Positions 1 through 64,000 of a stretch of 64,000 nt of DNA are shown piece by piece (the stretch's first letter is position 1; each line of letters starts with the position of its first letter). The stretch is from Candidatus Gastranaerophilales bacterium (lineage in GTDB: Bacteria; Cyanobacteriota; Vampirovibrionia; Gastranaerophilales; Gastranaerophilaceae). The DNA lies in assembly GCA_944325595.1 (NCBI GenBank), contig CALVAQ010000006.1:1-64000 (forward strand), given 5' to 3'. The notes under the pieces are model-generated. The model saw only the letters and a program-made list of their open reading frames with translations. It ran no database searches and was not told where the DNA came from. The position numbers and the translations under genes are program-made.

Positions 1-81
1 CCTCGTTTCTTGTCAGTTGGATAGAGCCTAATTTTAAACTCACAAGCTTGCCGCTTGTTTAGCCAACTGAGCTACCGATGC
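1..81 (-). other. tRNA-like 5' half in an imperfect palindrome
   Basis: Read on the minus strand from 81, the sequence has a convincing tRNA 5' end: a GCATCGG acceptor arm followed by a TAGCTCAGTTGG D-arm. No T-loop or matching 3' acceptor follows. Instead the DNA folds back on itself, with CAGTTGG at 14-20 and CCAACTG at 63-69, and the central 17 nt form a small hairpin. It may be a decayed tRNA or two facing tRNA remnants. The window edge prevents a decision, so no amino acid is assigned. Confidence 0.35.
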
Positions 82-177
82 ACAGTACAATTTTGTAAAT
101 TATTTAAATTAAATCCACAAATTGTTATAATTATTCTATAACAAAACACACAAAAAATACCAGAAAAGGTTTTAAAT

Positions 178-1224
178 ATGAAAGCACTTATATGGAATAA
201 AAGCGGAAAAATAGAGATTGTCGACAAAAAATTTCCTGAAATTACAGAGCCTACTGATGCAATAGTCAAAGTCACAATGTCTTCGATATGTACAAGTGAC
301 TTGCACATTATCCATGGCTGTGTACCAAATGCTGTTCCAAACACAGTTTTAGGGCACGAGTTTGTCGGAGAAGTAACAAGTATAGGTTCAGAGGTAAAAA
401 ACATATCTCCTGGCGACAGGGTTAGCGCAAACTGCGAGACATTTTGCGGAGAATGTTTTTTCTGCAAGCTGGGATACATAAACAACTGCACAAAAGGAGG
501 ATGGAAGCTAGGCTGCAGCATAGACGGCTGTCAGGCAGAATATGTCAGGGTTCCGTTCGCAGATACAGGACTAACAAAAATCCCTGACAATGTTAGTTAT
601 TCAAATGCCTTATTTGCAGGAGATATATTATCAAGCGGCTATTTCGGAGCAGAGATGTGTGAAATAAAGCAAAATGACACAATAGCCGTAATTGGCTGCG
701 GACCTGTCGGGTTGTGTGCAATGCAATGTGCAAGGCTGCTTGGCGCAGGCAAGATAATCGCCCTTGATATTGATGATTCAAGACTCAGAATTGCAAAAGA
801 AAACAATCTTGCAGATATAACAATAAATCCTCAGGTCGAAGATGCAGAAAAAATCATATTCAATATTACAAAATACGGAGCGGACGGAGTAATAGAAGCG
901 GCAGGAACTGATGAAACATTCACTCTTGCCTGGACAATAGCCAGACCAAATGCCGTTGTTGCTATCGTAGCAATGTATGAAAACAATCAGATACTTCCGC
1001 TTCCCCAAATGTACGGCAAAAATCTCATATTCAAAACGGGCGGTGTAGATGCAATTCATTGCAAAAAGCTTTTGGAATACATCTCACAAGGAAAACTCAA
1101 TACAGATTTGTTGATTAGTAAAGAGGTGCCTTTAAATAACATAATTGAGGCATATCATGAATTTGAAGCAAAAAAAGAAGGTATGCTGAAAATAGCCGTT
1201 ACTCCATGGGTATACGAAAAATAG
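178..1224 (+). CDS. Zinc-dependent alcohol dehydrogenase (MDR family)
   Basis: 348 aa, the usual length for the medium-chain dehydrogenase/reductase family, which oxidises or reduces alcohols/ketones with NAD(P)(H) in the cytoplasm. Visible features: the catalytic zinc region CTSD at about residues 38-41 with GHE near 59-61; a four-cysteine structural zinc lobe (C-x-x-C-x-x-C-x7-C) near residues 90-105; and the Rossmann GCGPVG turn near 174. The N-terminal half reads most like clostridial secondary alcohol dehydrogenases, although those usually lack the structural-zinc cysteines. An AAAAGG stretch lies about 8 nt before the ATG. The gene stands alone; a TATAAT at 126-131 inside a small palindrome may be its promoter. 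The substrate cannot be read from sequence; threonine or sorbitol dehydrogenase-like activity is also possible. Confidence 0.88.
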   Translation: MKALIWNKSGKIEIVDKKFPEITEPTDAIVKVTMSSICTSDLHIIHGCVPNAVPNTVLGHEFVGEVTSIGSEVKNISPGDRVSANCETFCGECFFCKLGYINNCTKGGWKLGCSIDGCQAEYVRVPFADTGLTKIPDNVSYSNALFAGDILSSGYFGAEMCEIKQNDTIAVIGCGPVGLCAMQCARLLGAGKIIALDIDDSRLRIAKENNLADITINPQVEDAEKIIFNITKYGADGVIEAAGTDETFTLAWTIARPNAVVAIVAMYENNQILPLPQMYGKNLIFKTGGVDAIHCKKLLEYISQGKLNTDLLISKEVPLNNIIEAYHEFEAKKEGMLKIAVTPWVYEK

Positions 1225-1282
1225 TCTTATTAATAACCGGCAGACTAATATAAAATTTTAGATTTTTTCATTTAATTGTTAT

Positions 1283-1996
1283 ATGAAAAAATTAATTGCT
1301 TTACTTATTTTGCTTACAATGAGCACACCTGTATTTGCTGCAGACATTAGCTGCAACGAACAAGTTTTGTCACAACAGCATATGTTTGCACACAAAAACG
1401 CACCTTGCGACAAAGTAATTGTCACAAACCTGCGAAACATAGTTTGTAAAGGTAATGTATTCAATGTCGTTTTTGACTGTAAGCTATGGTCAGAAAAAGC
1501 AGCGGCCGGACAAAAAATTTCTTTTAGCTTTCCTGAAGCAGTTTACACACAGGAAGGCACACTCATTATACCTGCCTGCACAAAGATTTCCGCAACTATA
1601 ATAAAGATTCAAAAACAAAGAATATTCAACAAAAATGCAAGAGTATATCTGACTTTTGATTGTATAACATTTCCTGACGGCTCGACATTTTCTGTATCCG
1701 CAAGACCGTTTACAAAAGACGGAGCACTAAAAGAAGGCCCCTGGATGACTGCCGGTAAAATTGCGGGGGCAACCGTAGGTATGGGAATTGTCGGTGCAGG
1801 AGCCGGAACAGGGTTTGCATTTATACCGAATCCGGCAAAACTCGGTGCCGGATTTGCAATAGGGATTCCTGTCGGCTGCAGTGTTGGCTTGATTACAGGT
1901 CTTTTGACACCCGGGCTGAAATACCACGCAAAAGCAGGCGAAGGAATAAAGATTGTATTGTGTGATGATTTGTCGTTGAAAAAAAGCTGCCACTAA
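1283..1996 (+). CDS. Exported glycine-zipper protein of unknown function
   Basis: 237 aa. It opens with a clear Sec signal peptide: two lysines, a leucine-rich core and an AFA|AD cleavage site near residue 20. The middle section contains a 'polar set' stretch (GTLIIPACTKISATIIKI, then a phenylalanine-rich strand and PDGSTFSV). This resembles the small barrel-like domains often seen in exported proteins of Cyanobacteria and relatives. The last third is a glycine-rich hydrophobic zipper with repeated GxGxG-type spacing, which could insert in or pack against a membrane. Six cysteines remain in the predicted mature part, compatible with disulfides outside the cytoplasm. There is no strong Shine-Dalgarno sequence. 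Function is not recognised; a periplasmic or outer-membrane-associated role is inferred. Confidence 0.75.
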   Translation: MKKLIALLILLTMSTPVFAADISCNEQVLSQQHMFAHKNAPCDKVIVTNLRNIVCKGNVFNVVFDCKLWSEKAAAGQKISFSFPEAVYTQEGTLIIPACTKISATIIKIQKQRIFNKNARVYLTFDCITFPDGSTFSVSARPFTKDGALKEGPWMTAGKIAGATVGMGIVGAGAGTGFAFIPNPAKLGAGFAIGIPVGCSVGLITGLLTPGLKYHAKAGEGIKIVLCDDLSLKKSCH

Positions 1997-2073
1997 TATA
2001 ACTTTACAATTTTAGCAATTATGTTTAGTAAAAATACTTTATAAATATAGGTTAGTACTAATCAGGTAGTTTA

Positions 2074-3171
2074 ATGAATTTATCGGGAATACGACAAATA
2101 TCTTCGGCAATCACAAACAGCAGGCTTGTATATTCGACTGCGGCAAAAAGACCTGCTTTACTAGATTCATTTGCCGAACAGCTAAAAAACCCGAAAAAAT
2201 TAAAACATTGCATAGAAAAAGCACGCAAAATATCAGATAAATCAATAAACGAAACTGACCAACTTTTTGTAAATGCACTGGAATCTGAAGGCTTGAATGT
2301 ATTCTTGCTGAAAAAGCTTCCTAACGAAAGTAAAGAAGCATTTTTGAAACGGATTGAAGCAGCCGGAGATGTGGATGTATTTATCCAATCAAGAACAAAA
2401 TCACTTGACTCCGCTATGAAAAAAGCAGAAAGAAACATTGAAAAAATAAAGAATTTCGGAATAGACATTACCAACAAAGAGACACAAGAGTTATCCGACG
2501 AGGCACAATCACTTATTTATGAATTCTTATCCGAAAACAAACGGACGTACAATAAATTTATTGACAAAATAAATGATATACTTGGTTACAGATTTATCAT
2601 GAATAAAGAAACAAAAGGAAATGAAGCTGTTCTCGATAAAATATTTAAAGCTGTAGCAAAAAAACAAAAACAAAGTAATATTATCTTTGATACATTTGAA
2701 AGTTACCATGGCAACAACATAAAGCCTTATTGCAACAGCGAAACGGTGAAAAAATATTTTGGCGATGATGCAATATTCGGTGACAAGCTAAAAAATGCTG
2801 GTTATACAAGAATTAACTCTGATGCCCATATAAAAAACATAAATGCGGATGTACAGTTTGGCGGATATCACACAACTGTATGGGGTGATGTTGAACATCT
2901 CTTATACGATTTGAGACAAGGGAAAAAGCTGGATTTGTCGCACTATAATAACGGGCAAAAGAAAATTGCAAGGTCTATAATTCAAGAATACAAAAAATTA
3001 CTAAAAAATGAAAAATTAAACAATGATTATTCAGGCTATCTCACAGATGTCTGGAATTGTGCAAGAAAAGCCGAACAGCAGCACACGGCGCTAAAACTTC
3101 CAAAATTACCGCAGGGAATAAATCCCGTTCTTTCAGCAGAAAATGTACTAAAACTATATTCACCGGTTTAA
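2074..3171 (+). CDS. Uncharacterised protein, possible RelA/SpoT-like domain
   Basis: 365 aa, hydrophilic, with no signal peptide or membrane segment. The N-terminal third is charged and helical. From about residue 160 the pattern resembles a RelA/SpoT nucleotidyltransferase fold: IxDILGYRFIM (compare the 'I.DI.G.RI' strand of synthetases), then a GY turn near residue 247, then ADVQFGG, and GDVEHLLYDLRQGK (compare the 'E.QIRT...EH..Y' part of the family). This is read by eye and is weak. If true, the protein would be a small alarmone-synthetase-like or toxin-like enzyme; the canonical RFKD motif is not evident. A CAGGTAG stretch precedes the ATG. It is followed by a smaller tagged gene on the same strand and could share a transcript with it. 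Confidence 0.6.
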   Translation: MNLSGIRQISSAITNSRLVYSTAAKRPALLDSFAEQLKNPKKLKHCIEKARKISDKSINETDQLFVNALESEGLNVFLLKKLPNESKEAFLKRIEAAGDVDVFIQSRTKSLDSAMKKAERNIEKIKNFGIDITNKETQELSDEAQSLIYEFLSENKRTYNKFIDKINDILGYRFIMNKETKGNEAVLDKIFKAVAKKQKQSNIIFDTFESYHGNNIKPYCNSETVKKYFGDDAIFGDKLKNAGYTRINSDAHIKNINADVQFGGYHTTVWGDVEHLLYDLRQGKKLDLSHYNNGQKKIARSIIQEYKKLLKNEKLNNDYSGYLTDVWNCARKAEQQHTALKLPKLPQGINPVLSAENVLKLYSPV

Positions 3172-3254
3172 GAAATGTAAAAACGATATCATAAATTATG
3201 AAAAAAATTTTTTTTACGGGTATTGTATAGAATATCTCAAAGGAATGAAGATTT

Positions 3255-3623
3255 ATGAGCAAACTTTCAAATATCTCTTTTGGTGCTACACCGGAAGAAT
3301 ATATGGCAATCAGAAAAGCCTGTACTGATTTGTCAAAACGTATAAGACCGGGTGTCACTTCAAAAATGCCGGTTAATACATCAACAATGCATGACCGCTT
3401 TTTTATTTCTGCAAAACCGGAACTCAATACCGACAGATTTGATTTACAGTTAAAACTCTTCAATTACAACAAAGACGGATATTCGACAAAATCCATACAT
3501 CGAGATAGCACGGAAGGAACAAAAAGATTCTTACAAACTCCGCTCAATCAAAGAAAAATTGCCGACATATATGACAGCTTAAAAGCACTTCTTCGAAAAA
3601 TGGATTCGTCATACGGCGAATAA
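3255..3623 (+). CDS. Small tagged protein of unknown function
   Basis: 122 aa. It begins with the NISFGA form of the N-terminal signature found repeatedly in this window (Asn6 to Gly10). The rest is basic and hydrophilic, with several RDS/TKR-type clusters and no signal peptide, membrane helix or recognised domain. An AAAGGA site 10 nt before the ATG supports the start, and only this start keeps the tag. The stop lies 3 nt from the end of the convergent exonuclease gene, with no terminator between them. Confidence 0.7.
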   Translation: MSKLSNISFGATPEEYMAIRKACTDLSKRIRPGVTSKMPVNTSTMHDRFFISAKPELNTDRFDLQLKLFNYNKDGYSTKSIHRDSTEGTKRFLQTPLNQRKIADIYDSLKALLRKMDSSYGE

Positions 3624-3626
3624 AAT

Positions 3627-5366
3627 TTATTTTTCGAGCATTACTCTTTTTGATATTTCAAAAACAGGAAGGTCATTTCCTTCTTTTATGTCTTCAGGAT
3701 TTGGATTTTTCATCCATAAGTCAATAGAGTCTTTGCAAATGTAGTGTTTTGCTTTTTGTGCAATAATTTCACAGATTTCCTCTTTTGTTTTGTCTTTATA
3801 TCCATCTATATTTGCAAAACCGAGAACTTTTAAGAAATTCTTTTTCATGACATAAAAAGCATCCTGAACGCCTTTTGCACCGGATTTTTGCTGATTTTCC
3901 GGCGGATTAATTCTGTATCCCGATGGGAGTTTTAAACCGATATCCTCATCTTGAACTTCGTTTTTAAGTTTTTTTACATTTAAATCACCTATTATCGGTC
4001 TTAAATCTTCAATAGCCTGTGCAGTAAGTTTGTATCCGTCATGATAATTATCCACACTGATTGACACAGGTCTGTATGAAGTTCTGAAATTCACATTTGC
4101 ATTACAACCCTGCGCATCAAGAGGAATGTCAATATTGGGCACTTCAAAACCGTTCTGGAACAGCAATACCTCTCGCAGGGTCAACGGTTTTGTTTTGTCT
4201 TTTCTGTGGTCAGAAAGATAATATAACGAGTATTTCAGAACATCTACCGTACCTTTTACATCAGCAAATGCATCGTGAGCGTTTTCCATATTTTTAGCAA
4301 ATAAATATCTGTACTGGTTTGACAGCTTTTTTGATGCACCAACATAAGGATGTATACGCTGTACTAACAAAAACGGGTCAAGAACCTTGAAATACCGCTT
4401 TGGCTTCAGATGGTCTGCAGAGTAGCTATTGTGTTCCTTTATTGCATTGTTGAGCATCGTAATATCGAACTGCGAGTTGTATGCGACAATAATACCGTTT
4501 TTCTTGTTCAAATAGTTATTCACAAAAGGCTTCAGTACCTGTTCCATTGTAGGTGCATCATTCAAATCCGCATCATATATACCGTGAACCTTTGATGCGG
4601 CTTCGGGAATGTGCATTTCCGGATTTATCAGCCGGCTGTATCCGGAATTTTCAACAACTTTGCCGTTTTTTATTTGAATAGCACCTATTTGGATTATTTT
4701 ATCAAGCGGCTTTGTTGTGTCGTTAGTATTTGTGCCGGTAGTTTCCGTATCGAAAACAACGGCATTCAAGATAAGATTTCCTTTATCATCCGTAATCGGG
4801 ACATCGAGTGATTTGTGATGTTTTGTATCTAAAAGAGCATCCAGATTGGTAGAAAAAGACTTATCCGTATACAAATCTCTGCGCTGGGCATTTGACGGAG
4901 GTTCTTTTACTTTTCTGGAATCTATTGCGTGAGAAGTGGCAAGCGCTTTTTTTCTGTTTGTGTAATTAAACCTTTTTACCCATGTAGTCTCATATGCTTC
5001 AGCTAACGCATTTGCCTGCAAAAAGACATAAAACTCTTTAGGTGTGGCTTTTGTCCAGTCCAGCGGTTCTCTGCTTAAAAATTTCCAGCCGACTTTGTTG
5101 AAATCGTACCATTCGGCTTCACCGATTTCATTTTTCTCCATAAGTCCGAGACCTTGATATTTTTTGTTTTTTATCTTTTTTGTATAGTTATTTTCAAAAT
5201 AATCACCTTTAAAAGACGGGTTATAAAGGTATACTGCAGATGTCACATAAGGAAGCTTTATTCTTCCCGGTATAACGAGTTCCGTATCTTTTTCAGGTTT
5301 TGGCTCAGGTTTGGATGAATAGCTGCAGCAGTTGTATATATTTTTGTGTAAAGGAAGTATTTTCAT
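3627..5366 (-). CDS. Tagged DEDDh 3'-5' exonuclease (DnaQ-like), large form
   Basis: 579 aa. The middle carries a complete DEDDh exonuclease domain of the DNA polymerase III epsilon type: FDTETTG (Asp206, Glu208), YNSQFD (Asp301) and HDAFADV (His364, Asp369). It should therefore degrade or proofread nucleic acid 3'-ends with two metal ions. Two parts are not typical of DnaQ: an N-terminal region of about 200 residues containing NPSFKG at 49-54, and a C-terminal region of about 190 residues with no recognised domain. No polymerase or helicase motif is seen. It starts 1 nt after the stop of the phospholipase-D-like gene, with AAAGG before the ATG, so the two are almost certainly co-transcribed and translationally coupled. 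A DNA repair nuclease, an RNA-processing enzyme or a toxin/effector are all possible. Confidence 0.85.
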   Translation of the reverse strand: MKILPLHKNIYNCCSYSSKPEPKPEKDTELVIPGRIKLPYVTSAVYLYNPSFKGDYFENNYTKKIKNKKYQGLGLMEKNEIGEAEWYDFNKVGWKFLSREPLDWTKATPKEFYVFLQANALAEAYETTWVKRFNYTNRKKALATSHAIDSRKVKEPPSNAQRRDLYTDKSFSTNLDALLDTKHHKSLDVPITDDKGNLILNAVVFDTETTGTNTNDTTKPLDKIIQIGAIQIKNGKVVENSGYSRLINPEMHIPEAASKVHGIYDADLNDAPTMEQVLKPFVNNYLNKKNGIIVAYNSQFDITMLNNAIKEHNSYSADHLKPKRYFKVLDPFLLVQRIHPYVGASKKLSNQYRYLFAKNMENAHDAFADVKGTVDVLKYSLYYLSDHRKDKTKPLTLREVLLFQNGFEVPNIDIPLDAQGCNANVNFRTSYRPVSISVDNYHDGYKLTAQAIEDLRPIIGDLNVKKLKNEVQDEDIGLKLPSGYRINPPENQQKSGAKGVQDAFYVMKKNFLKVLGFANIDGYKDKTKEEICEIIAQKAKHYICKDSIDLWMKNPNPEDIKEGNDLPVFEISKRVMLEK

Positions 5367-5367
5367 A

Positions 5368-7344
5368 TTAACCTTTCAAGTCTAAAGTTGGGTTAACCAT
5401 TGGAGGTGCTTCATATGTTCTGTTTCTGACTTTGTCATATTCAGATTCAGAATGTTTCCAGTCTTTGTCGAATTGTCTTGTAAACACTCTTGCAAGGATT
5501 GGTTTTTCAAAGGCAATTGCAACTTCGTTGTTTCCTCTTTTATATTTTTCTTTCGCATTATTTCTGTCAAGAATAATCTTGTAATAGCCTTTGACTGTAT
5601 TCAAGTCTGAACGGTCTTTTACGGTGAATTTATATTCTTTATCCTGTAATTTTAGCGTAGTTTCACCGGATTCATTGATTTCATTGACTGCTTTTTGAAT
5701 TTTTCTTCGTCTGATTGCAACTTCTTTGTAATCAAGTCTCTTTCTGATAATAGGAGGAATACCGAGAGATTTTTCAAAGCCTTCAACTTTTTTCATGTAA
5801 CCGACAATTTCGTTGTTGATTTGCTCTGTATATTTTTCGTAGTCCTCTCGCTCGCCTTTTTTAAGGTTTTGGTTCATTGCCATTGCTGACCAGTTTGCAG
5901 AACCTATCAAAATTTCGGAATCATCAAAGACAGCCCATTTGCCGTGCATTCTTTGCACTATCTTTTCATCAGTCTTGTATTGTCTGACATCAATATTGTT
6001 TTCAACAAGTTTTTGATATGCAGTGTTACAATATGGAAATTCCTCTATTATAGACGGGTCAACAATAATTTTTGCATCCAGTTCACCATTGTGAACCCTG
6101 TCTATTATTGTTTGGATAATTTCTTTATCGGAAAGCACAAACAACTCAGCCCTTAGCTTCTTACAGGTTTTGACTTTTTCCATTACGTGTTTTCTGATAG
6201 ATTCACTGCCCTCTTCTCCAATATATGCCAGTTCTCTGGGCTTTGTGGAGAGTACTTTTATTGCTGGATTTTCAACAGGATTTCGCTCTATAATATCAAG
6301 TTTTGAAAAGTCTTTAACATCATAGCGGTTTTTGTCCTGAGGGTTGTCGTACAACTCGCCGACTATTTTCATATATTCGACATTTTCGTGTTTTATTTCT
6401 TTGTTTAGTCCTCTATAGAACCTTTGTTCGTCTTCTGTCAAAGGTCCTGCAACAATTTTTGTTTTGCCCAGTCTTTGCCATGAGAAAACCCAATCTTTGT
6501 TGAATATTTCGGTCAGAATATTGTCTACTTCAGAGTTTTTATATCCTTCTCTGGTTTCAATAGCAACACAAGCATCATGGTTTGCGCAGGAGTGTGTACC
6601 CCAGTTCATACCGCCGATAATCAGTTTTTTACCGTCAACGGCTACAAGTTTTACGTGCTGAAGAGCAGCACCGGACTGAGCAGCTCTTGGATAAGGAACA
6701 ACATCAATACCGTTTGTTTTAAGATAACGAATCATGTCCTGATTGTTGTAATGTCTGTCTCTGTCGCCGTATCCGTCAGTATACCATTTGTGAGCATCGA
6801 GAATTATTTGAACTTTGAGATTCGGATTTTCTTTTTTCTTTTTAATAATCATCGGTAAAAGGCTGTTGTGCTGTTCAAACCCGCTCACCATTTCTGCTCC
6901 GTTTGACGGCCATTTAAAACCGTCAATCGATGGGTGCTGAAACTCAAACATCTCAATTTGAATTGAGTCTTTTGCACTTTTCACATATTCAACAGCTTTG
7001 TCAAAAATCTGCTCACCGTCAATCAGTGTAGTAACATTTGTTCTGCCGACTATTGCTGTTTTTGGCGCTTCTGGTATAACCTGCGGAATGTATGCAAGAG
7101 ATTTTATATTCTGCAAGAGATAATCAGTTCTCGATAAACCGAGTTTGTTTGCATTTTCTGCAATTTTATTTGCGACAAAAAACGAAATATCATCCAAAGA
7201 AACAGGATGGTCTTTTTTGGGGGTTTTTACAACCGGTTTTGGAATTCTGTTTTGATAGGGGATTTCATCAGACTGCCTTGCTTTGAAGGTAAAGCGAATA
7301 ACATTTTTTGTATTTACTGGTGAGATGGCAAGTCCAAAACTCAT
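5368..7344 (-). CDS. Tagged phospholipase-D-like protein with two HKD motifs
   Basis: 658 aa from the ATG at 7344. Two HxK(x)4D motifs are intact: H230/K232/D237, followed by GGMNWG, and H467/K469/D474, followed by GSANWS. This is the duplicated active site of the PLD superfamily (phospholipases, cardiolipin synthases, Nuc-type nucleases). No transmembrane helix or signal peptide is visible, which argues against a standard cardiolipin synthase. The open frame extends to a TTG at 7440, but the ATG is preferred because it is preceded by GAGAG and puts the tag-like IRFTFKA at residues 16-22. It is the first gene of a pair with the DEDDh exonuclease. PLD-fold nucleases and phospholipases both occur as effectors and defence enzymes; which applies here cannot be told from sequence. 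Confidence 0.85.
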   Translation of the reverse strand: MSFGLAISPVNTKNVIRFTFKARQSDEIPYQNRIPKPVVKTPKKDHPVSLDDISFFVANKIAENANKLGLSRTDYLLQNIKSLAYIPQVIPEAPKTAIVGRTNVTTLIDGEQIFDKAVEYVKSAKDSIQIEMFEFQHPSIDGFKWPSNGAEMVSGFEQHNSLLPMIIKKKKENPNLKVQIILDAHKWYTDGYGDRDRHYNNQDMIRYLKTNGIDVVPYPRAAQSGAALQHVKLVAVDGKKLIIGGMNWGTHSCANHDACVAIETREGYKNSEVDNILTEIFNKDWVFSWQRLGKTKIVAGPLTEDEQRFYRGLNKEIKHENVEYMKIVGELYDNPQDKNRYDVKDFSKLDIIERNPVENPAIKVLSTKPRELAYIGEEGSESIRKHVMEKVKTCKKLRAELFVLSDKEIIQTIIDRVHNGELDAKIIVDPSIIEEFPYCNTAYQKLVENNIDVRQYKTDEKIVQRMHGKWAVFDDSEILIGSANWSAMAMNQNLKKGEREDYEKYTEQINNEIVGYMKKVEGFEKSLGIPPIIRKRLDYKEVAIRRRKIQKAVNEINESGETTLKLQDKEYKFTVKDRSDLNTVKGYYKIILDRNNAKEKYKRGNNEVAIAFEKPILARVFTRQFDKDWKHSESEYDKVRNRTYEAPPMVNPTLDLKG

Positions 7345-7520
7345 TGTAAGGATTCTCTCTTTGTTACCTACATCAATTATGGTGTTTATTTTAGTTCTGT
7401 GCAAGAGTTCATTACAAAAATTTAAAATATTTGTAAACAAATCTGCTCAAAGGTTTGACAGCAAACCTTATAAATATTTATATTTAATAAAGGTTGTGTT
7501 TATTAACAGGGAGATATGTT

Positions 7521-7859
7521 ATGAGTATTCAAAAAATTAATGCCGTAAGTTTTTCAGGTATCAGACTGCCGGAGTATGCCAGTGTTGCAAACGCAGACAG
7601 GTTGAAAAAATTCCTGTCAAATCAAGAAAATATCGCATTGATAAAAGATTTGGAAAACGAATACAATACAGACATCTTGATAACAAAAGATTTTAGCAAG
7701 GTAAAATTTATTCACGGAATGCACGGTGATTTGGCAAAACAAGGTGCTTCTCCGGTAAGCATTGACAATTTTGCCGATGATGCAGATTACACAAAGTTAA
7801 TGGTTTCAAATGCAGTAAACAATGTGATTAATGCATGGAAAAGACTAAGCAAATATTAA
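7521..7859 (+). CDS. Small tagged protein of unknown function
   Basis: 112 aa. The start at 7521 is chosen over an upstream in-frame start because AGGGAGA lies 7-12 nt before it and because the protein then begins MSIQKINAVSFSG, matching the tag (Asn7, Ser10, Phe11, Gly13). The remainder is a short soluble domain with no recognised motif. Its TAA overlaps the stop of the convergent EF-hand gene in a shared TTAA. Confidence 0.7.
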   Translation: MSIQKINAVSFSGIRLPEYASVANADRLKKFLSNQENIALIKDLENEYNTDILITKDFSKVKFIHGMHGDLAKQGASPVSIDNFADDADYTKLMVSNAVNNVINAWKRLSKY

Positions 7860-8722
7860 AAAGAGTCTTTAATTTCCTGTACAAATCTGTCTGCTATATA
7901 ATCTACCTTCAAATAGTTGAAATATTCATTAAATTTCTGTTTAAGCCAGCTTTCAGAGCCCTTTGCCGCATTGAAAGTCAGTTTTGTTGCTGATTTTTTG
8001 CTTTTTTCAACGTCAAAACCGGTCGGAGCTAAATCAGCGAATACATCATGTGCATCTTTATCCGGATACATTTTTGCAAATTCTCTTCCAAGCCAGTTTG
8101 CATATAAATCCTCGGTATAATCAGCTTCAGGTCTCGGGCAGTTTTCTCTTTTATCTTGATCCTGTCCTGCGCAGACTTTTTTTACAGTTTCTTCAGCACC
8201 GACTTGCATTGCTTCAAAGTTGCCAACGGCATGGAAAAACTTGTCAGAGCCTATGTATTCCATAATATCCAGTTTTAGCCAGTTAGTAAAAAGTCTCTCT
8301 CTGACTTTTGCCTGATTTAATATATTCGGTTTTCTGTCTTTATATTCTTCTGCTGAAGATATTGACCTGCCTTGTTTGCCGGTCAGAACTTCTTTAACCG
8401 TTGTCCCCTCTTTAAAAGGCTGCTCTAATCCGCTTTTTTCATACAAATCCATAAACTCTTTGAGTTCATCTTCTGTTAACACGCCTTTATACTCGTCTTT
8501 GTCGCACTGCTGCGCAATTTTGTAAGCATCTTCATTAAGCGTATCCATATGAAGCTGCATCAACAAAGGACTGTCGCTGTTGTTTTTACCCCAAAATTCC
8601 ATGAAAGCTTTATACTCTTCCGGACTGAGGGTTTTGTTTCCGTCAGTATCATATTTTTTTGCAACCGGCAGTGCTTTTTGTGAAAAACGTGCCAAATCTA
8701 CATTTATTGGATTTTGTCCCAT
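7856..8722 (-). CDS. EF-hand domain protein
   Basis: 288 aa from the ATG at 8722, which has GAGAGG 5 nt upstream; a TTG at 8734 is the less likely alternative. Residues 25-36 form a good calcium-binding loop (DTDGNKTLSPEE), and a second, weaker EF-hand-like loop starts at Asp74 (DKDEYKGVLTED), so the two make a plausible EF-hand pair. The remaining two thirds have no recognised domain but contain a Cys-x(13)-Cys stretch. No signal peptide is visible. EF-hands suggest calcium binding or sensing. No enzymatic domain is seen. It ends in a 4-nt overlap with the convergent tagged gene. Confidence 0.75.
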   Translation of the reverse strand: MGQNPINVDLARFSQKALPVAKKYDTDGNKTLSPEEYKAFMEFWGKNNSDSPLLMQLHMDTLNEDAYKIAQQCDKDEYKGVLTEDELKEFMDLYEKSGLEQPFKEGTTVKEVLTGKQGRSISSAEEYKDRKPNILNQAKVRERLFTNWLKLDIMEYIGSDKFFHAVGNFEAMQVGAEETVKKVCAGQDQDKRENCPRPEADYTEDLYANWLGREFAKMYPDKDAHDVFADLAPTGFDVEKSKKSATKLTFNAAKGSESWLKQKFNEYFNYLKVDYIADRFVQEIKDSF

Positions 8723-8938
8723 ATTTCCTCTCAATGTCTCTCTTTATATATAAAGTATATACGGAAAGAAAAATTGACAATTTTTGTTTTAATGTAAAGT
8801 TTTCGTAAATAAATTTTTGTAAAATATAAAATCGTAAACAACAAATAATTATTTTTTTCGATTTAATATTAATATGGAAGATTTTTATTACTGCATAAAA
8901 AATTAGATAAGCCCATTACCATATAAAAGGAGAGTAAT

Positions 8939-9469
8939 ATGTTAGTCCAAAGTATTCCAAGTTATGCCGTAAGCAGAAGAAACGTTTCTTTTGGCGATGA
9001 CTGTTATGCACCGAGCAGCTACCGCCCGAAAAATGCAATGAATGACTTAAAAGCCCACGGATATGAAATCCGTGGAAACAGTACAAGAGATGCTTTTGAA
9101 AAATTGTATGATGATGTAAACAGCGTTTTATCTACCATGGCAAGAAGCAAAGATGGTGTCTGGAAAAGAGATTACGAAAGAGGTGTAAGAACCTATGATA
9201 ACACCCTCAAATACACCGTTTCGGAATGGGAATTACCCAGAGACACTTTCTCAAGTTTGTTGACAAGATTTTGGGAAAAGAACAAAACAAATAACTTCAG
9301 CGATGTAAAAGGTTCTGTAACAAACTTTTTAACAAATGTTGAAGGAATGGAAAAACCCGGCTTTTTCCAGAGTTTTATGAGCAAATTTGCTGATTACTTT
9401 AAAAAAGAAGGTGTTTTGACAGATGTAGTCAAAATTTTCTTGAAAGACGGAAAACACAGATTGAGATAA
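8939..9469 (+). CDS. Tagged protein of unknown function
   Basis: 176 aa with a strong ribosome-binding site (AAAGGAG, 6 nt spacing). The N-terminus carries NVSFGDD (Asn15 to Asp20), a textbook form of the tag. The body is rich in aromatic and charged residues, with repeated short helical segments, and has no membrane helix. The gene has its own upstream region of about 200 AT-rich bases and its own downstream terminator, so it is probably monocistronic. Function not recognised. Confidence 0.75.
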   Translation: MLVQSIPSYAVSRRNVSFGDDCYAPSSYRPKNAMNDLKAHGYEIRGNSTRDAFEKLYDDVNSVLSTMARSKDGVWKRDYERGVRTYDNTLKYTVSEWELPRDTFSSLLTRFWEKNKTNNFSDVKGSVTNFLTNVEGMEKPGFFQSFMSKFADYFKKEGVLTDVVKIFLKDGKHRLR

Positions 9470-9484
9470 GAAATGCGATGAAAA

Positions 9485-9510
9485 AAAGACCTCTTTTAAG
9501 AGGTCTTTTT
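9485..9510. terminator. Bidirectional rho-independent terminator
   Basis: A stem of AAAGACCTCTT with its exact complement closes a TT loop and ends in a T-run in both directions. It separates the convergent genes at 8939-9469 and 9522-10694. Confidence 0.85.
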
Positions 9511-9521
9511 ATTTTGAGTAT

Positions 9522-10694
9522 TTAGTTAATTCTTGCAGCTTCATACAGTTCTTTTACCTGAGATTCGGAAATTTGAGACCTTGCTGCAAGTGTATTAATC
9601 AAAGCCTTGCATTCTGTACCTGTATCACGTATGCCGTTACCGGGTTCATTCATTTCGGCAACAAATGATTTCAACTGGTTGTATGCAGCCCCGGAAAGCT
9701 TTGTATCAAATACAAAGTCAGCCAGATTTTTACCGCTTGATTGCCAGCTGTAAGCAGCTGATTCCGTATTGGCATATTCCGAAAATACTTGAGCATAGTA
9801 TTTTTGTTTTTGTTCAGGTGTCATACGGTTATACAATGTTCTCATATTTTTGACTTCGGCAGAATGGTCGTTATTTACAGTATTGTTCATTACAAAATCT
9901 GTATTTAACAATTTATCAATTGTTTCCGGTTTTAGATACTCAGCATATTGCGCAATATCAAAAATAAGGCTCGGTGGTTTTAGCCCGTCTGTCGGAACTC
10001 TAACACCAAATGTGCTGTTATTTTCATAATCAAGCATTATATTAATAACTTCATCAATTGAATCGGGTGTAATTTCCTTACCCTCATATGATTTCAGTCT
10101 TTCTGCTAATTTATCATCCAAATTCCCTGCGGTGACAGGTATGGGCAGTTCGCCATTGCCATGCTCAACATCACCGAGTGTAAATTTACCGTCACCGGAA
10201 GGTGAAAGTTTTTTCATATCTTCTTTACTTACCTGTGATGCACGACCGGAGTTTGATGCAGCAGAAGATACTTTATTTCCCTGTGAATCGGCAATACCAA
10301 ATCTCAAAGTAGCACTCTGGCTGGGATTTCCGTTTGTTACGTACATTTGTACCTGTTGCTTAGCTGAGAACAAAGATGGATTTTTAACATCATATCCTGC
10401 CGGCATAGAAGCTTCCAAATATTCTACAAATTGTCCATTGCGGAATTTTTCCTGTGCACCTTTTATATCATCCTTGCTCAAAACAATTCCTTCATGTCCG
10501 TTTTCTTTGTTTATATCAGCCATTGCTTCGAAAGTTTCCAACTGATAATTAGTCATTGTTATTGTATTATTGCCATTTCCGGCTGTATATATTCCGCCTT
10601 TGTTTTGGAAAGTTACGCCTCTTTCCATTTGCACATTCTTTATAAACTCTCCGTTAGTATTAACAATTTTTACTGTAACAAAATCATTACCCAT
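9522..10694 (-). CDS. Uncharacterised protein with an EF-hand/dockerin-like loop
   Basis: 390 aa, GGGAGAA ribosome-binding site 8 nt before the ATG. No signal peptide, although the composition (Ser/Thr/Asn/Gly-rich) looks like a surface or secreted protein. One segment near residue 165 (SPSGDGKFTLGDVEHG) resembles a single calcium loop of the EF-hand/dockerin type. The last 150 residues are helical. No catalytic motif is recognised. It lacks the Phe-Lys-Gly tag present in many neighbours. Confidence 0.65.
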   Translation of the reverse strand: MGNDFVTVKIVNTNGEFIKNVQMERGVTFQNKGGIYTAGNGNNTITMTNYQLETFEAMADINKENGHEGIVLSKDDIKGAQEKFRNGQFVEYLEASMPAGYDVKNPSLFSAKQQVQMYVTNGNPSQSATLRFGIADSQGNKVSSAASNSGRASQVSKEDMKKLSPSGDGKFTLGDVEHGNGELPIPVTAGNLDDKLAERLKSYEGKEITPDSIDEVINIMLDYENNSTFGVRVPTDGLKPPSLIFDIAQYAEYLKPETIDKLLNTDFVMNNTVNNDHSAEVKNMRTLYNRMTPEQKQKYYAQVFSEYANTESAAYSWQSSGKNLADFVFDTKLSGAAYNQLKSFVAEMNEPGNGIRDTGTECKALINTLAARSQISESQVKELYEAARIN

Positions 10695-10897
10695 ATTAAA
10701 ATTCTCCCGTGTTATGTGATATATATTAAAAGAACTTTTTTCTCTGAAAATTGCCTTTATTTAAATTATTTGTTAAATAATTCTTAATAAAGGAGAATCA
10801 AACACTTTGAAAAAACATTGTCATTAAGGGGTTATGGCAGAATAATGAATAATGTAAAATTTTGTTTTTAAAGAGAAAGCATATCTTTATTCAATAC

Positions 10898-10940
10898 AAA
10901 TAAAAAGAGGATTAGAGACAAGCCCCATCCTCTTTTTATT
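10898..10940 (-). terminator. Terminator of tRNA-Arg
   Basis: AAATAAAAAGAGGAT pairs with ATCCTCTTTTTATTT around a 13-nt loop, directly beyond the 3' end of the minus-strand tRNA-Arg. The T-rich arm serves as the poly-U tail. Confidence 0.65.
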
Positions 10941-11014
10941 TACGCCCGGTGCGATTCGAACGCACGACCCTCTGCTTAGAAGGCAGATGCTCTATCCAGC
11001 TGAGCTACGGACGC
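10941..11014 (-). tRNA. tRNA-Arg (anticodon UCU)
   Basis: 74 nt, reads AGA codons. The seven-pair acceptor stem contains G-U pairs, the D-arm is AGCTCAGCTGGATAGAGC, the anticodon loop is CTTCTAA, and the T-loop is GTTCGAATC. CCA is not encoded. Confidence 0.95.
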
Positions 11015-11094
11015 ATATGCAAATATTCAAGCTATAAGTTATTTATAGCATATAAATTTTTTCATGCAAGAAAAAAGTGTTTTCAAATTTATAC

Positions 11095-11126
11095 TTTACA
11101 AAACAGCGTGTTTCTATTAATATAAT
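11095..11126 (+). promoter_or_regulatory. Possible promoter of tRNA-Ser
   Basis: TTTACA (11095-11100) and a perfect TATAAT (11121-11126) lie 34 nt before the tRNA. The 20-nt spacing is longer than ideal, so only the -10 element is convincing. Confidence 0.4.
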
Positions 11127-11159
11127 CATACTCTAGTCAATACAGAGCTATACTTCGTT

Positions 11160-11247
11160 GGAGGAGTGCCAGAGCGGTTGATTGGAGCAGTCTTGAAAAC
11201 TGTCGTACGTTTGTAGCGTACCGTGGGTTCGAATCCCACCTCCTCCT
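11160..11247 (+). tRNA. tRNA-Ser (anticodon UGA)
   Basis: 88 nt class II tRNA. The acceptor stem is GGAGGAG/CTCCTCC, the anticodon loop is CTTGAAA, there is a long variable arm (GTACG...CGTAC), and the T-loop is GTTCGAATC. It reads UCA/UCG-type serine codons. CCA is not encoded. Confidence 0.95.
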
Positions 11248-11250
11248 GAT

Positions 11251-11283
11251 AAAAACGGGCTGAGTTTTCTCAGACCCGTTTTT
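11251..11283 (+). terminator. Terminator of tRNA-Ser
   Basis: AAAAACGGGCTGAG, a TTTT loop, then CTCAG-A-CCCGTTTTT immediately after the tRNA. Long GC-rich stem with a U-tail. Confidence 0.85.
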
Positions 11284-11298
11284 ATTTTTGTTGGGTGA

Positions 11299-11634
<336 letters not shown>

Positions 11635-11653
11635 ATATTAAATTTTCATTTTT

Positions 11654-11731
11654 GATACCCACCTGAGCAGTCTTCCAGACTTACCTCTCGTTCGAAATGA
11701 CATTTAGTCATTTCTCTCTCGGCAGGGTATC
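11654..11731 (-). ncRNA. Structured leader element, copy 1 (upstream of tRNA-fMet)
   Basis: On the minus strand the ends pair (GATACCC with GGGTATC). Inside are CTGCCGAG, an 8-bp hairpin GAAATGAC-TAAAT-GTCATTTC, CGAGAGGT, and a second small hairpin around GGAA. The block ATACYCTGCCGAG - hairpin - CGAGAGGT recurs in the same order upstream of tRNA-Leu (17281-17325). The GGAA hairpin recalls SRP RNA domain IV, but the conserved SRP loops do not match well. No family is assigned. There is no gene between 11732 and 11994. Confidence 0.5.
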
Positions 11732-11994
11732 CCGCAAAAATTCTCTTACAACCCATTATTAAACGCTAAAAAACAAAAATCAATACCCGTTGCTTTTTAT
11801 TTAAAAATGAGCCATACCTACAATAAATGTATGTATGGTAGAAGAATATAAATACGGTAACTGATTCTAAATAATTCTTATAATGCGGCAAAAACCGGGC
11901 TCTTCACACGCAAAACCAGTCATTGACTTCCCATACCTGCTGAGCACGGAACAATCGATAAAGCACCTTTTATCACAAATATTATCAAAACAAA

Positions 11995-12420
11995 CTATTT
12001 ACCAAAAAGCTTTCTGAAAAAACTTTTTCTATTTTTATATTCGCTCAAATGGTTTTCTTCCAGAGATTTTTCAATTCTATTTCTTTTTGTTGAAAATTCA
12101 GGTTTATCATATTTATGATTTTTATAATTTTTATACTCTGTTTCTGTAAAAGCAAGCTCATTTTTTAATGTTACATATGAAGCAGTATCATAGATATCAC
12201 CCAGCGTTTCATCCCAGTCAACTTTGAAAGAATCCGTTCTAGAGAAAACAGCATTGTCTATACTGTTTTTAGATTCATTTTTAAATGGATAATAAAATTC
12301 TTCCGTACGTCTATAAACAGCACCGGGAGCAGAAACCGCCTCAACTCTGGGTTTACCCCACAAACCTTTAAAAGACTGTAAATTTGAAGCAGAAAAATCG
12401 TGCATTGAAGATATTTTCAT
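11995..12420 (-). CDS. Small tagged protein of unknown function
   Basis: 141 aa with GAGGG 7 nt before the ATG. NLQSFKGLWG (Asn13 to Gly22) is a clear form of the N-terminal tag. The rest is very hydrophilic and rich in Lys, Asn and Tyr, ending in a basic RKSFFRKLFGK tail. No signal peptide or membrane helix. It follows the nucleotide-sugar genes on the same strand after 80 nt that hold a perfect 10-bp palindrome, so it may or may not belong to that transcript. Confidence 0.7.
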   Translation of the reverse strand: MKISSMHDFSASNLQSFKGLWGKPRVEAVSAPGAVYRRTEEFYYPFKNESKNSIDNAVFSRTDSFKVDWDETLGDIYDTASYVTLKNELAFTETEYKNYKNHKYDKPEFSTKRNRIEKSLEENHLSEYKNRKSFFRKLFGK

Positions 12421-12438
12421 ATTTTTTCCCTCAAGGTA

Positions 12439-12462
12439 TTTAAACTATTTAGATAGTTTAAA
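12439..12462. promoter_or_regulatory. Perfect 10-bp palindrome before the tagged gene
   Basis: TTTAAACTAT-TTAG-ATAGTTTAAA, 18 nt upstream of the start of the 141-aa gene. It is AT-only near the ends and lacks a following T-run, so it looks more like an operator than a terminator. Its function is unproven. Confidence 0.4.
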
Positions 12463-12500
12463 ACACCTAAAATTATTTTTTGCCACTAAAATGAAAAATA

Positions 12501-13442
12501 TTAACTTTTATTTTTAAACTGCATAAAGTATTCTATTGTCTTTTTCAAACCGGTATTTATATCAACATTAGGTTCCCAGCCAAGTTCTTTTTTTGCAAGT
12601 GAAATGTCTGGTTTACGCTTTACAGGGTCATCGCTTGGCAGAGGTTTAAACACAATTCTTGATGCTGAGCCTGTCAAAGACAAAACCATCTCTGCCAAAT
12701 TCAATACAGTCCTTTCTGAAGGATTACCCATATTTACCGGACCGATAAATCCGTGATGATTGTTCATCATCAAAATTAACCCCTCAACCAAATCATCAAC
12801 ATAACAAAAGCTTCTGGTCTGCGAACCGTCACCGTATACAGTAATATCATCTCCATTGAGAGCTTGAATTATACAATTTGAAACGACTCTGCCGTCTTTT
12901 GGATCCATATTGGGACCATAGGTATTAAAAATTCTGACTATTCTAATATCTGTACCATATTGTCTATGATAATCCATCATAAGCGTTTCCGCTGCCCGTT
13001 TTCCTTCGTCATAACAGCTTCTTACTCCTATAGGATTTACATTTCCCCAGTATTTTTCATTTTGCGGATGTTCAAGAGGATTTCCGTACACCTCCGAAGT
13101 TGATGCCTGAAGAATTGTTGCACCATTCTTTTTTGCCAACTCCAGCATGTTTAAAATACCAATAACGGATGTTTTCATTGTTTTTATTGAATCAAATTGA
13201 TAATGCGGCGGACTGGCAGGACAGGCGAGGTTGTATATCTGTTCACAATCAAGTGATATCGGCTCAACAATATCATGTTCAACCAATTTAAAATTAGGAG
13301 AATCAAGCAAATCCTCTATATGTCTTTTAAGTCCTGTAAAAAAATTATCAAGACAGATGACATAATTTCCTTCCTTAACAAGTCTTCTGCAAAGATGATT
13401 ACCGATAAATCCGGCACCACCGGTTACGAGTATTTTTTTCAT
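12501..13442 (-). CDS. UDP-glucuronate decarboxylase / UDP-xylose synthase-like SDR
   Basis: 313 aa from the ATG at 13442. Extended short-chain dehydrogenase: [11 protein letters not shown]-binding turn at residues 7-14, a Ser/Thr-rich STSEVYG strand, and the catalytic YDEGK (Tyr-x-x-x-Lys) near 143-147. [13 protein letters not shown] and [10 protein letters not shown] are typical of UXS enzymes, which convert UDP-glucuronate to UDP-xylose (or the 4-keto intermediate). Its ATG overlaps the stop of the upstream UDP-glucose dehydrogenase in an ATGA, so the two are translationally coupled. Together they convert UDP-glucose to UDP-xylose for surface glycans. Membrane anchors seen in eukaryotic UXS are absent, as expected. 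A related dTDP-glucose dehydratase role is less likely. Confidence 0.9.
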
Positions 13443-14743
13443 AAACTTTTCCCCACGCAATGGTATTCAAAGCCCATTTCTTTTAATTTTTGAGGACTAT
13501 ACTGATTTCTGCCGTCAAAGATTACCGGCTCTTTCAAGCTTGATTTAATTAAATCAAAATCAGGATTTTGAAACTCATTCCATTCAGTAGCCAAAATCAA
13601 AGCATCTGCCCCGTTTAAAGCAGCATAAGAAGATTTTGCATACTCAATTTCCGTACCAAAAATTTTCTTTGCCGTATCAATTGCTTTTGGGTCAAATGCA
13701 CATATCTGAGCCCCGGTCTTGAGCAATTCTTTTATGATATTTATAGACGGAGCCTCTCTCATGTCATTTGTTTCCGGCTTAAAAGCCAATCCCCACAATG
13801 CAAATTTACGGTCTTTTACATTCCCGTTATATCTTTTCATAATTTTATTTATGAAATTATATCTTTGTCGCAAATTAATATTGTCTGTTGCCATTAAAAG
13901 CTCTGCTGTATATCCGACATCTTTGGCAACTGAAATCAATGCCTTAACATCCTTTGGGAAACAAGACCCTCCGTATCCCAAACCGGGAAATAAAAACTTT
14001 TTCCCGATTCTTTTATCTGCACACATACCTTTTCTGACCATTTCCGCATCAGCACCAATGTTTTCGCAAATATTAGCTATCTCATTTGCATACGAAATTT
14101 TCAAGGCAAGGAAAGCATTTGATGCATACTTTGTCATTTCTGCTGATTTTGCATCCATCTCTATAACAGGATTCCCTGTCTTTAAAAACGAAGCATAAAT
14201 TTCTCTCATTACATCAAATGCCCTTTGAGAACTTGCGCCGATTATTACTCTATCGGGTTTCAAAAAATCCTGAACAGCATCACCCTGTTTCAAAAATTCG
14301 GGATTGGAAACTACATCAAAATCAAAATCCGTATTTTCTTTTATAATCGATGCAATTCTATCACAAGTTCCAACAGGCACCGTAGATTTATTGACAACAA
14401 CCTTGTACCCGTTCATAGCAATTGCAATACTTTTTGCTACATCAAAAACTGCGGACAAATCAGCAGAACCGTCTTCTTTTTGGGGAGTACCGACTGCAAT
14501 AAAACAAACATCACTTTTTTTTACAGCATCAGAAATATCAGACGAAAAATATAATCGATTTTCTTTTACATTTGAAAGAATTAAAGTCTCAAGTCCCGGC
14601 TCATATATAGGGATATTACCCTTTCTGAGTTCTTTTAGCTTTTCCGTATCTTTGTCTACGCAAATTACACTATTTCCCATCTCCGCAAGACATGTGCCTG
14701 CAACCAATCCTACATAGCCGGTACCGATAACACAAAGTTTCAT
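13439..14743 (-). CDS. ugd: UDP-glucose 6-dehydrogenase
   Basis: 434 aa, normal length. It oxidises UDP-glucose to UDP-glucuronate with two NAD+. The N-terminus is the Rossmann start [16 protein letters not shown]. The catalytic cysteine sits in [10 protein letters not shown] near residue 260, and [15 protein letters not shown] in the C-terminal domain is standard. GGAGAG precedes the ATG. It is the first gene of the nucleotide-sugar operon and faces away from the CoA-disulfide-reductase-like gene, so the 100 nt between them carry both promoters. Confidence 0.95.
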
Positions 14744-14846
14744 CTTCTCTCCATAATTTCTTTACATAATTTTAACACGAAATTGTTGTTTTAATCGCTT
14801 TTATTTTGTATGCTTGTATATCAAGACAAACAGACAGGAGAGTTTA

Positions 14847-16478
14847 ATGGAAGTAATAATTATAGGCGGAGGAGCCTGCGGTGCAAGCGCAGCAGCCAGA
14901 TTAAGAAGACTTGACGACAATGCAAAAATAACAATTCTGGAAAAAACAAACGAAATATCCATTGCAAACTGCGGACTTCCGTATTACTGTTCAAATGTGA
15001 TTAACAGCGAAGAAGCTATGCATGTTTCCGGTGTACAAAAGTTCAAAAATCTCTTAAACGTTGATATAAAAATGGGAGCCGAAGTCACAAACATTGACCG
15101 AAAAGCAAAAACAATCACAATAAACGGAGCTGAAGTCCTTTCATATGACAAACTTGTCCTTGCCCCCGGAGCAAAACCATTTGTCCCGCAAATTGAAGTA
15201 ATTTTAAACAATCCTAAGATTTTTACCGTAAGAATGCTGCAAGATGCAGAAAAAATAAAAGCATATATCAAAAATACCGGTGTAAAAAATGCAGTAGTAA
15301 TAGGTGGAGGATTTATAGGGATAGAAATGGCGGAAAATCTTGCCCTGATTGATGGAGTAAAGACAACACTTATCGAACAAGCACCACATATTCTTCCGCC
15401 GGTTGACAGCGAAACGGCAGCTTTTGCCCAGAATGAAATTAGACAGCACGGTGTTTCTTTAATACTATCTGACGGAGTAAAGGAATTTAGAGAAACAGAA
15501 CTTATTTTGAATTCCGGCACAAAAATTCCGTACGACATAGCAATTCTGGCAATTGGAGTAAAGCCGGAAACATCACTGGCAAAAGGCTGCGGGCTTGAAA
15601 TCGGCAAGACGGGCGGTGTAAAAGTTAACGAAAATATGCAGACATCTGATTCCGACATATATGCAGGCGGAGACAGTGTTGAAGTTGAAGATTTCGTAAC
15701 AGGAGACAATGTTCTGGTACCGCTTGCAGGTCCGGCGAATAGACAGGGAAGAATAATTGCCGACAACATTGCCGGCTTCAAGTCTGTATACAAAAAGACA
15801 ATAGGCTCAGCGGTAGTAAAAGTTTTTGACCTGACAATAGCATGTGCAGGAAACAGTGAAGAATCTCTCATCAAAAAGAATATTCCGTATTGGAAAACAT
15901 TTACTTTCGGATTCTCTCACGCCAGTTATTACCCAGGTGCAACAAGAACAATGTACAAACTCTTATTCAACAATGATGGAGATATCCTTGGCATACAGGC
16001 AGCCGGCAGAGAGGGCGTAGAAAAGAGAATCGATGTAATAGCCACAATGATGAGAAACAAACAAAAAGTTTGGGATTTGATTGATTGCGAGCTTTGCTAT
16101 GCACCGCCGTATTCTTCTGCAAAAGATCCGGTAAATATTCTTGGAATGCATGCTGATAACATTCTAAAGGGATTGGTAAAACCTGCATTTTTTGAAGATT
16201 TGAAAGACTCCTTGCCGGTTGATATCCGTTCTCAAGCGGAATTTCAAAATGAAACAATCGCCGGAGCAGTTCATATATTCACTCCCGAATTGAGAACAAG
16301 ATACAATGAACTGCCTAAAGACAAAAAGATAATTCTGTTCTGCAACACAGGGTTTCAGAGCTATGTAGCCTCAAGAATTCTTATTCAAAAAGGTTTCAAC
16401 AATGTATATAGTCTGACGGGCGGAATTACACTATATAAAGAACTTGTCAAAAACACAAACACATTGCAGCGTGTATAA
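14847..16478 (+). CDS. CoA-disulfide reductase-like flavoprotein with C-terminal rhodanese domain
   Basis: 543 aa from the ATG at 14847, which has AGGAG 6 nt upstream; a TTG at 14814 is less likely. It is a pyridine-nucleotide disulfide oxidoreductase of the single-cysteine class: FAD-binding GGGACGAS, active-site ANCGLPYY with Cys42, an NAD-binding GGGFIGIEMAE and a YAGGDS motif. The last 90 residues are a rhodanese domain whose active loop is CNTGFQS (Cys499). Proteins with this architecture reduce CoA-disulfides, CoA-polysulfides or polysulfide, using NAD(P)H. The likely role is low-molecular-weight thiol redox balance or sulfur/oxygen-stress handling in the cytoplasm. The precise substrate is not readable. 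Confidence 0.9.
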   Translation: MEVIIIGGGACGASAAARLRRLDDNAKITILEKTNEISIANCGLPYYCSNVINSEEAMHVSGVQKFKNLLNVDIKMGAEVTNIDRKAKTITINGAEVLSYDKLVLAPGAKPFVPQIEVILNNPKIFTVRMLQDAEKIKAYIKNTGVKNAVVIGGGFIGIEMAENLALIDGVKTTLIEQAPHILPPVDSETAAFAQNEIRQHGVSLILSDGVKEFRETELILNSGTKIPYDIAILAIGVKPETSLAKGCGLEIGKTGGVKVNENMQTSDSDIYAGGDSVEVEDFVTGDNVLVPLAGPANRQGRIIADNIAGFKSVYKKTIGSAVVKVFDLTIACAGNSEESLIKKNIPYWKTFTFGFSHASYYPGATRTMYKLLFNNDGDILGIQAAGREGVEKRIDVIATMMRNKQKVWDLIDCELCYAPPYSSAKDPVNILGMHADNILKGLVKPAFFEDLKDSLPVDIRSQAEFQNETIAGAVHIFTPELRTRYNELPKDKKIILFCNTGFQSYVASRILIQKGFNNVYSLTGGITLYKELVKNTNTLQRV

Positions 16479-16483
16479 AACAT

Positions 16484-17077
16484 CTAAAATTTCAGCCCCA
16501 GAGCATTAATTTGATTGTGTTGTTCAGGGCTGTGCAATTGTATAAATTTTTGGTAGCACAGATTTGTAACCATACAATCTTTAAGCCCTCTGTGCATGCC
16601 TGTTGTATCAAGTCCGAAATATTCGGCTATTGCAGCCAATTTTCTGCTTGGAAGCTGCGGGAGATATTTTCTTGCCAGTTTCAACGTATCAATATAATCA
16701 TTTGTGAACGGAATATCATAGTTTTTAATTAATTGTGTATTAATAAAACTCAGGTCAAAATTGATATTGTGTCCTATTACTATATAGTTTGCGCAAAACT
16801 CTTTAAAATCCAGAATAGTTTCTTTTATAAAAGGTGCATTCTGAAGCATATCTATAGTTATTCCCGTAAGGTTTGAAATATAGCTGCTAAGATAACCTAC
16901 CGGTTTTACCAATTTTGAAAACTCATCGATTATCACTCCATTTTCTGCTTTTAGAGCAGACAGCTCGATTATTTCATGTTCTTTAGGGTTAAATCCTGTC
17001 GTTTCAATATCAAGAACAACATAACTGTTCGGAAAAAGTTTCAGGCTCTTGTCTCTTGAAATAGGTGATGAATGCAT
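16484..17077 (-). CDS. DnaQ-like DEDDh exonuclease, small form
   Basis: 197 aa from ATG 17077; the longer open frame runs into the tRNA-Ala gene and is not credible. Exonuclease motifs: LDIETTG (Asp23, Glu25), GHNINFD, and HRGLKDC. Length and motifs fit the epsilon-type exonuclease/PolC-exonuclease family, 3'-5' hydrolysis of DNA or RNA ends. The ribosome-binding site is weak. The stop lies 5 nt from the end of the convergent flavoprotein. It could be the replicative proofreading subunit or a standalone repair nuclease. It lacks the N-terminal tag carried by the larger exonuclease at 3627-5366. Confidence 0.85.
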   Translation of the reverse strand: MHSSPISRDKSLKLFPNSYVVLDIETTGFNPKEHEIIELSALKAENGVIIDEFSKLVKPVGYLSSYISNLTGITIDMLQNAPFIKETILDFKEFCANYIVIGHNINFDLSFINTQLIKNYDIPFTNDYIDTLKLARKYLPQLPSRKLAAIAEYFGLDTTGMHRGLKDCMVTNLCYQKFIQLHSPEQHNQINALGLKF

Positions 17078-17101
17078 TTTAACGATACTTTCTAAAAAAT
17101 T

Positions 17102-17174
17102 TGGAGCGTACGAGACTCGAACTCGTGACCCCCACACTGCCAGTGTGATGCGCTACCAGCTGCGCTAACGCCCC
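17102..17174 (-). tRNA. tRNA-Ala (anticodon GGC)
   Basis: 73 nt. Acceptor GGGGCGT/ACGCTCC with the G3-U70 pair that marks alanine tRNAs; anticodon loop CTGGCAG. T-loop GTTCGAGTC. CCA is not encoded. Confidence 0.96.
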
Positions 17175-17225
17175 ATTTGATAGATAAAATTGTAATTCAA
17201 AGAAAATAATTTATCAATATTTATA

Positions 17226-17256
17226 TTGACGATACCCCTTTATACGGTAATATAAT
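17226..17256 (+). promoter_or_regulatory. Promoter of the leader / tRNA-Leu unit
   Basis: TTGACG (17226-17231) and TATAAT (17251-17256), 19 nt apart; an overlapping TAATAT gives 16 nt spacing. Transcription would begin near 17263, just before the structured leader. Confidence 0.6.
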
Positions 17257-17262
17257 AAGGTG

Positions 17263-17340
17263 AGCATATGCTTTAATGCATACTCTGCCGAGGAAATTGA
17301 CTGAATGTCAATTTGCGAGAGGTGGTAGACGCACAGTTCC
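17263..17340 (+). ncRNA. Structured leader element, copy 2 (upstream of tRNA-Leu)
   Basis: It begins with a hairpin GAG..TATGC / GCATACTC. Then follow ATACTCTGCCGAG, a hairpin GAAATTGAC-TGAAT-GTCAATTT, and GCGAGAGGT. Order and spacing match copy 1 before tRNA-fMet, with changes in the two arms of the hairpin that keep it paired (an extra A-T pair). It lies between a consensus promoter and tRNA-Leu, so it should be part of the precursor transcript. No open reading frame is present. Confidence 0.5.
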
Positions 17341-17363
17341 AAGTGACAATTAAATAAATATTC

Positions 17364-17448
17364 GGGCCTGTGGCGAAATTGGTAGACGCACTAGACTTAG
17401 GATCTAGCGGAGCAATCTGTGAGAGTTCGAGTCTCTCCGGGCCCACCA
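17364..17448 (+). tRNA. tRNA-Leu (anticodon UAG)
   Basis: 85 nt class II tRNA with encoded CCA. Acceptor GGGCCTG/CGGGCCC, anticodon loop CTTAGGA, long variable arm, T-loop GTTCGAGTC. It reads CUA/CUG-type codons. Confidence 0.96.
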
Positions 17449-17451
17449 TTC

Positions 17452-17478
17452 AAAAATAGGGACAGCCCCTATTTTTTT
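17452..17478 (+). terminator. Terminator of tRNA-Leu
   Basis: AAAAATAGGG and CCCCTATTTTT pair around a short loop, followed by more T residues, just after the CCA end. Confidence 0.8.
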
Positions 17479-17555
17479 ATCTCAATGTAAAATAATATTA
17501 AGTCTAAACACAAAACATAACAAACTTTTTTATTCCTGATGGTTGTACAATTATT

Positions 17556-19262
17556 ATGAGTATTGGAAAAGTAAACACGATATCTTTCAAGTCTGCACAG
17601 GTAAACATTGTCTCAATGGCCGACAATCACGGCGACATTCTCGGAATGCCGCAGGTAATCAAAGCTATTCAGATGAACAAAAAAGACATGTTTGAAAAAT
17701 CATCTGAACCCAGCACGCTAAATCTTTTTGCAATAGCCGGAGACTTTTTTATCAATCCGAACAAAAAAGGTTTTTTAACCAACCCTGAATTTAGCAACGG
17801 AGATGTCCAATACAACTTTTTAACAAAAATGGTCTATACAGCAAAAATGGCAGCAGGCAGAAACAACAAGTTTGATGCGGTTTACACTCCGGGAAATCAC
17901 TGCTTTGACGGCGGTGATGAATGGCTTTTGAAAAAATTTGAAAGAGCACCATTGAGCGTTATTTTAACCAATTTAAACAAAAAAGAATCTCCCATTGCCA
18001 ACAAATTGATTAGAGAGAAAGAAAATGTAACTACATACAAAATCTACGATATTCCGGACAGCAAAAATCCTGAAAAAGTAAACAAACTGCTTATGCTTGG
18101 AATAACAATACCGAGTATGAATTATTACAACCCCGGATTGCTAAAAAAAACAAAATTCTATGATAACTCAAACAAAAATGATGCACTGCTTGAAGAAAGA
18201 GACTTGAGAAAGACAATACGTGTAATCAAATACTATATTGCTCAGTTTAAACAAAAGTATCCCGACAGTGTAGTTGTAGCAATGGCACACACTGGAAACA
18301 AAATTTCTTCACTGCTTGCTGAAAAAATCCCGTCAATTGATTTAATTCTAAACGGACACGACCACAAAGAGTTTGAGATTTTAAAAGGAAAGACTCTTAT
18401 TCTCTCGCACGGTCAAAATAACAAATTTATAAGAAGCGTTCAAATCAAATTCGATGACAACGGAAAACTATCAGAAATTCGTGACAGAAAATATGACACG
18501 GACAAATACGATCCTATAGCAAGAAAAGATGCAAAACTTCAAGACTTTATTAATGTAAATATCAAAAAAGATTTAGTTCCGCTCGTTCATTTCAAAAACA
18601 AATCAGGACAAACAGAAGAACTTGTTTTGAGCGATTCAATTAGATATTCAAACAGTGTACTTGCAAACTATATCACCAGCGCAATCAAAAGAGCGGTAAA
18701 AACAGAATATCCCGAAATTAACGTTGTGGGAATACCATCCACAATATTCCGAAACGGACTCAAGAGCAACGAAAGAAGAAGCACCTTCAACAATATTGAT
18801 TTAATGAAAATGTTTGACGGAGTGAGCGAAAACCTGTCTATGGTCAGAATCGGAAAAATTACGGGAGAAGAGCTATTTAATTTAGTTCTGGAAAATGTAC
18901 AAAACAATCTGAAATCAAAAACGAGAAATGCCATAATCCAATGGTCTGATATTCAGATTAACAGAACGCTTGTTAAAGAAATAAATGAAGGAAAATCCAC
19001 AAAACCATACACAGAAGCAATAAAAATAAGAAATCAACATACGAGAAAATTTGAAAATATCAATTTCAACAGAGAATACACTGTCTTGCTGTCAGACAAA
19101 TATCTGGTAAAAGACACCGCAAACATAAAATGTCCTGCAAAAATAAGAGACAAATTTAAAGAAATACCGGAGACTTATGATTCGTTACTAAGAAAATATC
19201 TTGAAATGATAAACTACGATGTAAGAATTACGGACAAAACGAGAGAAGAGCGAATACTTTAA
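17556..19262 (+). CDS. Tagged metallophosphatase / 5'-nucleotidase-family protein
   Basis: 568 aa with both halves of the 5'-nucleotidase family. The N-terminal metallophosphatase shows ADNHGD (Asp23-His25), AGDFF (Asp63), GNHCFD (113-118), MAHTG (His245), GHDH (267-270) and LSHGQ (His285), enough for a two-metal site. The C-terminal half is the substrate-binding nucleotidase domain. Family members hydrolyse nucleotides or sugar nucleotides, normally outside the cytoplasm behind a Sec signal peptide. Here no signal peptide exists; the N-terminus is MSIGKVNTISFKSAQ, the window's recurrent tag. There is no strong ribosome-binding site, but a TACAAT lies 4 nt before the ATG. The next gene starts 12 nt downstream, in the same operon. 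Confidence 0.85.
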   Translation: MSIGKVNTISFKSAQVNIVSMADNHGDILGMPQVIKAIQMNKKDMFEKSSEPSTLNLFAIAGDFFINPNKKGFLTNPEFSNGDVQYNFLTKMVYTAKMAAGRNNKFDAVYTPGNHCFDGGDEWLLKKFERAPLSVILTNLNKKESPIANKLIREKENVTTYKIYDIPDSKNPEKVNKLLMLGITIPSMNYYNPGLLKKTKFYDNSNKNDALLEERDLRKTIRVIKYYIAQFKQKYPDSVVVAMAHTGNKISSLLAEKIPSIDLILNGHDHKEFEILKGKTLILSHGQNNKFIRSVQIKFDDNGKLSEIRDRKYDTDKYDPIARKDAKLQDFINVNIKKDLVPLVHFKNKSGQTEELVLSDSIRYSNSVLANYITSAIKRAVKTEYPEINVVGIPSTIFRNGLKSNERRSTFNNIDLMKMFDGVSENLSMVRIGKITGEELFNLVLENVQNNLKSKTRNAIIQWSDIQINRTLVKEINEGKSTKPYTEAIKIRNQHTRKFENINFNREYTVLLSDKYLVKDTANIKCPAKIRDKFKEIPETYDSLLRKYLEMINYDVRITDKTREERIL

Positions 19263-19274
19263 CAGGAGAGAGAA

Positions 19275-20582
19275 ATGAAAGTAAATCTAAATCTGCCGTC
19301 TTATACGGCAGCAAAGCCAAATTTCAAAAGCAACATAACTTTTGATATCGGAGGCTCACAAAGAGAAGGTTCTTGCAAAATATACTATGCATCTACCCCG
19401 AAAGATGAATTGATATACAAAGAAAACACAACAGTAAACGACCTTGGAAACAGCAAGTTCAAAAACAGCGATGATTTTATAAATCAGATAATAAAAAAAA
19501 TCGGAAGAATTCAGAGAGATAACAAAAAAGCAATAAAAGAAAAAGGCTATCCTGCAGATGAAAATGCACTAAAAAATGTAGCAATTTTCATCCCCAGCTA
19601 TACTTCAAAAGACTTCGCTTTTTATCTTCCAAATCACAGAAACTTTGACAACAAACCTTTAAAGGATTTGGATTTCAGTAATTTTAAAGAAAGACTCGAA
19701 GCAAACGGTATAGAAGTTGCACCTGATATGAAATTTAAAGTGCTGCAAGATGCTATGGGAACCGGACTTGCAATGACAAAAAGATTATATCAGCTTGGAA
19801 TGCTTTCGGCAGGCAAATATTATACCGCCTGCATAACCGGAGGCGGCTGCGGAATATCAAACATAGAAGTCGTTGACAAAGATAAAGTTATTGTAAAATC
19901 CTCCGGCAGCAGCTATTTGAGCCAGAGCTTGAGCCTGCAGAAAGTTTCGAGAGCCGGAGCATCAGCACCTGCCGTCATTGAAAACTTCTGCAGAGCGATG
20001 GGATTCAACGATGAATTGATTGATGACATAAAAGCCTGCCACAAAGCCGAATTTACAATGACAGAAGAAACAACCTATCCAAAGAATATTAAAACGCAAA
20101 GGTTGAAAGAACTGCTTCTTGACACGCAAAAATTTGAAATTGCAAAAGAGGACAACGATTCTTTTACTATAAAGATTAAAGATGAATACAAAAACAAATA
20201 CAATATCGCAAGAAGAAATGCTATTGACAAATACTGCCTTGCACTCGCAAGACTTGCTATCATCAAAAAGACCGAAGGCAGCAACGGTATGATTATCACG
20301 GGAACACTCGCAAATGCGGTAAATGATGCAGCAAAGAAAAATTACGGTCCGGGTATTGCAGAATGGACAATGCAGCATTTGACACAGTCTTTCAACTCAT
20401 ATGAACTTGACAAAATGCAAAAAACATACAATTTTCAGGTAATGTGTGATGACAGATTTTTTATTGACAACAACACAGAATGCAAGGAACTTGTCCATAT
20501 TGCGGAATTTGTAAATCCTGAACGTGGAAACTGGCTAAAAATCGATATGAACGAGCTTGCCAAAAATCACGATAACGATTAA
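19275..20582 (+). CDS. Tagged ROK/sugar-kinase-like (ASKHA fold) protein
   Basis: 435 aa, AGGAGAG before the ATG, 12 nt after the nucleotidase. KPNFKSNITF (Lys14 to Phe23) is a form of the N-terminal tag. The middle resembles ROK-type glucokinases: a QDAMGTGLAM segment like the 'NDA..AA' catalytic-aspartate motif, then an ACITGGGCGI turn like the phosphate-binding 'LGTGIGGG', and GASAPAVIENF. A later TGTLANAV could be the adenosine motif. The zinc-binding cysteines of classical ROK proteins are not obvious. A cytoplasmic sugar or nucleoside kinase is a reasonable guess; the resemblance is partial. Paired with the nucleotidase, it could belong to a nucleotide or sugar-phosphate salvage step. 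Confidence 0.7.
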   Translation: MKVNLNLPSYTAAKPNFKSNITFDIGGSQREGSCKIYYASTPKDELIYKENTTVNDLGNSKFKNSDDFINQIIKKIGRIQRDNKKAIKEKGYPADENALKNVAIFIPSYTSKDFAFYLPNHRNFDNKPLKDLDFSNFKERLEANGIEVAPDMKFKVLQDAMGTGLAMTKRLYQLGMLSAGKYYTACITGGGCGISNIEVVDKDKVIVKSSGSSYLSQSLSLQKVSRAGASAPAVIENFCRAMGFNDELIDDIKACHKAEFTMTEETTYPKNIKTQRLKELLLDTQKFEIAKEDNDSFTIKIKDEYKNKYNIARRNAIDKYCLALARLAIIKKTEGSNGMIITGTLANAVNDAAKKNYGPGIAEWTMQHLTQSFNSYELDKMQKTYNFQVMCDDRFFIDNNTECKELVHIAEFVNPERGNWLKIDMNELAKNHDND

Positions 20583-20592
20583 TTTGATATAC

Positions 20593-20624
20593 AAGAAAGC
20601 CCCTTTAAAAAGGGGCTTTCTTTT
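20593..20624. terminator. Bidirectional rho-independent terminator
   Basis: AAGAAAGCCCCTTT and AAAGGGGCTTTCTT pair almost perfectly, with T-runs on both sides. It serves the kinase-like gene on one strand and dapL on the other. Confidence 0.88.
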
Positions 20625-20632
20625 CGTTTTTG

Positions 20633-21805
20633 CTATTTTAAATATGCATTCTCAAATCTTTTCATAGCTTCCACGGTATTTTCCTTTGAACCAAAAGAAG
20701 TAAGTCTGAAGAAGCCTTCCCCGTTTTTACCAAAACCTGCACCGGGAGTTCCTACGATTTGCAAATCATTCAACAGCTTGTCAAAAAACTCCCACGAAGA
20801 CATGTTGTCCGGACATTTCAGCCAGATATACGGAGAATGTTTTCCGCCGACATGCCAGATACCGCATTTTTCAAGAGTATCTGATATTATTTTGGCATTT
20901 TCTTTGTAGTAACCGATATTTTCTTTTATTTCTTTCTGCCCTTCTTCTGTAAATACTGCTTCTGCCGCTCTTTGAACAATATAAGGAACTCCGTTAAATT
21001 TTGTGGTCTGTCGTCTGAGCCACATCTTGTTAAGTTTTTCGAGATTTTTCGGTACAATTGTGTACCCGCATCTGGTGCCGGTAAATCCTGCTGTTTTTGA
21101 CAATGAACAGAATTCTATTGCACAATTTTTTGCACCTTCAATCTCAAATATACTTCTCGGCAAAGAACTATCGGAAATAAAGCATTCATATGCCGCATCA
21201 TACAAAATTACTGCATTTAACGCCAATGCATAATCGACCCATTTTTTTAGCTGTTCTTTGTTATATACAGCTCCCGTCGGATTATTCGGCGAGCAAATGT
21301 ATATTATATCAGCTTTTGCAGACTCGTCCGGCATAGGCAAAAAGCCGTTTTCCTTATTTGCATTAGCAAAAATAACAGTCCTGCCGGCCATTACATTTGT
21401 ATCAACATATACCGGATATACCGGATCAGGAACAAGAACCGTATTTTCTTTTGCAAACAAATCCAAGATATTGCCCAAATCACTTTTGGCTCCGTCTGAT
21501 ATAAATATTTCGTCCAAATCCAAATCAACGTTGTGTGTTTTGTAATATCCTTGAACAGCCGTTCTCAAAAAGTCATATCCCTGCTCGGGTCCGTATCCTC
21601 TGAATGTAGACTGATTTCCCATTTCATCAACAGCTTTGTGCATAGCTTTTATCACAGCATTACACAATGGCAAAGTAACATCACCTATACCAAGACGGAT
21701 TATCTTTGCATCAGGATGAGCGTTTGAAAATTCGTTAACCTTTTTTGCTATTGTTGAAAACAAATAGCTCTGCTCCAGATTTTCATAATTTGTATTTATA
21801 TTCAT
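20633..21805 (-). CDS. dapL: LL-diaminopimelate aminotransferase
   Basis: 390 aa. PLP-dependent class I/II aminotransferase that makes LL-diaminopimelate directly from tetrahydrodipicolinate and glutamate, bypassing the succinylase/acetylase branches. DapL is the typical route in Cyanobacteria and relatives. Seen: RLGIGDVTLPL near the start, FRGYGPEQG, SPNNPTGAV, and the PLP lysine in SLSKTAGFTGTR (Lys237). Strong AAAGGAAG ribosome-binding site. Together with asd at 45728-46744 it places lysine/peptidoglycan precursor synthesis in this genome. The assignment over other aminotransferases rests on the FRGYGPEQGY and SDGAKSD signatures. Confidence 0.93.
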   Translation of the reverse strand: MNINTNYENLEQSYLFSTIAKKVNEFSNAHPDAKIIRLGIGDVTLPLCNAVIKAMHKAVDEMGNQSTFRGYGPEQGYDFLRTAVQGYYKTHNVDLDLDEIFISDGAKSDLGNILDLFAKENTVLVPDPVYPVYVDTNVMAGRTVIFANANKENGFLPMPDESAKADIIYICSPNNPTGAVYNKEQLKKWVDYALALNAVILYDAAYECFISDSSLPRSIFEIEGAKNCAIEFCSLSKTAGFTGTRCGYTIVPKNLEKLNKMWLRRQTTKFNGVPYIVQRAAEAVFTEEGQKEIKENIGYYKENAKIISDTLEKCGIWHVGGKHSPYIWLKCPDNMSSWEFFDKLLNDLQIVGTPGAGFGKNGEGFFRLTSFGSKENTVEAMKRFENAYLK

Positions 21806-21858
21806 AGTCTTCCTTTATAATTTTGTAACAACAAAATTATTTTACTATGAATAAAGGA

Positions 21859-22359
21859 TTAGAGCATATAGTTTTGATAAAGCACCGGCGGAACATATTT
21901 GCATAAAGCTTCTTCAAACCTGTCTATCGGCTCCTCATGCTCACAGACAACAGATTGCATATAGTTTTGACCTGTTATCATTCCGGCACAGACACAAATA
22001 TATAACTCATCAAGATTTCTATATTTTTGTTTAAATTCAGGATCATTGTTTGTATTTCTGACAAACAAACGAACGGCATCTTTGCTTATATCCATTTTTA
22101 TATCTTTACCGTCATATGAACCGTAAATTTCCTTTACTCCGGAAGCTTTAATGCTGTTATATGCATATTCCATCATTTCTTGTATTTCCGGCAGCAAATC
22201 GTTGTCAAGTGTACGTTCTGACGGACCGAACAAGTCAGAAAACCAGCCTTTAAAAGCAACATTTTGTTTATTATTTACAGGATTCTGGACATTTGATTTA
22301 AGGACATTGCTATTTTTATAACTATATGTGTTATATCCTGCATTAATTCTTTGTATCAT
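21859..22359 (-). CDS. Small tagged protein of unknown function
   Basis: 166 aa, AAGGAG before the ATG. After an Asn/Tyr/Ser-rich lead of about 30 residues comes NVAFKGWFSDLFG (Asn33 onward), the fullest form of the tag seen here. The rest is an acidic soluble domain with no recognised motif. It lies upstream of dapL on the same strand with 53 nt between, and faces the permease across about 120 nt. Confidence 0.72.
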   Translation of the reverse strand: MIQRINAGYNTYSYKNSNVLKSNVQNPVNNKQNVAFKGWFSDLFGPSERTLDNDLLPEIQEMMEYAYNSIKASGVKEIYGSYDGKDIKMDISKDAVRLFVRNTNNDPEFKQKYRNLDELYICVCAGMITGQNYMQSVVCEHEEPIDRFEEALCKYVPPVLYQNYML

Positions 22360-22482
22360 ATATACTCCTTCTCTGTTGTGATGACTGTTTTATGGATGCT
22401 AAAAATGCAGTAAATTTTAAATTTTGCTAGAATGATACAACATTTTTACATTTTGGTAAATATTTGTAATAAAATATAAACT

Positions 22483-23844
22483 ATGGCACAAGATTTGAAA
22501 AGAACCTTATCTCTCCCCGATGCAGTTTCGATAGTAGCAGGCTCAATGATAGGCTGCGGAATTTTTATTGTCTCATCGGATATATCAAGACAGGTAAATT
22601 CAGGTCTCCTTCTTATTCTCATTTGGATAATTGCAGGATTTATTACATTGTGCGGAGGGCTTTCATTGTGTGAGCTTGCCTCAAATATTACCGAAGAAGG
22701 CGGACAGTATGTATATTTAAAAAAAATATTCAATGAGCTGATTGCTTTTCTTTACGGCTGGACATTGTTCGGAGTAATACAAACAGGAACTATTGCTGCT
22801 GTGTGTGTCGCTTTTGCAAAATTTTTCGGAATACTGGTTCCTTGCATAAGCACATCTAATATACTTTTTGAGATAGGTAAACTGCATTTTTCGACCCAGC
22901 AGTTGTTTGCAATCTTGACGGTAATACTTCTGAGTTATATCAACTCCAGAGGTATAAAATACGGTGTGCTAACGCAGAACATATTTACGGTAACAAAAGT
23001 GCTTTCATTGGCAGGGCTGGTTGTTGTAGGATTGTTATTCGGCTTCAATGCGCACATTTTGCAGGCGAATTTTCATATGCCTTTTGTTTTTTCTTTTGAA
23101 ACCATTAATATAATGGCGGTCGCAATAGTCGGAGCACTGTTTGCATCTATTACATGGAATAACATTACTTTTATTGCGGGAGAAGTCAAAAATCCGCAAA
23201 GAAATATTCCGAAAGCCCTTGTATACGGTGTTGCATTAGTAGTTTCTTTATATCTGCTGTTAAATATGATATATCTTGGAGTTTTGCCGCTTGATGCAAT
23301 TCAAAATGCACCCCAAGACATAGTAGCAGCAAGGACGGTAAGCGAAATTTTCGGAACCATAGGTAAAGATATCACGGCTGTTATAATAATGATTTCTGCA
23401 TTTGGCTGCGCAAACGGAATGATACTGACCGGTTCACGAGTTTATTACAAAATGGCAAAAGACAGGGCTTTTTTCAGACCGCTTGCCGCAATAAACAGAA
23501 AAACCAAAGTACCCGTAAACTCACTTTGGGCGCAGTGCATATGGATTTGTATTCTTATATTGTGGGGCAACTATTCAGAGCTGCTAGATTTTGTAATATA
23601 TGCTTCTCTGTTGTTTTATATACTTGTAACAGCCGGTATATTTGTATACAGAAAGAAATTTCCTAACAAAAATGTAAAATATCGTGTAAGCAATTTCTTC
23701 CCCGTAACATTTTTGATTCTGGCAACTTATATCGTAATTTGTCTTTCTATATACAAGCCTTTATACACAATACCGGGATTGTTGATAACAATCGCCGGCA
23801 TTCCTGTGTTTTATATCTGGAAAAAATCTAAAGTTGAAATCTAG
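22483..23844 (+). CDS. Amino acid permease (APC family)
   Basis: 453 aa with about twelve hydrophobic helices. The first helix has the family motif VAGSMIGCGIF, with an unwound glycine stretch that binds substrate. Helix 6 contains the 'F..I.W..I..I.GE..NP.R.IP.AL' pattern as FASITWNNITFIAGEVKNP. Such carriers move amino acids across the inner membrane with protons or by exchange. The substrate is not readable. There is no Shine-Dalgarno sequence; TAAAAT ends 7 nt before the ATG, which would give a leaderless or nearly leaderless message. It ends in a 4-nt overlap (CTAG) with the convergent tagged gene. Confidence 0.9.
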   Translation: MAQDLKRTLSLPDAVSIVAGSMIGCGIFIVSSDISRQVNSGLLLILIWIIAGFITLCGGLSLCELASNITEEGGQYVYLKKIFNELIAFLYGWTLFGVIQTGTIAAVCVAFAKFFGILVPCISTSNILFEIGKLHFSTQQLFAILTVILLSYINSRGIKYGVLTQNIFTVTKVLSLAGLVVVGLLFGFNAHILQANFHMPFVFSFETINIMAVAIVGALFASITWNNITFIAGEVKNPQRNIPKALVYGVALVVSLYLLLNMIYLGVLPLDAIQNAPQDIVAARTVSEIFGTIGKDITAVIIMISAFGCANGMILTGSRVYYKMAKDRAFFRPLAAINRKTKVPVNSLWAQCIWICILILWGNYSELLDFVIYASLLFYILVTAGIFVYRKKFPNKNVKYRVSNFFPVTFLILATYIVICLSIYKPLYTIPGLLITIAGIPVFYIWKKSKVEI

Positions 23845-24389
23845 GGAATATAAGCATCGGTCAAGTCCCAGCCTGTACCGCTGATGCCTTCATCAAATTC
23901 TTCCATATTTTCATATTCATCGTCATCACGATAGCAGTCATATTTAGGTCTTTCGTTTTTGCCGCCTGTTTCATCATAGACAAATCTCTGCATACGGCTG
24001 ACTTTTTCTTCTATCAAATCAGAAAGTGCCTGTGAGTCATGATTTTCTATGACCTGATTAAATATATTTACGGATGTATTGTAATATCCGCCGGAAAATC
24101 TTTTTGCAGGGAAGTTGATAAGAATTTCATCCTGATTTCTTGACTGCCAGAAAGATGTTTTTTCACCTTTTACATAAGTCACTGTTGCATCCTTATCCAT
24201 TTTTTCAAAGTAATCTTTGCTTTTTTCAAGAGCAAGCAGCAATATCTCTTTTTGGGGAGCGGAAAGAGGTGAATTGTTTAAATCTTTTTTAAACTCATCA
24301 CTTACAATGAGTTTTTTAAATGATGCATTCTGTTTTTTATTGTGCGAATTACTGTACTGATTTGTACAAGAGAGTGGGGAGATTCTCAT
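23841..24389 (-). CDS. Small tagged protein of unknown function
   Basis: 182 aa, AAGGA 8 nt before the ATG. NASFKKLIVS begins at Asn21 after a polar Ser/Asn-rich lead, matching the tag. The body is mixed alpha/beta, and the C-terminus is strikingly acidic (DDDEYENMEEFDEG) around an invariant-looking tryptophan. No signal peptide, no membrane helix, no recognised family. Confidence 0.72.
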   Translation of the reverse strand: MRISPLSCTNQYSNSHNKKQNASFKKLIVSDEFKKDLNNSPLSAPQKEILLLALEKSKDYFEKMDKDATVTYVKGEKTSFWQSRNQDEILINFPAKRFSGGYYNTSVNIFNQVIENHDSQALSDLIEEKVSRMQRFVYDETGGKNERPKYDCYRDDDEYENMEEFDEGISGTGWDLTDAYIP

Positions 24390-24429
24390 TTTTCATTCCT
24401 TATATTATTACAATGATAGTATACAATTA

Positions 24430-25182
24430 TTATGATGCTTTAGACAAGAAGTCTTCGAATCCTTTAAAAGCCTTATGTTCCTGAGCTTGAGGAATAGGAA
24501 GTTCTTCTTTTATTTCAGGTTTTGTTTTATTCTGCTCAGTATTTGAGTCATTACCTGTAGCTTTTTTTGCTTCTTGCTTATCAAGGTATTTTTTGAAAAC
24601 ACCTGCCAGAGGAGTAGCAAGGAAAGGAACAATCATTCTTTTTGCAATGATTTGAGTAACTACAAGTACTGCGATAACGCCAAATCCGGCTTTTGCGACT
24701 TTGTTTACTTTATTAATTGCAGACTTGATACTTGCATCGCTGCATTTAATGTGTTCTGTAAGTTGAGAGCCGTGAAGCAATTTGTCTGCAGCTTCTCTGT
24801 ACTTTTTGATGTTTTCAGCAGTAGCGGTCAATCCGCCTTTGAACCATTTATCATACATCTTGTCTGACATTTTGTTTACGACCAGACCCAGTGAAAGCTG
24901 TGTTATTACATTCAAAATTCCGTTAGCAAGGTCGATACCTGCCACAAATTTTCTCTTATCTTCCGGAATTCTTTCGTTATGGTAACTCTGAGTAGTGTAG
25001 TAATAGCAGTTAACAATATCTTTTGTGGTTGTAGAAATAAGAGCAAGTGTTTTTGCAATATCAGTAGGATTCTCAGGCATCAGAATCGTAGCGCCTTTAG
25101 TATCCATAATTCTTGATGCGGCTCTGTTAAATGAATCTATTGCTCTTTCCGCAAAACTGGCTTTTACAGGAGTAATCGGCAT
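24430..25182 (-). CDS. Membrane-associated protein with tag-like motifs at both ends
   Basis: 250 aa. Two hydrophobic stretches, near residues 84-106 and 165-195, could be membrane helices separated by a soluble loop. The N-terminus PVKASFAER resembles the tag, and the last 15 residues contain HKAFKGFEDFL, a tag-like Phe-Lys-Gly at the C-terminus. Between the second helix and the tail is a disordered Lys/Asn/Glu/Pro linker. The start codon shares its A with the TAA of the upstream gene (TAATG), with GGAGGG as ribosome-binding site, so the two proteins are made together and probably act together. Confidence 0.7.
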   Translation of the reverse strand: MPITPVKASFAERAIDSFNRAASRIMDTKGATILMPENPTDIAKTLALISTTTKDIVNCYYYTTQSYHNERIPEDKRKFVAGIDLANGILNVITQLSLGLVVNKMSDKMYDKWFKGGLTATAENIKKYREAADKLLHGSQLTEHIKCSDASIKSAINKVNKVAKAGFGVIAVLVVTQIIAKRMIVPFLATPLAGVFKKYLDKQEAKKATGNDSNTEQNKTKPEIKEELPIPQAQEHKAFKGFEDFLSKAS

Positions 25183-26705
25183 TATTTACCCTCCTGTTCT
25201 TTTTTTGCCTGAGCCTTTGCATCACACAATTTAGGGAAGAATTTTTCCATAAATCTGGGATAAGCCCAGTTTAACAATCCGCAGGTGAACGGAAGAATTG
25301 CAAGACCGAACAAAAGACCGCTCAACTTTTTAAAGTTTTTGAATACGCCTTCACGTCTGTTAATTTCGGCTTTGAGCCATCTTTTGACTTTTACGCTTCT
25401 AGCAACTTCATCATAGGTGCTTCCGTGATATCTTATTTCATTAATCTTTTTATCTTTAAGCTTTTCAATAACACGATTTAATTTTTTAATTTCTTTGGCA
25501 TCATCGGTTTTGCTGATTTGTTCTTTAATATTTTCAATATAAGAATTTACAATATCAATTTCTGTTTTATAGATAGTCGGTTTTTTATCCGCTGTTCTGA
25601 TTGTAGGATCATTCAAAATTCTGTCAACTTCTTTTGAGAATTTTTCAGACAGCTTGTTAAACGCTTTTGATGTTTCAACCTTGACGGCTATTTCTTCCGC
25701 AATATCTTTTTTTACAAGGTTAATTGCTTTTTCTTCCGCTGCAGATTCCAGCCGTTTTTTGAAGTCGGAATATTTTACATTTGATTTTTTGAGAGCTTTT
25801 TTGACAGCTGATTTTTTGAAATCTTTTAGTGAATCCGGGATTTCAATTTCTCCTTTTTTCATCTTTTCAAATTTTGCATATGGATCATCCGCTGTCCAGT
25901 CCATTTTTATTTCAAAAAGAGATTTGTCATTTGTATCAACGCCCATCTCTCTTAACACTTCAGGAAACGCAGCGTTTCTTGCTTTGTTCAGCTCATCCGG
26001 TCTCACATATTCCAAATCTTTAATTTCTTCCAGTTTAGTCGGATGGAACCAGTCTACGACTTTTCCTTTTTCATTTCTCAAAACTGAAGTCGTGATTGGT
26101 TTATCTTCTTTAACAAGATTTCTCAATTTTACTTTTTGATTATAGAAGATATCTCCTCTCGCATCATTTATAATATCTTCAATATATTGTTTTTTAGTTC
26201 TGCCTTTATAGAAAGATTTATCAAGTTCATCCGGTGTATGCCCCAGAGCAAAGAACTCTCTGATATCTTGTTCATGTTTTGCTTTTGCGTACGCTTTCAA
26301 AAGACTTCTGGGAGGGTTGGAGCTCAAATCTATTCGTCTGACTTTACCTGATGCTGCCCATTTATCTAACATATGGTTGTATGCTGTCATAACCGGCAAT
26401 TGAACACCAAGTGCAAGACATGCTGAAAGCGGCTGCCTCAATGCAGAATAAGCTTTTACTTTAGGATCTTCATCAGAAAGAGGGTTAAATCTGATAAAAA
26501 TAGGTGCAACACCTGCTGTACCTACAGCAGTAACTATATTGTTAAGGTTTTCACCGTTATTCGCTCCAAGTTTGTATAACCCGTTGAGTTTTTTAGGTGT
26601 GAGCATGCTGACGGCTCTGTTTATACTTCTGTCTACAACATAATTTCCGAAAGCCGGACTCGTATTAACACTGGAATAACTGTTGTAATTTCCCTGGATT
26701 TTCAT
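25182..26705 (-). CDS. Large tagged membrane-associated protein of unknown function
   Basis: 507 aa, AAGGTGG 4 nt before the ATG. It starts with a Ser/Asn/Tyr-rich lead and SPAFGNYV (Ser16 on), a variant of the tag. Hydrophobic segments lie near residues 54-72 (IVTAVGTAGVAPIFIRF), near 85-110 (ALRQPLSACLALGVQLPVM) and near 465-490 (LLFGLAILPFTCGLLNWA). Between them is a 300-residue highly charged Lys/Glu helical region that could be coiled coil. No family recognised. The segment order (hydrophobic pair, long charged arm, single C-terminal helix) suggests a membrane-tethered scaffold. It is first in a two-gene unit with the 250-aa membrane protein. Confidence 0.7.
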   Translation of the reverse strand: MKIQGNYNSYSSVNTSPAFGNYVVDRSINRAVSMLTPKKLNGLYKLGANNGENLNNIVTAVGTAGVAPIFIRFNPLSDEDPKVKAYSALRQPLSACLALGVQLPVMTAYNHMLDKWAASGKVRRIDLSSNPPRSLLKAYAKAKHEQDIREFFALGHTPDELDKSFYKGRTKKQYIEDIINDARGDIFYNQKVKLRNLVKEDKPITTSVLRNEKGKVVDWFHPTKLEEIKDLEYVRPDELNKARNAAFPEVLREMGVDTNDKSLFEIKMDWTADDPYAKFEKMKKGEIEIPDSLKDFKKSAVKKALKKSNVKYSDFKKRLESAAEEKAINLVKKDIAEEIAVKVETSKAFNKLSEKFSKEVDRILNDPTIRTADKKPTIYKTEIDIVNSYIENIKEQISKTDDAKEIKKLNRVIEKLKDKKINEIRYHGSTYDEVARSVKVKRWLKAEINRREGVFKNFKKLSGLLFGLAILPFTCGLLNWAYPRFMEKFFPKLCDAKAQAKKEQEGK

Positions 26706-26904
26706 CTTTCCACCTTAAACACACTTCCATATATATTAAAAGTTATAAAAATAAAAATTGCGCATATTTCAGTCAATTATTAAGATATTTTAAGACTAAT
26801 TTTTCCCTGCCATGACGAATAGATGACAAAAATAATTTTACAACAAAAAAAACAAAAAAACTTTAACTTATATTAAAAAATATATTAAATAAACTTAATT
26901 TTCT

Positions 26905-26949
26905 TTACTATTTAATATTTTTAAAATAGTATTAATAGTAAGTTATAAT
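26905..26949 (+). promoter_or_regulatory. ftsZ promoter region with repeated AATAGTA boxes
   Basis: TATAAT at 26944-26949 lies about 50 nt before the ftsZ start. Directly upstream are AATAGTA at 26925-26931 and AATAGTAA at 26934-26941, plus their inverse TTACTATT at 26905-26912. The boxes overlap where the -35 element would be, so they may be an operator. The rest of 26706-27001 is plain AT-rich DNA. Confidence 0.45.
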
Positions 26950-27001
26950 AACATAACCTTTCACGTAAAAAAGATGTATTAGATTGAAAGAGGTCAAATA
27001 A

Positions 27002-28219
27002 GTGGAAAATTTCGGACCGGATATCTTCGGAAGAAGAGAAAATGAACAAAATACAGATACTCCGCAATCAGCTAATGTAGCAGATATCAAAGTTATCGGT
27101 GCAGGCGGCGGCGGCGGAAACGCTGTAAACAGAATGATTAAGGCAGGATTGACAGGAGTAGATTTCTGGGCAATGAATACTGATGCACAGGTTTTGAAAA
27201 TGTCACTGGCTGAAAATAAAATTCAACTCGGCAGCAAGCTGACAGAAGGTCTTGGTGCCGGCGGAGATCCTTCAGTAGGTGAAAAAGCTGCTGAAGAAAC
27301 AAGAGACCAGATAGTTCAAGCTCTTGACGGCGCTGATATGGTATTTGTCACAGCCGGTATGGGCGGCGGCACAGGTACAGGTGCAGCTCCCGTTATTGCA
27401 AAAATTGCAAAAGAACTCGGGGCTCTTACTATCGGCGTTGTTACAAAACCCTTCAGCTTTGAAGGCAAAAGAAGAATGAATCAGGCTCAACAGGGTCTTG
27501 AAAAACTCAAAGAAACAGTTGATGCTTTGATTGTTATACCGAACGACAAACTGCTTGAAGTAGTTGAAAGAAGAACAACAATGAAAGAAGCTTTTCAGGT
27601 TGTTGATGAAGTTCTCTTACGAGGCGTTCAGGGTATATCCGATATAATCACTGTTCCCGGTCTTATCAACGTAGACTTTGCTGACGTAAAAGCTGTTATG
27701 CAGTCCAGCGGTTCTGCTTTGATGGGTATCGGTAAAGGTTCAGGAGAAGGCAGAGCTATGGAAGCCGCAAAACAGGCTATCAACTCTCCGCTGCTTGAAA
27801 CATCTATCAACGGTGCATCCGGTATCATTATGAATGTAACCGGCGGTTCTGATATGACACTGTTTGAAGTTACTGAAGCCGCTCAGGTTATTCATGATGC
27901 AGTTGCAGAAGATGCAATTGTTACATTCGGTTCTGTAATAGATGACAGAATTCAGGGAGAAATTCAAATCACTGTAATTGCTACAGGTTTTGAAATGAAA
28001 TCACTTGAACCGGAAGCAAAGAAAGAAACAGCAAAATCTATGAGCGCTGTTGATTTCTTCTCATCAGCATTTAACACCGGAAGCACAACAACAAACAGCA
28101 GCCCTCTGCAACCTTCATCTCAACAGGCTGTTCAACCAAAACCGGCTATCACACCGGCACAAAAGTCACAGTCTGATTTGATGAGTATTATTGATATTCC
28201 TCCGTTTTTACAGAAGTAA
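27002..28219 (+). CDS. ftsZ: Cell division protein FtsZ
   Basis: 405 aa with a GTG start preceded by AAAGAGGTC. Tubulin-like GTPase that forms the division ring. Seen: [13 protein letters not shown] near residue 33, the tubulin signature [10 protein letters not shown], the NxDxxD-type catalytic loop VDFADVKAV, and the conserved C-terminal peptide [10 protein letters not shown], which binds FtsA/ZipA/SepF-type partners. The linker of about 60 residues is Gln/Ser/Pro-rich. It is not in a dcw cluster here; both neighbours are on the opposite strand. Confidence 0.98.
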
Positions 28220-28243
28220 AACGGAAGCTATAAAAGGAAAAAC

Positions 28244-28276
28244 AAAGAGACCTTATTTATAAAATAGGGTCTCTTT
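28244..28276 (+). terminator. Terminator of ftsZ
   Basis: AAAGAGACCTTATTT and AAATAGGGTCTCTTT pair with one mismatch and are followed by a T-rich tail. Confidence 0.8.
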
Positions 28277-28382
28277 ATTAATATAAATACCATCTAATCC
28301 GGTATCGCATCTGCCGCCGGCTGCTTTTGTTCGGCAGAGTCTTATCACAAAATTTTCTCTGACAAATTAAAATTAGAGATAT

Positions 28383-28410
28383 AAAAAAGCCTTGATGAAC
28401 ATCAAGGCTT
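28383..28410 (-). terminator. Terminator of the rplK-rplA unit
   Basis: On the minus strand AAGCCTTGATG and CATCAAGGCTT form an 11-bp stem with an AA-type loop, followed by TTTTTTAT, 28 nt after rplA. Confidence 0.85.
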
Positions 28411-28438
28411 AGAAATATTAGAATTATAATCTAAATGA

Positions 28439-29161
28439 TTATACGTGTTCTTTAACTTCTGCAGCTAAGTTCTTTGTATCAAGCTTGATACTCGGACCCA
28501 TTGTAGTAGTCAAATATGCTGATTTAACATACACACCTTTTGCTACAGACGGTTTTGCTCTCAAAACTGCATCTGCAAGAGTTGTATAGTTTTTCATCAA
28601 ATCTTCGAATGTGAATTTGATTTTTCCGATAGGTACGTGAATCATACCCTGTTTATCAGCTCTGAACTCAACTTTACCTGCTTTGGCATCCTTAACAGCT
28701 TTTGCTACATCGAGAGTAACGGTACCTGTTTTCGGGTTCGGCATCAAGCCTTTCGGACCGAGAACTTTACCGAGTTTACCAAGCATACCCATACAATCAG
28801 GTGTTGCAATCAATGTATCAAATTCGAACCAGCCGCCGGAAATTTTGTCGATAACTTCTTCTGCACCTGCTTCTTCAGCCCCTGCAGCCTTTGCTTCATC
28901 AATCTTTGTTCCTTTAGCAATAACGCAAACTCTTACTTCTTTACCGAGACCTGCCGGAAGAACTACAGTTGAACGAATTTGCTGGTCTGCTCTTTTTACA
29001 TCAATACCGAGACGCATATGGCATTCAACTGTTTCGTCGAATTTTACTGTTGCCTCTGATATTTCTTTTAATTTTTTCAAAGCTTCAGCTGCTGACGAAG
29101 GCTGTACAAAACCCTCGAGCATTTCTGCCGCTTTTTGTTGTCTTTTTGTTAATTTACTCAT
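28439..29161 (-). CDS. rplA: 50S ribosomal protein L1
   Basis: 240 aa, normal length. L1 forms the mobile stalk that helps eject deacylated tRNA, and in many bacteria it represses its own operon by binding leader mRNA. Seen: [15 protein letters not shown]-type strand, then [21 protein letters not shown], the family hallmark. AAAGGA precedes the ATG, and an asymmetric hairpin sits just upstream of it. Last gene of the secE-nusG-rplK-rplA series. Confidence 0.97.
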
Positions 29162-29176
29162 TTTTTAATCCTTTCT

Positions 29177-29205
29177 GTGGTGATATCGGGAATTGCCCCT
29201 TCCAC
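29177..29205 (-). promoter_or_regulatory. Hairpin before the rplA ribosome-binding site
   Basis: On the minus strand GTGG-AA-GGG...CCC-GATATCA-CCAC: outer and inner stems with a lopsided internal loop, followed at once by AGAAAGGA. It has the same 29-nt length and start (GTGGAAGGGGCAA) as the hairpin before rplK. A repressor-protein site, L1 being the obvious candidate, is inferred. Confidence 0.5.
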
Positions 29206-29263
29206 TTTTTGTAATCTGATGTTGTCAATCAAAATAAATTGACATTTGCCAAACAAAATTCGG

Positions 29264-29689
29264 CTATTCTTCTACTGTAACACCCATTGCTCTGGCTGAA
29301 CCTTTGAGCATTTTTACAGCAGCTTCCATAGTAGTTGCATTCAAATCGTTCATTTTTGTTTTTGCGATTTCTTCCAACTGAGCAACGGTTATAGAGCCTA
29401 CTTTTGTTTTGTTCGGAGCCGCAGAACCTTTAGGCAGATTGATAGCTTTTTTAATCAATACTGCAGCCGGAGGGCTTTTGATAACAAAAGAAAAGCTTCT
29501 GTCTTCATATACATCAATGATTACAGGAATAATGTAACCTGCTTGTGATTCAGTTTTTGCGTTAAATTGTTTGCAAAAATCCATAATGTTTACACCGTGC
29601 TGACCCAGAGCAGGACCAACCGGCGGAGACGGATTTGCTTTGCCTGCTTCGATTTGAAGCTTGATTTTTCCTACGATTTTCTTTGCCAT
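29264..29689 (-). CDS. rplK: 50S ribosomal protein L11
   Basis: 141 aa. L11 binds the GTPase-associated region of 23S rRNA, contacts elongation factors and is needed for RelA activation. Seen: the proline-rich [17 protein letters not shown] hinge that binds thiostrepton-type antibiotics, and the C-terminal KMNDLNA...GSARAMGV signature. GAAAGGAG precedes the ATG. It lies between nusG and rplA as usual. Confidence 0.97.
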
Positions 29690-29703
29690 TTTATTCTCCT
29701 TTC

Positions 29704-29732
29704 GTGGTATAGCGGGGCTTTGCCCCTTCCAC
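29704..29732 (-). promoter_or_regulatory. Hairpin before the rplK ribosome-binding site
   Basis: On the minus strand GTGG-AA-GGGGC aaa GCCCC-GCTATA-CCAC, then GAAAGGAG. The strong inner stem and the 2-versus-6-nt internal loop are shared with the rplA hairpin. It may be the L1 autoregulation site of the operon; this is inferred. Confidence 0.5.
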
Positions 29733-29856
29733 CTTATTTATCTTTTATCTGGTTTAGTCTGTAAAAATCAAAGATTTGTTCGATTTGCCAACATCTTTAA
29801 TTTTACATCGGCTGTATAAAAAGTCAGATTAGAAAGCCTCTCAAGCCTTCAAAAAT

Positions 29857-30522
29857 CTATACTTTTTGAATTTGTTTGTACTCAAGCTCAACAGGAGTTT
29901 CTCTTCCGAAAATAGAAACCATTGCTCTGAGTTTTGACTTGTCGGGATAAACTTCTGTAATATCGCCAATAAAGTCTGCAAACGGACCGGAAATGATTCT
30001 GACCTTGTCACCGACTTTGACATCAAGTTCGATTTTTGTAGTTTGAGTTTGAACTCTGTGAATAATCTTTTTGATTTCAGAGTCTTTTGCCGGAATCGGT
30101 TTTTTGGAAGTACCGACAAATTTTGTAACTCCGGCAGTGTGTCTGACGACATACCAGCTGTCATCATCCATAATCATTTCGACAAGAACATAACCCGGGA
30201 AGATTTTTTCTTCTCTGTCTTGTTTTTTACCGTCTTTGACTTTTGTAATTGTTTTTTGAGGAACTTCAACACGGAAGATTTTGTCGCCCATGTTCATATA
30301 TTCAATACGTTTTTCAAGGTTAACTTTTACTTTGTTTTCATAACCTGAATATGTATGAACAATGTACCATTTTTTTTGAGGTTCTTTGCTGTGTGAAGCC
30401 TGAATGTCAGCTTTTAATTGAGCATCTTTTTCTTCAACAATCTGGTGTTTTTCGTTTTCAAAAACACTGATATCGTTTTGTGCTTCGTCTGCCATAAGTT
30501 CTTCGTTTTTTTCTTCTGCCAT
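29857..30522 (-). CDS. nusG: Transcription elongation/antitermination factor NusG
   Basis: 221 aa, longer than the usual 180 because of an acidic N-terminal extension of about 48 residues (Glu/Asp/Gln-rich). The NGN domain starts at KKWYIVHTYSGYE and includes the FPGYVLVEM strand; the KOW domain is VGDKVRIISGPFADFIG. NusG couples RNA polymerase with the ribosome or Rho. It is followed by rplK, the standard arrangement. The extension is the only odd feature. Confidence 0.97.
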   Translation of the reverse strand: MAEEKNEELMADEAQNDISVFENEKHQIVEEKDAQLKADIQASHSKEPQKKWYIVHTYSGYENKVKVNLEKRIEYMNMGDKIFRVEVPQKTITKVKDGKKQDREEKIFPGYVLVEMIMDDDSWYVVRHTAGVTKFVGTSKKPIPAKDSEIKKIIHRVQTQTTKIELDVKVGDKVRIISGPFADFIGDITEVYPDKSKLRAMVSIFGRETPVELEYKQIQKV

Positions 30523-30576
30523 TATATTAATTCCCGCTTAATTGTGTTAAATAAATCTTTTGTAACCGCCGACTAT

Positions 30577-30798
30577 TTAATTTTTTAAACCCATTGCTTT
30601 AAAAATAAGGTCAAAAATCGTATCCAGCGCCAGAACACCGATTGTAAAAATAGCGGTAATAATGATAACGTAAACTGTTTCTACAATAACCTGCTGTTTT
30701 CCGGGCCAGGTGATTTTTCCCCATTCAAGTTTTACACTTTTAAAGTAAGCTTTTGCCGCTTCTTTAAAATCTATATTTTGATTAGTCTGGTTAGCCAT
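30577..30798 (-). CDS. secE: Preprotein translocase subunit SecE
   Basis: 73 aa, one transmembrane helix near residues 45-63 after an amphipathic segment (FKSVKLEWGKITWPGKQQV), which carries the family's conserved 'V.WP...E'-type stretch. It stabilises SecY in the inner-membrane translocon. GAGGAA precedes the ATG. It sits between tRNA-Trp and nusG. Confidence 0.94.
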   Translation of the reverse strand: MANQTNQNIDFKEAAKAYFKSVKLEWGKITWPGKQQVIVETVYVIIITAIFTIGVLALDTIFDLIFKAMGLKN

Positions 30799-30820
30799 TT
30801 TTTCCTCTTATTACTTAAAT

Positions 30821-30893
30821 CGCGCCCTGAAGGACTCGAACCCTCGACATCCGGTTTTGGAGACCGACGTTCTACCAACTGAACTAAGGACGC
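30821..30893 (-). tRNA. tRNA-Trp (anticodon CCA)
   Basis: 73 nt, acceptor GCGTCCT/AGGGCGC, anticodon loop CTCCAAA, T-loop GTTCGAGTC, discriminator G. CCA tail is not encoded. Its place between rpmG and secE is common in bacteria. Confidence 0.96.
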
Positions 30894-30931
30894 TCTTTAA
30901 TTAATATTAAATTGCGTAAATAGTAAAGTTG

Positions 30932-31099
30932 TTATTTTGTTTCTTTGTGAACTGTGTGTTTATTGCATCTCGGGCAATGTTTTTTAAGTTCCATTCTTTC
31001 TTTAAGAGTTTTTTTGTTTTTTGTAGTTGTGTAGTTTCTTTCTTTGCATTCTTCGCAAGCGAGAACTACCATTTTATCTACTTTTCCTTTGATTCCCAT
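30932..31099 (-). CDS. rpmG: 50S ribosomal protein L33
   Basis: 55 aa. The protein reads [18 protein letters not shown] near the start and [16 protein letters not shown] at the end. Two CxxC pairs make this the zinc-binding (C+) form of L33, a small subunit near the E-site of the large ribosomal subunit. GAAGG lies 7 nt before the ATG. It heads the rpmG - tRNA-Trp - secE - nusG order. Confidence 0.95.
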
Positions 31100-31201
31100 T
31101 TTGTACCTTCTTATCTAGTTATTTGTAATTTTTCTCAAGCAAGATTTATAGAATGCGACTTTCCCCTCATTCTATTAATCCCTTTGTTTTTCAGTTGTAT
31201 T

Positions 31202-31231
31202 ACTATATTACAATAAACATAAAATTTTCAA
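31202..31231 (-). promoter_or_regulatory. Probable promoter of the rpmG-secE-nusG unit
   Basis: On the minus strand TTGAAA (31226-31231) and TATAGT (31202-31207) with 18 nt spacing, about 100 nt before rpmG. Confidence 0.5.
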
Positions 31232-31259
31232 AGCATTTATTTAGTATCTTTGAAAAAAG

Positions 31260-31667
31260 TTACAATAAATGTTCATCAAGCATAAAAAAGTAACTCAAAG
31301 GCGAAGAAACAATACTCCTTTTTGACAAATAATCAACCCCCAGAGACGAAGCAATAAAAGCGATGTTATATGTGGCGGATATCAACACTACCGGTGTATT
31401 TTCGTATTCTTTTATATTTTTGAGATTTTTAACAAACCATTCACCGGCAAATTCGGGCAAAAACTCTGTCTCCATTTGCAAATCCGACAGAATTAAATCA
31501 TACGGATTGTTTATATTTTGCTGCGCCAGCTCCAGAGCATCTCTTGCAGAAGAAGCAATATCAAACTCAAGGTTCAGTTTATTATAGCTTCTCAATTGTT
31601 CGGCATGAAATCTTTGCCACTCGGAGCTGTCTTCTGCTATCAAAATCCTTTTGGTTTGTTCTTTCAT
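31260..31667 (-). CDS. Single-domain response regulator (CheY-like receiver)
   Basis: 135 aa from the ATG at 31667. Receiver-domain residues are present: AEDSSE (Glu12, Asp13), phospho-acceptor Asp62 in ILSDLQM, Ser97 in VLISATY and Lys116 in LSKRS. No output domain follows, so it would act by protein-protein contact after phosphorylation. No Shine-Dalgarno sequence; a TATAAT ends 6 nt before the ATG, which suggests a leaderless message (or a TTG start at 31682). No histidine kinase is nearby. Confidence 0.82.
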   Translation of the reverse strand: MKEQTKRILIAEDSSEWQRFHAEQLRSYNKLNLEFDIASSARDALELAQQNINNPYDLILSDLQMETEFLPEFAGEWFVKNLKNIKEYENTPVVLISATYNIAFIASSLGVDYLSKRSIVSSPLSYFFMLDEHLL

Positions 31668-31784
31668 ATCACGATTATACAAAAATTTGTCATATCGGGT
31701 AAGTATATTTCATCAATACGTGTAATTAATCTGTATAAATTGTTTGTAATTATATTTTTGTATACATACCGCTGAAAGACTATT

Positions 31785-31988
31785 ATGGATTTATTTTTTT
31801 CTTTAAAAAAACTAATAAACAGGATAAACGACATTGATACCAAATCAAAACGAATGTCAAAAGAAAGCAGCTACTCTACAAATCCGTTTTCTTTCAAAAA
31901 AGACAAGACTTATGTCTGGGTAGAAAAAGTAAAAGATTTTAACAAATGCAGCTGGCTGGGTGCAAAATTCTTTAAAAACGACAAATAA
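31785..31988 (+). CDS. Small basic protein of unknown function
   Basis: 67 aa, very basic, with GAAAG 6 nt before the ATG. NPFSFKKDKTYVWVEK in the middle recalls the Phe-Lys part of the tag but lies internally. It could be real or a chance frame. It ends 1 nt from the convergent aroA stop. Confidence 0.45.
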   Translation: MDLFFSLKKLINRINDIDTKSKRMSKESSYSTNPFSFKKDKTYVWVEKVKDFNKCSWLGAKFFKNDK

Positions 31989-31989
31989 C

Positions 31990-33267
31990 TCAGACTTTCA
32001 GAGATTCCATCAACTTTTCAAATTCGGGAAAAGAAATATCTACCCATTGAAATTCTTTTATCTTAATCGGCTCTTGAGAAATCAAACCCGCAACATAAAG
32101 ACTCATCGCAAGCCGGTGATCATGATAGCATTCAACCTCAACACCGCCGTTTATTGTTTGTTTTCCTTCTATAACAAAACCGTCTTGAGTTTCTTCTATA
32201 ACAACACCGAGTTTTTGCAATTCTGCGACAAGGCATTTTATCCTGTCAGATTCTTTATTCCTCAAGTCCCCGGCATCTTTTACTATGGTCTTTCCTTGCG
32301 CCTGTGTAGCAATAACAGCAATGACAGGAAGCTCATCTATCAATCTCGGAATAATCTCGCCTTCAATAGCAATTCCGTTCAGTGAAGATGAAGAGATTTT
32401 TATGTCCCCGACTTCTTCATTACAAATTTCTGTTTTATCGAGTATTTCAATATTTGCACCCATTTGCTTTAAAACATCAATTATTCCCGTACGTGTGGGA
32501 TTTAGTCCGACATTTTTTAAAATGATTTCTGAGTTAGGTACAACAGCGCCTGCTGCAAGAAAGAATGCCGCAGACGAAATATCTCCGCAGACCGAAATAT
32601 TCTTTGGTTCAAGTTCGGATTTTCTGATTTTTACAGTATTACCAGACACTTCGATATCTGCACCGAGATATTTTAGCATTTTTTCTGTGTGGTCACGGGA
32701 GACATAAGGCTCACTAACACGGGTTTCGCCGTATGTATTCAGACCTGCCAGCAATATACAGGATTTCACCTGAGCCGATGCAAGCGGAGACTTGTAATCT
32801 ATCGGAAATAGCTCTCTTCCTTGAATTAAAAGAGGCGCTTTGTAGTGATTATGTTTAATTTTGGCTCCCATTAATTCAAGAGGGGTAATAATCCTTTTCA
32901 TCGGTCTTTGTGAAAGACTTTCATCACCGTACAATCTTGCCTCTAATTCTCTGGGAGCAAGTATTCCAGAAAATAGCCTCATTGATGTGCCGGAATTGCC
33001 GCAATCAAGATTGTAGTTTAAATTTTTATATGCATTTCTTGCATCAATTCTAATATTTTGATTGTTCAAAAATTCAACTTTGCAACCAAGATTTTTTATT
33101 ATATTCAAGGTGCTCAGGCAATCTGCGCCGGTTGAAAAATTTTCAACCTCAACAATACCTTTTGTCAGAGAAGCAAACATAGCACTTCTGTGACTTATGG
33201 ATTTGTCAGAAGGAATTGTAACTGTTCCGTTTAGTGCAGGGACTTTTGATACTATTTTGTCACTCAT
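31990..33267 (-). CDS. aroA: 3-phosphoshikimate 1-carboxyvinyltransferase (EPSP synthase)
   Basis: 425 aa. It transfers the enolpyruvyl group from PEP to shikimate-3-phosphate in the pathway to chorismate and the aromatic amino acids. Seen: PSDKSISHRSAM near the start, CGNSGTSMRLFSG (the PEP/glyphosate loop) around residue 90, LPVIAVIATQAQG and the C-terminal DHRLAMSLYVAG. The alanine of some glyphosate-tolerant class II enzymes is not evident in the PEP loop (NSGTS). It starts 2 nt after the symporter stop and has no ribosome-binding site of its own, so it probably depends on coupling or on TATAAT 6 nt before the ATG. Confidence 0.96.
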   Translation of the reverse strand: MSDKIVSKVPALNGTVTIPSDKSISHRSAMFASLTKGIVEVENFSTGADCLSTLNIIKNLGCKVEFLNNQNIRIDARNAYKNLNYNLDCGNSGTSMRLFSGILAPRELEARLYGDESLSQRPMKRIITPLELMGAKIKHNHYKAPLLIQGRELFPIDYKSPLASAQVKSCILLAGLNTYGETRVSEPYVSRDHTEKMLKYLGADIEVSGNTVKIRKSELEPKNISVCGDISSAAFFLAAGAVVPNSEIILKNVGLNPTRTGIIDVLKQMGANIEILDKTEICNEEVGDIKISSSSLNGIAIEGEIIPRLIDELPVIAVIATQAQGKTIVKDAGDLRNKESDRIKCLVAELQKLGVVIEETQDGFVIEGKQTINGGVEVECYHDHRLAMSLYVAGLISQEPIKIKEFQWVDISFPEFEKLMESLKV

Positions 33268-33269
33268 AC

Positions 33270-34616
33270 TTATATTATATCTTTGTATGACTCTTCATTT
33301 GTAAGCATATCATAGTTGAGTTCATTTTCATTGTCAGCTATGACGGCAGTAACAACAGCATCAGATGTGATGTTGAGCATTGTTCTAAACATATCAACAA
33401 TTCTGTCAACTGCAAACAGGAATGCAAAACCTTCGACCATCTGTGTCGGAGTCAAACCAAGACCGTTCAAAACAAGAGCAATTGTAATAATACCGCCTCC
33501 TGGGATACCTGCACATGTGCTTGATGCCACTATTGCAAGAACAGCAATCTGAAGCAATTGAAGCGGGTCAACAGTAATGCCGTATGCCTGAGTCAGGAAC
33601 AACACAGCGATAACCTGAAACATTGCCGTTGCATCAAAGTTCAATGTAACACCTAAAGGCAGAACAAAACTGCAAACTTTATGAGAAACACCTCTTTTTT
33701 CACAGCATGCAATTACCAGCGGTAATGTAGCAGAACTGCTTGCCGTACCAAAGCCGACCATCATTGCTTCTGCGATAGAAGCAAAGAATAGCCTGATAGG
33801 TACTTTGGAAAATATTTTCATAATAATCGGGTACACAACAAAAAGCTGTATTGCAAATCCGATAAATATAGCCAAGAAATACTTTGATATACTTGAAAAT
33901 ACCGATAAACCAAACGATGATATGGCAGTAGCAGTAAGAGCAAAAATACCGGGAGCGGCAAGATACATAATTCCGTCAGTTACTTTCATCGTAGCAGCAA
34001 AAACAGATTCGAAGAATGAAACAACGGGTCTGTTAATTTCACCTACTTTTGCAAGTGCTATTGCAAAAATCATTATAAATATAATGATAGGAATCATTTC
34101 TCCCTTAGACAGCGCTTCCATCGGATTTGCCGGTATAAGATTTATGAACATTTCTGTTAAATGACCTTTTTGATCGGCAATTGCCTGACTGACTATTTGC
34201 TGCGTTTCAACAGCTGATTCCTGACTTATAAAAGACTGAACGCCGTCGCCAGGATGTATGGCAAGTGCAAGCGTTGTACCGATTATTACCGCAGCAATTG
34301 AAATGATAGAGTAATAAATCACCATTTTTATACCGAATGCACCGAGCTGTTTGTTATCTCCGATACTGGATATACCGATAACAATTGCGCTGAAAATCAA
34401 CGGTATGATAACCATCTGGATTAATCTAATAAATGCCTGACCGATAAAATTGAGAACGGCATAAATCACATTGTAAATTGTTGATGACTCATGCGACAGA
34501 TGAAAAGCATGCATCGCAATACCCAGAATAATACCGGCAATCAAACCGAGGAAAATATGTCCGTTTCGCTTGATACCGAGTCCAAGTGCAATCAAAATTT
34601 GCATATGTAATTTCAT
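33270..34616 (-). CDS. Dicarboxylate/amino acid:cation symporter (DAACS, GltP-like)
   Basis: 448 aa, about eight membrane helices plus the re-entrant loops of the glutamate-transporter fold. The serine-rich hairpin GTASSSATLPL and the helix-7/8 region MFRTMLNITSDAVVTAV are diagnostic. It takes up C4-dicarboxylates or acidic amino acids with Na+ or H+. GAGAGGA precedes the ATG. It is co-transcribed with aroA, an unrelated function, probably just by position. Confidence 0.93.
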   Translation of the reverse strand: MKLHMQILIALGLGIKRNGHIFLGLIAGIILGIAMHAFHLSHESSTIYNVIYAVLNFIGQAFIRLIQMVIIPLIFSAIVIGISSIGDNKQLGAFGIKMVIYYSIISIAAVIIGTTLALAIHPGDGVQSFISQESAVETQQIVSQAIADQKGHLTEMFINLIPANPMEALSKGEMIPIIIFIMIFAIALAKVGEINRPVVSFFESVFAATMKVTDGIMYLAAPGIFALTATAISSFGLSVFSSISKYFLAIFIGFAIQLFVVYPIIMKIFSKVPIRLFFASIAEAMMVGFGTASSSATLPLVIACCEKRGVSHKVCSFVLPLGVTLNFDATAMFQVIAVLFLTQAYGITVDPLQLLQIAVLAIVASSTCAGIPGGGIITIALVLNGLGLTPTQMVEGFAFLFAVDRIVDMFRTMLNITSDAVVTAVIADNENELNYDMLTNEESYKDII

Positions 34617-34726
34617 AGAAAAATCCTCTCTAAAATCAGATTATTATACAGATAAGTATAGTTATTTTACTATTTTTTCCGCATAATGACAACAATGTAT
34701 ATGGAGGAGTTTGTTCAAAATTGCGA

Positions 34727-35626
34727 TTATTGCTTGATATTTTTTCTCGCAAAAGTATTTATGTCAGTCAATTTTTCAACATCAGGCATTACACAATTTT
34801 TCGTATACCTGACAGGAGATATATCTATACCTCCTCTTCTTGTATAAAGCACACAAACAAACAATTTATCATCTTTATCCAGCAAGTCATAAAGCCTTTT
34901 GTATATCATCTCGCAGCATTCTTCGTGGAAATGATATTCTGTTCGGAAAGAACAGAGGTACTTTACCAAACTGTCTTCTTTAATATGTTTTTTTGATTCA
35001 TAAAAAATATACACATCTCCAAAATCAGGCTGATGGGTAACCCTGCAGTTTGAACGGAGTGAATCAAAAAACAATTTGAATTTTCGGGATTCTTTTATAT
35101 CTTCTGCAACGAGCAATTCCGGAGCCTCTTTGTAGTGTGAAATTTCAATATCATTTACATCAACATAATCTATAATGTTTTGAAAATCTTCAAAAATCTC
35201 AACTCTGTTTGTTTCATTATTCAAAAAATTTACGGTTACTTTTGTTTCAAGAGTCTCAGACAAATCTTTCTCTATAATTTCCTTGCATTTTTGAAGACAT
35301 TCGTCAATATTTTTTCCCAAACGGGTCATATTAAAAGAATTCAAATACAATTTTACGGACTTGGATTCAACGAGATATTTGCTGTTTGCGCAATATTTCA
35401 TTTTCATCAGCCTTGTGACCGGCAGCCCGTTTTCTGTAAGAGCGGAAAACTCGTATGCATGCCAGACATCACATCCTGCAAACGGCAGATTATTCTCATC
35501 TATTTTGTACTGTTTTCTGTTCTCATATCGGGGAATGGCGACAATTAGCGAAGGGTCATACTCAGATATTGTATCAACCTTTTTCCCTAAAAATTTTGAA
35601 GCTATTTGTTCAGTGATATTTTTCAT
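34727..35626 (-). CDS. queF: NADPH-dependent 7-cyano-7-deazaguanine reductase (bimodular QueF)
   Basis: 299 aa, the length of the long, two-module (YqcD/E. coli-type) QueF. It reduces preQ0 to preQ1 in queuosine synthesis. Seen: the QueF motif ESKSVKLYLNSFN in the first half, and LRSNCRVTHQPDFGDV with the catalytic cysteine and FRTEYHFHEECCEMIY in the second half. No preQ1 riboswitch is apparent upstream. queA, the next enzyme using preQ1-tRNA, is at 44639-45706. Confidence 0.93.
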   Translation of the reverse strand: MKNITEQIASKFLGKKVDTISEYDPSLIVAIPRYENRKQYKIDENNLPFAGCDVWHAYEFSALTENGLPVTRLMKMKYCANSKYLVESKSVKLYLNSFNMTRLGKNIDECLQKCKEIIEKDLSETLETKVTVNFLNNETNRVEIFEDFQNIIDYVDVNDIEISHYKEAPELLVAEDIKESRKFKLFFDSLRSNCRVTHQPDFGDVYIFYESKKHIKEDSLVKYLCSFRTEYHFHEECCEMIYKRLYDLLDKDDKLFVCVLYTRRGGIDISPVRYTKNCVMPDVEKLTDINTFARKNIKQ

Positions 35627-35710
35627 AATTTAGTCTCTATCCGAGTGTAATATAATTTTACAATAAAATGAATACAAGCAATTTATTTTATGTTTAATTT
35701 TTATTAGGAT

Positions 35711-36298
35711 ATGCTAAACAAATCAGACTCAAACATATCATTTTCATCAGGTATAAAATTTGTGCAGACCGGCGAGTTTTCAAGACTGGCGGGAAATATT
35801 CGAGAAAAATATTTTGTGAATTATCCCTGGAATGCAAAACAAACGGTAAAGGGGTTTTCGGCTTATACAAGAGATGTTAAAGACTGCACAATGGGCGGGA
35901 TAACAGACGGTCGTGATGTTGTAATGTTTCATGTATCGCCTAATCAGAGAAATATTTCGACCTTTAAAGACGTTGAAGCATCAATTTTGGACAAAATAAG
36001 TCTCACTAATCCCGAATTACAGGGGTTTTTACTCGGAAGTACTTCAAACAATCCGATGAGTCAGCAGCTGCTAAAAATGTTTGAAGACTTTATGAAAAAG
36101 TGCAAAATAAAATATTCCGTACTTGCCGGACAGGACACAATGGCAAACACAAATGTCTTATATGACTCAAGAAAAGATGACTGGGTAATAGCAAGCAATC
36201 TGATAGATGAACTATTGCCTAAAAAGCTGCCGCCGGAAGAAATTGCAAAAAAATTATTCAAAGATGTATCGATTGCAGAATTTGATGAATTTGTATAA
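35711..36298 (+). CDS. Tagged protein of unknown function
   Basis: 195 aa. NISFSSG starts at Asn8, a form of the N-terminal tag. The soluble body has a segment FLLGSTSNNPMSQQLLKMFEDFM and an acidic/hydrophobic C-terminus; no known domain. AGGAT lies close to the ATG. It has its own terminator and stands between queF (divergent) and clpX (convergent). Confidence 0.7.
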   Translation: MLNKSDSNISFSSGIKFVQTGEFSRLAGNIREKYFVNYPWNAKQTVKGFSAYTRDVKDCTMGGITDGRDVVMFHVSPNQRNISTFKDVEASILDKISLTNPELQGFLLGSTSNNPMSQQLLKMFEDFMKKCKIKYSVLAGQDTMANTNVLYDSRKDDWVIASNLIDELLPKKLPPEEIAKKLFKDVSIAEFDEFV

Positions 36299-36325
36299 AA
36301 AGACCTCCTTAAGGAGGTCTTTTTT
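36297..36325. terminator. Bidirectional terminator between tagged gene and clpX
   Basis: AAAAAGACCTCC-TT-AAGGAGGTCTTTTTT: strong stem with T-runs on both strands. It overlaps the last two bases of the clpX stop. Confidence 0.88.
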
Positions 36326-37646
36326 ATGCTATTTCTTCCTGTGATTCAACGGGTTCAGCCGTCGATTTTTTGGGAAGTTTAATCAATTCAGCAACATTAT
36401 CACGTTTTTTGACCATTTCAGCCGTAACCGTGAACTCATGTACATTTTCCTGAGACGGAACCTCATACATAATGTTGAGCATCAATTCTTCTACAATTGA
36501 ACGAAGTGCTCTGGCACCGGTTTTACGCTTGATAGCTTCTTTTGCAATCAAATCAATTGCTTCGGGCTCAAATTTCAAATCGACATTATCCATTTTGAGC
36601 AAGCATTGATACTGTTTGATGATAGCGTTTTTGGGTTCTGTCAAAATCATTTTAAGAGTAGCTTCATCAAGCTGATCGAGTACGGCATATATAGGAACAC
36701 GGCCGATAAACTCAGGAATCAAGCCAAATTTGAGCAAGTCTTCAGGCTGTAATTTTTTGAGCATTTTTTGTGCCGCAATTTCCTTTTCAGCTGCAGTTGC
36801 CGGAGCTTTTGCGCCAAAGCCGAGAGAGGTGCCTTCACCGGCTCTTCTTTCAACGATTTTATCCAGACCTACAAACGCACCGCCGACAATAAACAGGATA
36901 TTTTTTGTATCAATTTGAATAAATTCCTGATGAGGATGTTTTCTTCCTCCCTGAGGCGGAACATTCGCAACAGTACCTTCAATCATTTTCAAAAGTGCCT
37001 GCTGAACGCCTTCTCCCGAAACATCTCTTGTTATGCTAGGATTTTCGGATTTTCTGGCAATCTTGTCTATCTCATCGATATAAATAATGCCACGTTCAGC
37101 TTTTTGAGCATCAAACTCAGCATTTTGATATAGTCTTAACAAAATATTTTCAACATCATCACCGACATAGCCGGCTTCTGTTAAGGTTGTTGCATCTGCG
37201 ACGGCAAACGGAACATCAAGCATTTTTGCAAGTGTTTGCGCCAAAAGAGTTTTACCTGAACCAGTCGGTCCAACAAGCAAAATGTTGCTTTTTTGGATTT
37301 CAATTCCGCTTGCATCTTTTTCACTGGAATTGTGAGCAATTCTTTTGTAATGGTTGTATACAGCAACAGACAAAACCTTTTTGGCATCATCCTGTCCTAC
37401 AATGTGCTCATCCAGATATGCTTTGATTTCATGTGGTTTGGGTACTGAAGAAATATCGGCTTCTTTAGGTTCTTCTTTTTCGCCTTTTTCTTTGTTTTCA
37501 AAGAACTCTTCGTCCAAAATTTCATTACACAGCTCAACACATTCATCGCAAATATAGACTTCGGGTCCTGCAATAAGTTTTTTTACCTGATCCTGTGTCT
37601 TTCCGCAAAATGAACATTTTAAACGGCTGTCATCATGTTTAACCAT
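36324..37646 (-). CDS. clpX: ATP-dependent Clp protease ATP-binding subunit ClpX
   Basis: 440 aa from the ATG at 37646, preceded by AGGAG; the longer open frame has no ribosome-binding site. The N-terminal zinc domain has Cys11/14/33/36 for substrate and adaptor binding. Walker A is GPTGSGKT (126-133), followed by [11 protein letters not shown]. The IGF-type loop region that docks ClpP, and [11 protein letters not shown] in the small domain, are as expected. It unfolds tagged proteins and feeds them to ClpP. It follows tig and clpP in the standard order. Confidence 0.97.
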
Positions 37647-37674
37647 TACATTTCTCCTATTTTGGCTGAGTAAA

Positions 37675-38274
37675 TTATTCAGCTTTCGGATGTTTATCCA
37701 TTGAGATAACTTTATCAATCATACCGTATTCAAGAGCTTCTTCCGGAGTCATGATATAGTCTCTGTCTGTATCTTTTTCGATTTTTTTGATTGATTGTCC
37801 TGTGTTGGAAGCAAGGATTTCATTCAAAGCTTTTTTGATTCTCAGGATTTCAGCAGCTTGAATTTCAATATCGGTTGCCTGACCCTGTGCACCGCCTAAA
37901 GGCTGGTGAATCAATACTCTTGAATGAGGAAGCGCAAGTCTTTTGCCTTTAGTACCTGAAGACAAAAGGAACGCACCCATTGATGCTGCCTGACCGAGAC
38001 ATATAGTAGAGACATCCGCTCTGATGTGCTGCATAGTATCGTAAATAGCAAATCCTGCAGTTACACTGCCTCCGGGTGAATTGATATAGAGCATGATATC
38101 TTTTTCGGGATTTTCAGAATCCAAAAGCAACATCTGTGCAACAACAAGGTTTGCAACCATGTCATCTATCGGTGTGCCCAAAAAGATAATTCTTTCTCTC
38201 AACAATCTTGAGAATATGTCAAATGCACGTTCACCACGGCTGGATTGTTCTACTACTGTTGGTACAAAGCTCAT
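37675..38274 (-). CDS. clpP: ATP-dependent Clp protease proteolytic subunit
   Basis: 199 aa from the ATG at 38274 (AAAGGG 7 nt upstream). Serine peptidase with triad Ser98 (GQAASMGA), His123 (VLIHQP) and Asp172 (TDRDYIM). It forms the double heptameric chamber that degrades proteins delivered by ClpX. It lies between tig and clpX, 28 nt from the ClpX start. Confidence 0.97.
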
Positions 38275-38326
38275 AAATAACCCTTTCAATCTCTTAATTT
38301 TATCTCTTATTTACTAATATTATAAT

Positions 38327-39631
38327 CTACTTTTTTGCTTCTGCAACGAATTTTATTTTGTTGTTGTCAATAAGGAATTTTGTAACCTTTTGGCTCAATG
38401 CCTGTTGTGACAATGACTGAATCAAAGCAGTATTTTTTCTGATTTCTCTAAAAATTGTGTCTTTATCCGTTTGATAAAGTGATGCCATTTCACCTATTTT
38501 TTGTTCAAGGTCTTGAGCCGTAACCTGAATATTTTCAAGTTTTGCAATTTCTGACATCATCAAAGAGTTTTTGATTCTGCTGATTGCTTCTTCTCTAAGT
38601 TCTTTATCAATTTTTTCAGCACCGTCCTGTTTCAATACATCTTCCCAGGTTACGCCGGATTGAGCAACTTTTTGTTTAAAATCGGCAACCAGTGCCTGTT
38701 TTTCTCTTTCAATCATTGTGTCTTGAATATCAACAGACATTTTTGAAAGAATTGCATCAAAAACTTTGTTTGCACTTCTTTTGTCGTTTTCGATTTTTGC
38801 CGTGTTATCAAGATATTTTTGAATATCAGCCTTCAATTCATCAAGGTTTTTGAATTTGCCGACTTTTTTAGCCAAATCGTCATTTATTTCCGGTTTGATT
38901 TTAGCTTTTACTTCTCTCAAAGTGATTTTGAACTGAGCAGGTTTACCTTTGAGGTTTTCTTCATGGTAGTTTTCAGGGAAAGTTACATCGATTGTAAATT
39001 CATCGCCTGCTTTGTGTCCAACAAGCTGCTCTGCAAAACCGGGAATAAAATTGCTGTGTTCCAAATCAAGCAGATAGTTCTTTGCAGCGCCGCCGTCAAT
39101 AAGTTTTCCATCAACAGAACCCTCAAAATCCATAAGAACAACGTCTTTGTCAGTAGATTCTTTATCTGCTTTTTCCAGTGTTGTAAACTTTTCAGCAAGT
39201 TCATTCAGCTCTTTATCCATAGCATCCGGAGCTGTTTTGTACTCTTCAACCTCAAGTTCCATATCTTTGTATTGTTCAAATTTTACTTCGGGTTTGAGTT
39301 CCATTTTTGCAACAACGGTAACGGGTTTACCGAGTTCAAAGTTGTAAGATTCCAAATAAGGTTCTGTAATAATGTTCAAATTGTTTTCCGATATTGCTTT
39401 TGCAAAAGCATTCGGAAGAACAGAGTCCAGAACATCTCTTTTTATTGATTCTGCGCCGATATTTTTTTCAAGAATAGCTCTAGGAGCTTTTCCTTTTCTA
39501 AATCCGGGAATATTTACTCTCTGAGCGAGTCTTTTGCATGCTTTTGAATATTCTTTTTCGGCTGTATCAGCATCAATCTCGATATCAACCTTAACCATAT
39601 TGTTTTCTAATTTTTCAACTGTTGTTTTCAT
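38327..39631 (-). CDS. tig: Trigger factor (ribosome-associated chaperone / PPIase)
   Basis: 434 aa. It binds nascent chains at the ribosome exit. The ribosome-docking loop VNIPGFRKGKAPRA is in the N-terminal domain near residues 34-48; an FKBP-type PPIase domain spans about 150-235 (DVVLMDFEGSVDGKLIDGG, then FPENYHEENLKGKPAQF), and a helical C-terminal domain follows. First gene of tig-clpP-clpX, read from an AT-rich 150-nt upstream region. Confidence 0.95.
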   Translation of the reverse strand: MKTTVEKLENNMVKVDIEIDADTAEKEYSKACKRLAQRVNIPGFRKGKAPRAILEKNIGAESIKRDVLDSVLPNAFAKAISENNLNIITEPYLESYNFELGKPVTVVAKMELKPEVKFEQYKDMELEVEEYKTAPDAMDKELNELAEKFTTLEKADKESTDKDVVLMDFEGSVDGKLIDGGAAKNYLLDLEHSNFIPGFAEQLVGHKAGDEFTIDVTFPENYHEENLKGKPAQFKITLREVKAKIKPEINDDLAKKVGKFKNLDELKADIQKYLDNTAKIENDKRSANKVFDAILSKMSVDIQDTMIEREKQALVADFKQKVAQSGVTWEDVLKQDGAEKIDKELREEAISRIKNSLMMSEIAKLENIQVTAQDLEQKIGEMASLYQTDKDTIFREIRKNTALIQSLSQQALSQKVTKFLIDNNKIKFVAEAKK

Positions 39632-39779
39632 CTCTTATATCCTTATTAAACTCTTTTGTGACGACATACGCGGTAAAAATATCCGCAAAAATATTTACCT
39701 TAAAATTATATTATAAAAGTTTTACAAATAAAGCATTTGCATAAAATTTAGTAAATATGATGTAGTAATACAATCAATA

Positions 39780-40883
39780 TCAGGCAATATTTTGTTTTAA
39801 ATAGGCATCCACAAAACCATCCAAATCACCATCCATTACTGCATCTACGTTGCCGACTTCATAGCCCGTTCTGTGATCTTTGACCATCTTGTAGGGATGA
39901 AAAACGTATGAGCGAATCTGTGAGCCAAAGTTTATATCAAAAGTTTCACCTTTCAAATCAGCAAGTTTCTTATCATATTCAGCCTGCTTTATGGCTAGCA
40001 GTTTTGAAGCAAGCATTTGCATTGCAGTTTCTTTGTTTTGGAGTTGTGAACGCTGCTGCTGACATTTTACAACTATGCCTGTAGGTTTATGCAGTATTCT
40101 GACGGCAGTCTCTACTTTATTTACGTTTTGCCCTCCTGCTCCGCCCGAGCGCATTGTTTCAACAACGATATCATCGGCAGGGATTGTAATTGCCTTTTCA
40201 AAATCCTCTATAACCGGACAAACCTCTATACTGGCAAAACTTGTCTGTCGTTTTCCGTTTGCATTAAACGGAGAAATTCTGACCAGTCTGTGAACTCCTC
40301 TTTCTGCTTTTGCGAGACCAAAAGCATATTTGCCGGAGATTTTTATTGTAGCGGATTTTATACCTGCTTCATCTCCATCCGACTTGTCCAAAAGTTCCAC
40401 ATGCCAGCCTTTTGATTCTGCCCATCTTGTATACATACGAAGAAGCATCTGCGCCCAATCCTGAGCATCTGTGCCTCCAGCACCGGCATTTACTGTTAAA
40501 ATCGCATCATATGTATCGTATTCACCCGAAAGAGTTTTTTCTATTTCCCACTTATCCAGCTCTTTTTCGAGCATTTCAAGGTTGTTTTGCATCTCTTCCC
40601 AGAGAGACTCGTCCTCCGATTCGTTGTAGAGTTCCATCAGAACTTTTGTATCATCAACGGTTCTTTCCCATTTTGAAAGCTGGGCTAGAGCATTCTTTAG
40701 TTCTGTAACCTCCTGAGAAATTCTGGCAGCAGCCTGAGCATCTTTCCAGATGTCTTCGGACTGAAGTTTTTCATCCAGTGCGAGAATTTTCACCTTCAAT
40801 TTGTCAGGCTCAATGCACTCTCTGGCTTTATTGACTTTTAGTGTAAGTTCTTCAAGTTTCTGTTTTTGCTCTACATCTATCAT
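39780..40883 (-). CDS. prfB: Peptide chain release factor 2
   Basis: 367 aa. It recognises UGA/UAA stops. It has the GGQ peptidyl-hydrolysis motif ([14 protein letters not shown]) and, instead of a PxT motif, [15 protein letters not shown] containing the SPF tripeptide that defines RF2. The whole N-terminus, including the region where most RF2 genes have an in-frame UGA and a +1 frameshift (about codon 25), is one open frame here, so no autoregulatory frameshift is present. It lies 12 nt after metG. Confidence 0.95.
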
Positions 40884-40895
40884 AGTATGATATTT

Positions 40896-42470
40896 TTACG
40901 CTTTCTTTGCCGCACCGGCAATTTCCGAATCCAGTCTCAAAAATACAGGCTTTATCTTTTCTTTTTCCGTAAGTTTGCCTGCCGGAATTTCGCCCCATTT
41001 TAGGGTGTCAAGTTTTACATCAACCGCTTTTTCGTTTCTGTTGAGTTGTTCGTATATGTCCTGACAGATATTCGGGCAGTAAGGAGCAAGCATGGCACCG
41101 ATAAATCTCATTGATTCAAGCACATTATAAAGAACTTGCGCACATTCGTACATTTTTCCTTCTTTTGCAAGCCCCCACGGTGCTGTATCGTTTACATACT
41201 TGTTAACAATATTTGCAAAGTTCACAATCTCCTGCGCTGCTTCCGCTACTTCGAATTTGTCAAATCTGGATTTGAGTGCATTTATGGTTTTTTGTGCTTC
41301 TTTTGCTATTTCATTGTCAGAAGAGGTAATAAAATCCTCTTTTATCTCGCCGTCAAAATATTTTACCAGCATATTAAGCGTTCTGTTTAACAGATTACCG
41401 ATATTGTTTGCCAAATCGGCATTCACTCTTTCTTTGAACTCCATATCGGAATAGTTTCCGTCCCTGCCGGTCGGAGCTGTCACCATCATAAAATATCTGA
41501 AGGCATCGGGATGATTTAGTTCAAAAGTTTCCATAACGTCCTTCGGCGCAATGACATTGCCGATAGACTTGCTCATTTTTGTCTGGTCAATTGTAATCCA
41601 GCCGTGAGCAAGAATTGTTTTTGGCAGAGGTACATCAAGTGCCATCAAAAATGACGGCCAGTAAATAGCATGGAATTTCAAGATATCTTTTCCGATAACC
41701 TGTACATCAGCAGGCCAATATTTTTTAAATGTTTCGGAAGGATTTTCCGGGTCGTAGCCCAGAGCCGTGATATAGTTTGAAAGTGCATCAATCCACACAT
41801 AAATTGTCTGCGAATCATCACCCAGAACCGGCACACCCCAGCTTACAGAGTCTTTTGCTCGTGACACAGAGATATCTTCAATGTGTTCAAGCTGGTTCAG
41901 CACTTCATTAGCCCTAAACGCAGGTTGAATAAATTCCGGATGTTTTTTTATATGTTCAATCAATCTGTCTTTGTATTTTGAAAGTTTGAAGAAATAGTTT
42001 TCTTCTTTTACGACTTCCGGTTTTTTCATATGATCAGGACAAAGACCGTCTTCTGTCAAATCTTTTTCACTCAAGAAAGATTCACATCCGGCACAGTACA
42101 ATCCGGTATAAGAATGCTTGTAAATATCACCGTTTTCCTGTAATTTTTTAAATATTTTTTGAATAATAGCTTCGTGCTCGGCATCAGTAGTTCTGATAAA
42201 TTTGTTGTAAGAAATATCCAGTCCTGCCCAGCACTCTTTGAATTTGTTTGCGTTGGTGTCGCAGAGCTCTTTTGGTGTAATCCCCATCGCTGCTGATGTT
42301 TTTTGTATTTTTATGCCATGTTCATCTGTTCCTGTAAGAAAATAGACATCGTCATATCTCTGACGGAAATGACGTGCAAGAACATCTGTTTGTATTTTTT
42401 CATAAGCGTGACCTATATGAGGTGCACCGTTTACATAATCTATTGCAGTTGTTAAGTAAAATTTTGTCAT
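40896..42470 (-). CDS. metG: Methionyl-tRNA synthetase
   Basis: 524 aa. Class I synthetase with HIGH as PHIGHAY (His18 onward) and KMSKS as KMSKSIG near residue 300. A single zinc knuckle CAGCESF...CPDH lies in the connective peptide. It lacks the C-terminal tRNA-binding (EMAP-like) domain found in longer forms, as in many compact bacterial enzymes. GGGATAG lies before the ATG. It is in an operon with prfB, both for translation. Confidence 0.97.
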   Translation of the reverse strand: MTKFYLTTAIDYVNGAPHIGHAYEKIQTDVLARHFRQRYDDVYFLTGTDEHGIKIQKTSAAMGITPKELCDTNANKFKECWAGLDISYNKFIRTTDAEHEAIIQKIFKKLQENGDIYKHSYTGLYCAGCESFLSEKDLTEDGLCPDHMKKPEVVKEENYFFKLSKYKDRLIEHIKKHPEFIQPAFRANEVLNQLEHIEDISVSRAKDSVSWGVPVLGDDSQTIYVWIDALSNYITALGYDPENPSETFKKYWPADVQVIGKDILKFHAIYWPSFLMALDVPLPKTILAHGWITIDQTKMSKSIGNVIAPKDVMETFELNHPDAFRYFMMVTAPTGRDGNYSDMEFKERVNADLANNIGNLLNRTLNMLVKYFDGEIKEDFITSSDNEIAKEAQKTINALKSRFDKFEVAEAAQEIVNFANIVNKYVNDTAPWGLAKEGKMYECAQVLYNVLESMRFIGAMLAPYCPNICQDIYEQLNRNEKAVDVKLDTLKWGEIPAGKLTEKEKIKPVFLRLDSEIAGAAKKA

Positions 42471-42540
42471 AATCTATCCCACTTCTTTGATATTTGCTAA
42501 GATAAAATTACCACAAATAAGCAAAAATTGGGAGAAAAAC

Positions 42541-43242
42541 ATGTCAGAACGTTTTAATAACAGAAAAAATAATGAATTGAGAAATATAAAATTCACAATG
42601 GATTACACAAAACATGCGCTGAGCTCTATTCTGGTTGAATTCGGAGACACAAAAGTAATCGTAACAGCATCGGTTGATGAAAAAGCGCCAAAATGGATGG
42701 AAAAAGACGACCCGAGAGGCTGGGTTACGGCAGAATATTCTCTGCTCCCCACATCTACGCACACAAGATGCCAGAGAGAACGCACAAAACTTTCAGGCAG
42801 AACACAGGAAATACAAAGACTCATCGGCAGAAGCCTGCGCTCATGCGTAGACCTTGAAAAAATGACAGGACTTACAATTACGATTGATGCTGACGTAATT
42901 CAGGCTGACGGCGGCACAAGATGTGCAAGTATATGCGGGGGGTATCTGGCACTTGAGCAGGCTGTCAAAAAGCTTCTGGAACAAGGCTTAATAAAAGAAA
43001 ATCCTGTTATTGAGCCTATTGCTGCTGTTTCTGTCGGTATTATTGACGGAGAAGTAAAGCTCGATTTGGATTATGCCGAAGACTCCCATGCACAGGTTGA
43101 TTCAAATGTTGTGATGACAAAAAGCGGAAAAATCATAGAATTTCAAACAACCGCTGAAGGAAACCCCTATGAAAAAGAGCAGCTGTATCAAATACTGGAA
43201 ACGGCACAAAAAGCTATTCAAGACATCATAGCTATGTATTAA
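42541..43242 (+). CDS. rph: Ribonuclease PH
   Basis: 233 aa from the ATG at 42541, which has GGGAG 7 nt upstream; an earlier in-frame start at 42487 is weaker. Phosphorolytic 3'-5' RNase that trims tRNA 3' ends. Seen: VTASVDEKAPKW, the R-x-x-R-x-KLSGRTQEIQRLIGRSLR substrate/phosphate region, and IDADVIQADGGTRCASICG. Trimming matters here because several tRNAs in the window lack an encoded CCA. It overlaps the convergent bioA stop by 4 nt (TTAA). Confidence 0.95.
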   Translation: MSERFNNRKNNELRNIKFTMDYTKHALSSILVEFGDTKVIVTASVDEKAPKWMEKDDPRGWVTAEYSLLPTSTHTRCQRERTKLSGRTQEIQRLIGRSLRSCVDLEKMTGLTITIDADVIQADGGTRCASICGGYLALEQAVKKLLEQGLIKENPVIEPIAAVSVGIIDGEVKLDLDYAEDSHAQVDSNVVMTKSGKIIEFQTTAEGNPYEKEQLYQILETAQKAIQDIIAMY

Positions 43243-44600
43243 AACTTTTCCGTAACTGTTTTTATTGAATCATAAGCTATCTTTAACAGTTCATCAATTT
43301 GTGCCTCTGTTATAATCAGCGGAGGCATAAAATATATCACATTGCCGATTGGACGAAGAATAGCTCCTCTTTTCATTGCTTCAAGAAAAACTCTGTGCCC
43401 CATCCGTTCTTCAAAAGCATATGGTTCTTTTGTCTTTTTATCTTTGACCATTTCAACAGCGCCTATCATGCCTGTTTGTCTTATATCACCGGCATGTTCC
43501 AGCGACTCAAATATTTTCAGCGATTTTTTTAAATACTCAATTTTAGGTTGAAGTTTTTCAATTATCTTTTCTTCTTCCATAATCTTTAAGTTTTCAACGG
43601 CAACGGCACATGCAAGAGGATTACCCGTAAAGCTGTGTCCGTGATAGAAGGTCTTTAAAGTTGAAAAATCATCGTAAAAAGCATTGTATATTTTGTCCGT
43701 TGTGATAGTGGCAGCAAGAGGAATATAGCCTGCGGTTATGCCTTTTGCAACACAAAAAATATCCGGTTTTATCTGTGCATGTTCAAAAGCAAAGTATTTT
43801 CCTGTCCTGCCGAATGCCATTGCAACTTCATCGTCAATGAGAAGGATATCGTATTTGTCGCATAATGTTCTTAATTTTTTCAAATATTCTGCGGGATACA
43901 TTCTCATGCCGGCAGCACCTTGAACAAGCGGTTCAACAATCATTGCCGCAATCTCGTTGTTCTTTTGCTTAAAGAGTTCTTCCACTTCGTTTATACATTC
44001 AATATTACATTGCCCCTGTTTGCAGTTAAGCGGACATCTGTAGCAAAAAGGCGCTTTGACTTTCAATGTTTCAAAGACAAGAGGATTAAATATTTTTTTG
44101 TAAATATCAATTCCGCCTACAGAAACAGACCCGAGGGTATCGCCGTGATACGACTCTGTCATTGACACAAAATATTTTTTTTCAGGCTTCCCTTTTTGAT
44201 ACCAGTACTGATATGCCATCTTTAGTGCAACTTCAACGGCAGTTGAACCATCATCAGAATAAAAGACTTTTGAAAACGGATTTCCTGCGAGTTTTACAAG
44301 TCTTTCAGCAAGTTCCACTGCCGGTTTGTGTGTAAAATCGGCAAGTAAAATGTGTTCGATTTTCTCAGCTTGATTTAAAAGCGCATTATTCAACCTTTTT
44401 ACATTATGACCGAGAGTATTTACCCACCATGAAGAAACGGCATCTATATATTTGTTGCCGTCAATGTCATAAACATATATTCCCTCGCCTTTTTCAATTA
44501 GAGCAGGTTTGTAATTTTTTCCCTCATATTGTTTGTGCTGTGTATCAGGATGCCAGACGTATTTTAAGTCTTTTTCAATCCATTCTTCTTTTGTTGTCAT
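43239..44600 (-). CDS. bioA: Adenosylmethionine-8-amino-7-oxononanoate aminotransferase
   Basis: 453 aa. PLP class III aminotransferase for the DAPA step of biotin synthesis. Typical BioA features: YVWHPDTQ near the start, SSWWVNTLGHN, LIDDEVAMAFGRTG, and the PLP lysine in AKGITAGYIPLAA. A cysteine-rich insertion (CYRCPLNCKQGQCNIEC) around residue 185 matches the 'CYRCP....C...C' insert of many BioA proteins and may bind a metal. No other biotin gene is in view. Confidence 0.93.
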   Translation of the reverse strand: MTTKEEWIEKDLKYVWHPDTQHKQYEGKNYKPALIEKGEGIYVYDIDGNKYIDAVSSWWVNTLGHNVKRLNNALLNQAEKIEHILLADFTHKPAVELAERLVKLAGNPFSKVFYSDDGSTAVEVALKMAYQYWYQKGKPEKKYFVSMTESYHGDTLGSVSVGGIDIYKKIFNPLVFETLKVKAPFCYRCPLNCKQGQCNIECINEVEELFKQKNNEIAAMIVEPLVQGAAGMRMYPAEYLKKLRTLCDKYDILLIDDEVAMAFGRTGKYFAFEHAQIKPDIFCVAKGITAGYIPLAATITTDKIYNAFYDDFSTLKTFYHGHSFTGNPLACAVAVENLKIMEEEKIIEKLQPKIEYLKKSLKIFESLEHAGDIRQTGMIGAVEMVKDKKTKEPYAFEERMGHRVFLEAMKRGAILRPIGNVIYFMPPLIITEAQIDELLKIAYDSIKTVTEKF

Positions 44601-44638
44601 AGTAGTGCTGTCTCAATGTCTGTTTTGTACAATGGTGC

Positions 44639-45706
44639 TTATTCTATCAACATACAATCGCCATAGCTGTAGAACTTGTATTTTTCCTTTATTGCTTCAT
44701 TGTATGCTCTAAAGATAAAATCTTTCCCCGCAAGAGCACAAACAAGCATCAAAAGTGTGGATTTGGGCAAGTGAAAGTTTGTTATGAGCCTGTCAATTAC
44801 TCTGAATTTATATCCGGGATAAATAAACAATGTAGAATCATCCACTGTTTCTATAATCTCGTCGTATTTTTGCATACACGTTTCAAGTGTACGGACAGTG
44901 GTTGTTCCGACAGCCGTAATTCTTTTTCCATGACGTTTGGCATTCATAATAGTTTCTGCGGTTTCTTTTGAAATTTCAAATTCCTCGGAATCCATTTTAT
45001 GCTCGAGTATATTTTCAACTTTAACAGGTCTGAAGGTACCCAGCCCGACATTCAATGTTACATAACAAATCTGAACGCCTTTTGCTTTAAGCTTTTCAAG
45101 AATTTCTTCCGTAAAGTGCAATCCAGCTGTCGGTGCTGCAACAGAGCCTTCTTTTTGCGCATATACAGTCTGATATCTTTCATAGTCAAGACTCTTCAAC
45201 TGCTCATCTGTCATCTGTCTTTCTATATAAGGAGGAAGCGGTATATTGCCTACCTTGTCGAGAATTTCATAAAAATCACCGTCATAATGAAGTTCGACAA
45301 GCCATTTGCCTTCATTTTGTCTTGTCAGAACTTTGACGTACATATCCGGAGATATTTCAATGATTGTCTCTTCTTTAACTCTTTTAGACGGATTAATCAA
45401 AACCTCCCAGGTCTTGCCGGAAATTTGTTTGAGCAAAAACACCTCAATATGAGCACCCGTATCTTTTCTTCCGAACAAACGGGCAGGAATGACTTTCGTA
45501 TTATTCAAGACAAGAACATCATTTTCATCAAAATAGTCGGTAATATCATAAAAATGTTTATGTTCAATCGTTTCTGAGTCTCTGTCGAGAACCATCATCC
45601 TGCAGTTTTCTCTTTTTTCGGAAGGAAGCTGAGCAATAAGCTCTTTAGGCAGAGTATAATCAAATTCATGAATTGAAATAGTTTTCGACTGTGTTTCCGT
45701 ACTCAT
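44639..45706 (-). CDS. queA: S-adenosylmethionine:tRNA ribosyltransferase-isomerase
   Basis: 355 aa. It transfers and isomerises the ribosyl part of SAM onto preQ1-tRNA to make epoxyqueuosine. Seen: FDYTLPKELIAQLP at the start, NNTKVIPARLFGRK, VAAPTAGLHFTEE, and NFHLPKSTLLMLVCA, all hallmarks. With queF in the same window it shows a late queuosine pathway. It lies between asd and bioA on the same strand with short gaps, so possibly one transcript. Confidence 0.96.
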   Translation of the reverse strand: MSTETQSKTISIHEFDYTLPKELIAQLPSEKRENCRMMVLDRDSETIEHKHFYDITDYFDENDVLVLNNTKVIPARLFGRKDTGAHIEVFLLKQISGKTWEVLINPSKRVKEETIIEISPDMYVKVLTRQNEGKWLVELHYDGDFYEILDKVGNIPLPPYIERQMTDEQLKSLDYERYQTVYAQKEGSVAAPTAGLHFTEEILEKLKAKGVQICYVTLNVGLGTFRPVKVENILEHKMDSEEFEISKETAETIMNAKRHGKRITAVGTTTVRTLETCMQKYDEIIETVDDSTLFIYPGYKFRVIDRLITNFHLPKSTLLMLVCALAGKDFIFRAYNEAIKEKYKFYSYGDCMLIE

Positions 45707-45727
45707 ATTGCTTACACTTTCTAAATA

Positions 45728-46744
45728 TTAAAAAAGCCCCATTTTTATAACACTTTCAGCGAGTCTGACAGTATTCAAAGCAGCGCCGATTCTGATATTG
45801 TCAGCGACACACCACAAATCAATTGCATTATCAAAAGCAATATTTTTTCTGATTCTGCCGACATAAACAGGATTTTTTCCTGCGGCGTCACGGGGAGTAG
45901 GATAAATGTAATTTTCAATATCATCCATAACCTCAACGCCCCATGCATTTTCAAGAATTTCTCTGGCTTTTTGAGGAGACAATTCTTTTTCAAACTCTAT
46001 CGTAACCGCTTCAGAGTGTCCGTGGAATACAGGAACTCTGACCGCCGTGCAAGATATAGGAGTATCTGCATCCAGATGAAGGATTTTCTTCGTTTCATTG
46101 GTTACTTTCATCTCTTCTTTTGTATAACCATTGTCACAGAACACATCGATTTGAGGAATAACATTGTATGCAATCGGTTTTTTGAATTTTACGTTCTCAA
46201 AAGATTTGCCGTCATTTTCGGCAATGGTATTGTCTCTTAGCTCATTTATAGCAGCAAGTCCGGCGCCGGAAACAGCCTGATAAGTACTGACAATCATTCT
46301 TTTAATCTTTGCATAATCATGAAGCGGTTTTAGAACCAGCATCAGCTGAGAAGTTGAGCAATTCGGATTTGCAATTATGCCTTTGTGCATTTTCAAATCT
46401 TCATCATTTACCCCTGCAATAACGAGGGGAACGTCTTTTTCCATACGAAAAGCACTCGAATTGTCTATATAAACACAGCCTCTTTTTACGGCTTCCGGAG
46501 CAAGAGCCAGTGATGTCGACCCGCCTGCTGAAGCAAGAACAATGTTTACGCCTTCAAATGCATCCGGAGTAGCTTCAATAATTGTATGTTCTTCTCCTTT
46601 AAATTCTATTTTCTTTCCTGCGCTTTTCGCACTGGCAAGAAATTTTATTTCATTATAAGGAACATTATTTTCTACAAGGATTTTTAGTATTTCTCTTCCA
46701 ACAACACCTGTCGCACCCAAAACTGCAATATTCGGCTTTCTCAT
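45728..46744 (-). CDS. asd: Aspartate-semialdehyde dehydrogenase
   Basis: 338 aa. It reduces aspartyl phosphate to aspartate semialdehyde, the branch point to lysine/DAP, threonine and methionine. NADP-binding GATGVVGREIL at the start; catalytic cysteine Cys129 in NPNCSTSQ; STYQAVSGAG in the middle. Its product feeds the DAP pathway completed by DapL at 20633-21805. Confidence 0.96.
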   Translation of the reverse strand: MRKPNIAVLGATGVVGREILKILVENNVPYNEIKFLASAKSAGKKIEFKGEEHTIIEATPDAFEGVNIVLASAGGSTSLALAPEAVKRGCVYIDNSSAFRMEKDVPLVIAGVNDEDLKMHKGIIANPNCSTSQLMLVLKPLHDYAKIKRMIVSTYQAVSGAGLAAINELRDNTIAENDGKSFENVKFKKPIAYNVIPQIDVFCDNGYTKEEMKVTNETKKILHLDADTPISCTAVRVPVFHGHSEAVTIEFEKELSPQKAREILENAWGVEVMDDIENYIYPTPRDAAGKNPVYVGRIRKNIAFDNAIDLWCVADNIRIGAALNTVRLAESVIKMGLF

Positions 46745-46814
46745 TTTTCCTCACTATTCGTAAATTCTAATACTGGATACATTACAATTATAGTATAAAA
46801 AAATTTGTCAATAA

Positions 46815-47897
46815 TTATTCATAAAAATCACTGAATAAAGAGGGCTGTTTCACATCCCAATTTACGCCTGTTTTAACCACTTTTGCAGGTATACCGGCAA
46901 GAATTGTATTGGATTCTTGAAACGGTTTGTTAACAAGACTGTTTGATGCAACAATTGTATTATCAGGTATAACGGCACCTTTGAGAATTGTTGTATTGTA
47001 ACCGAGCCAGACTTTATTGCCTATATTAATATCCTGACCTTTATTTATAATTCTGCCTGTTGCCATATCATAAACTGTATGTGCATCGCTTGTTCTAATA
47101 TACAATTTTTCTGCAAACATACAATTGCTGCCAATCCTTAAAGAAAGATTTGGTTCAAACGTCAAACAAATTTTAGCCCCTATACAATAGAAATTTGCTC
47201 CGGCCTCAAAAACATTATTATCTGCGGACAGATAAAATTCTGAATTTGAAATATATTTAACCGGTCTTTTTATAGAAAAAGAGCAATTGTTCTTACATAC
47301 TATAGAAGTATTTTTAAATTTTGATAAAGAATCTTCATGTAGAATAATTGTATTGCCTGAGCCGAGAAAAGAAATATTCAATCCTCTAATCTTTTTGTTA
47401 TATTCGGTTTTAATGCCAAAATCATCTACTATATAGACAGTGTTGTTCTTTTTTATGTTTTGTACAAGATGTTTTTTTATTTCATGAATATATTTTGTGA
47501 TGTTTAGCATTAAAAACTTACAGAATTTTATATTTTGGGAAATAAAAAATATTTTTGCGTTACAGTTCTTATTTCGAAGATAAAATTTTAATGACGGAAG
47601 AACAGAACTGTATTGCTGTAAACAACAAAGGATAATATCGGGCTTTGCTTTAACAATTTTATCCGGGGTATATATCTTATAATTGTATTCCGTTTCAAGT
47701 TCCGGCAAATCATAGTATTTTACATCCGACACGCCGACTACATTGAAATTATCAAAAGAATAAAGTTCTTTTATCTTTTGAAAAAGCTTGCCTGTTCCGT
47801 ATATTAAAACTCTTTTGTCTTTATACTTTTCAGACAGTCTATCCAGCTGTTTTTTTATTCTGTTTTTATAAATAAAATCTTCTATGCTATCTGTCAT
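46815..47897 (-). CDS. Hexapeptide-repeat acyltransferase with N-terminal Rossmann-like domain
   Basis: 360 aa. Residues 1-115 look like a nucleotide-binding alpha/beta domain (VLIYGTGKLFQKI, then a GVSDVKYYD strand), often seen in sugar-modifying enzymes. From about 160 the protein turns into a left-handed beta-helix and ends in the maltose/galactoside acetyltransferase pattern IGNKVWLGYNTTILKGA...AGIPAKVVK. Such proteins acetylate or otherwise acylate surface sugars. It lies 24 nt after a truncated methyltransferase and close to a repeat island, and has no Shine-Dalgarno sequence stronger than GGGGAG. It is probably a leftover of a surface-glycan cluster. Confidence 0.82.
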   Translation of the reverse strand: MTDSIEDFIYKNRIKKQLDRLSEKYKDKRVLIYGTGKLFQKIKELYSFDNFNVVGVSDVKYYDLPELETEYNYKIYTPDKIVKAKPDIILCCLQQYSSVLPSLKFYLRNKNCNAKIFFISQNIKFCKFLMLNITKYIHEIKKHLVQNIKKNNTVYIVDDFGIKTEYNKKIRGLNISFLGSGNTIILHEDSLSKFKNTSIVCKNNCSFSIKRPVKYISNSEFYLSADNNVFEAGANFYCIGAKICLTFEPNLSLRIGSNCMFAEKLYIRTSDAHTVYDMATGRIINKGQDINIGNKVWLGYNTTILKGAVIPDNTIVASNSLVNKPFQESNTILAGIPAKVVKTGVNWDVKQPSLFSDFYE

Positions 47898-47921
47898 TAT
47901 TCTATATACTCCCCGAAAAAA

Positions 47922-48428
47922 TTATGTATAAAAAAAGCTTTTTATCCGGTCGATATCAGCAACCTCTACACCAAGTTCGGAACGGACATCTTTTCCCAAA
48001 TTATCAAAATCCATCCCAACATATTCATTTACAATTTTTTCATAATTGTTAAAAAGTATATCCGAAGAAGAATCAAGATTGCTGACTATTGTCAAACCTG
48101 TCGGCGCTGCATCTGCATTATAAATTTTCAGGTCAGGTCTGTATTTTTTTAAAATCAAAATTATTTTAAATACATCTCCTGTCCAAAAATTTGTTGTTCT
48201 GTTTCTCTCAGAAGTAACCTTGTCTCTCGGTACTGTGTCATGCAATACAATAAAAGAATCTTTCGATGCACATCGTTTTTCTATATTAATAAAATCTCTC
48301 AAAACATACTCAAACAAATGCATGCCATCAATAAATTTGTTTCTGAATTTTAAAATCTCTTTTGAGAGCGTATGTTTCTCTTTCTTTGGGTTACTTTCTT
48401 TCTCTTGCTTGAGTCGTAGGCGAGGCAC
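47922..48428 (-). pseudogene. 5'-truncated SAM-dependent methyltransferase
   Basis: The translatable part is about 150 residues. KFIDGMHLFEYVLRDF, then FIVLHDTVPRD, then FWTGDVFKIILIL match the second half of class I methyltransferases linked to glycan clusters ('(F)IDG.H.FEY.LRD...LHD..P'). The SAM-binding N-terminal half is missing. Homology stops near 48375, where the frame runs into the inverted-repeat element at 48390-48491, giving a nonsense basic start. Truncation by insertion or recombination at the repeat island is inferred. Confidence 0.65.
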
Positions 48429-48491
48429 GAGCCGTACGAATCAGGATGCCCTTGTGGTATGCACACGCAATTCAAAGAGAAAGAAAGTAAC
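48390..48491. mobile_element. 102-bp element with perfect 17-bp terminal inverted repeats (MITE-like)
   Basis: GTTACTTTCTTTCTCTT at 48390-48406 is repeated in exact inverse at 48475-48491. The 68-bp interior is non-coding. No clear target duplication is visible. It sits exactly where the methyltransferase loses homology. The mobile nature is inferred from shape only. Confidence 0.45.
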
Positions 48492-48607
48492 ATGTAAAAA
48501 TAAAGATTTAGGTTTTAAAAACAAAGATTTTTGTTTTATCTTCCACCCATTCTTTACCGTAAAGAACGGGTGGAGCCCAAGAAAGCCCGACCTACTGTTA
48601 CATTCAT

Positions 48608-48750
48608 ACAGAAAGTAAATTAAACCAGAGTCTCATAACTCGCAGTCCATATTGTCTTGAAAAATCATAAATGGATAACTAAAATATTGAAAATAATTAC
48701 GGACTGCTCGGACAGATGAGACTAATTGTTGTTTAATTAACTTTCTGTAA
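48608..48750. repeat. Imperfect inverted-repeat element
   Basis: The left arm begins ACAGAAAGTAAATTAAAC and continues through GTCTCAT to GCAGTCC at 48648. The right arm is its inverse from 48701 to 48750 with small insertions. It can form a long hairpin with a loop of about 50 nt. No coding potential. Confidence 0.5.
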
Positions 48751-48780
48751 TTTTTATACAGCACGGAGAAACTTCGTTTC

Positions 48781-48831
48781 TCACTTAGCTTGCCTCTATC
48801 AAAATGATATTTAATCATTTTGACAGAGTTC
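48781..48831 (-). repeat. Leader-type hairpin element, copy 3
   Basis: On the minus strand ACTCTGTC is followed by the perfect stem TCAAAATGAT-TAAAT-ATCATTTTGA and then TAGAGG. The order CTCTG - hairpin with TAAAT loop - AGAGG matches the elements before tRNA-fMet and tRNA-Leu. No tRNA is near this copy. Confidence 0.4.
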
Positions 48832-49327
48832 TTACAAAGGTCGGCATCTTATTGCTTAATTTTAAACAGGTTTCAGAGCGGAGACCTGATGTGGTTTCGG
48901 TTAGAGATTTTTTAATTAAGAACAAAGATTTCTGCTTTATCTTTCACCCGTCCGGAAATCCGCTGTCTTGGATTTCCTTCTCGCTCGAACAGTTTCGCCT
49001 TTTGTGCTTTGCACAAGCCGGCTCAATGTTCTCGCTCCCCGGGTTTCACCCGTCCGGAAATCCGCCTCTTGGATTATTGGCAGTTCAAAAGTTCTTGCAC
49101 TCCGTTTTGATTTGCTTTGCAAATCCCACTCCGCCGAACTTTTTCACAGGTCGGCGTTCCCTCATTTCATTCGGTCAGCCTAGCCAAAATCTGCTCTTGG
49201 ATTATTGGCGTTCACAAGGTTTAGTATTCCGTTTCGAATTTTTATTCTAAAAATTCTTTACTTCATCAACCTTGTTCACATGGCTGTTCGCTCACTTCGT
49301 TCGACTCCACAGCCGCTCAAAATCCGC

Positions 49328-49356
49328 AAAAAAAAAGCTCTAATTTTCATTAGAGC
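49328..49356 (-). terminator. Terminator on the minus strand in the repeat island
   Basis: On the minus strand GCTCTAAT-GAAA-ATTAGAGC is followed by TTTTTTTTT. It is probably the end of transcripts from the calpain-like gene after a long 3' untranslated stretch, or of an unseen small RNA. Confidence 0.75.
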
Positions 49357-49624
49357 AATACTTTTAATAGGAAGGGAAGGTTAGGAAGTTAGTTAGGTAG
49401 GTTAGTTAGTGTGAAAGTGTCTCGTCTATTTTTATGTTTAATTTTTTCTCGTTTTGTTCAATCCGGTGTCGTCTTTTTCGCTTCGAGCCTTCGAAGCTCA
49501 AAGACTCACCTTTTCAATTAGTCGCTCGAAAAATTCTTTCCTATCAAGAATTTTTTTCGGACATTCAATGCTTACATATATATAAAGTATATACAAACTC
49601 CAAAATTTCACCCATGAGTATATA

Positions 49625-49657
49625 CTGTTACATTTCTTTACAAAAGTAACAGTTTTT
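49625..49657 (+). terminator. Terminator-like hairpin facing the protease gene
   Basis: CTGTTAC and GTAACAG pair across a 14-nt loop and are followed by TTTTTTAA on the plus strand. No plus-strand gene lies upstream; it would block transcription leaving the repeat island. Confidence 0.5.
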
Positions 49658-49676
49658 TAATTTACTTGAGTTATTT

Positions 49677-51311
49677 TCATATATTTTCCGATAAGTCTGT
49701 TATTGTAATCTGGTGAAGTCGCCGATAAAAGTCGTCTACACTTATTTCTTTAATTTTTGATGTATCGTGCGGATCGATGAGTCTCACTTTGCCATCTTCT
49801 ATTGAATCAAAACTATATGCGTGATCGTCTTCTGATGACTCATCCAGCGCTACAACTATTAAATTGTTTGGATTATTTATATATTTTTCGAGCAGTGTTT
49901 TATCCAGTTTGCCTTCTTCGTTATTACCGTAATTTTTCCGAATTGTATTTTCAAAACCGCCCAGAGAATATGTCAAGGTCTTTTTGCCTGTTAAAACAGC
50001 AATTGCATTAGAAGCATATCCGCCCTCAAGCTCATACCCTTCTGTGTAATTTAAACCGTTGTCTCCTGTAAAATTAACCGAATTTTTATCTCTGGACATA
50101 TTTTTTGAATCTATTAATTCTCTTCTGTATCTTTCAAATGCCATTTCAATAGCCATTACATCTCTGTCACCAATGGAGAATCTGCCTTCTTTTATTGCAT
50201 TATCAATTTCTTCATTTGTTATTGTATAAATCTTTCCGGCGCCTTTTAAAGTAACGGTTGCATTACCGTTTTCATCAACTTTTAAAATATCTTTGAGTTG
50301 CTCCTGTCCTTTCGGGTCATTTGCCAATTCTTCAATTGCCGCCAAAAGCCAGCAATCACCTATTTTACCCTGTGAAAAATCACCTATAATTCCATCAGCT
50401 TTATTATTTGCCATTTCTATATAACGCTGTGCTTTTCCTGTAATTTCAAAAGTCTTGGTATCAGGATTCCATTTGTACTCTGTTTCAAAGAAATGATAAG
50501 GATCGGAAGGTTCAATATATTTGTTATACACATCTTTTATTGCAGTATCTTTTTTCGCCAATTCTATATTGTACATACGAGCTGTGTATAATCCGTTTTC
50601 GTTCTTTTTACCCAGACCGTAGCGTTCGGATTCATATTTTTCCTGAGTCAATCCGTTACCCCAACAATCATAGTATTTATTTCCGTTTCTTGTATAAGAA
50701 CCGTTTGAAAGAATTTCGGTTATATTGGTTGTTTCAAAGCTATCTGTTTTGCTGTTCCAGGTTACATATTCTTTTTTTATTTCTGTGCCGTTTTCAGTTT
50801 TTACCGGTGTTTCTTTTATATATATATTTTCTTTTGCCGTTTTTTTGTACCCGTAAAAATCTGCAAAAGCATAATGGGCATTAATCTGCGCACCAACACC
50901 TTTAGCATTCAAATTATTTCCGTCCATATATGCAATGGTTTGTTCTTTGTACGGGTCACGGCTTGTTACTTTTTTGTATGTTCCTTCTGAATCAATATAG
51001 TTTCCGTTTGGCAAAACAAGCTGCGGCTTGCCGGTTTTTACAAATTTATTTTTTGTTTCATCCCATTTAAAATATTTATCTTTATTTTCATCATAAAAAT
51101 ATACAGGGATTTCAGTTGGTTTGTAGCCTTTATCTCTTGCTACAAGTTCCATTTCTGAGGGTTCTTTGGGGGATTGAGTATCGGAAATTATATCAGTACC
51201 AAATGTACTGATATTTGTATTTGTATTTGCAGCAACAGAATTTGAGCTTGCGCTATTATATCCGTAAACTGAAATATCCTTTGATGATATATTTAATGAA
51301 AATAAACCCAT
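49677..51311 (-). CDS. Calpain-family (C2) cysteine protease domain protein
   Basis: 544 aa from the ATG at 51311. The C-terminal half has the calpain active-site block QGKIGDCWLLAAIEEL with Cys320, and the second block DDHAYSFDSIEDG...LIDPHD with His497. The third catalytic residue, usually Asn in 'RNPWG', appears to be Asp513. No calcium-binding PEF domain follows. The N-terminal 300 residues contain two similar segments ending in YFKWDETKNKF and EYKWNPDTKTFEITG, suggesting a repeated substrate- or wall-binding module. No signal peptide. Bacterial calpain-like proteins are often secreted or surface-linked; the location here is unknown. Confidence 0.82.
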   Translation of the reverse strand: MGLFSLNISSKDISVYGYNSASSNSVAANTNTNISTFGTDIISDTQSPKEPSEMELVARDKGYKPTEIPVYFYDENKDKYFKWDETKNKFVKTGKPQLVLPNGNYIDSEGTYKKVTSRDPYKEQTIAYMDGNNLNAKGVGAQINAHYAFADFYGYKKTAKENIYIKETPVKTENGTEIKKEYVTWNSKTDSFETTNITEILSNGSYTRNGNKYYDCWGNGLTQEKYESERYGLGKKNENGLYTARMYNIELAKKDTAIKDVYNKYIEPSDPYHFFETEYKWNPDTKTFEITGKAQRYIEMANNKADGIIGDFSQGKIGDCWLLAAIEELANDPKGQEQLKDILKVDENGNATVTLKGAGKIYTITNEEIDNAIKEGRFSIGDRDVMAIEMAFERYRRELIDSKNMSRDKNSVNFTGDNGLNYTEGYELEGGYASNAIAVLTGKKTLTYSLGGFENTIRKNYGNNEEGKLDKTLLEKYINNPNNLIVVALDESSEDDHAYSFDSIEDGKVRLIDPHDTSKIKEISVDDFYRRLHQITITDLSENI

Positions 51312-51496
51312 ACAATATACCCGTATACTCTTACTTATATATATAAAACCCGACAAAAGAACGATATTTCAGTAATCAAAAATATATTTACAATCTTTAC
51401 AATATTTTTAAGCGGAAAATATACTTATTTCATACGATACAGATATTGAATTATTCGCTATAATTGAACAAGGGATAATAGTTTATAGAGAAAATT

Positions 51497-54400
51497 ATGT
51501 TACAAGAAGCTACAAAGATTATTCAGTCGGCATTTCACGACAGTTTTATAAAAAGGTTAAGCCTTTATCTGCACGATTGTGTCAGAGAAGAGGTTCAAAG
51601 TTCCACATTCAGAAACCTAAAACAGGACAAAGACAACAAATGGATTTTTCTTAAAGGCGACGAAAGTTTGTTTTCAAACTTTGATGAACCTTTGTATCTT
51701 GACGGTTCTGACAGTGATTTGACAGAGCTAATGATACAGAGCGAAATGAGCCAGAAAGACAAATATCTGATATACGGTCATCTGTTTCTTGTAGGTAAAA
51801 ATTCCCGTTCAAAAAGAAAAAATGAATTTTTGACACCGCTGTTGTATGCACCATGTCGTCTTGAAAGAGATGGTGTAAATATTGCCTGTACACTGCAGGA
51901 TGATGTATTGTCTCTGAATACAGGTGCACTGACGGCATTAATGAGAAAAAGTGATGATGAAGACGAGATGGAGCAGATGCTCGACGGACTTCTTGAGGTT
52001 GTGCCGGAACTGCCGCTCACACAGGAAAAGCTGGACATCTTTTTAACAACACTAAAATCAATTCTTCCTGATGTCGATATTTCTTTGCAAAATGAAGAAG
52101 ATGATGAAGAAAACAATGTAAAAGATGAGGCAGACAGCTTCTATCACAAAATTGATTCAGAAAATTTAGACGATTTTATAGAAGACACACAAGATTCAAA
52201 ACCTGCGCTAAAACTTGATAAAGTATCGGTTACAAAACAGAATGCAGTAATTTTGACCAAAAGACCTTCTGTTACGGCAGGTGTGCTGCATGAACTCACC
52301 CAGATTGCGGAAAAGCCAAGCGGTTATTTCAGAGAGTCTGCCTTGTCTGTTGTAAATGAAGAATATTTAAGAGGAATAGGCAAGCTCTTTGACAAAGGGA
52401 ACAAAGAAAAAAAAGAACTCAAAGATTTTGCACCATGCACCCCGCTTTCATTGAGTGACTCACAGGAAGATGTAATCAGAAAAATAGAGCAGAATACTTT
52501 GCTCGCTGTTTACGGACCTCCGGGCACGGGTAAATCACAGACTATTGTAAACCTTGTTGCACATCTTGTCTCACACGGAAAAACAGTTCTTGTTGCTTCA
52601 CGTATGGACAAAGCTGTTGATGTAGTTGCACAAAGGCTTAATGAACTCGGTGCACCTTTTCTTGCACTGCGTGCCGGCAGAATGAATTATCAAAAACAGT
52701 TGAGTTTTCAGCTCCAAGATTTGATTGCAAACAAAGTTGACATAGATACCGGCTTTGAAAATGCAATTCTCGTAGATGTCGACGACATGACAGACCTGCT
52801 CTCGGCTATAAGGGAACTGGAAAACAAATGCGAAAAAATTCTTTCACTCGAAAAGGAATGGCACAATATCATTGAAAAGAAACAATCCCTTGAATCTGAT
52901 TTGGGAACAAGAGAGTATATTAATAAAAAACTAAAAAAAGATGAAGTCGAGCAGATAAAAAAAGTTCTTTCAACAATTGAAAAAAATCTTGAAAAATCAG
53001 GATTATTCACAAATATTTCCAATACATTAAATGCACTGAAGCTGAAAAAGATTTTGAATGTTTCTTCTCTTCCCGCAGACCCGGAGTCTATAATAAGGCT
53101 TTCTCTTGAGCTACAGGCTGAAGAAATGGAATGCGATGCAAGGATTATCGAAACGAGAATACACAAAATCGGAAATATCCATCAGCTTTTATCACAAATA
53201 AAAGACCTTAAGAAAAAGCAGAGAGGTCTTGCTGTTGATATTCTAAAAAATAAAAGAAGAGAATCTCTCAAGGGATTGCTAAGAGACCAGATAAAAAGAC
53301 AAAGACTCATTGTCCACACCAAGGCAATAGTGGAGCGCAAAAAGAATCTTCAAAACAGATTGCTTGAAGAAGAAGATTTCAGACCGCTGCTGGAAGCATT
53401 CCCCTGCTGGTGCGTGACGACATATGCCGTATCCGGTTCATTGCCTATGAAATCAGGACTGTTTGATGTGGCAATTATAGATGAGGCATCTCAGTGCGAT
53501 ATAGCAAGCTGTTTTCCGATATTATTCAGAGCTAAAAAAGCAGTTATAGTCGGGGATGACAAACAGCTTCCGCATTTGTCTTTCCTTGAGAAAGCTAAAG
53601 AACAATCCTTCCTGAGTCAATACAATATACCTGATAAATATCAGCTTATGTGGAGATTCAGAACAAACTCAATGTTTGATTTAGCCAATTATTACTCCAC
53701 AAATCCTGTTTTGCTCGACGAGCATTTCAGAAGCTATTATCCGATTATTCAATTCAGCAATCAGGAATTTTACGGAAACAGAATCCGCATCATGACAAAA
53801 GATTCGGGAACAAATGATGTACTTGAATTGCACAAAGTTCCGGACGGAAAAGTTGACTCCGATGCAACAAGAAATATGCCTGAATGCGAAGCTGTTCTAA
53901 AAAGGGTGCATGAATTGATTCTCGAAGACGAAGGAAATGATGAAAACCCTGTATCTATCGGTATAATTTCACCGTTTAGAGGTCAGGTTGATTTGATATC
54001 CAAAGCATTGAGACAGGTTTTGACAGAAACTACAATAAGAAAACACCAGATAGAAGTCGGTACGGCTCATACTTTTCAGGGTGATGAAAGAGACGTAATG
54101 ATTCTTTCATGGGCTATTGCAGAAAACAGCTTTGTTCAGAGTTTGACATTCCTTCAAAAGCCGAATTTGTTTAATGTAGCAATCACCCGTGCACGAAAAA
54201 AACTCATAAACTTTATTTCACGTGACCCGAAAGGTCTGCCTTCCGGACTATTGAGAGATTATCTTGAATATATAGAAAGATATCTGGATTCAGCAAAAAC
54301 AGATGAATTTCAAAAAAACAAATTCAAAAATTCCTTTGAACAGGAAATCGCTCAAGCTCTTGTTATGGAAGGTCTTGAGGTCAAAGCAGGAATTGAAGCC

Positions 54401-54628
54401 GCAGGAGTAATACCTGATTTGCTTGTAAAAGACGAATATTCTGACTTTGTTGTTGTCGAAATTGACGGTGTTGAAGACTCTCAAAAGTCAAAAATATCCG
54501 ATATGAAAAAACAAACTATACTTGAACGTGCCGGCTACAAAGTTATCAGAATTTCATTCAGAGAATGGCAGCACAGTTCAACTGCCTGTGTTGACAGAGT
54601 AAAAAAGCTTGTTGCGCAGCAAAGTTAG
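51497..54628 (+). CDS. SF1 helicase (UPF1/DNA2-like) with C-terminal PD-(D/E)xK nuclease domain
   Basis: 1043 aa. Walker A is GPPGTGKS (340-347), Walker B IIDEASQC with DEAS at 662-665, followed by VGDDKQLPH. Other SF1 motifs are LMWRFR, ISPFRGQV, GTAHTFQGDERD and VAITRARKK. The last 100 residues look like a Vsr/DUF559-type endonuclease: a glutamate in SFEQEIAQAL, then GVIPDLLV and FVVVEIDG (Asp, Glu-x-Asp), then a lysine-rich helix and AGYKVIRIS. The first 230 residues are acidic and unassigned. Single-gene helicase-nuclease proteins of this kind occur among antiphage defence proteins and in repair. Neighbours give no further clue. The stop overlaps the convergent tagged gene by 4 nt (TTAG). 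Confidence 0.88.
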   Translation: MLQEATKIIQSAFHDSFIKRLSLYLHDCVREEVQSSTFRNLKQDKDNKWIFLKGDESLFSNFDEPLYLDGSDSDLTELMIQSEMSQKDKYLIYGHLFLVGKNSRSKRKNEFLTPLLYAPCRLERDGVNIACTLQDDVLSLNTGALTALMRKSDDEDEMEQMLDGLLEVVPELPLTQEKLDIFLTTLKSILPDVDISLQNEEDDEENNVKDEADSFYHKIDSENLDDFIEDTQDSKPALKLDKVSVTKQNAVILTKRPSVTAGVLHELTQIAEKPSGYFRESALSVVNEEYLRGIGKLFDKGNKEKKELKDFAPCTPLSLSDSQEDVIRKIEQNTLLAVYGPPGTGKSQTIVNLVAHLVSHGKTVLVASRMDKAVDVVAQRLNELGAPFLALRAGRMNYQKQLSFQLQDLIANKVDIDTGFENAILVDVDDMTDLLSAIRELENKCEKILSLEKEWHNIIEKKQSLESDLGTREYINKKLKKDEVEQIKKVLSTIEKNLEKSGLFTNISNTLNALKLKKILNVSSLPADPESIIRLSLELQAEEMECDARIIETRIHKIGNIHQLLSQIKDLKKKQRGLAVDILKNKRRESLKGLLRDQIKRQRLIVHTKAIVERKKNLQNRLLEEEDFRPLLEAFPCWCVTTYAVSGSLPMKSGLFDVAIIDEASQCDIASCFPILFRAKKAVIVGDDKQLPHLSFLEKAKEQSFLSQYNIPDKYQLMWRFRTNSMFDLANYYSTNPVLLDEHFRSYYPIIQFSNQEFYGNRIRIMTKDSGTNDVLELHKVPDGKVDSDATRNMPECEAVLKRVHELILEDEGNDENPVSIGIISPFRGQVDLISKALRQVLTETTIRKHQIEVGTAHTFQGDERDVMILSWAIAENSFVQSLTFLQKPNLFNVAITRARKKLINFISRDPKGLPSGLLRDYLEYIERYLDSAKTDEFQKNKFKNSFEQEIAQALVMEGLEVKAGIEAAGVIPDLLVKDEYSDFVVVEIDGVEDSQKSKISDMKKQTILERAGYKVIRISFREWQHSSTACVDRVKKLVAQQS

Positions 54629-54888
54629 CCTATTTTATTAAATCTAATACCGGCATCTTTGAATATTTGTTCAAAGCCTTTGTCTTCTTTATCTTTGATA
54701 TCAAAGATATAATCCTCTGCACCGACAACACCGCTGCCAAATACCTTTTGAGTCATTTCGGAACTGTTTTTTGAAGCACCTATACCAAATCCCAATGCCA
54801 TTAAATGAGCGGGATTGTTGAGATAAATATCTTCGCCTTTAATCTGGTATTTACTGCCGAAAGAAACGTTATACGGATTTATTTTCAT
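54625..54888 (-). CDS. Very small tagged protein
   Basis: 87 aa with AAGGAG before the ATG. It begins MKINPYNVSFGSKYQ, with the tag at residues 7-12. There is little else: a hydrophobic patch (LMALGFGIGAS) and an acidic end. Because the protein is so short, it is a good object for testing whether the tag alone directs the protein somewhere. Confidence 0.72.
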   Translation of the reverse strand: MKINPYNVSFGSKYQIKGEDIYLNNPAHLMALGFGIGASKNSSEMTQKVFGSGVVGAEDYIFDIKDKEDKGFEQIFKDAGIRFNKIG

Positions 54889-54981
54889 TTTGCACTCCTT
54901 TTTTCAACACTAATGATAACAGCTGAACAATAATTCTTTTGCTGTTTTAGCTGATTATGTTTTACAAATATTAATGATAAA

Positions 54982-56103
54982 TCAGAATCCGATAAGCATT
55001 GAAAGCTCGGAATAAGGTATACCAAGTGACTTTGCAACATCAGGGTTGGTGAGCTTTCCCTGATAAGTGTTTGTTCCTTTATATAACTCAGGCGTTGCTT
55101 TTACGGCAGCTATAAAACCTTTTTCCGTAAGTTTTAAAACATAAGGCATAATGTAATTGTTGAGAGAAATTGTTGCCGTTCTTGCCACGCAGCTGGGAAT
55201 ATTCGGAACTGCATAATGAATAACACCGTGTTTTTCAAAAACAGGATTATCGATTGATGTAGGTTCTTGTATAGTTTCAAAAATCCCGCCCTGATCAATC
55301 GAAACATCAACAATAACTGCACCCTTTTTCATCTTTTTGACCATGTCCTCCGAAACTACGTGGGGAGCTTTCTTTGAAGGAATAAGGACTGCACCGATTA
55401 CAATATCTGAGCGTTGTATATATTTTTCTAGATTGTAATTATTACAAATTACAGTAGAAATCTTTCCGTCAAAAGTCTTTTCAATTTCATACAACTTCTG
55501 GGGGCATACATCAAGCACCGTAACATTTGCACCCATACCAAGAGCAATTCTGGCAGCATTTGTACCGACGACTCCGGCACCAATAATCATAACTCTTGCC
55601 GGATAAACACCCGGCACTCCGCCAAGAAGTTTTCCGGTACCGCCAAAATCACTTTCAAGATATCGTGCACCTATTTGTACAGCCATTTTTCCGGCAATTT
55701 CACTCATCGGGAACAAGGCAGGCAGTGAACCGTCTTCTTTCTCGATTGTTTCATATGCAATTGCGGTAATCTTTTTCTTTTTAAGAATTTCCGTAAGCTC
55801 CGGCTCAACAGCAAGGTGATAATATGCAATAATTGTTTGACCTGTTTTTAAGAGAGGATATTCTTCTTTTTGGAGTTCTTTTACCTTAATGATAATTTCT
55901 GATTTGGAATAAATCTCTTCTGCTGTCTCAATAATTTTTGCACCGGCTTCTTCATACATAGAATCAGAAAAACCGACCTTATCACCGGCACCTTTTTCCA
56001 CGTAAACGGTGTTGCCATTTTCCGTAAGCTGTCTTACTGATGAGGGTATTAAAGAAACCCTGCATTCACAGTTTTTTATCTCCTTTGGAACACCGACTAT
56101 CAT
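54982..56103 (-). CDS. ald: Alanine dehydrogenase
   Basis: 373 aa. It interconverts alanine and pyruvate/ammonia with NAD. Seen: MIVGVPKEIKNCECRV at the start with the substrate-binding arginine, YYHLAVEP with the catalytic histidine, IGAGVVGTNAARIALGMGA as the NAD fold, and the C-terminal GKLTNPDVAKSLG. Very strong AAGGAGGT ribosome-binding site. On the same strand as pyrF, tsaD and thrS with short spacers. Confidence 0.95.
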   Translation of the reverse strand: MIVGVPKEIKNCECRVSLIPSSVRQLTENGNTVYVEKGAGDKVGFSDSMYEEAGAKIIETAEEIYSKSEIIIKVKELQKEEYPLLKTGQTIIAYYHLAVEPELTEILKKKKITAIAYETIEKEDGSLPALFPMSEIAGKMAVQIGARYLESDFGGTGKLLGGVPGVYPARVMIIGAGVVGTNAARIALGMGANVTVLDVCPQKLYEIEKTFDGKISTVICNNYNLEKYIQRSDIVIGAVLIPSKKAPHVVSEDMVKKMKKGAVIVDVSIDQGGIFETIQEPTSIDNPVFEKHGVIHYAVPNIPSCVARTATISLNNYIMPYVLKLTEKGFIAAVKATPELYKGTNTYQGKLTNPDVAKSLGIPYSELSMLIGF

Positions 56104-56123
56104 TGAGACCTCCTTGAGTATTA

Positions 56124-56927
56124 TTAAACCTGAACAGATTTGGATGCTTCTTCTATTTCATCAATAATTAGATTTGCTGCAGCAATAGGGTCTTCCGCAG
56201 CGGTAATTGGTCTGCCGACTACCATATAGTCTACACCTGCTCTGATTGCATCAGCAGGGGTAACAACACGAATCTGGTCATTAACAACGGACCAGGTAGG
56301 ACGAATAGCCGGACACAAAATAATAAATTCATCAGAAAATTCTTTTCTGATTTTTCTTGCTTCCGATGCACTCGCAATAACACCGTCAATCTTTGATTCT
56401 TGAGCGAGATAAGTAAGATGTGAGACATATTCATCAATGTTCATTTTTACGTTGAGTTCTTCTGTCAAGGTTCTTTGTCCAAAGCTGGACAATAAAGTAA
56501 CCCCAAGAATTGTCGGCATAGGCTGGTTATATTTTTTAGCAGTTTCTCTTGCTACTTTCACTGTTGTACCGAGCATTTTTGTTCCGCCAGCAAGGTGAGC
56601 ACTGAAAGTTGTTACGCCTCTTTTTACAAGGTTCGATGCCGCTTTTGCAACAGTGGACGGAATGTCATGGAATTTTGCATCAAAATATACGTCTCCGCCT
56701 GATTTTTTTATCAAATCTATGGCTTCATAGCCACAGGAAATAAATAGCTGCGGACCGACTTTGAAACAGCCGACATAGTCTTTTAGCAGTGTTACCAATC
56801 TTTCAACTTCTTCAAGAGAATCTGTATCCAGTGCAAGAACTATTCTGTCTTTTGCTGATAAATTTTTATTATTAAAACCCATACCCAATCCATTATTAAA
56901 AATACTATAGCTCTTCAAATATAGCAT
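56124..56927 (-). CDS. pyrF: Orotidine 5'-phosphate decarboxylase
   Basis: 267 aa. Last step of UMP synthesis. The catalytic DxKxxD reads FDAKFHDIPSTV; LALDTDSLEE lies in the first strand and RPTWSVVNDQIRVVTPADAI near the end. The start is uncertain: ATG 56927 gives a lead of about 15 residues, while ATG 56882 (MGFNNKN) fits family length better, and neither has a good ribosome-binding site. Confidence 0.93.
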   Translation of the reverse strand: MLYLKSYSIFNNGLGMGFNNKNLSAKDRIVLALDTDSLEEVERLVTLLKDYVGCFKVGPQLFISCGYEAIDLIKKSGGDVYFDAKFHDIPSTVAKAASNLVKRGVTTFSAHLAGGTKMLGTTVKVARETAKKYNQPMPTILGVTLLSSFGQRTLTEELNVKMNIDEYVSHLTYLAQESKIDGVIASASEARKIRKEFSDEFIILCPAIRPTWSVVNDQIRVVTPADAIRAGVDYMVVGRPITAAEDPIAAANLIIDEIEEASKSVQV

Positions 56928-56967
56928 TTTAATTGTATTAGTGCAATACTTTAGAGCCTTAAATACA

Positions 56968-58026
56968 CTAGCATCTTGAAAATACTTCTATCTCGAGTGA
57001 GTCCATAGTATTGGCAAGAAAATATGCGGAACTGGCAATCATCGAGGCATTATCAGTGCAGTATTTCATTGCGGGAGCAAAGACTCTGTATCCTTTATCA
57101 TTAAGCGCAAAAAATTTCTTTCTGATTTCTGAATTTGCAGCGACTCCTCCACCCAGCACTATCTGTTTGATATTGTATTTTTCAGCAGCTTTAAGTGTTT
57201 TTTTGAATAGCGTTGAAGTTATACATTCTTGAAAACTTGCGGCTATATCTTCCTTAGGCAGGCAGCCCAGTTCTTTTTCAAGCTTTCTTGTAAGATTTAA
57301 AACAGCGGTTTTTAATCCTGAAAAGCTAAAATCAAACTCACCCGGAACTTTTGCCTCGGGCAGTTTGTATGCATGAGGGTTTCCGTCCGGTGCCATCCTG
57401 TCAAGATTTAATCCGCCCGGATAAGGAAGCCCCAGAAGCCTTGCAACTTTGTCATATGCCTCGCCCGTAGCATCATCTATTGTTTCACCTATTATTTGCT
57501 GATTTAGATAATCATCAACTTTTATAATCTGTGTATGACCGCCGCTTATTAACAATGCAATCATAGGAGGTTTCAAATCCGTATCAATATAATTTGCACA
57601 AACATGAGCATTCAAATGATTAACACCGATAAACGGTTTGTCGTAAGTGATTGCAAGAGCTTTAGCTGCATTTAGCCCGACGAGAAGAGACCCGACAAGA
57701 CCCGGACCGACCGTAGCCGCAACAGCAGTAATATCCTGCGGCTTCAAACCGGACTGTTCAAATGCCTCCCGTATAATCAAATTCACAGCATCAAGATGTT
57801 CTCTTGCCGCAACCTCAGGAACAACCCCTCCAAATTTTTGGTGTGTTTTTATCTGAGATGCAACGACATTTGCAAGAACCTCTCTTCCGTTTTTGACAAT
57901 AGCACACGCTGTCTCGTCACAGCTGGACTCGAGAGCCATGATTATTATGTCTTCTTTTGCATCAGGTCCGATATAAACAGATTCACCGGAAATCGGTTTT
58001 TTAAACTCTTTAATCAGTTGTGTCAT
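56968..58026 (-). CDS. tsaD: tRNA N6-threonylcarbamoyladenosine transferase TsaD
   Basis: 352 aa. It transfers threonylcarbamoyl to A37 of ANN-decoding tRNAs. Metal ligands HLNAH (His137, His141); GPGLVGSLLVG, and SGGHTQI are all present, ending with the DNASMIA block. A lead of about 25 residues precedes the usual IIIMALESSCDET start. It begins 4 nt after the thrS stop, so it is coupled to it. Confidence 0.96.
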   Translation of the reverse strand: MTQLIKEFKKPISGESVYIGPDAKEDIIIMALESSCDETACAIVKNGREVLANVVASQIKTHQKFGGVVPEVAAREHLDAVNLIIREAFEQSGLKPQDITAVAATVGPGLVGSLLVGLNAAKALAITYDKPFIGVNHLNAHVCANYIDTDLKPPMIALLISGGHTQIIKVDDYLNQQIIGETIDDATGEAYDKVARLLGLPYPGGLNLDRMAPDGNPHAYKLPEAKVPGEFDFSFSGLKTAVLNLTRKLEKELGCLPKEDIAASFQECITSTLFKKTLKAAEKYNIKQIVLGGGVAANSEIRKKFFALNDKGYRVFAPAMKYCTDNASMIASSAYFLANTMDSLEIEVFSRC

Positions 58027-58030
58027 TTTC

Positions 58031-59980
58031 TTACACTCTGTTTTTTATTTCATCATGAAGCATAGCCTCAAACTCATCAACCGATTTTGTTCCGATTGGA
58101 CCTTTGCCTCTTTTTCTGATAGCGACAGTACCGTCAGCCATTTCTTTGTCACCGACTACTACGACATAAGGTATCTTTTTATCCTGCAGAGCATCCCTGA
58201 TTTTGTAGTTCATACTTTCCGAACGGTCATCAAGATTTGCTCTGATACCGGAGTTTCTCAATTGTTTGTAGACTTTTTCTGCATAATCAAGATGTCTGTC
58301 AGTAGCAATCGGAACGACATCAACCTGTGTCGGAGCAAGCCATAGCGGGAATGCACCTGCATAGTGTTCAATCAAAATGCCGTGGAAACGTTCCATTGAA
58401 CCAAATACTACTCTGTGCAGCATAAGAGGTGTCTTCAACTGACCGTCTTTGTCCTGATATTTGATATCAAAACGGGCAGGCAGGTTAAAGTCAAGTTGAA
58501 TTGTAGCACACTGCCATGTTCTGCCGATTGCATCTTTTACTTTAAAGTCAATTTTCGGACCGTAGAATGCGCCGTCGCCTTCGTTGATTTCATATTTCAT
58601 ACCACGGCGTTCCATTGCTTCTTTCAAGCCTGCCTCGGCTTTATCCCAATTTTCAATTTCACCGATATAGCTTTCGGGACGGGTAGAAAGCTCTACTTCA
58701 AAGTTCATTTTGAAAATTGCCATAGTATCAGCTACAAAATCAATGATTTCATTGATTTCATCAACAAGCTGCTCCGGTGTACAGAAGATGTGAGCATCAT
58801 CCTGAGTAAAGCCCTGAACACGGGTCAAGCCGCCCAAAGCGCCGGAGTGTTCTCTTCTGTATACAGTACCCAGTTCTGCCATTCGCAAAGGCAAAGAGCG
58901 GTATGAGTGTCTGTTTGCTTGATAAATCAATATATGGAAAGGACAGTTCATCGGTTTTAAGATGTACTGGTCGTCTGATTCATCTTCTTTCTGGATAAAG
59001 AACATATTTTCTCTGTAGTGGTCAGCGTGACCTGAGATTTCCCAGAGTTTTGATTTTGCAATATGAGGAGTGTTTACAATTACGTATCCTCTTTTTCTGT
59101 GCTCTGTTCTCCAGTAATTTTCAATTTCTTCTCTTACGACAGCAAGGTTCGGATGCCACAAAACAAGCCCTGCTCCGAGTTCTTCTCTGGTTGAGAACAA
59201 GTCAAGTTTTGCGCCGAGTTTTCTGTGGTCACGTTTTTCAGCCTCTTCCATCATTGTGAGATAAGCTTTGAGGTCATCTTTTGTCCAGAAAGCAGTAGCA
59301 TAAATTCTTTGAAGCATTTTATTTTTTGCATTACCTCTCCAGTATGCACCTGCAACCTTCATCAATTTAAAAGCTTTGATAAATGAGGTATTCGGAAGGT
59401 GCGGACCTGCACAAAGGTCGTTGAACAAAGATTGTCCCTCACTGTTTTTTGTCAAAAACAGAGTTGGTTTGTGCTCTCTGTGTTCTTCAAGAAGTTCTGC
59501 TTTATAAATTTCTCCTTGAGATTTAAATTCATTAATTTGGGCATCCACATCCGGTATAAGGTATTTTTCGAATGTAAGATTTTGTTTTACAATCTCGTGC
59601 ATTTTGTCTTCGATTTTTTTGAGGTCTTCTTCAGTAAAAGTATGACCTTCCAAATCAAAGTCATAATAAAAACCGTTTTCAATAGCGGGACCTATTGCCA
59701 GTTTTGCCTGCGGGAACAAGTCAATTACAGCCTGTGCCATAATGTGAGAAGTCGAATGTCTCAAAATATGCAAAGTTTCCGGGTCTTTTGATGTAAGTAT
59801 TTTGACTTTGTCATTATTTGAAAGAGGTGTTCGAATGTCTTTTGTTTCTCCGTTTATTTCAAGTGCAACAGCATTTTTTGCAAGACCTTCACTGATAGTC
59901 TTTGCCAAATCAAATCCGTTTGCGCCTTCTTGTAATGAAATTTTCGAATTGTCAGGCAGAATTACCTCGATATTAGACAT
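58031..59980 (-). CDS. thrS: Threonyl-tRNA synthetase
   Basis: 649 aa from the ATG at 59980 (GAGGT 8 nt upstream); an ATG at 60013 is less likely. N-terminal TGS domain, editing domain with HSTSHIMAQAV (HxxxH) and the later Cys/His, class II core with MNCPFHI and LTRVQGFTQDDAHIF, and a C-terminal anticodon-binding domain. All parts are present. No T-box or tRNA-like operator was noticed upstream. Confidence 0.97.
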   Translation of the reverse strand: MSNIEVILPDNSKISLQEGANGFDLAKTISEGLAKNAVALEINGETKDIRTPLSNNDKVKILTSKDPETLHILRHSTSHIMAQAVIDLFPQAKLAIGPAIENGFYYDFDLEGHTFTEEDLKKIEDKMHEIVKQNLTFEKYLIPDVDAQINEFKSQGEIYKAELLEEHREHKPTLFLTKNSEGQSLFNDLCAGPHLPNTSFIKAFKLMKVAGAYWRGNAKNKMLQRIYATAFWTKDDLKAYLTMMEEAEKRDHRKLGAKLDLFSTREELGAGLVLWHPNLAVVREEIENYWRTEHRKRGYVIVNTPHIAKSKLWEISGHADHYRENMFFIQKEDESDDQYILKPMNCPFHILIYQANRHSYRSLPLRMAELGTVYRREHSGALGGLTRVQGFTQDDAHIFCTPEQLVDEINEIIDFVADTMAIFKMNFEVELSTRPESYIGEIENWDKAEAGLKEAMERRGMKYEINEGDGAFYGPKIDFKVKDAIGRTWQCATIQLDFNLPARFDIKYQDKDGQLKTPLMLHRVVFGSMERFHGILIEHYAGAFPLWLAPTQVDVVPIATDRHLDYAEKVYKQLRNSGIRANLDDRSESMNYKIRDALQDKKIPYVVVVGDKEMADGTVAIRKRGKGPIGTKSVDEFEAMLHDEIKNRV

Positions 59981-60075
59981 TGTTTTTACCTCATTTTCCT
60001 CTACGTAATACATTTATAACACCCTAAAAAATCTATTGCAATTTGTGGCTAGTTCAAGTTGACTATATAAAGAAC

Positions 60076-60123
60076 TTGTAATATAATTTAAAGAAAATAA
60101 ATATTTTGTAATATTACTTAAAA
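60076..60123 (+). promoter_or_regulatory. Direct repeats upstream of the RpaB-like gene
   Basis: TTGTAATATAATTTAAAG (60076-60093) and TTGTAATATTACTTAAAA (60106-60123) match at 14 of 18 positions and lie 30 nt apart, three helical turns. Each holds two half-sites 11 nt apart, the geometry used by OmpR-type dimers. TTGTAA is the inverse of the TTACA core of the cyanobacterial HLR1 site bound by RpaB. Autoregulation is inferred. Confidence 0.45.
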
Positions 60124-60190
60124 TGGTGATTTTACAAAGGCTTTTATACTTTGTGTTTTAGACATACGGAAAGAAAGATAGGTTTTTAAC

Positions 60191-60940
60191 ATGTGTCCAA
60201 CAAATGAAGCGAATGAACAGGGTGAAGTAAAACAAAAGATTTTGGTTGCGGATGATGAAGCAAGTATCCGTAGAATTTTGGAAACCAGATTAGGGATGAT
60301 TGGCTATGATGTTGTTACTGCAGCAGACGGTGAAGAAGCTGTTGCTGTTTTTAACAAAGAAAATCCTGATTTGGTCGTTTTGGATGTAATGATGCCTAAA
60401 ATGGATGGTTACGGTGTTTGCCGTGAAATCAGAAGAACTTCTGATGTACCGATTATTATTCTTACGGCATTGGGTGATGTATCCGAAAGAATTACCGGTC
60501 TTGAACTCGGTGCAGATGACTATGTAGTCAAACCGTTCAGCCCGAAAGAACTTGAAGCCCGTGTAAAATCTGTTTTGAGACGTTCAACTAACAGAGAGAT
60601 TGCGCCGTCAACCGGTAAAGTTACAAAAAACGTTATCACAACAGGCAACATCAAAATTGATACAGCAAGAAGACAGGTATTCAGAAAGAACGAAAGAATC
60701 AGACTCACAGGTATGGAATTCAGCCTGCTTGAGCTTCTTGTAAACAACTCCGGTCAGGCATATTCAAGAAACGAAATTCTTCAATATGTTTGGGCTTATC
60801 CGCCGGATCACAGAATCGATACAAGAGTTGTTGACGTTCATATCTCAAGACTGCGTTCAAAACTTGAAACAGACCCGGCAAATCCAGAACTGATTTTGAC
60901 TGCACGTGGTATAGGTTATATGTTCGCAAGAATTTCATAA
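60191..60940 (+). CDS. rpaB: OmpR-family response regulator, RpaB-like
   Basis: 249 aa. Receiver domain with Asp21/Asp22, phospho-acceptor Asp65 (LVVLDVMMPKMDGYG), Thr92 and Lys114 (VVKPFSPKELEAR). The winged-helix DNA-binding domain from about 150 contains RIRLTGMEFSLLELL, DTRVVDVHISRLRSKLE and PELILTARGIGYMF. The match to cyanobacterial RpaB/Ycf27 as remembered is very close in both domains, much closer than to generic OmpR or PhoB. In Cyanobacteria RpaB controls high-light and redox genes; in a non-photosynthetic relative its role must be different. The partner kinase is not nearby. GAAAGAAAG lies upstream of the ATG. Confidence 0.88.
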   Translation: MCPTNEANEQGEVKQKILVADDEASIRRILETRLGMIGYDVVTAADGEEAVAVFNKENPDLVVLDVMMPKMDGYGVCREIRRTSDVPIIILTALGDVSERITGLELGADDYVVKPFSPKELEARVKSVLRRSTNREIAPSTGKVTKNVITTGNIKIDTARRQVFRKNERIRLTGMEFSLLELLVNNSGQAYSRNEILQYVWAYPPDHRIDTRVVDVHISRLRSKLETDPANPELILTARGIGYMFARIS

Positions 60941-60958
60941 TAAATATAATCAACAATA

Positions 60959-60991
60959 CAAAAAAGACCTCTGTTTTGGAGGTCTTTTTTG
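60959..60991. terminator. Bidirectional terminator
   Basis: AAAAAAGACCTC and GAGGTCTTTTTT form a strong stem with T-runs on both strands, between the RpaB-like gene and the convergent fumarase. Confidence 0.88.
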
Positions 60992-61002
60992 TATCTAAAT
61001 TT

Positions 61003-62367
61003 TTATATCACAACTTTTAGCGGAAGTTTTTCAACATAAAGCTTTCTTACTGCTTCTGTACCAAGTTCTTCAAATGCAACAATCTGCGAGCTTTTTATAC
61101 ACTTCGCAAGCAGACAGGCTATACCACCTTGAGCAATAAAATATTTTCCGTTATTTTGGATTATTGTGTTGAGGGCTTTTTCGCTTCTTTCGCCTTTCCC
61201 GATTGTGGCAAGAAGCCCGTTTGAATATAACAAATCACAATAGCCATCCATTCTTGCGGATGTAGTTGGTCCGACAGGTCCTATAATTTCATGCGGTGCT
61301 GCAGGACAAGGACCGGCATAAAACATAATTTTGCCTTTTATATCAAAAGGGAATTTATTGTTTTCTGTATAAAAATCCAAAATTCTTTTGTGTGCAGCAT
61401 CTCTGGCAGTATATATTTCGCCGGTAAGCAGGATTTCATCTCCTGTTTTCAAATTTTTTATTTTTTCGTATTCATCTGTTTTTATTTCACATATATCTTT
61501 TGATTCCATTTCAACAGACTTAATAGCTAAAGGATTTTTTAAATAAGAAATCTCATTTCCTTTTATTGTGCACATAGCATGTCTTGTACTATGGCAGTTT
61601 ATTGTAACCGCAACCGGCAGACAGGCTATGTGTGTTGATGAAGTCAAAAGTTTTATATCCAGAATATCGTCTTTCATATTATCCAAATATTCGTTTAGTT
61701 CATTTATAAACTGTTTTTCCTCCTGTGTATTTTCTGTTTTAAAAAAAGCCTTTTTACTCAAAACAGCTGCGCTGTCCATAGTACCGCCTACGCCTATACC
61801 AAGGACAAGAGGAGGGCAGGATTTTTCTCCGGCAGTTTTTACTGTTTGTTCTACGAAATCGAATATATCCGTTCTTTGGGAAGCGGGAGAAAACATTTGT
61901 GTCCTGCAATAGTTTTCGGAACCGGCACCTTTTATTAAAACAGAAACTTCTGTCATATCAGCACTGGAATAATCATAATATACTATTGCCGGTGTATTTG
62001 TATCGGTATTGGTTCTGTCAAACAGTGCATTATGAACAACGGATTTTCTGAAATAATTTTGCTTATAAGCCTTTTTTACACCATTATTCACAGCATCAGT
62101 AATACTTGTTCCATCTATAAAAGTATTTTGACCGATTGTCACAAATACAATAACCTGTCCCGTATCCTGACAAAGCGGTCTTTTGATTTTTGATGCAAGA
62201 GAAATGTTTTCCAGTATGTTTGCATATTTGTTTCTTTTGTCCGGTGAATCGGCATGCAAATATTTGTCATACAGCTTGTTATACAACTCCGCATCGTAGC
62301 ATGTGTTTGCTTGAACACAAAGATTGTATACAGCTTGTTCTATTGTTTCCGCTTTAATCTTGTTCAT
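61003..62367 (-). CDS. Class I fumarate hydratase, fused alpha and beta parts
   Basis: 454 aa. Iron-sulfur hydro-lyase that interconverts fumarate and malate (tartrate dehydratase is a close relative). The N-terminal part has cluster cysteines in PLCQDTG (about residue 66), SENYCRTQ and CPPLVLGIGVGG; the C-terminal part has GEIYTARDAAHKR and GPTTSARMDGY. In many anaerobes these are two genes; here they are one chain. The oxygen-sensitive cluster fits an anaerobic gut life. The tartrate alternative cannot be excluded. Confidence 0.9.
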   Translation of the reverse strand: MNKIKAETIEQAVYNLCVQANTCYDAELYNKLYDKYLHADSPDKRNKYANILENISLASKIKRPLCQDTGQVIVFVTIGQNTFIDGTSITDAVNNGVKKAYKQNYFRKSVVHNALFDRTNTDTNTPAIVYYDYSSADMTEVSVLIKGAGSENYCRTQMFSPASQRTDIFDFVEQTVKTAGEKSCPPLVLGIGVGGTMDSAAVLSKKAFFKTENTQEEKQFINELNEYLDNMKDDILDIKLLTSSTHIACLPVAVTINCHSTRHAMCTIKGNEISYLKNPLAIKSVEMESKDICEIKTDEYEKIKNLKTGDEILLTGEIYTARDAAHKRILDFYTENNKFPFDIKGKIMFYAGPCPAAPHEIIGPVGPTTSARMDGYCDLLYSNGLLATIGKGERSEKALNTIIQNNGKYFIAQGGIACLLAKCIKSSQIVAFEELGTEAVRKLYVEKLPLKVVI

Positions 62368-62497
62368 TAAATCATTATATATATTTCACGATTTAAAATA
62401 AAGTCGTTATTGGTTGTCACTATTACACTTAATTTTTGCGCATAATATATCAAATGATGTCATTTGTATAACAAAAGTTTCCAGTTTTATAAAAATA

Positions 62498-62530
62498 AAA
62501 AAAGACCACTCAATTGAGTGGTTTGTTTTC
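62498..62530 (-). terminator. Terminator of the radical SAM gene
   Basis: The perfect palindrome ACCACTCAATTGAGTGGT (62505-62522) is followed on the minus strand by CTTTTTTTATTTTT. Apart from this, 62368-62703 shows no gene; a small hairpin AGTG...CACT near 62614-62630 is the only other structure. Confidence 0.75.
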
Positions 62531-62703
62531 TGCATCCTAATGGTCTCTTTTGTGTTTATTATTTAGGAGTTTATATGTGTTCGGGGTTATTAAATGTTAT
62601 CAATGTTATTTAGTGTTTCGACTACACTTAAACCTTACATTTTTATTATGACATCAAGAAAATAAATGTCAACCCTTTTAATTATAAAAATTTTATTAAA
62701 AAT

Positions 62704-64000
62704 TTATATTTCTTTATAATCACCCAAAAGCCTTGTATACTCATTACCCAAGACATCATCCGATGATAGCGTTTGGATAAAAGACCACGGCAAAACTTCA
62801 TTTTTGTCATGTGATTTTAGAGCAAAATAATCTGACGGGGGCAGCAGATTTTGTTTTTCCATTTCTTTATATGCCTGTTTGAAGGCACCGAGGTTTGAGC
62901 CTTCCTCATATACTTTTACAAGATATGGTGCCAGTCTTCTGTCTCCACGTGACAATACGGCCTGCCAGTAATCCCATTTTACACTTGATGTTCTGATTTT
63001 CATGCCCAGTTTGTGAAACTCTTTTTTCAAATATTCATATTTTTTTTCGAGCGATTTTGTTGATTCTCGCTCTGTATACTGAAAAGGTGTGTTGGCTTTT
63101 GGAACAAAAGTTCCGAATGAGAATGTAAAATCGAAATTTCTGAATTTGCTTTTTAGTTTTGCCGCCAGTTTCACAAAAGCTTCGATATCATCTTTTGTTT
63201 CTGTCGGCAGACCAATCATTGCATATATTTTCAGACCTTTAAGTCCGTTATCTTCTGCTGTTTTTACGGTTTCAAAAATCTGTTCTTCAGTAAGATTTTT
63301 GTTTACAACTTTTCTGAGTCTTTCAGTAGCAGCTTCTATTGCGATTGTTGAATGTTTCTGTCCGCAGGCAACAAGTGTTTGTATTATCAATGGAGAGACC
63401 GTATCCGCCCTGAGAGAAGAAACAGACATTTCCAGCTCCGGGATTGTTTCTTTTTTCTTCAGTATATAGCTGCAAATTTTTTCTATATCAGGATGCGCTG
63501 TTATGAGTGCACCAAGCAGAGCTATTTTGTTTGTATAATTTAACCCTTCATCAATTTTTTCAATAATTTTTTCATACTCGCAAAATCTGACAGGCATATT
63601 CAAGTATGAAGCAAGGCAAAAGCCGCATCTTCTCGGGCACCCCCGCTCAACTTCTATTACATATGTATTTGAAAAAAAACTTTTTTCGCTCAACACAGGT
63701 GTAGCAATACAGTTTTCCAGTTGTGCAGATATTTTTTTTACTATAAACTTACTTCCATCGAGCAAAGTAACTCCCGTTTGCGGTGTATATTTTGTAAAAG
63801 AAGGAATATACACGCCATCAATTTTTGAGAGCAGTTTCAAGACTTCTGTCCTTGGCAGATATTTATTGGTTTTTATTACATCAATAATATCCGTATCAAT
63901 GTGCTCGGCATCACCGATAATAATAAAATCAAAAAACTCCGCATAAGGTTCGGGATTTGCCATCAAAGCCGGTCCGCCACCAAAAACAAACGGGTGATTT
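62704..64000 (-). CDS. Radical SAM protein with N-terminal cobalamin-binding-like region (5' end outside window)
   Basis: At least 432 residues, open to the window edge, so the true start lies beyond 64000. The visible start reads FVFGGGPALMANPEPYAEFFD, then FIIIGDAEH, a pattern of B12-binding-type domains that precede many radical SAM enzymes. The cluster motif is RGCPRRCGFCLA (CxxxCxxC), followed by the SAM-barrel strands (SVSSLRAD, TIAIEAATERLR, IYAMIGLPTET). Enzymes of this type perform methylation, methylthiolation or ring chemistry; no substrate can be assigned. Its own terminator follows at about 62500. Confidence 0.88.
   Translation of the reverse strand, partial: NHPFVFGGGPALMANPEPYAEFFDFIIIGDAEHIDTDIIDVIKTNKYLPRTEVLKLLSKIDGVYIPSFTKYTPQTGVTLLDGSKFIVKKISAQLENCIATPVLSEKSFFSNTYVIEVERGCPRRCGFCLASYLNMPVRFCEYEKIIEKIDEGLNYTNKIALLGALITAHPDIEKICSYILKKKETIPELEMSVSSLRADTVSPLIIQTLVACGQKHSTIAIEAATERLRKVVNKNLTEEQIFETVKTAEDNGLKGLKIYAMIGLPTETKDDIEAFVKLAAKLKSKFRNFDFTFSFGTFVPKANTPFQYTERESTKSLEKKYEYLKKEFHKLGMKIRTSSVKWDYWQAVLSRGDRRLAPYLVKVYEEGSNLGAFKQAYKEMEKQNLLPPSDYFALKSHDKNEVLPWSFIQTLSSDDVLGNEYTRLLGDYKEI

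Follow-up and report, generated by a model that had tools for sequence, protein, structure and literature searches.

What are the repeats that crowd the interval beginning at position 48336 of the window analysed here (a 64,000-nt stretch of the genome of Candidatus Gastranaerophilales, an uncultured gut bacterium related to cyanobacteria), and how did they come to lie together beside a broken gene? A preliminary description of this DNA had offered two readings: a recombination hot spot at which surface-glycan genes were lost or exchanged, or an array of non-autonomous repeats. We consider it probable that the stretch is an accretion of non-autonomous, hairpin-forming mobile repeat families, dispersed through the host genome and its relatives, at a junction of gene loss and rearrangement. 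The mosaic would have arisen as elements inserted alongside or within each other and adjacent to a small-RNA gene's terminator; a transposase or recombinase acting in trans would mobilise the units, probably in folded single-stranded form; and the repeats may have contributed to the gene loss and rearrangement instead of accumulating in a region where selection had already relaxed.

Repeat content and modules of the mosaic

The individual repeats are present as originally described. The 22-nt direct repeat TTTCACCCGTCCGGAAATCCGC has copies at 48942 and 49044, the 16-nt direct repeat CTCTTGGATTATTGGC has copies at 49066 and 49194, and the segments 48921-48949 and 48520-48548 agree at 26 of 29 positions; the reported hairpins and inverted repeats were likewise found (for example, the 19-nt arms of M3; Table 1), as was a GTTAG/AGTT mini-tandem at 49380-49410. 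Within 48336-49645, exact repeats reach a length of 22 nt, compared with at most 15 nt in 200 dinucleotide-preserving shuffles. Two open reading frames (ORFs) do carry the peptide KNKDFCFIFHP, because both read copies of the repeat held by M2 and M5; a protein-coding reading of the chance ORFs was rejected, as they gave no Pfam match.

The boundaries of the stretch needed redrawing. The mosaic starts at 48336, a left edge common to at least eight paralogs, and not at 48375 as first proposed, and it extends up to a small-RNA gene at 49328. Nor is the stretch entirely free of genes, as 49328-49645 (minus strand) is a conserved predicted small-RNA gene with its promoter. Eleven modules, delimited by the start and end points of matches (Table 1), explain the repeats described above: the 22-nt repeat consists of two right ends of units that begin with TCTT (hereafter TCTT units), the 16-nt repeat of two left ends, and the 26/29 repeat is a piece common to M2 and M5, while the GTTAG tandem is the conserved small-RNA gene read on its reverse strand. 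A search of 47500-50000 against Rfam gave no family match up to E = 1, and sigma-70-like sites in the repeat region number 3 against 3.8 expected.

Table 1. Modules and adjoining features of the repeat mosaic (positions in the window).
Feature	Positions	Strand	Remarks
Methyltransferase remnant, Methyltransf_24-like, C-terminal ~137 aa	47922-48335	-	Cut at repeat edge
M1, long palindromic repeat	48336-48508		Left edge identical in at least 8 paralogs
E1, 53-bp unit inside M1 palindrome, between TCTT and TG	48407-48459		Exactly missing from other M1 copies
M2, hairpin module, stem-loop 48543-48574	48510-48600		TCTT unit interrupts paralog L016
M3, MITE-like, 19-nt inverted repeats, 95% (48607-48625 / 48731-48749)	48586-48752		Also in another genus of the family
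M4, hairpin 48794-48828	48748-48833		
M5, stem-loop 48867-48888; part of 26/29 direct repeat with M2	48856-48931		
Truncated TCTT-unit right end, first 22-nt copy	48942-48963	+	
M6, 100-nt unit TCTTGG...AAATCCGC; right end is second 22-nt copy	48966-49065	+	
M7, 128-nt unit TCTTGG...AAATCTGC	49067-49194	+	
M8, 133-nt unit TCTTGG...AAATCCGC; closing stem and two hairpins, covariation	49195-49327	+	
Predicted small-RNA gene body: C/U-rich unpaired segment and intrinsic terminator (stem-loop 49356-49337)	49328-49459	-	
M10, 103-bp hairpin-containing insert between small-RNA promoter and body	49460-49562		Related copy in L027
Predicted small-RNA promoter block, conserved (TGTAACAGTATATACT ... TTTGTATATACTTTATATATATGTAAG)	49563-49645	-	

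Dispersal of the units and candidates for their mobilisation

The modules turn up again, rearranged, at dozens of sites in the host genome and in every one of the 23 genomes of its genus (Candidatus Gastranaerophilales), so that the second of the two original readings, an array of non-autonomous repeats, stands; neither are the units unique to this locus nor is the gene order around it invariant. Queried with 48360-49680, the host genome (1.91 Mb in 30 contigs) yields 88 matches, spread over most contigs and both strands and varied in order. At a threshold of E <= 1e-6, matches occur in 115 of 146 genomes of the family, representing 39 of its 41 genera, in part through the small-RNA and promoter blocks. 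A covariance model of M8 detects 20 copies in the host and 393 in the 23 genomes (the sum of the per-genome counts), with a range of 1 to 43 per genome. When an exact pattern for the left end of M8 was searched in one genome per species (84,980 species), the matches listed belonged to Candidatus Gastranaerophilales or to same-genus metagenome-assembled genomes (MAGs) under other names. The repeat counts given here come from genome searches and fetched stretches.

Comparison of related loci reveals filled and empty versions of several sites. Both the window and L004 contain E1; L007, L017 and the first M1 copy of L070 lack it and have unbroken flanking bases, and no target-site duplication distinguishes the filled from the empty copies. 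Two E1 copies occupy two TCTT/TG sites in L005, and L014 has a fused arrangement that resembles the outcome of recombination between the members of such a pair. A unit of the M6 type sits inside the M2 hairpin in L016, with M2 uninterrupted in the window, L003, L004 and L007, and M10 is missing from the host genome's two other small-RNA copies (L002 and L020). Paralog pairs with and without the insert display exact insertion of units of 53 bp and of ~109 bp; as comparisons between paralogs, they establish exact gain or loss of units and carry no direction or date.

What might move such units? A single transposase of suitable type was found, encoded by a RAYT gene (REP-associated tyrosine / Y1 transposase) at G000:C25:2040-2570. 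This gene scores 130.6 bits against the NCBIfam equivalog REP_Tyr_transpos (cut-off 80), and its neighbours are a GTAG palindrome and a tRNA-Glu gene accompanied by partial copies in tandem; no mobilising enzyme could be tied to the TCTT units, and no gene-bearing or autonomous element with the unit ends was seen in the fetched loci. It is possible, if doubtful, that the units derive from a REP/BIME system mobilised by the host RAYT, with TCTT taking the role of the GTAG tag. The RAYT gene next to its palindrome, the 40 distinct instances of GTAG-tagged palindromes elsewhere among the fetched loci, and the insertion of E1 without target duplication are all consistent with such an origin. However, the window mosaic contains no GTAG palindrome, the TCTT units of 100-133 nt have ends unlike those of REPs, and RAYT occurs in 8 of the 23 genus genomes whereas the units occur in all 23. 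Missing from 15 genomes of the genus, RAYT was rejected as a universal driver. It may instead move the GTAG elements themselves, a type of palindrome for which a published catalogue exists that includes cyanobacteria (PMC3733652).

Some further observations concern the surroundings of RAYT and tRNA genes. RAYT genes lie within ~2 kb of tRNA genes at L050/L069, L120, L121, L122, L124, L125, L126 and L129, and those at L050, L121 and L122 are flanked by tRNA-linked repeat copies. Of the 27 distinct tRNA genes that the fetched loci contain, 16 have partial copies (13-21 nt, from the 5' or 3' end) on the same side, a fraction biased because these loci were picked for repeats, and none has a copy on the wrong side; the copies are often tandem, with repeat units between them (L015, L025, L029, L054, L057, L058, L059, L065, L002, L050, L121, L122, L179 and others). 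Elsewhere in the window, 51497-54628 (plus strand) encodes a 1043-aa AAA_11/AAA_12 helicase with a C-terminal MTES_1575 endonuclease domain; a sub-threshold similarity to the anti-phage helicases ProA, Hhe and PLuB makes it a possible defence gene.

Fold of the TCTT units and the split small-RNA gene

M6, M7 and M8 belong to a single unit type, which starts with TCTTGG and ends with AA(A)TCCGC or a close variant. Such units are mostly 73-141 nt long (the commonest lengths being 100, 128 and 133) and follow one another head to tail in mixed tandem arrays with a spacing of 0-2 nt. Aligned at a mean identity of 82%, 37 units of the M8 type share a fold that combines two hairpins with a closing stem; the first hairpin contains an inner stem, and 97.4% of cells in the alignment are paired. 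Changes on both sides occur in 13 pairs, compared with a shuffled mean of 8.9, and the covariation score of 0.203 (against 0.084) was reached by none of 500 shuffles; sliding the structure by 1-3 columns makes the pairing collapse. Since the fold was taken from the same sequences and kinship inflates the counts, the covariation counts as strong evidence, though not as independent evidence. Hairpin-templated repair of palindromic DNA, moreover, can also yield compensatory changes, without selection for structure.

A fold maintained through compensatory changes is also what one might see if the units were selected structured RNA or DNA elements, acting as 3' end stabilisers or terminator accessories, and the mosaic were a regulatory intergenic region. 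In line with this, 11 of the 71 arrays lie directly against an intrinsic terminator's T tract, all in one orientation. We nevertheless regard such a function as improbable: most arrays lie away from terminators, copy number varies from 1 to 43 between species of one genus, and the units lie inside other repeats and border a truncated gene. Integron-like cassette arrays devoid of genes, suggested by the mixed tandem arrays with common unit ends and 0-2 nt gaps, are very improbable, as the unit ends in the 37-unit alignment carry TCTTGG and AATCCGC in place of the GTTRRRY core of attC. Rather unlikely, too, is the more ambitious proposal that the TCTTGG...AATCCGC units represent a new class of gene-less structured cassettes, interchangeable and 70-140 nt long, which a recombinase would add and remove via folded single strands and which would have spread family-wide.

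Insertion into hairpin loops was considered as a general rule for the TCTT units and rejected: when the flanks of 71 arrays were rejoined and the stem across the junction was scored, the mean was 9.7, compared with 9.3 at random points. Individual cases such as L212 nevertheless look striking.

The right end of M8 abuts the T tract of the terminator of the predicted small-RNA gene (49645-49328, minus strand). Among 25 complete genus copies that were aligned, the 3' block is almost invariant, and the layout runs from a conserved promoter block through a variable A-rich leader and a C/U-rich segment (CCTACCTAACTTCCTAACCTTCCCTTCCTATTAAAAGTATT, nearly unchanged across copies) to an intrinsic terminator. 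A conserved promoter and an intrinsic terminator around a conserved non-coding body are the marks of a predicted trans-acting small RNA, and its C/U-rich sequence suggests that it may pair with ribosome-binding sites. According to the corresponding model, 23 of 97 genomes in the family, drawn from 10 of 41 genera, carry 1-3 copies each, and in several genomes the gene lies downstream of a calpain-like gene. In the window copy, the 103-bp M10 separates the predicted promoter from the body. Further copies of the predicted small RNA are found in L002, L070, L166, L176, L210 and others. The GTATATACTTTATATATATGTAAG promoter block also precedes a 23-codon ORF with a terminator beside tRNA-Asn (L061:1721, host C22), and has weak matches in L063, L064 and L068; a promoter block shared by the small RNA and this ORF could possibly mark a regulon.

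Gene loss, rearrangement and likeness to known systems

On its left side, as had been noted, the mosaic begins where a truncated methyltransferase gene ends, and this gene in turn adjoins a hexapeptide acyltransferase (46815-47897). The remnant (ORF 47922-48428) matches its Pfam family weakly, over positions 73-105 of a 105-position profile. Its intact homolog, a protein of 257 aa with 51% identity, is encoded in G042, a genome of another genus; homology to it begins at FIDGMHLF, within ~3 bases of the repeat edge and ~115 residues into the G042 protein, and so ~115 N-terminal residues have been lost. The intact gene in G042 adjoins aminotransferase-like and glycosyltransferase-like ORFs (read from the sequence rather than from a family search), which fit the "glycan" label of the preliminary description. 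Of its proposal that surface-glycan genes were lost or exchanged, the loss is borne out by the cut methyltransferase gene and its intact counterpart, and the exchange is not.

Larger differences become apparent around asd, a gene conserved at 87-100% in all 23 genus genomes. The region upstream of asd varies among sister genomes: acyltransferase homologs are present there only in G006 and G008, and G017 has a decayed methyltransferase remnant and a different repeat mosaic. In G008, nifJ lies ~130 bp from the acyltransferase gene, next to the acyltransferase/asd cluster; in G017, it lies just past the mosaic, with repeats, methyltransferase remnant and asd adjoining. In the host genome, nifJ is found near 79.6 kb on the same contig (C6) and the same strand, 31 kb away. 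A second repeat mosaic follows directly after nifJ there (G000:C6 ~78.9-79.65 kb; L067), at the other end of the 31-kb nifJ-asd displacement. Colinearity between G017 and this region at the calpain gene and small RNA stops past the calpain gene. The displacement of nifJ, with mosaics at both junctions, places the repeats at synteny breaks, and together with the differences upstream of asd it makes the suggested recombination hot spot plausible, on the strength of genomes that are all metagenome assemblies, which tend to break or misjoin at repeats.

The same property raises the prospect that the mosaic itself is an artefact of unrelated repeats misjoined in a metagenome-assembled genome, given the 30 contigs and the many related arrays at contig ends, but this is highly implausible, as the order M6-M8-small RNA is repeated in L002 of the same genome and the order unit-small RNA-calpain in the sister genome G017. 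For Gastranaerophilales more generally, the locus serves as a warning that metagenome assemblies will break or misjoin at such mosaics. Very little has apparently been published on the repeats or small RNAs of this group, and our literature search on these subjects returned nothing relevant. The locus brings together structured mobile units spread family-wide, gene loss with a 31-kb rearrangement, and a split small-RNA gene, each of which is testable.

Among known systems, miniature inverted-repeat transposable elements (MITEs) are non-autonomous elements with terminal inverted repeats. The 19-nt inverted ends of M3 and the self-complementary closing stem of the TCTT units recall them; unlike MITEs, E1 lacks a target duplication, and the fetched loci show no autonomous parent with the same ends. 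REP/BIME elements and their RAYTs (PMC3733652; PMC2817692) are similar in being short, palindromic, extragenic, clustered and non-autonomous, and the host does have a RAYT. However, REPs are palindromes of 20-40 nt carrying a GTAG tag (GTAG- and CGTC-tagged palindromes are the types described in the literature; PMC3733652; PMC2817692), whereas the units here are 100-133 nt long with TCTTGG/AATCCGC ends and do not track the presence of RAYT. The intergenic mosaics of Neisseria, in which CGTC-1 REPs lie among other families (PMC3733652), offer a parallel for short-repeat families interleaved between genes; compared by description, the array units here differ in sharing their ends and structure while varying inside. 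Small hairpin elements also accumulate in the intergenic DNA of mitochondria (yeast, PMC4478555; sponge RHE, PMC2800124), but our elements reside in a bacterial chromosome, and hairpin-loop targeting, which was tested here, is not general. The mosaic as a whole resembles known REP/BIME/MITE-like mosaics, and the array units are its unusual part.
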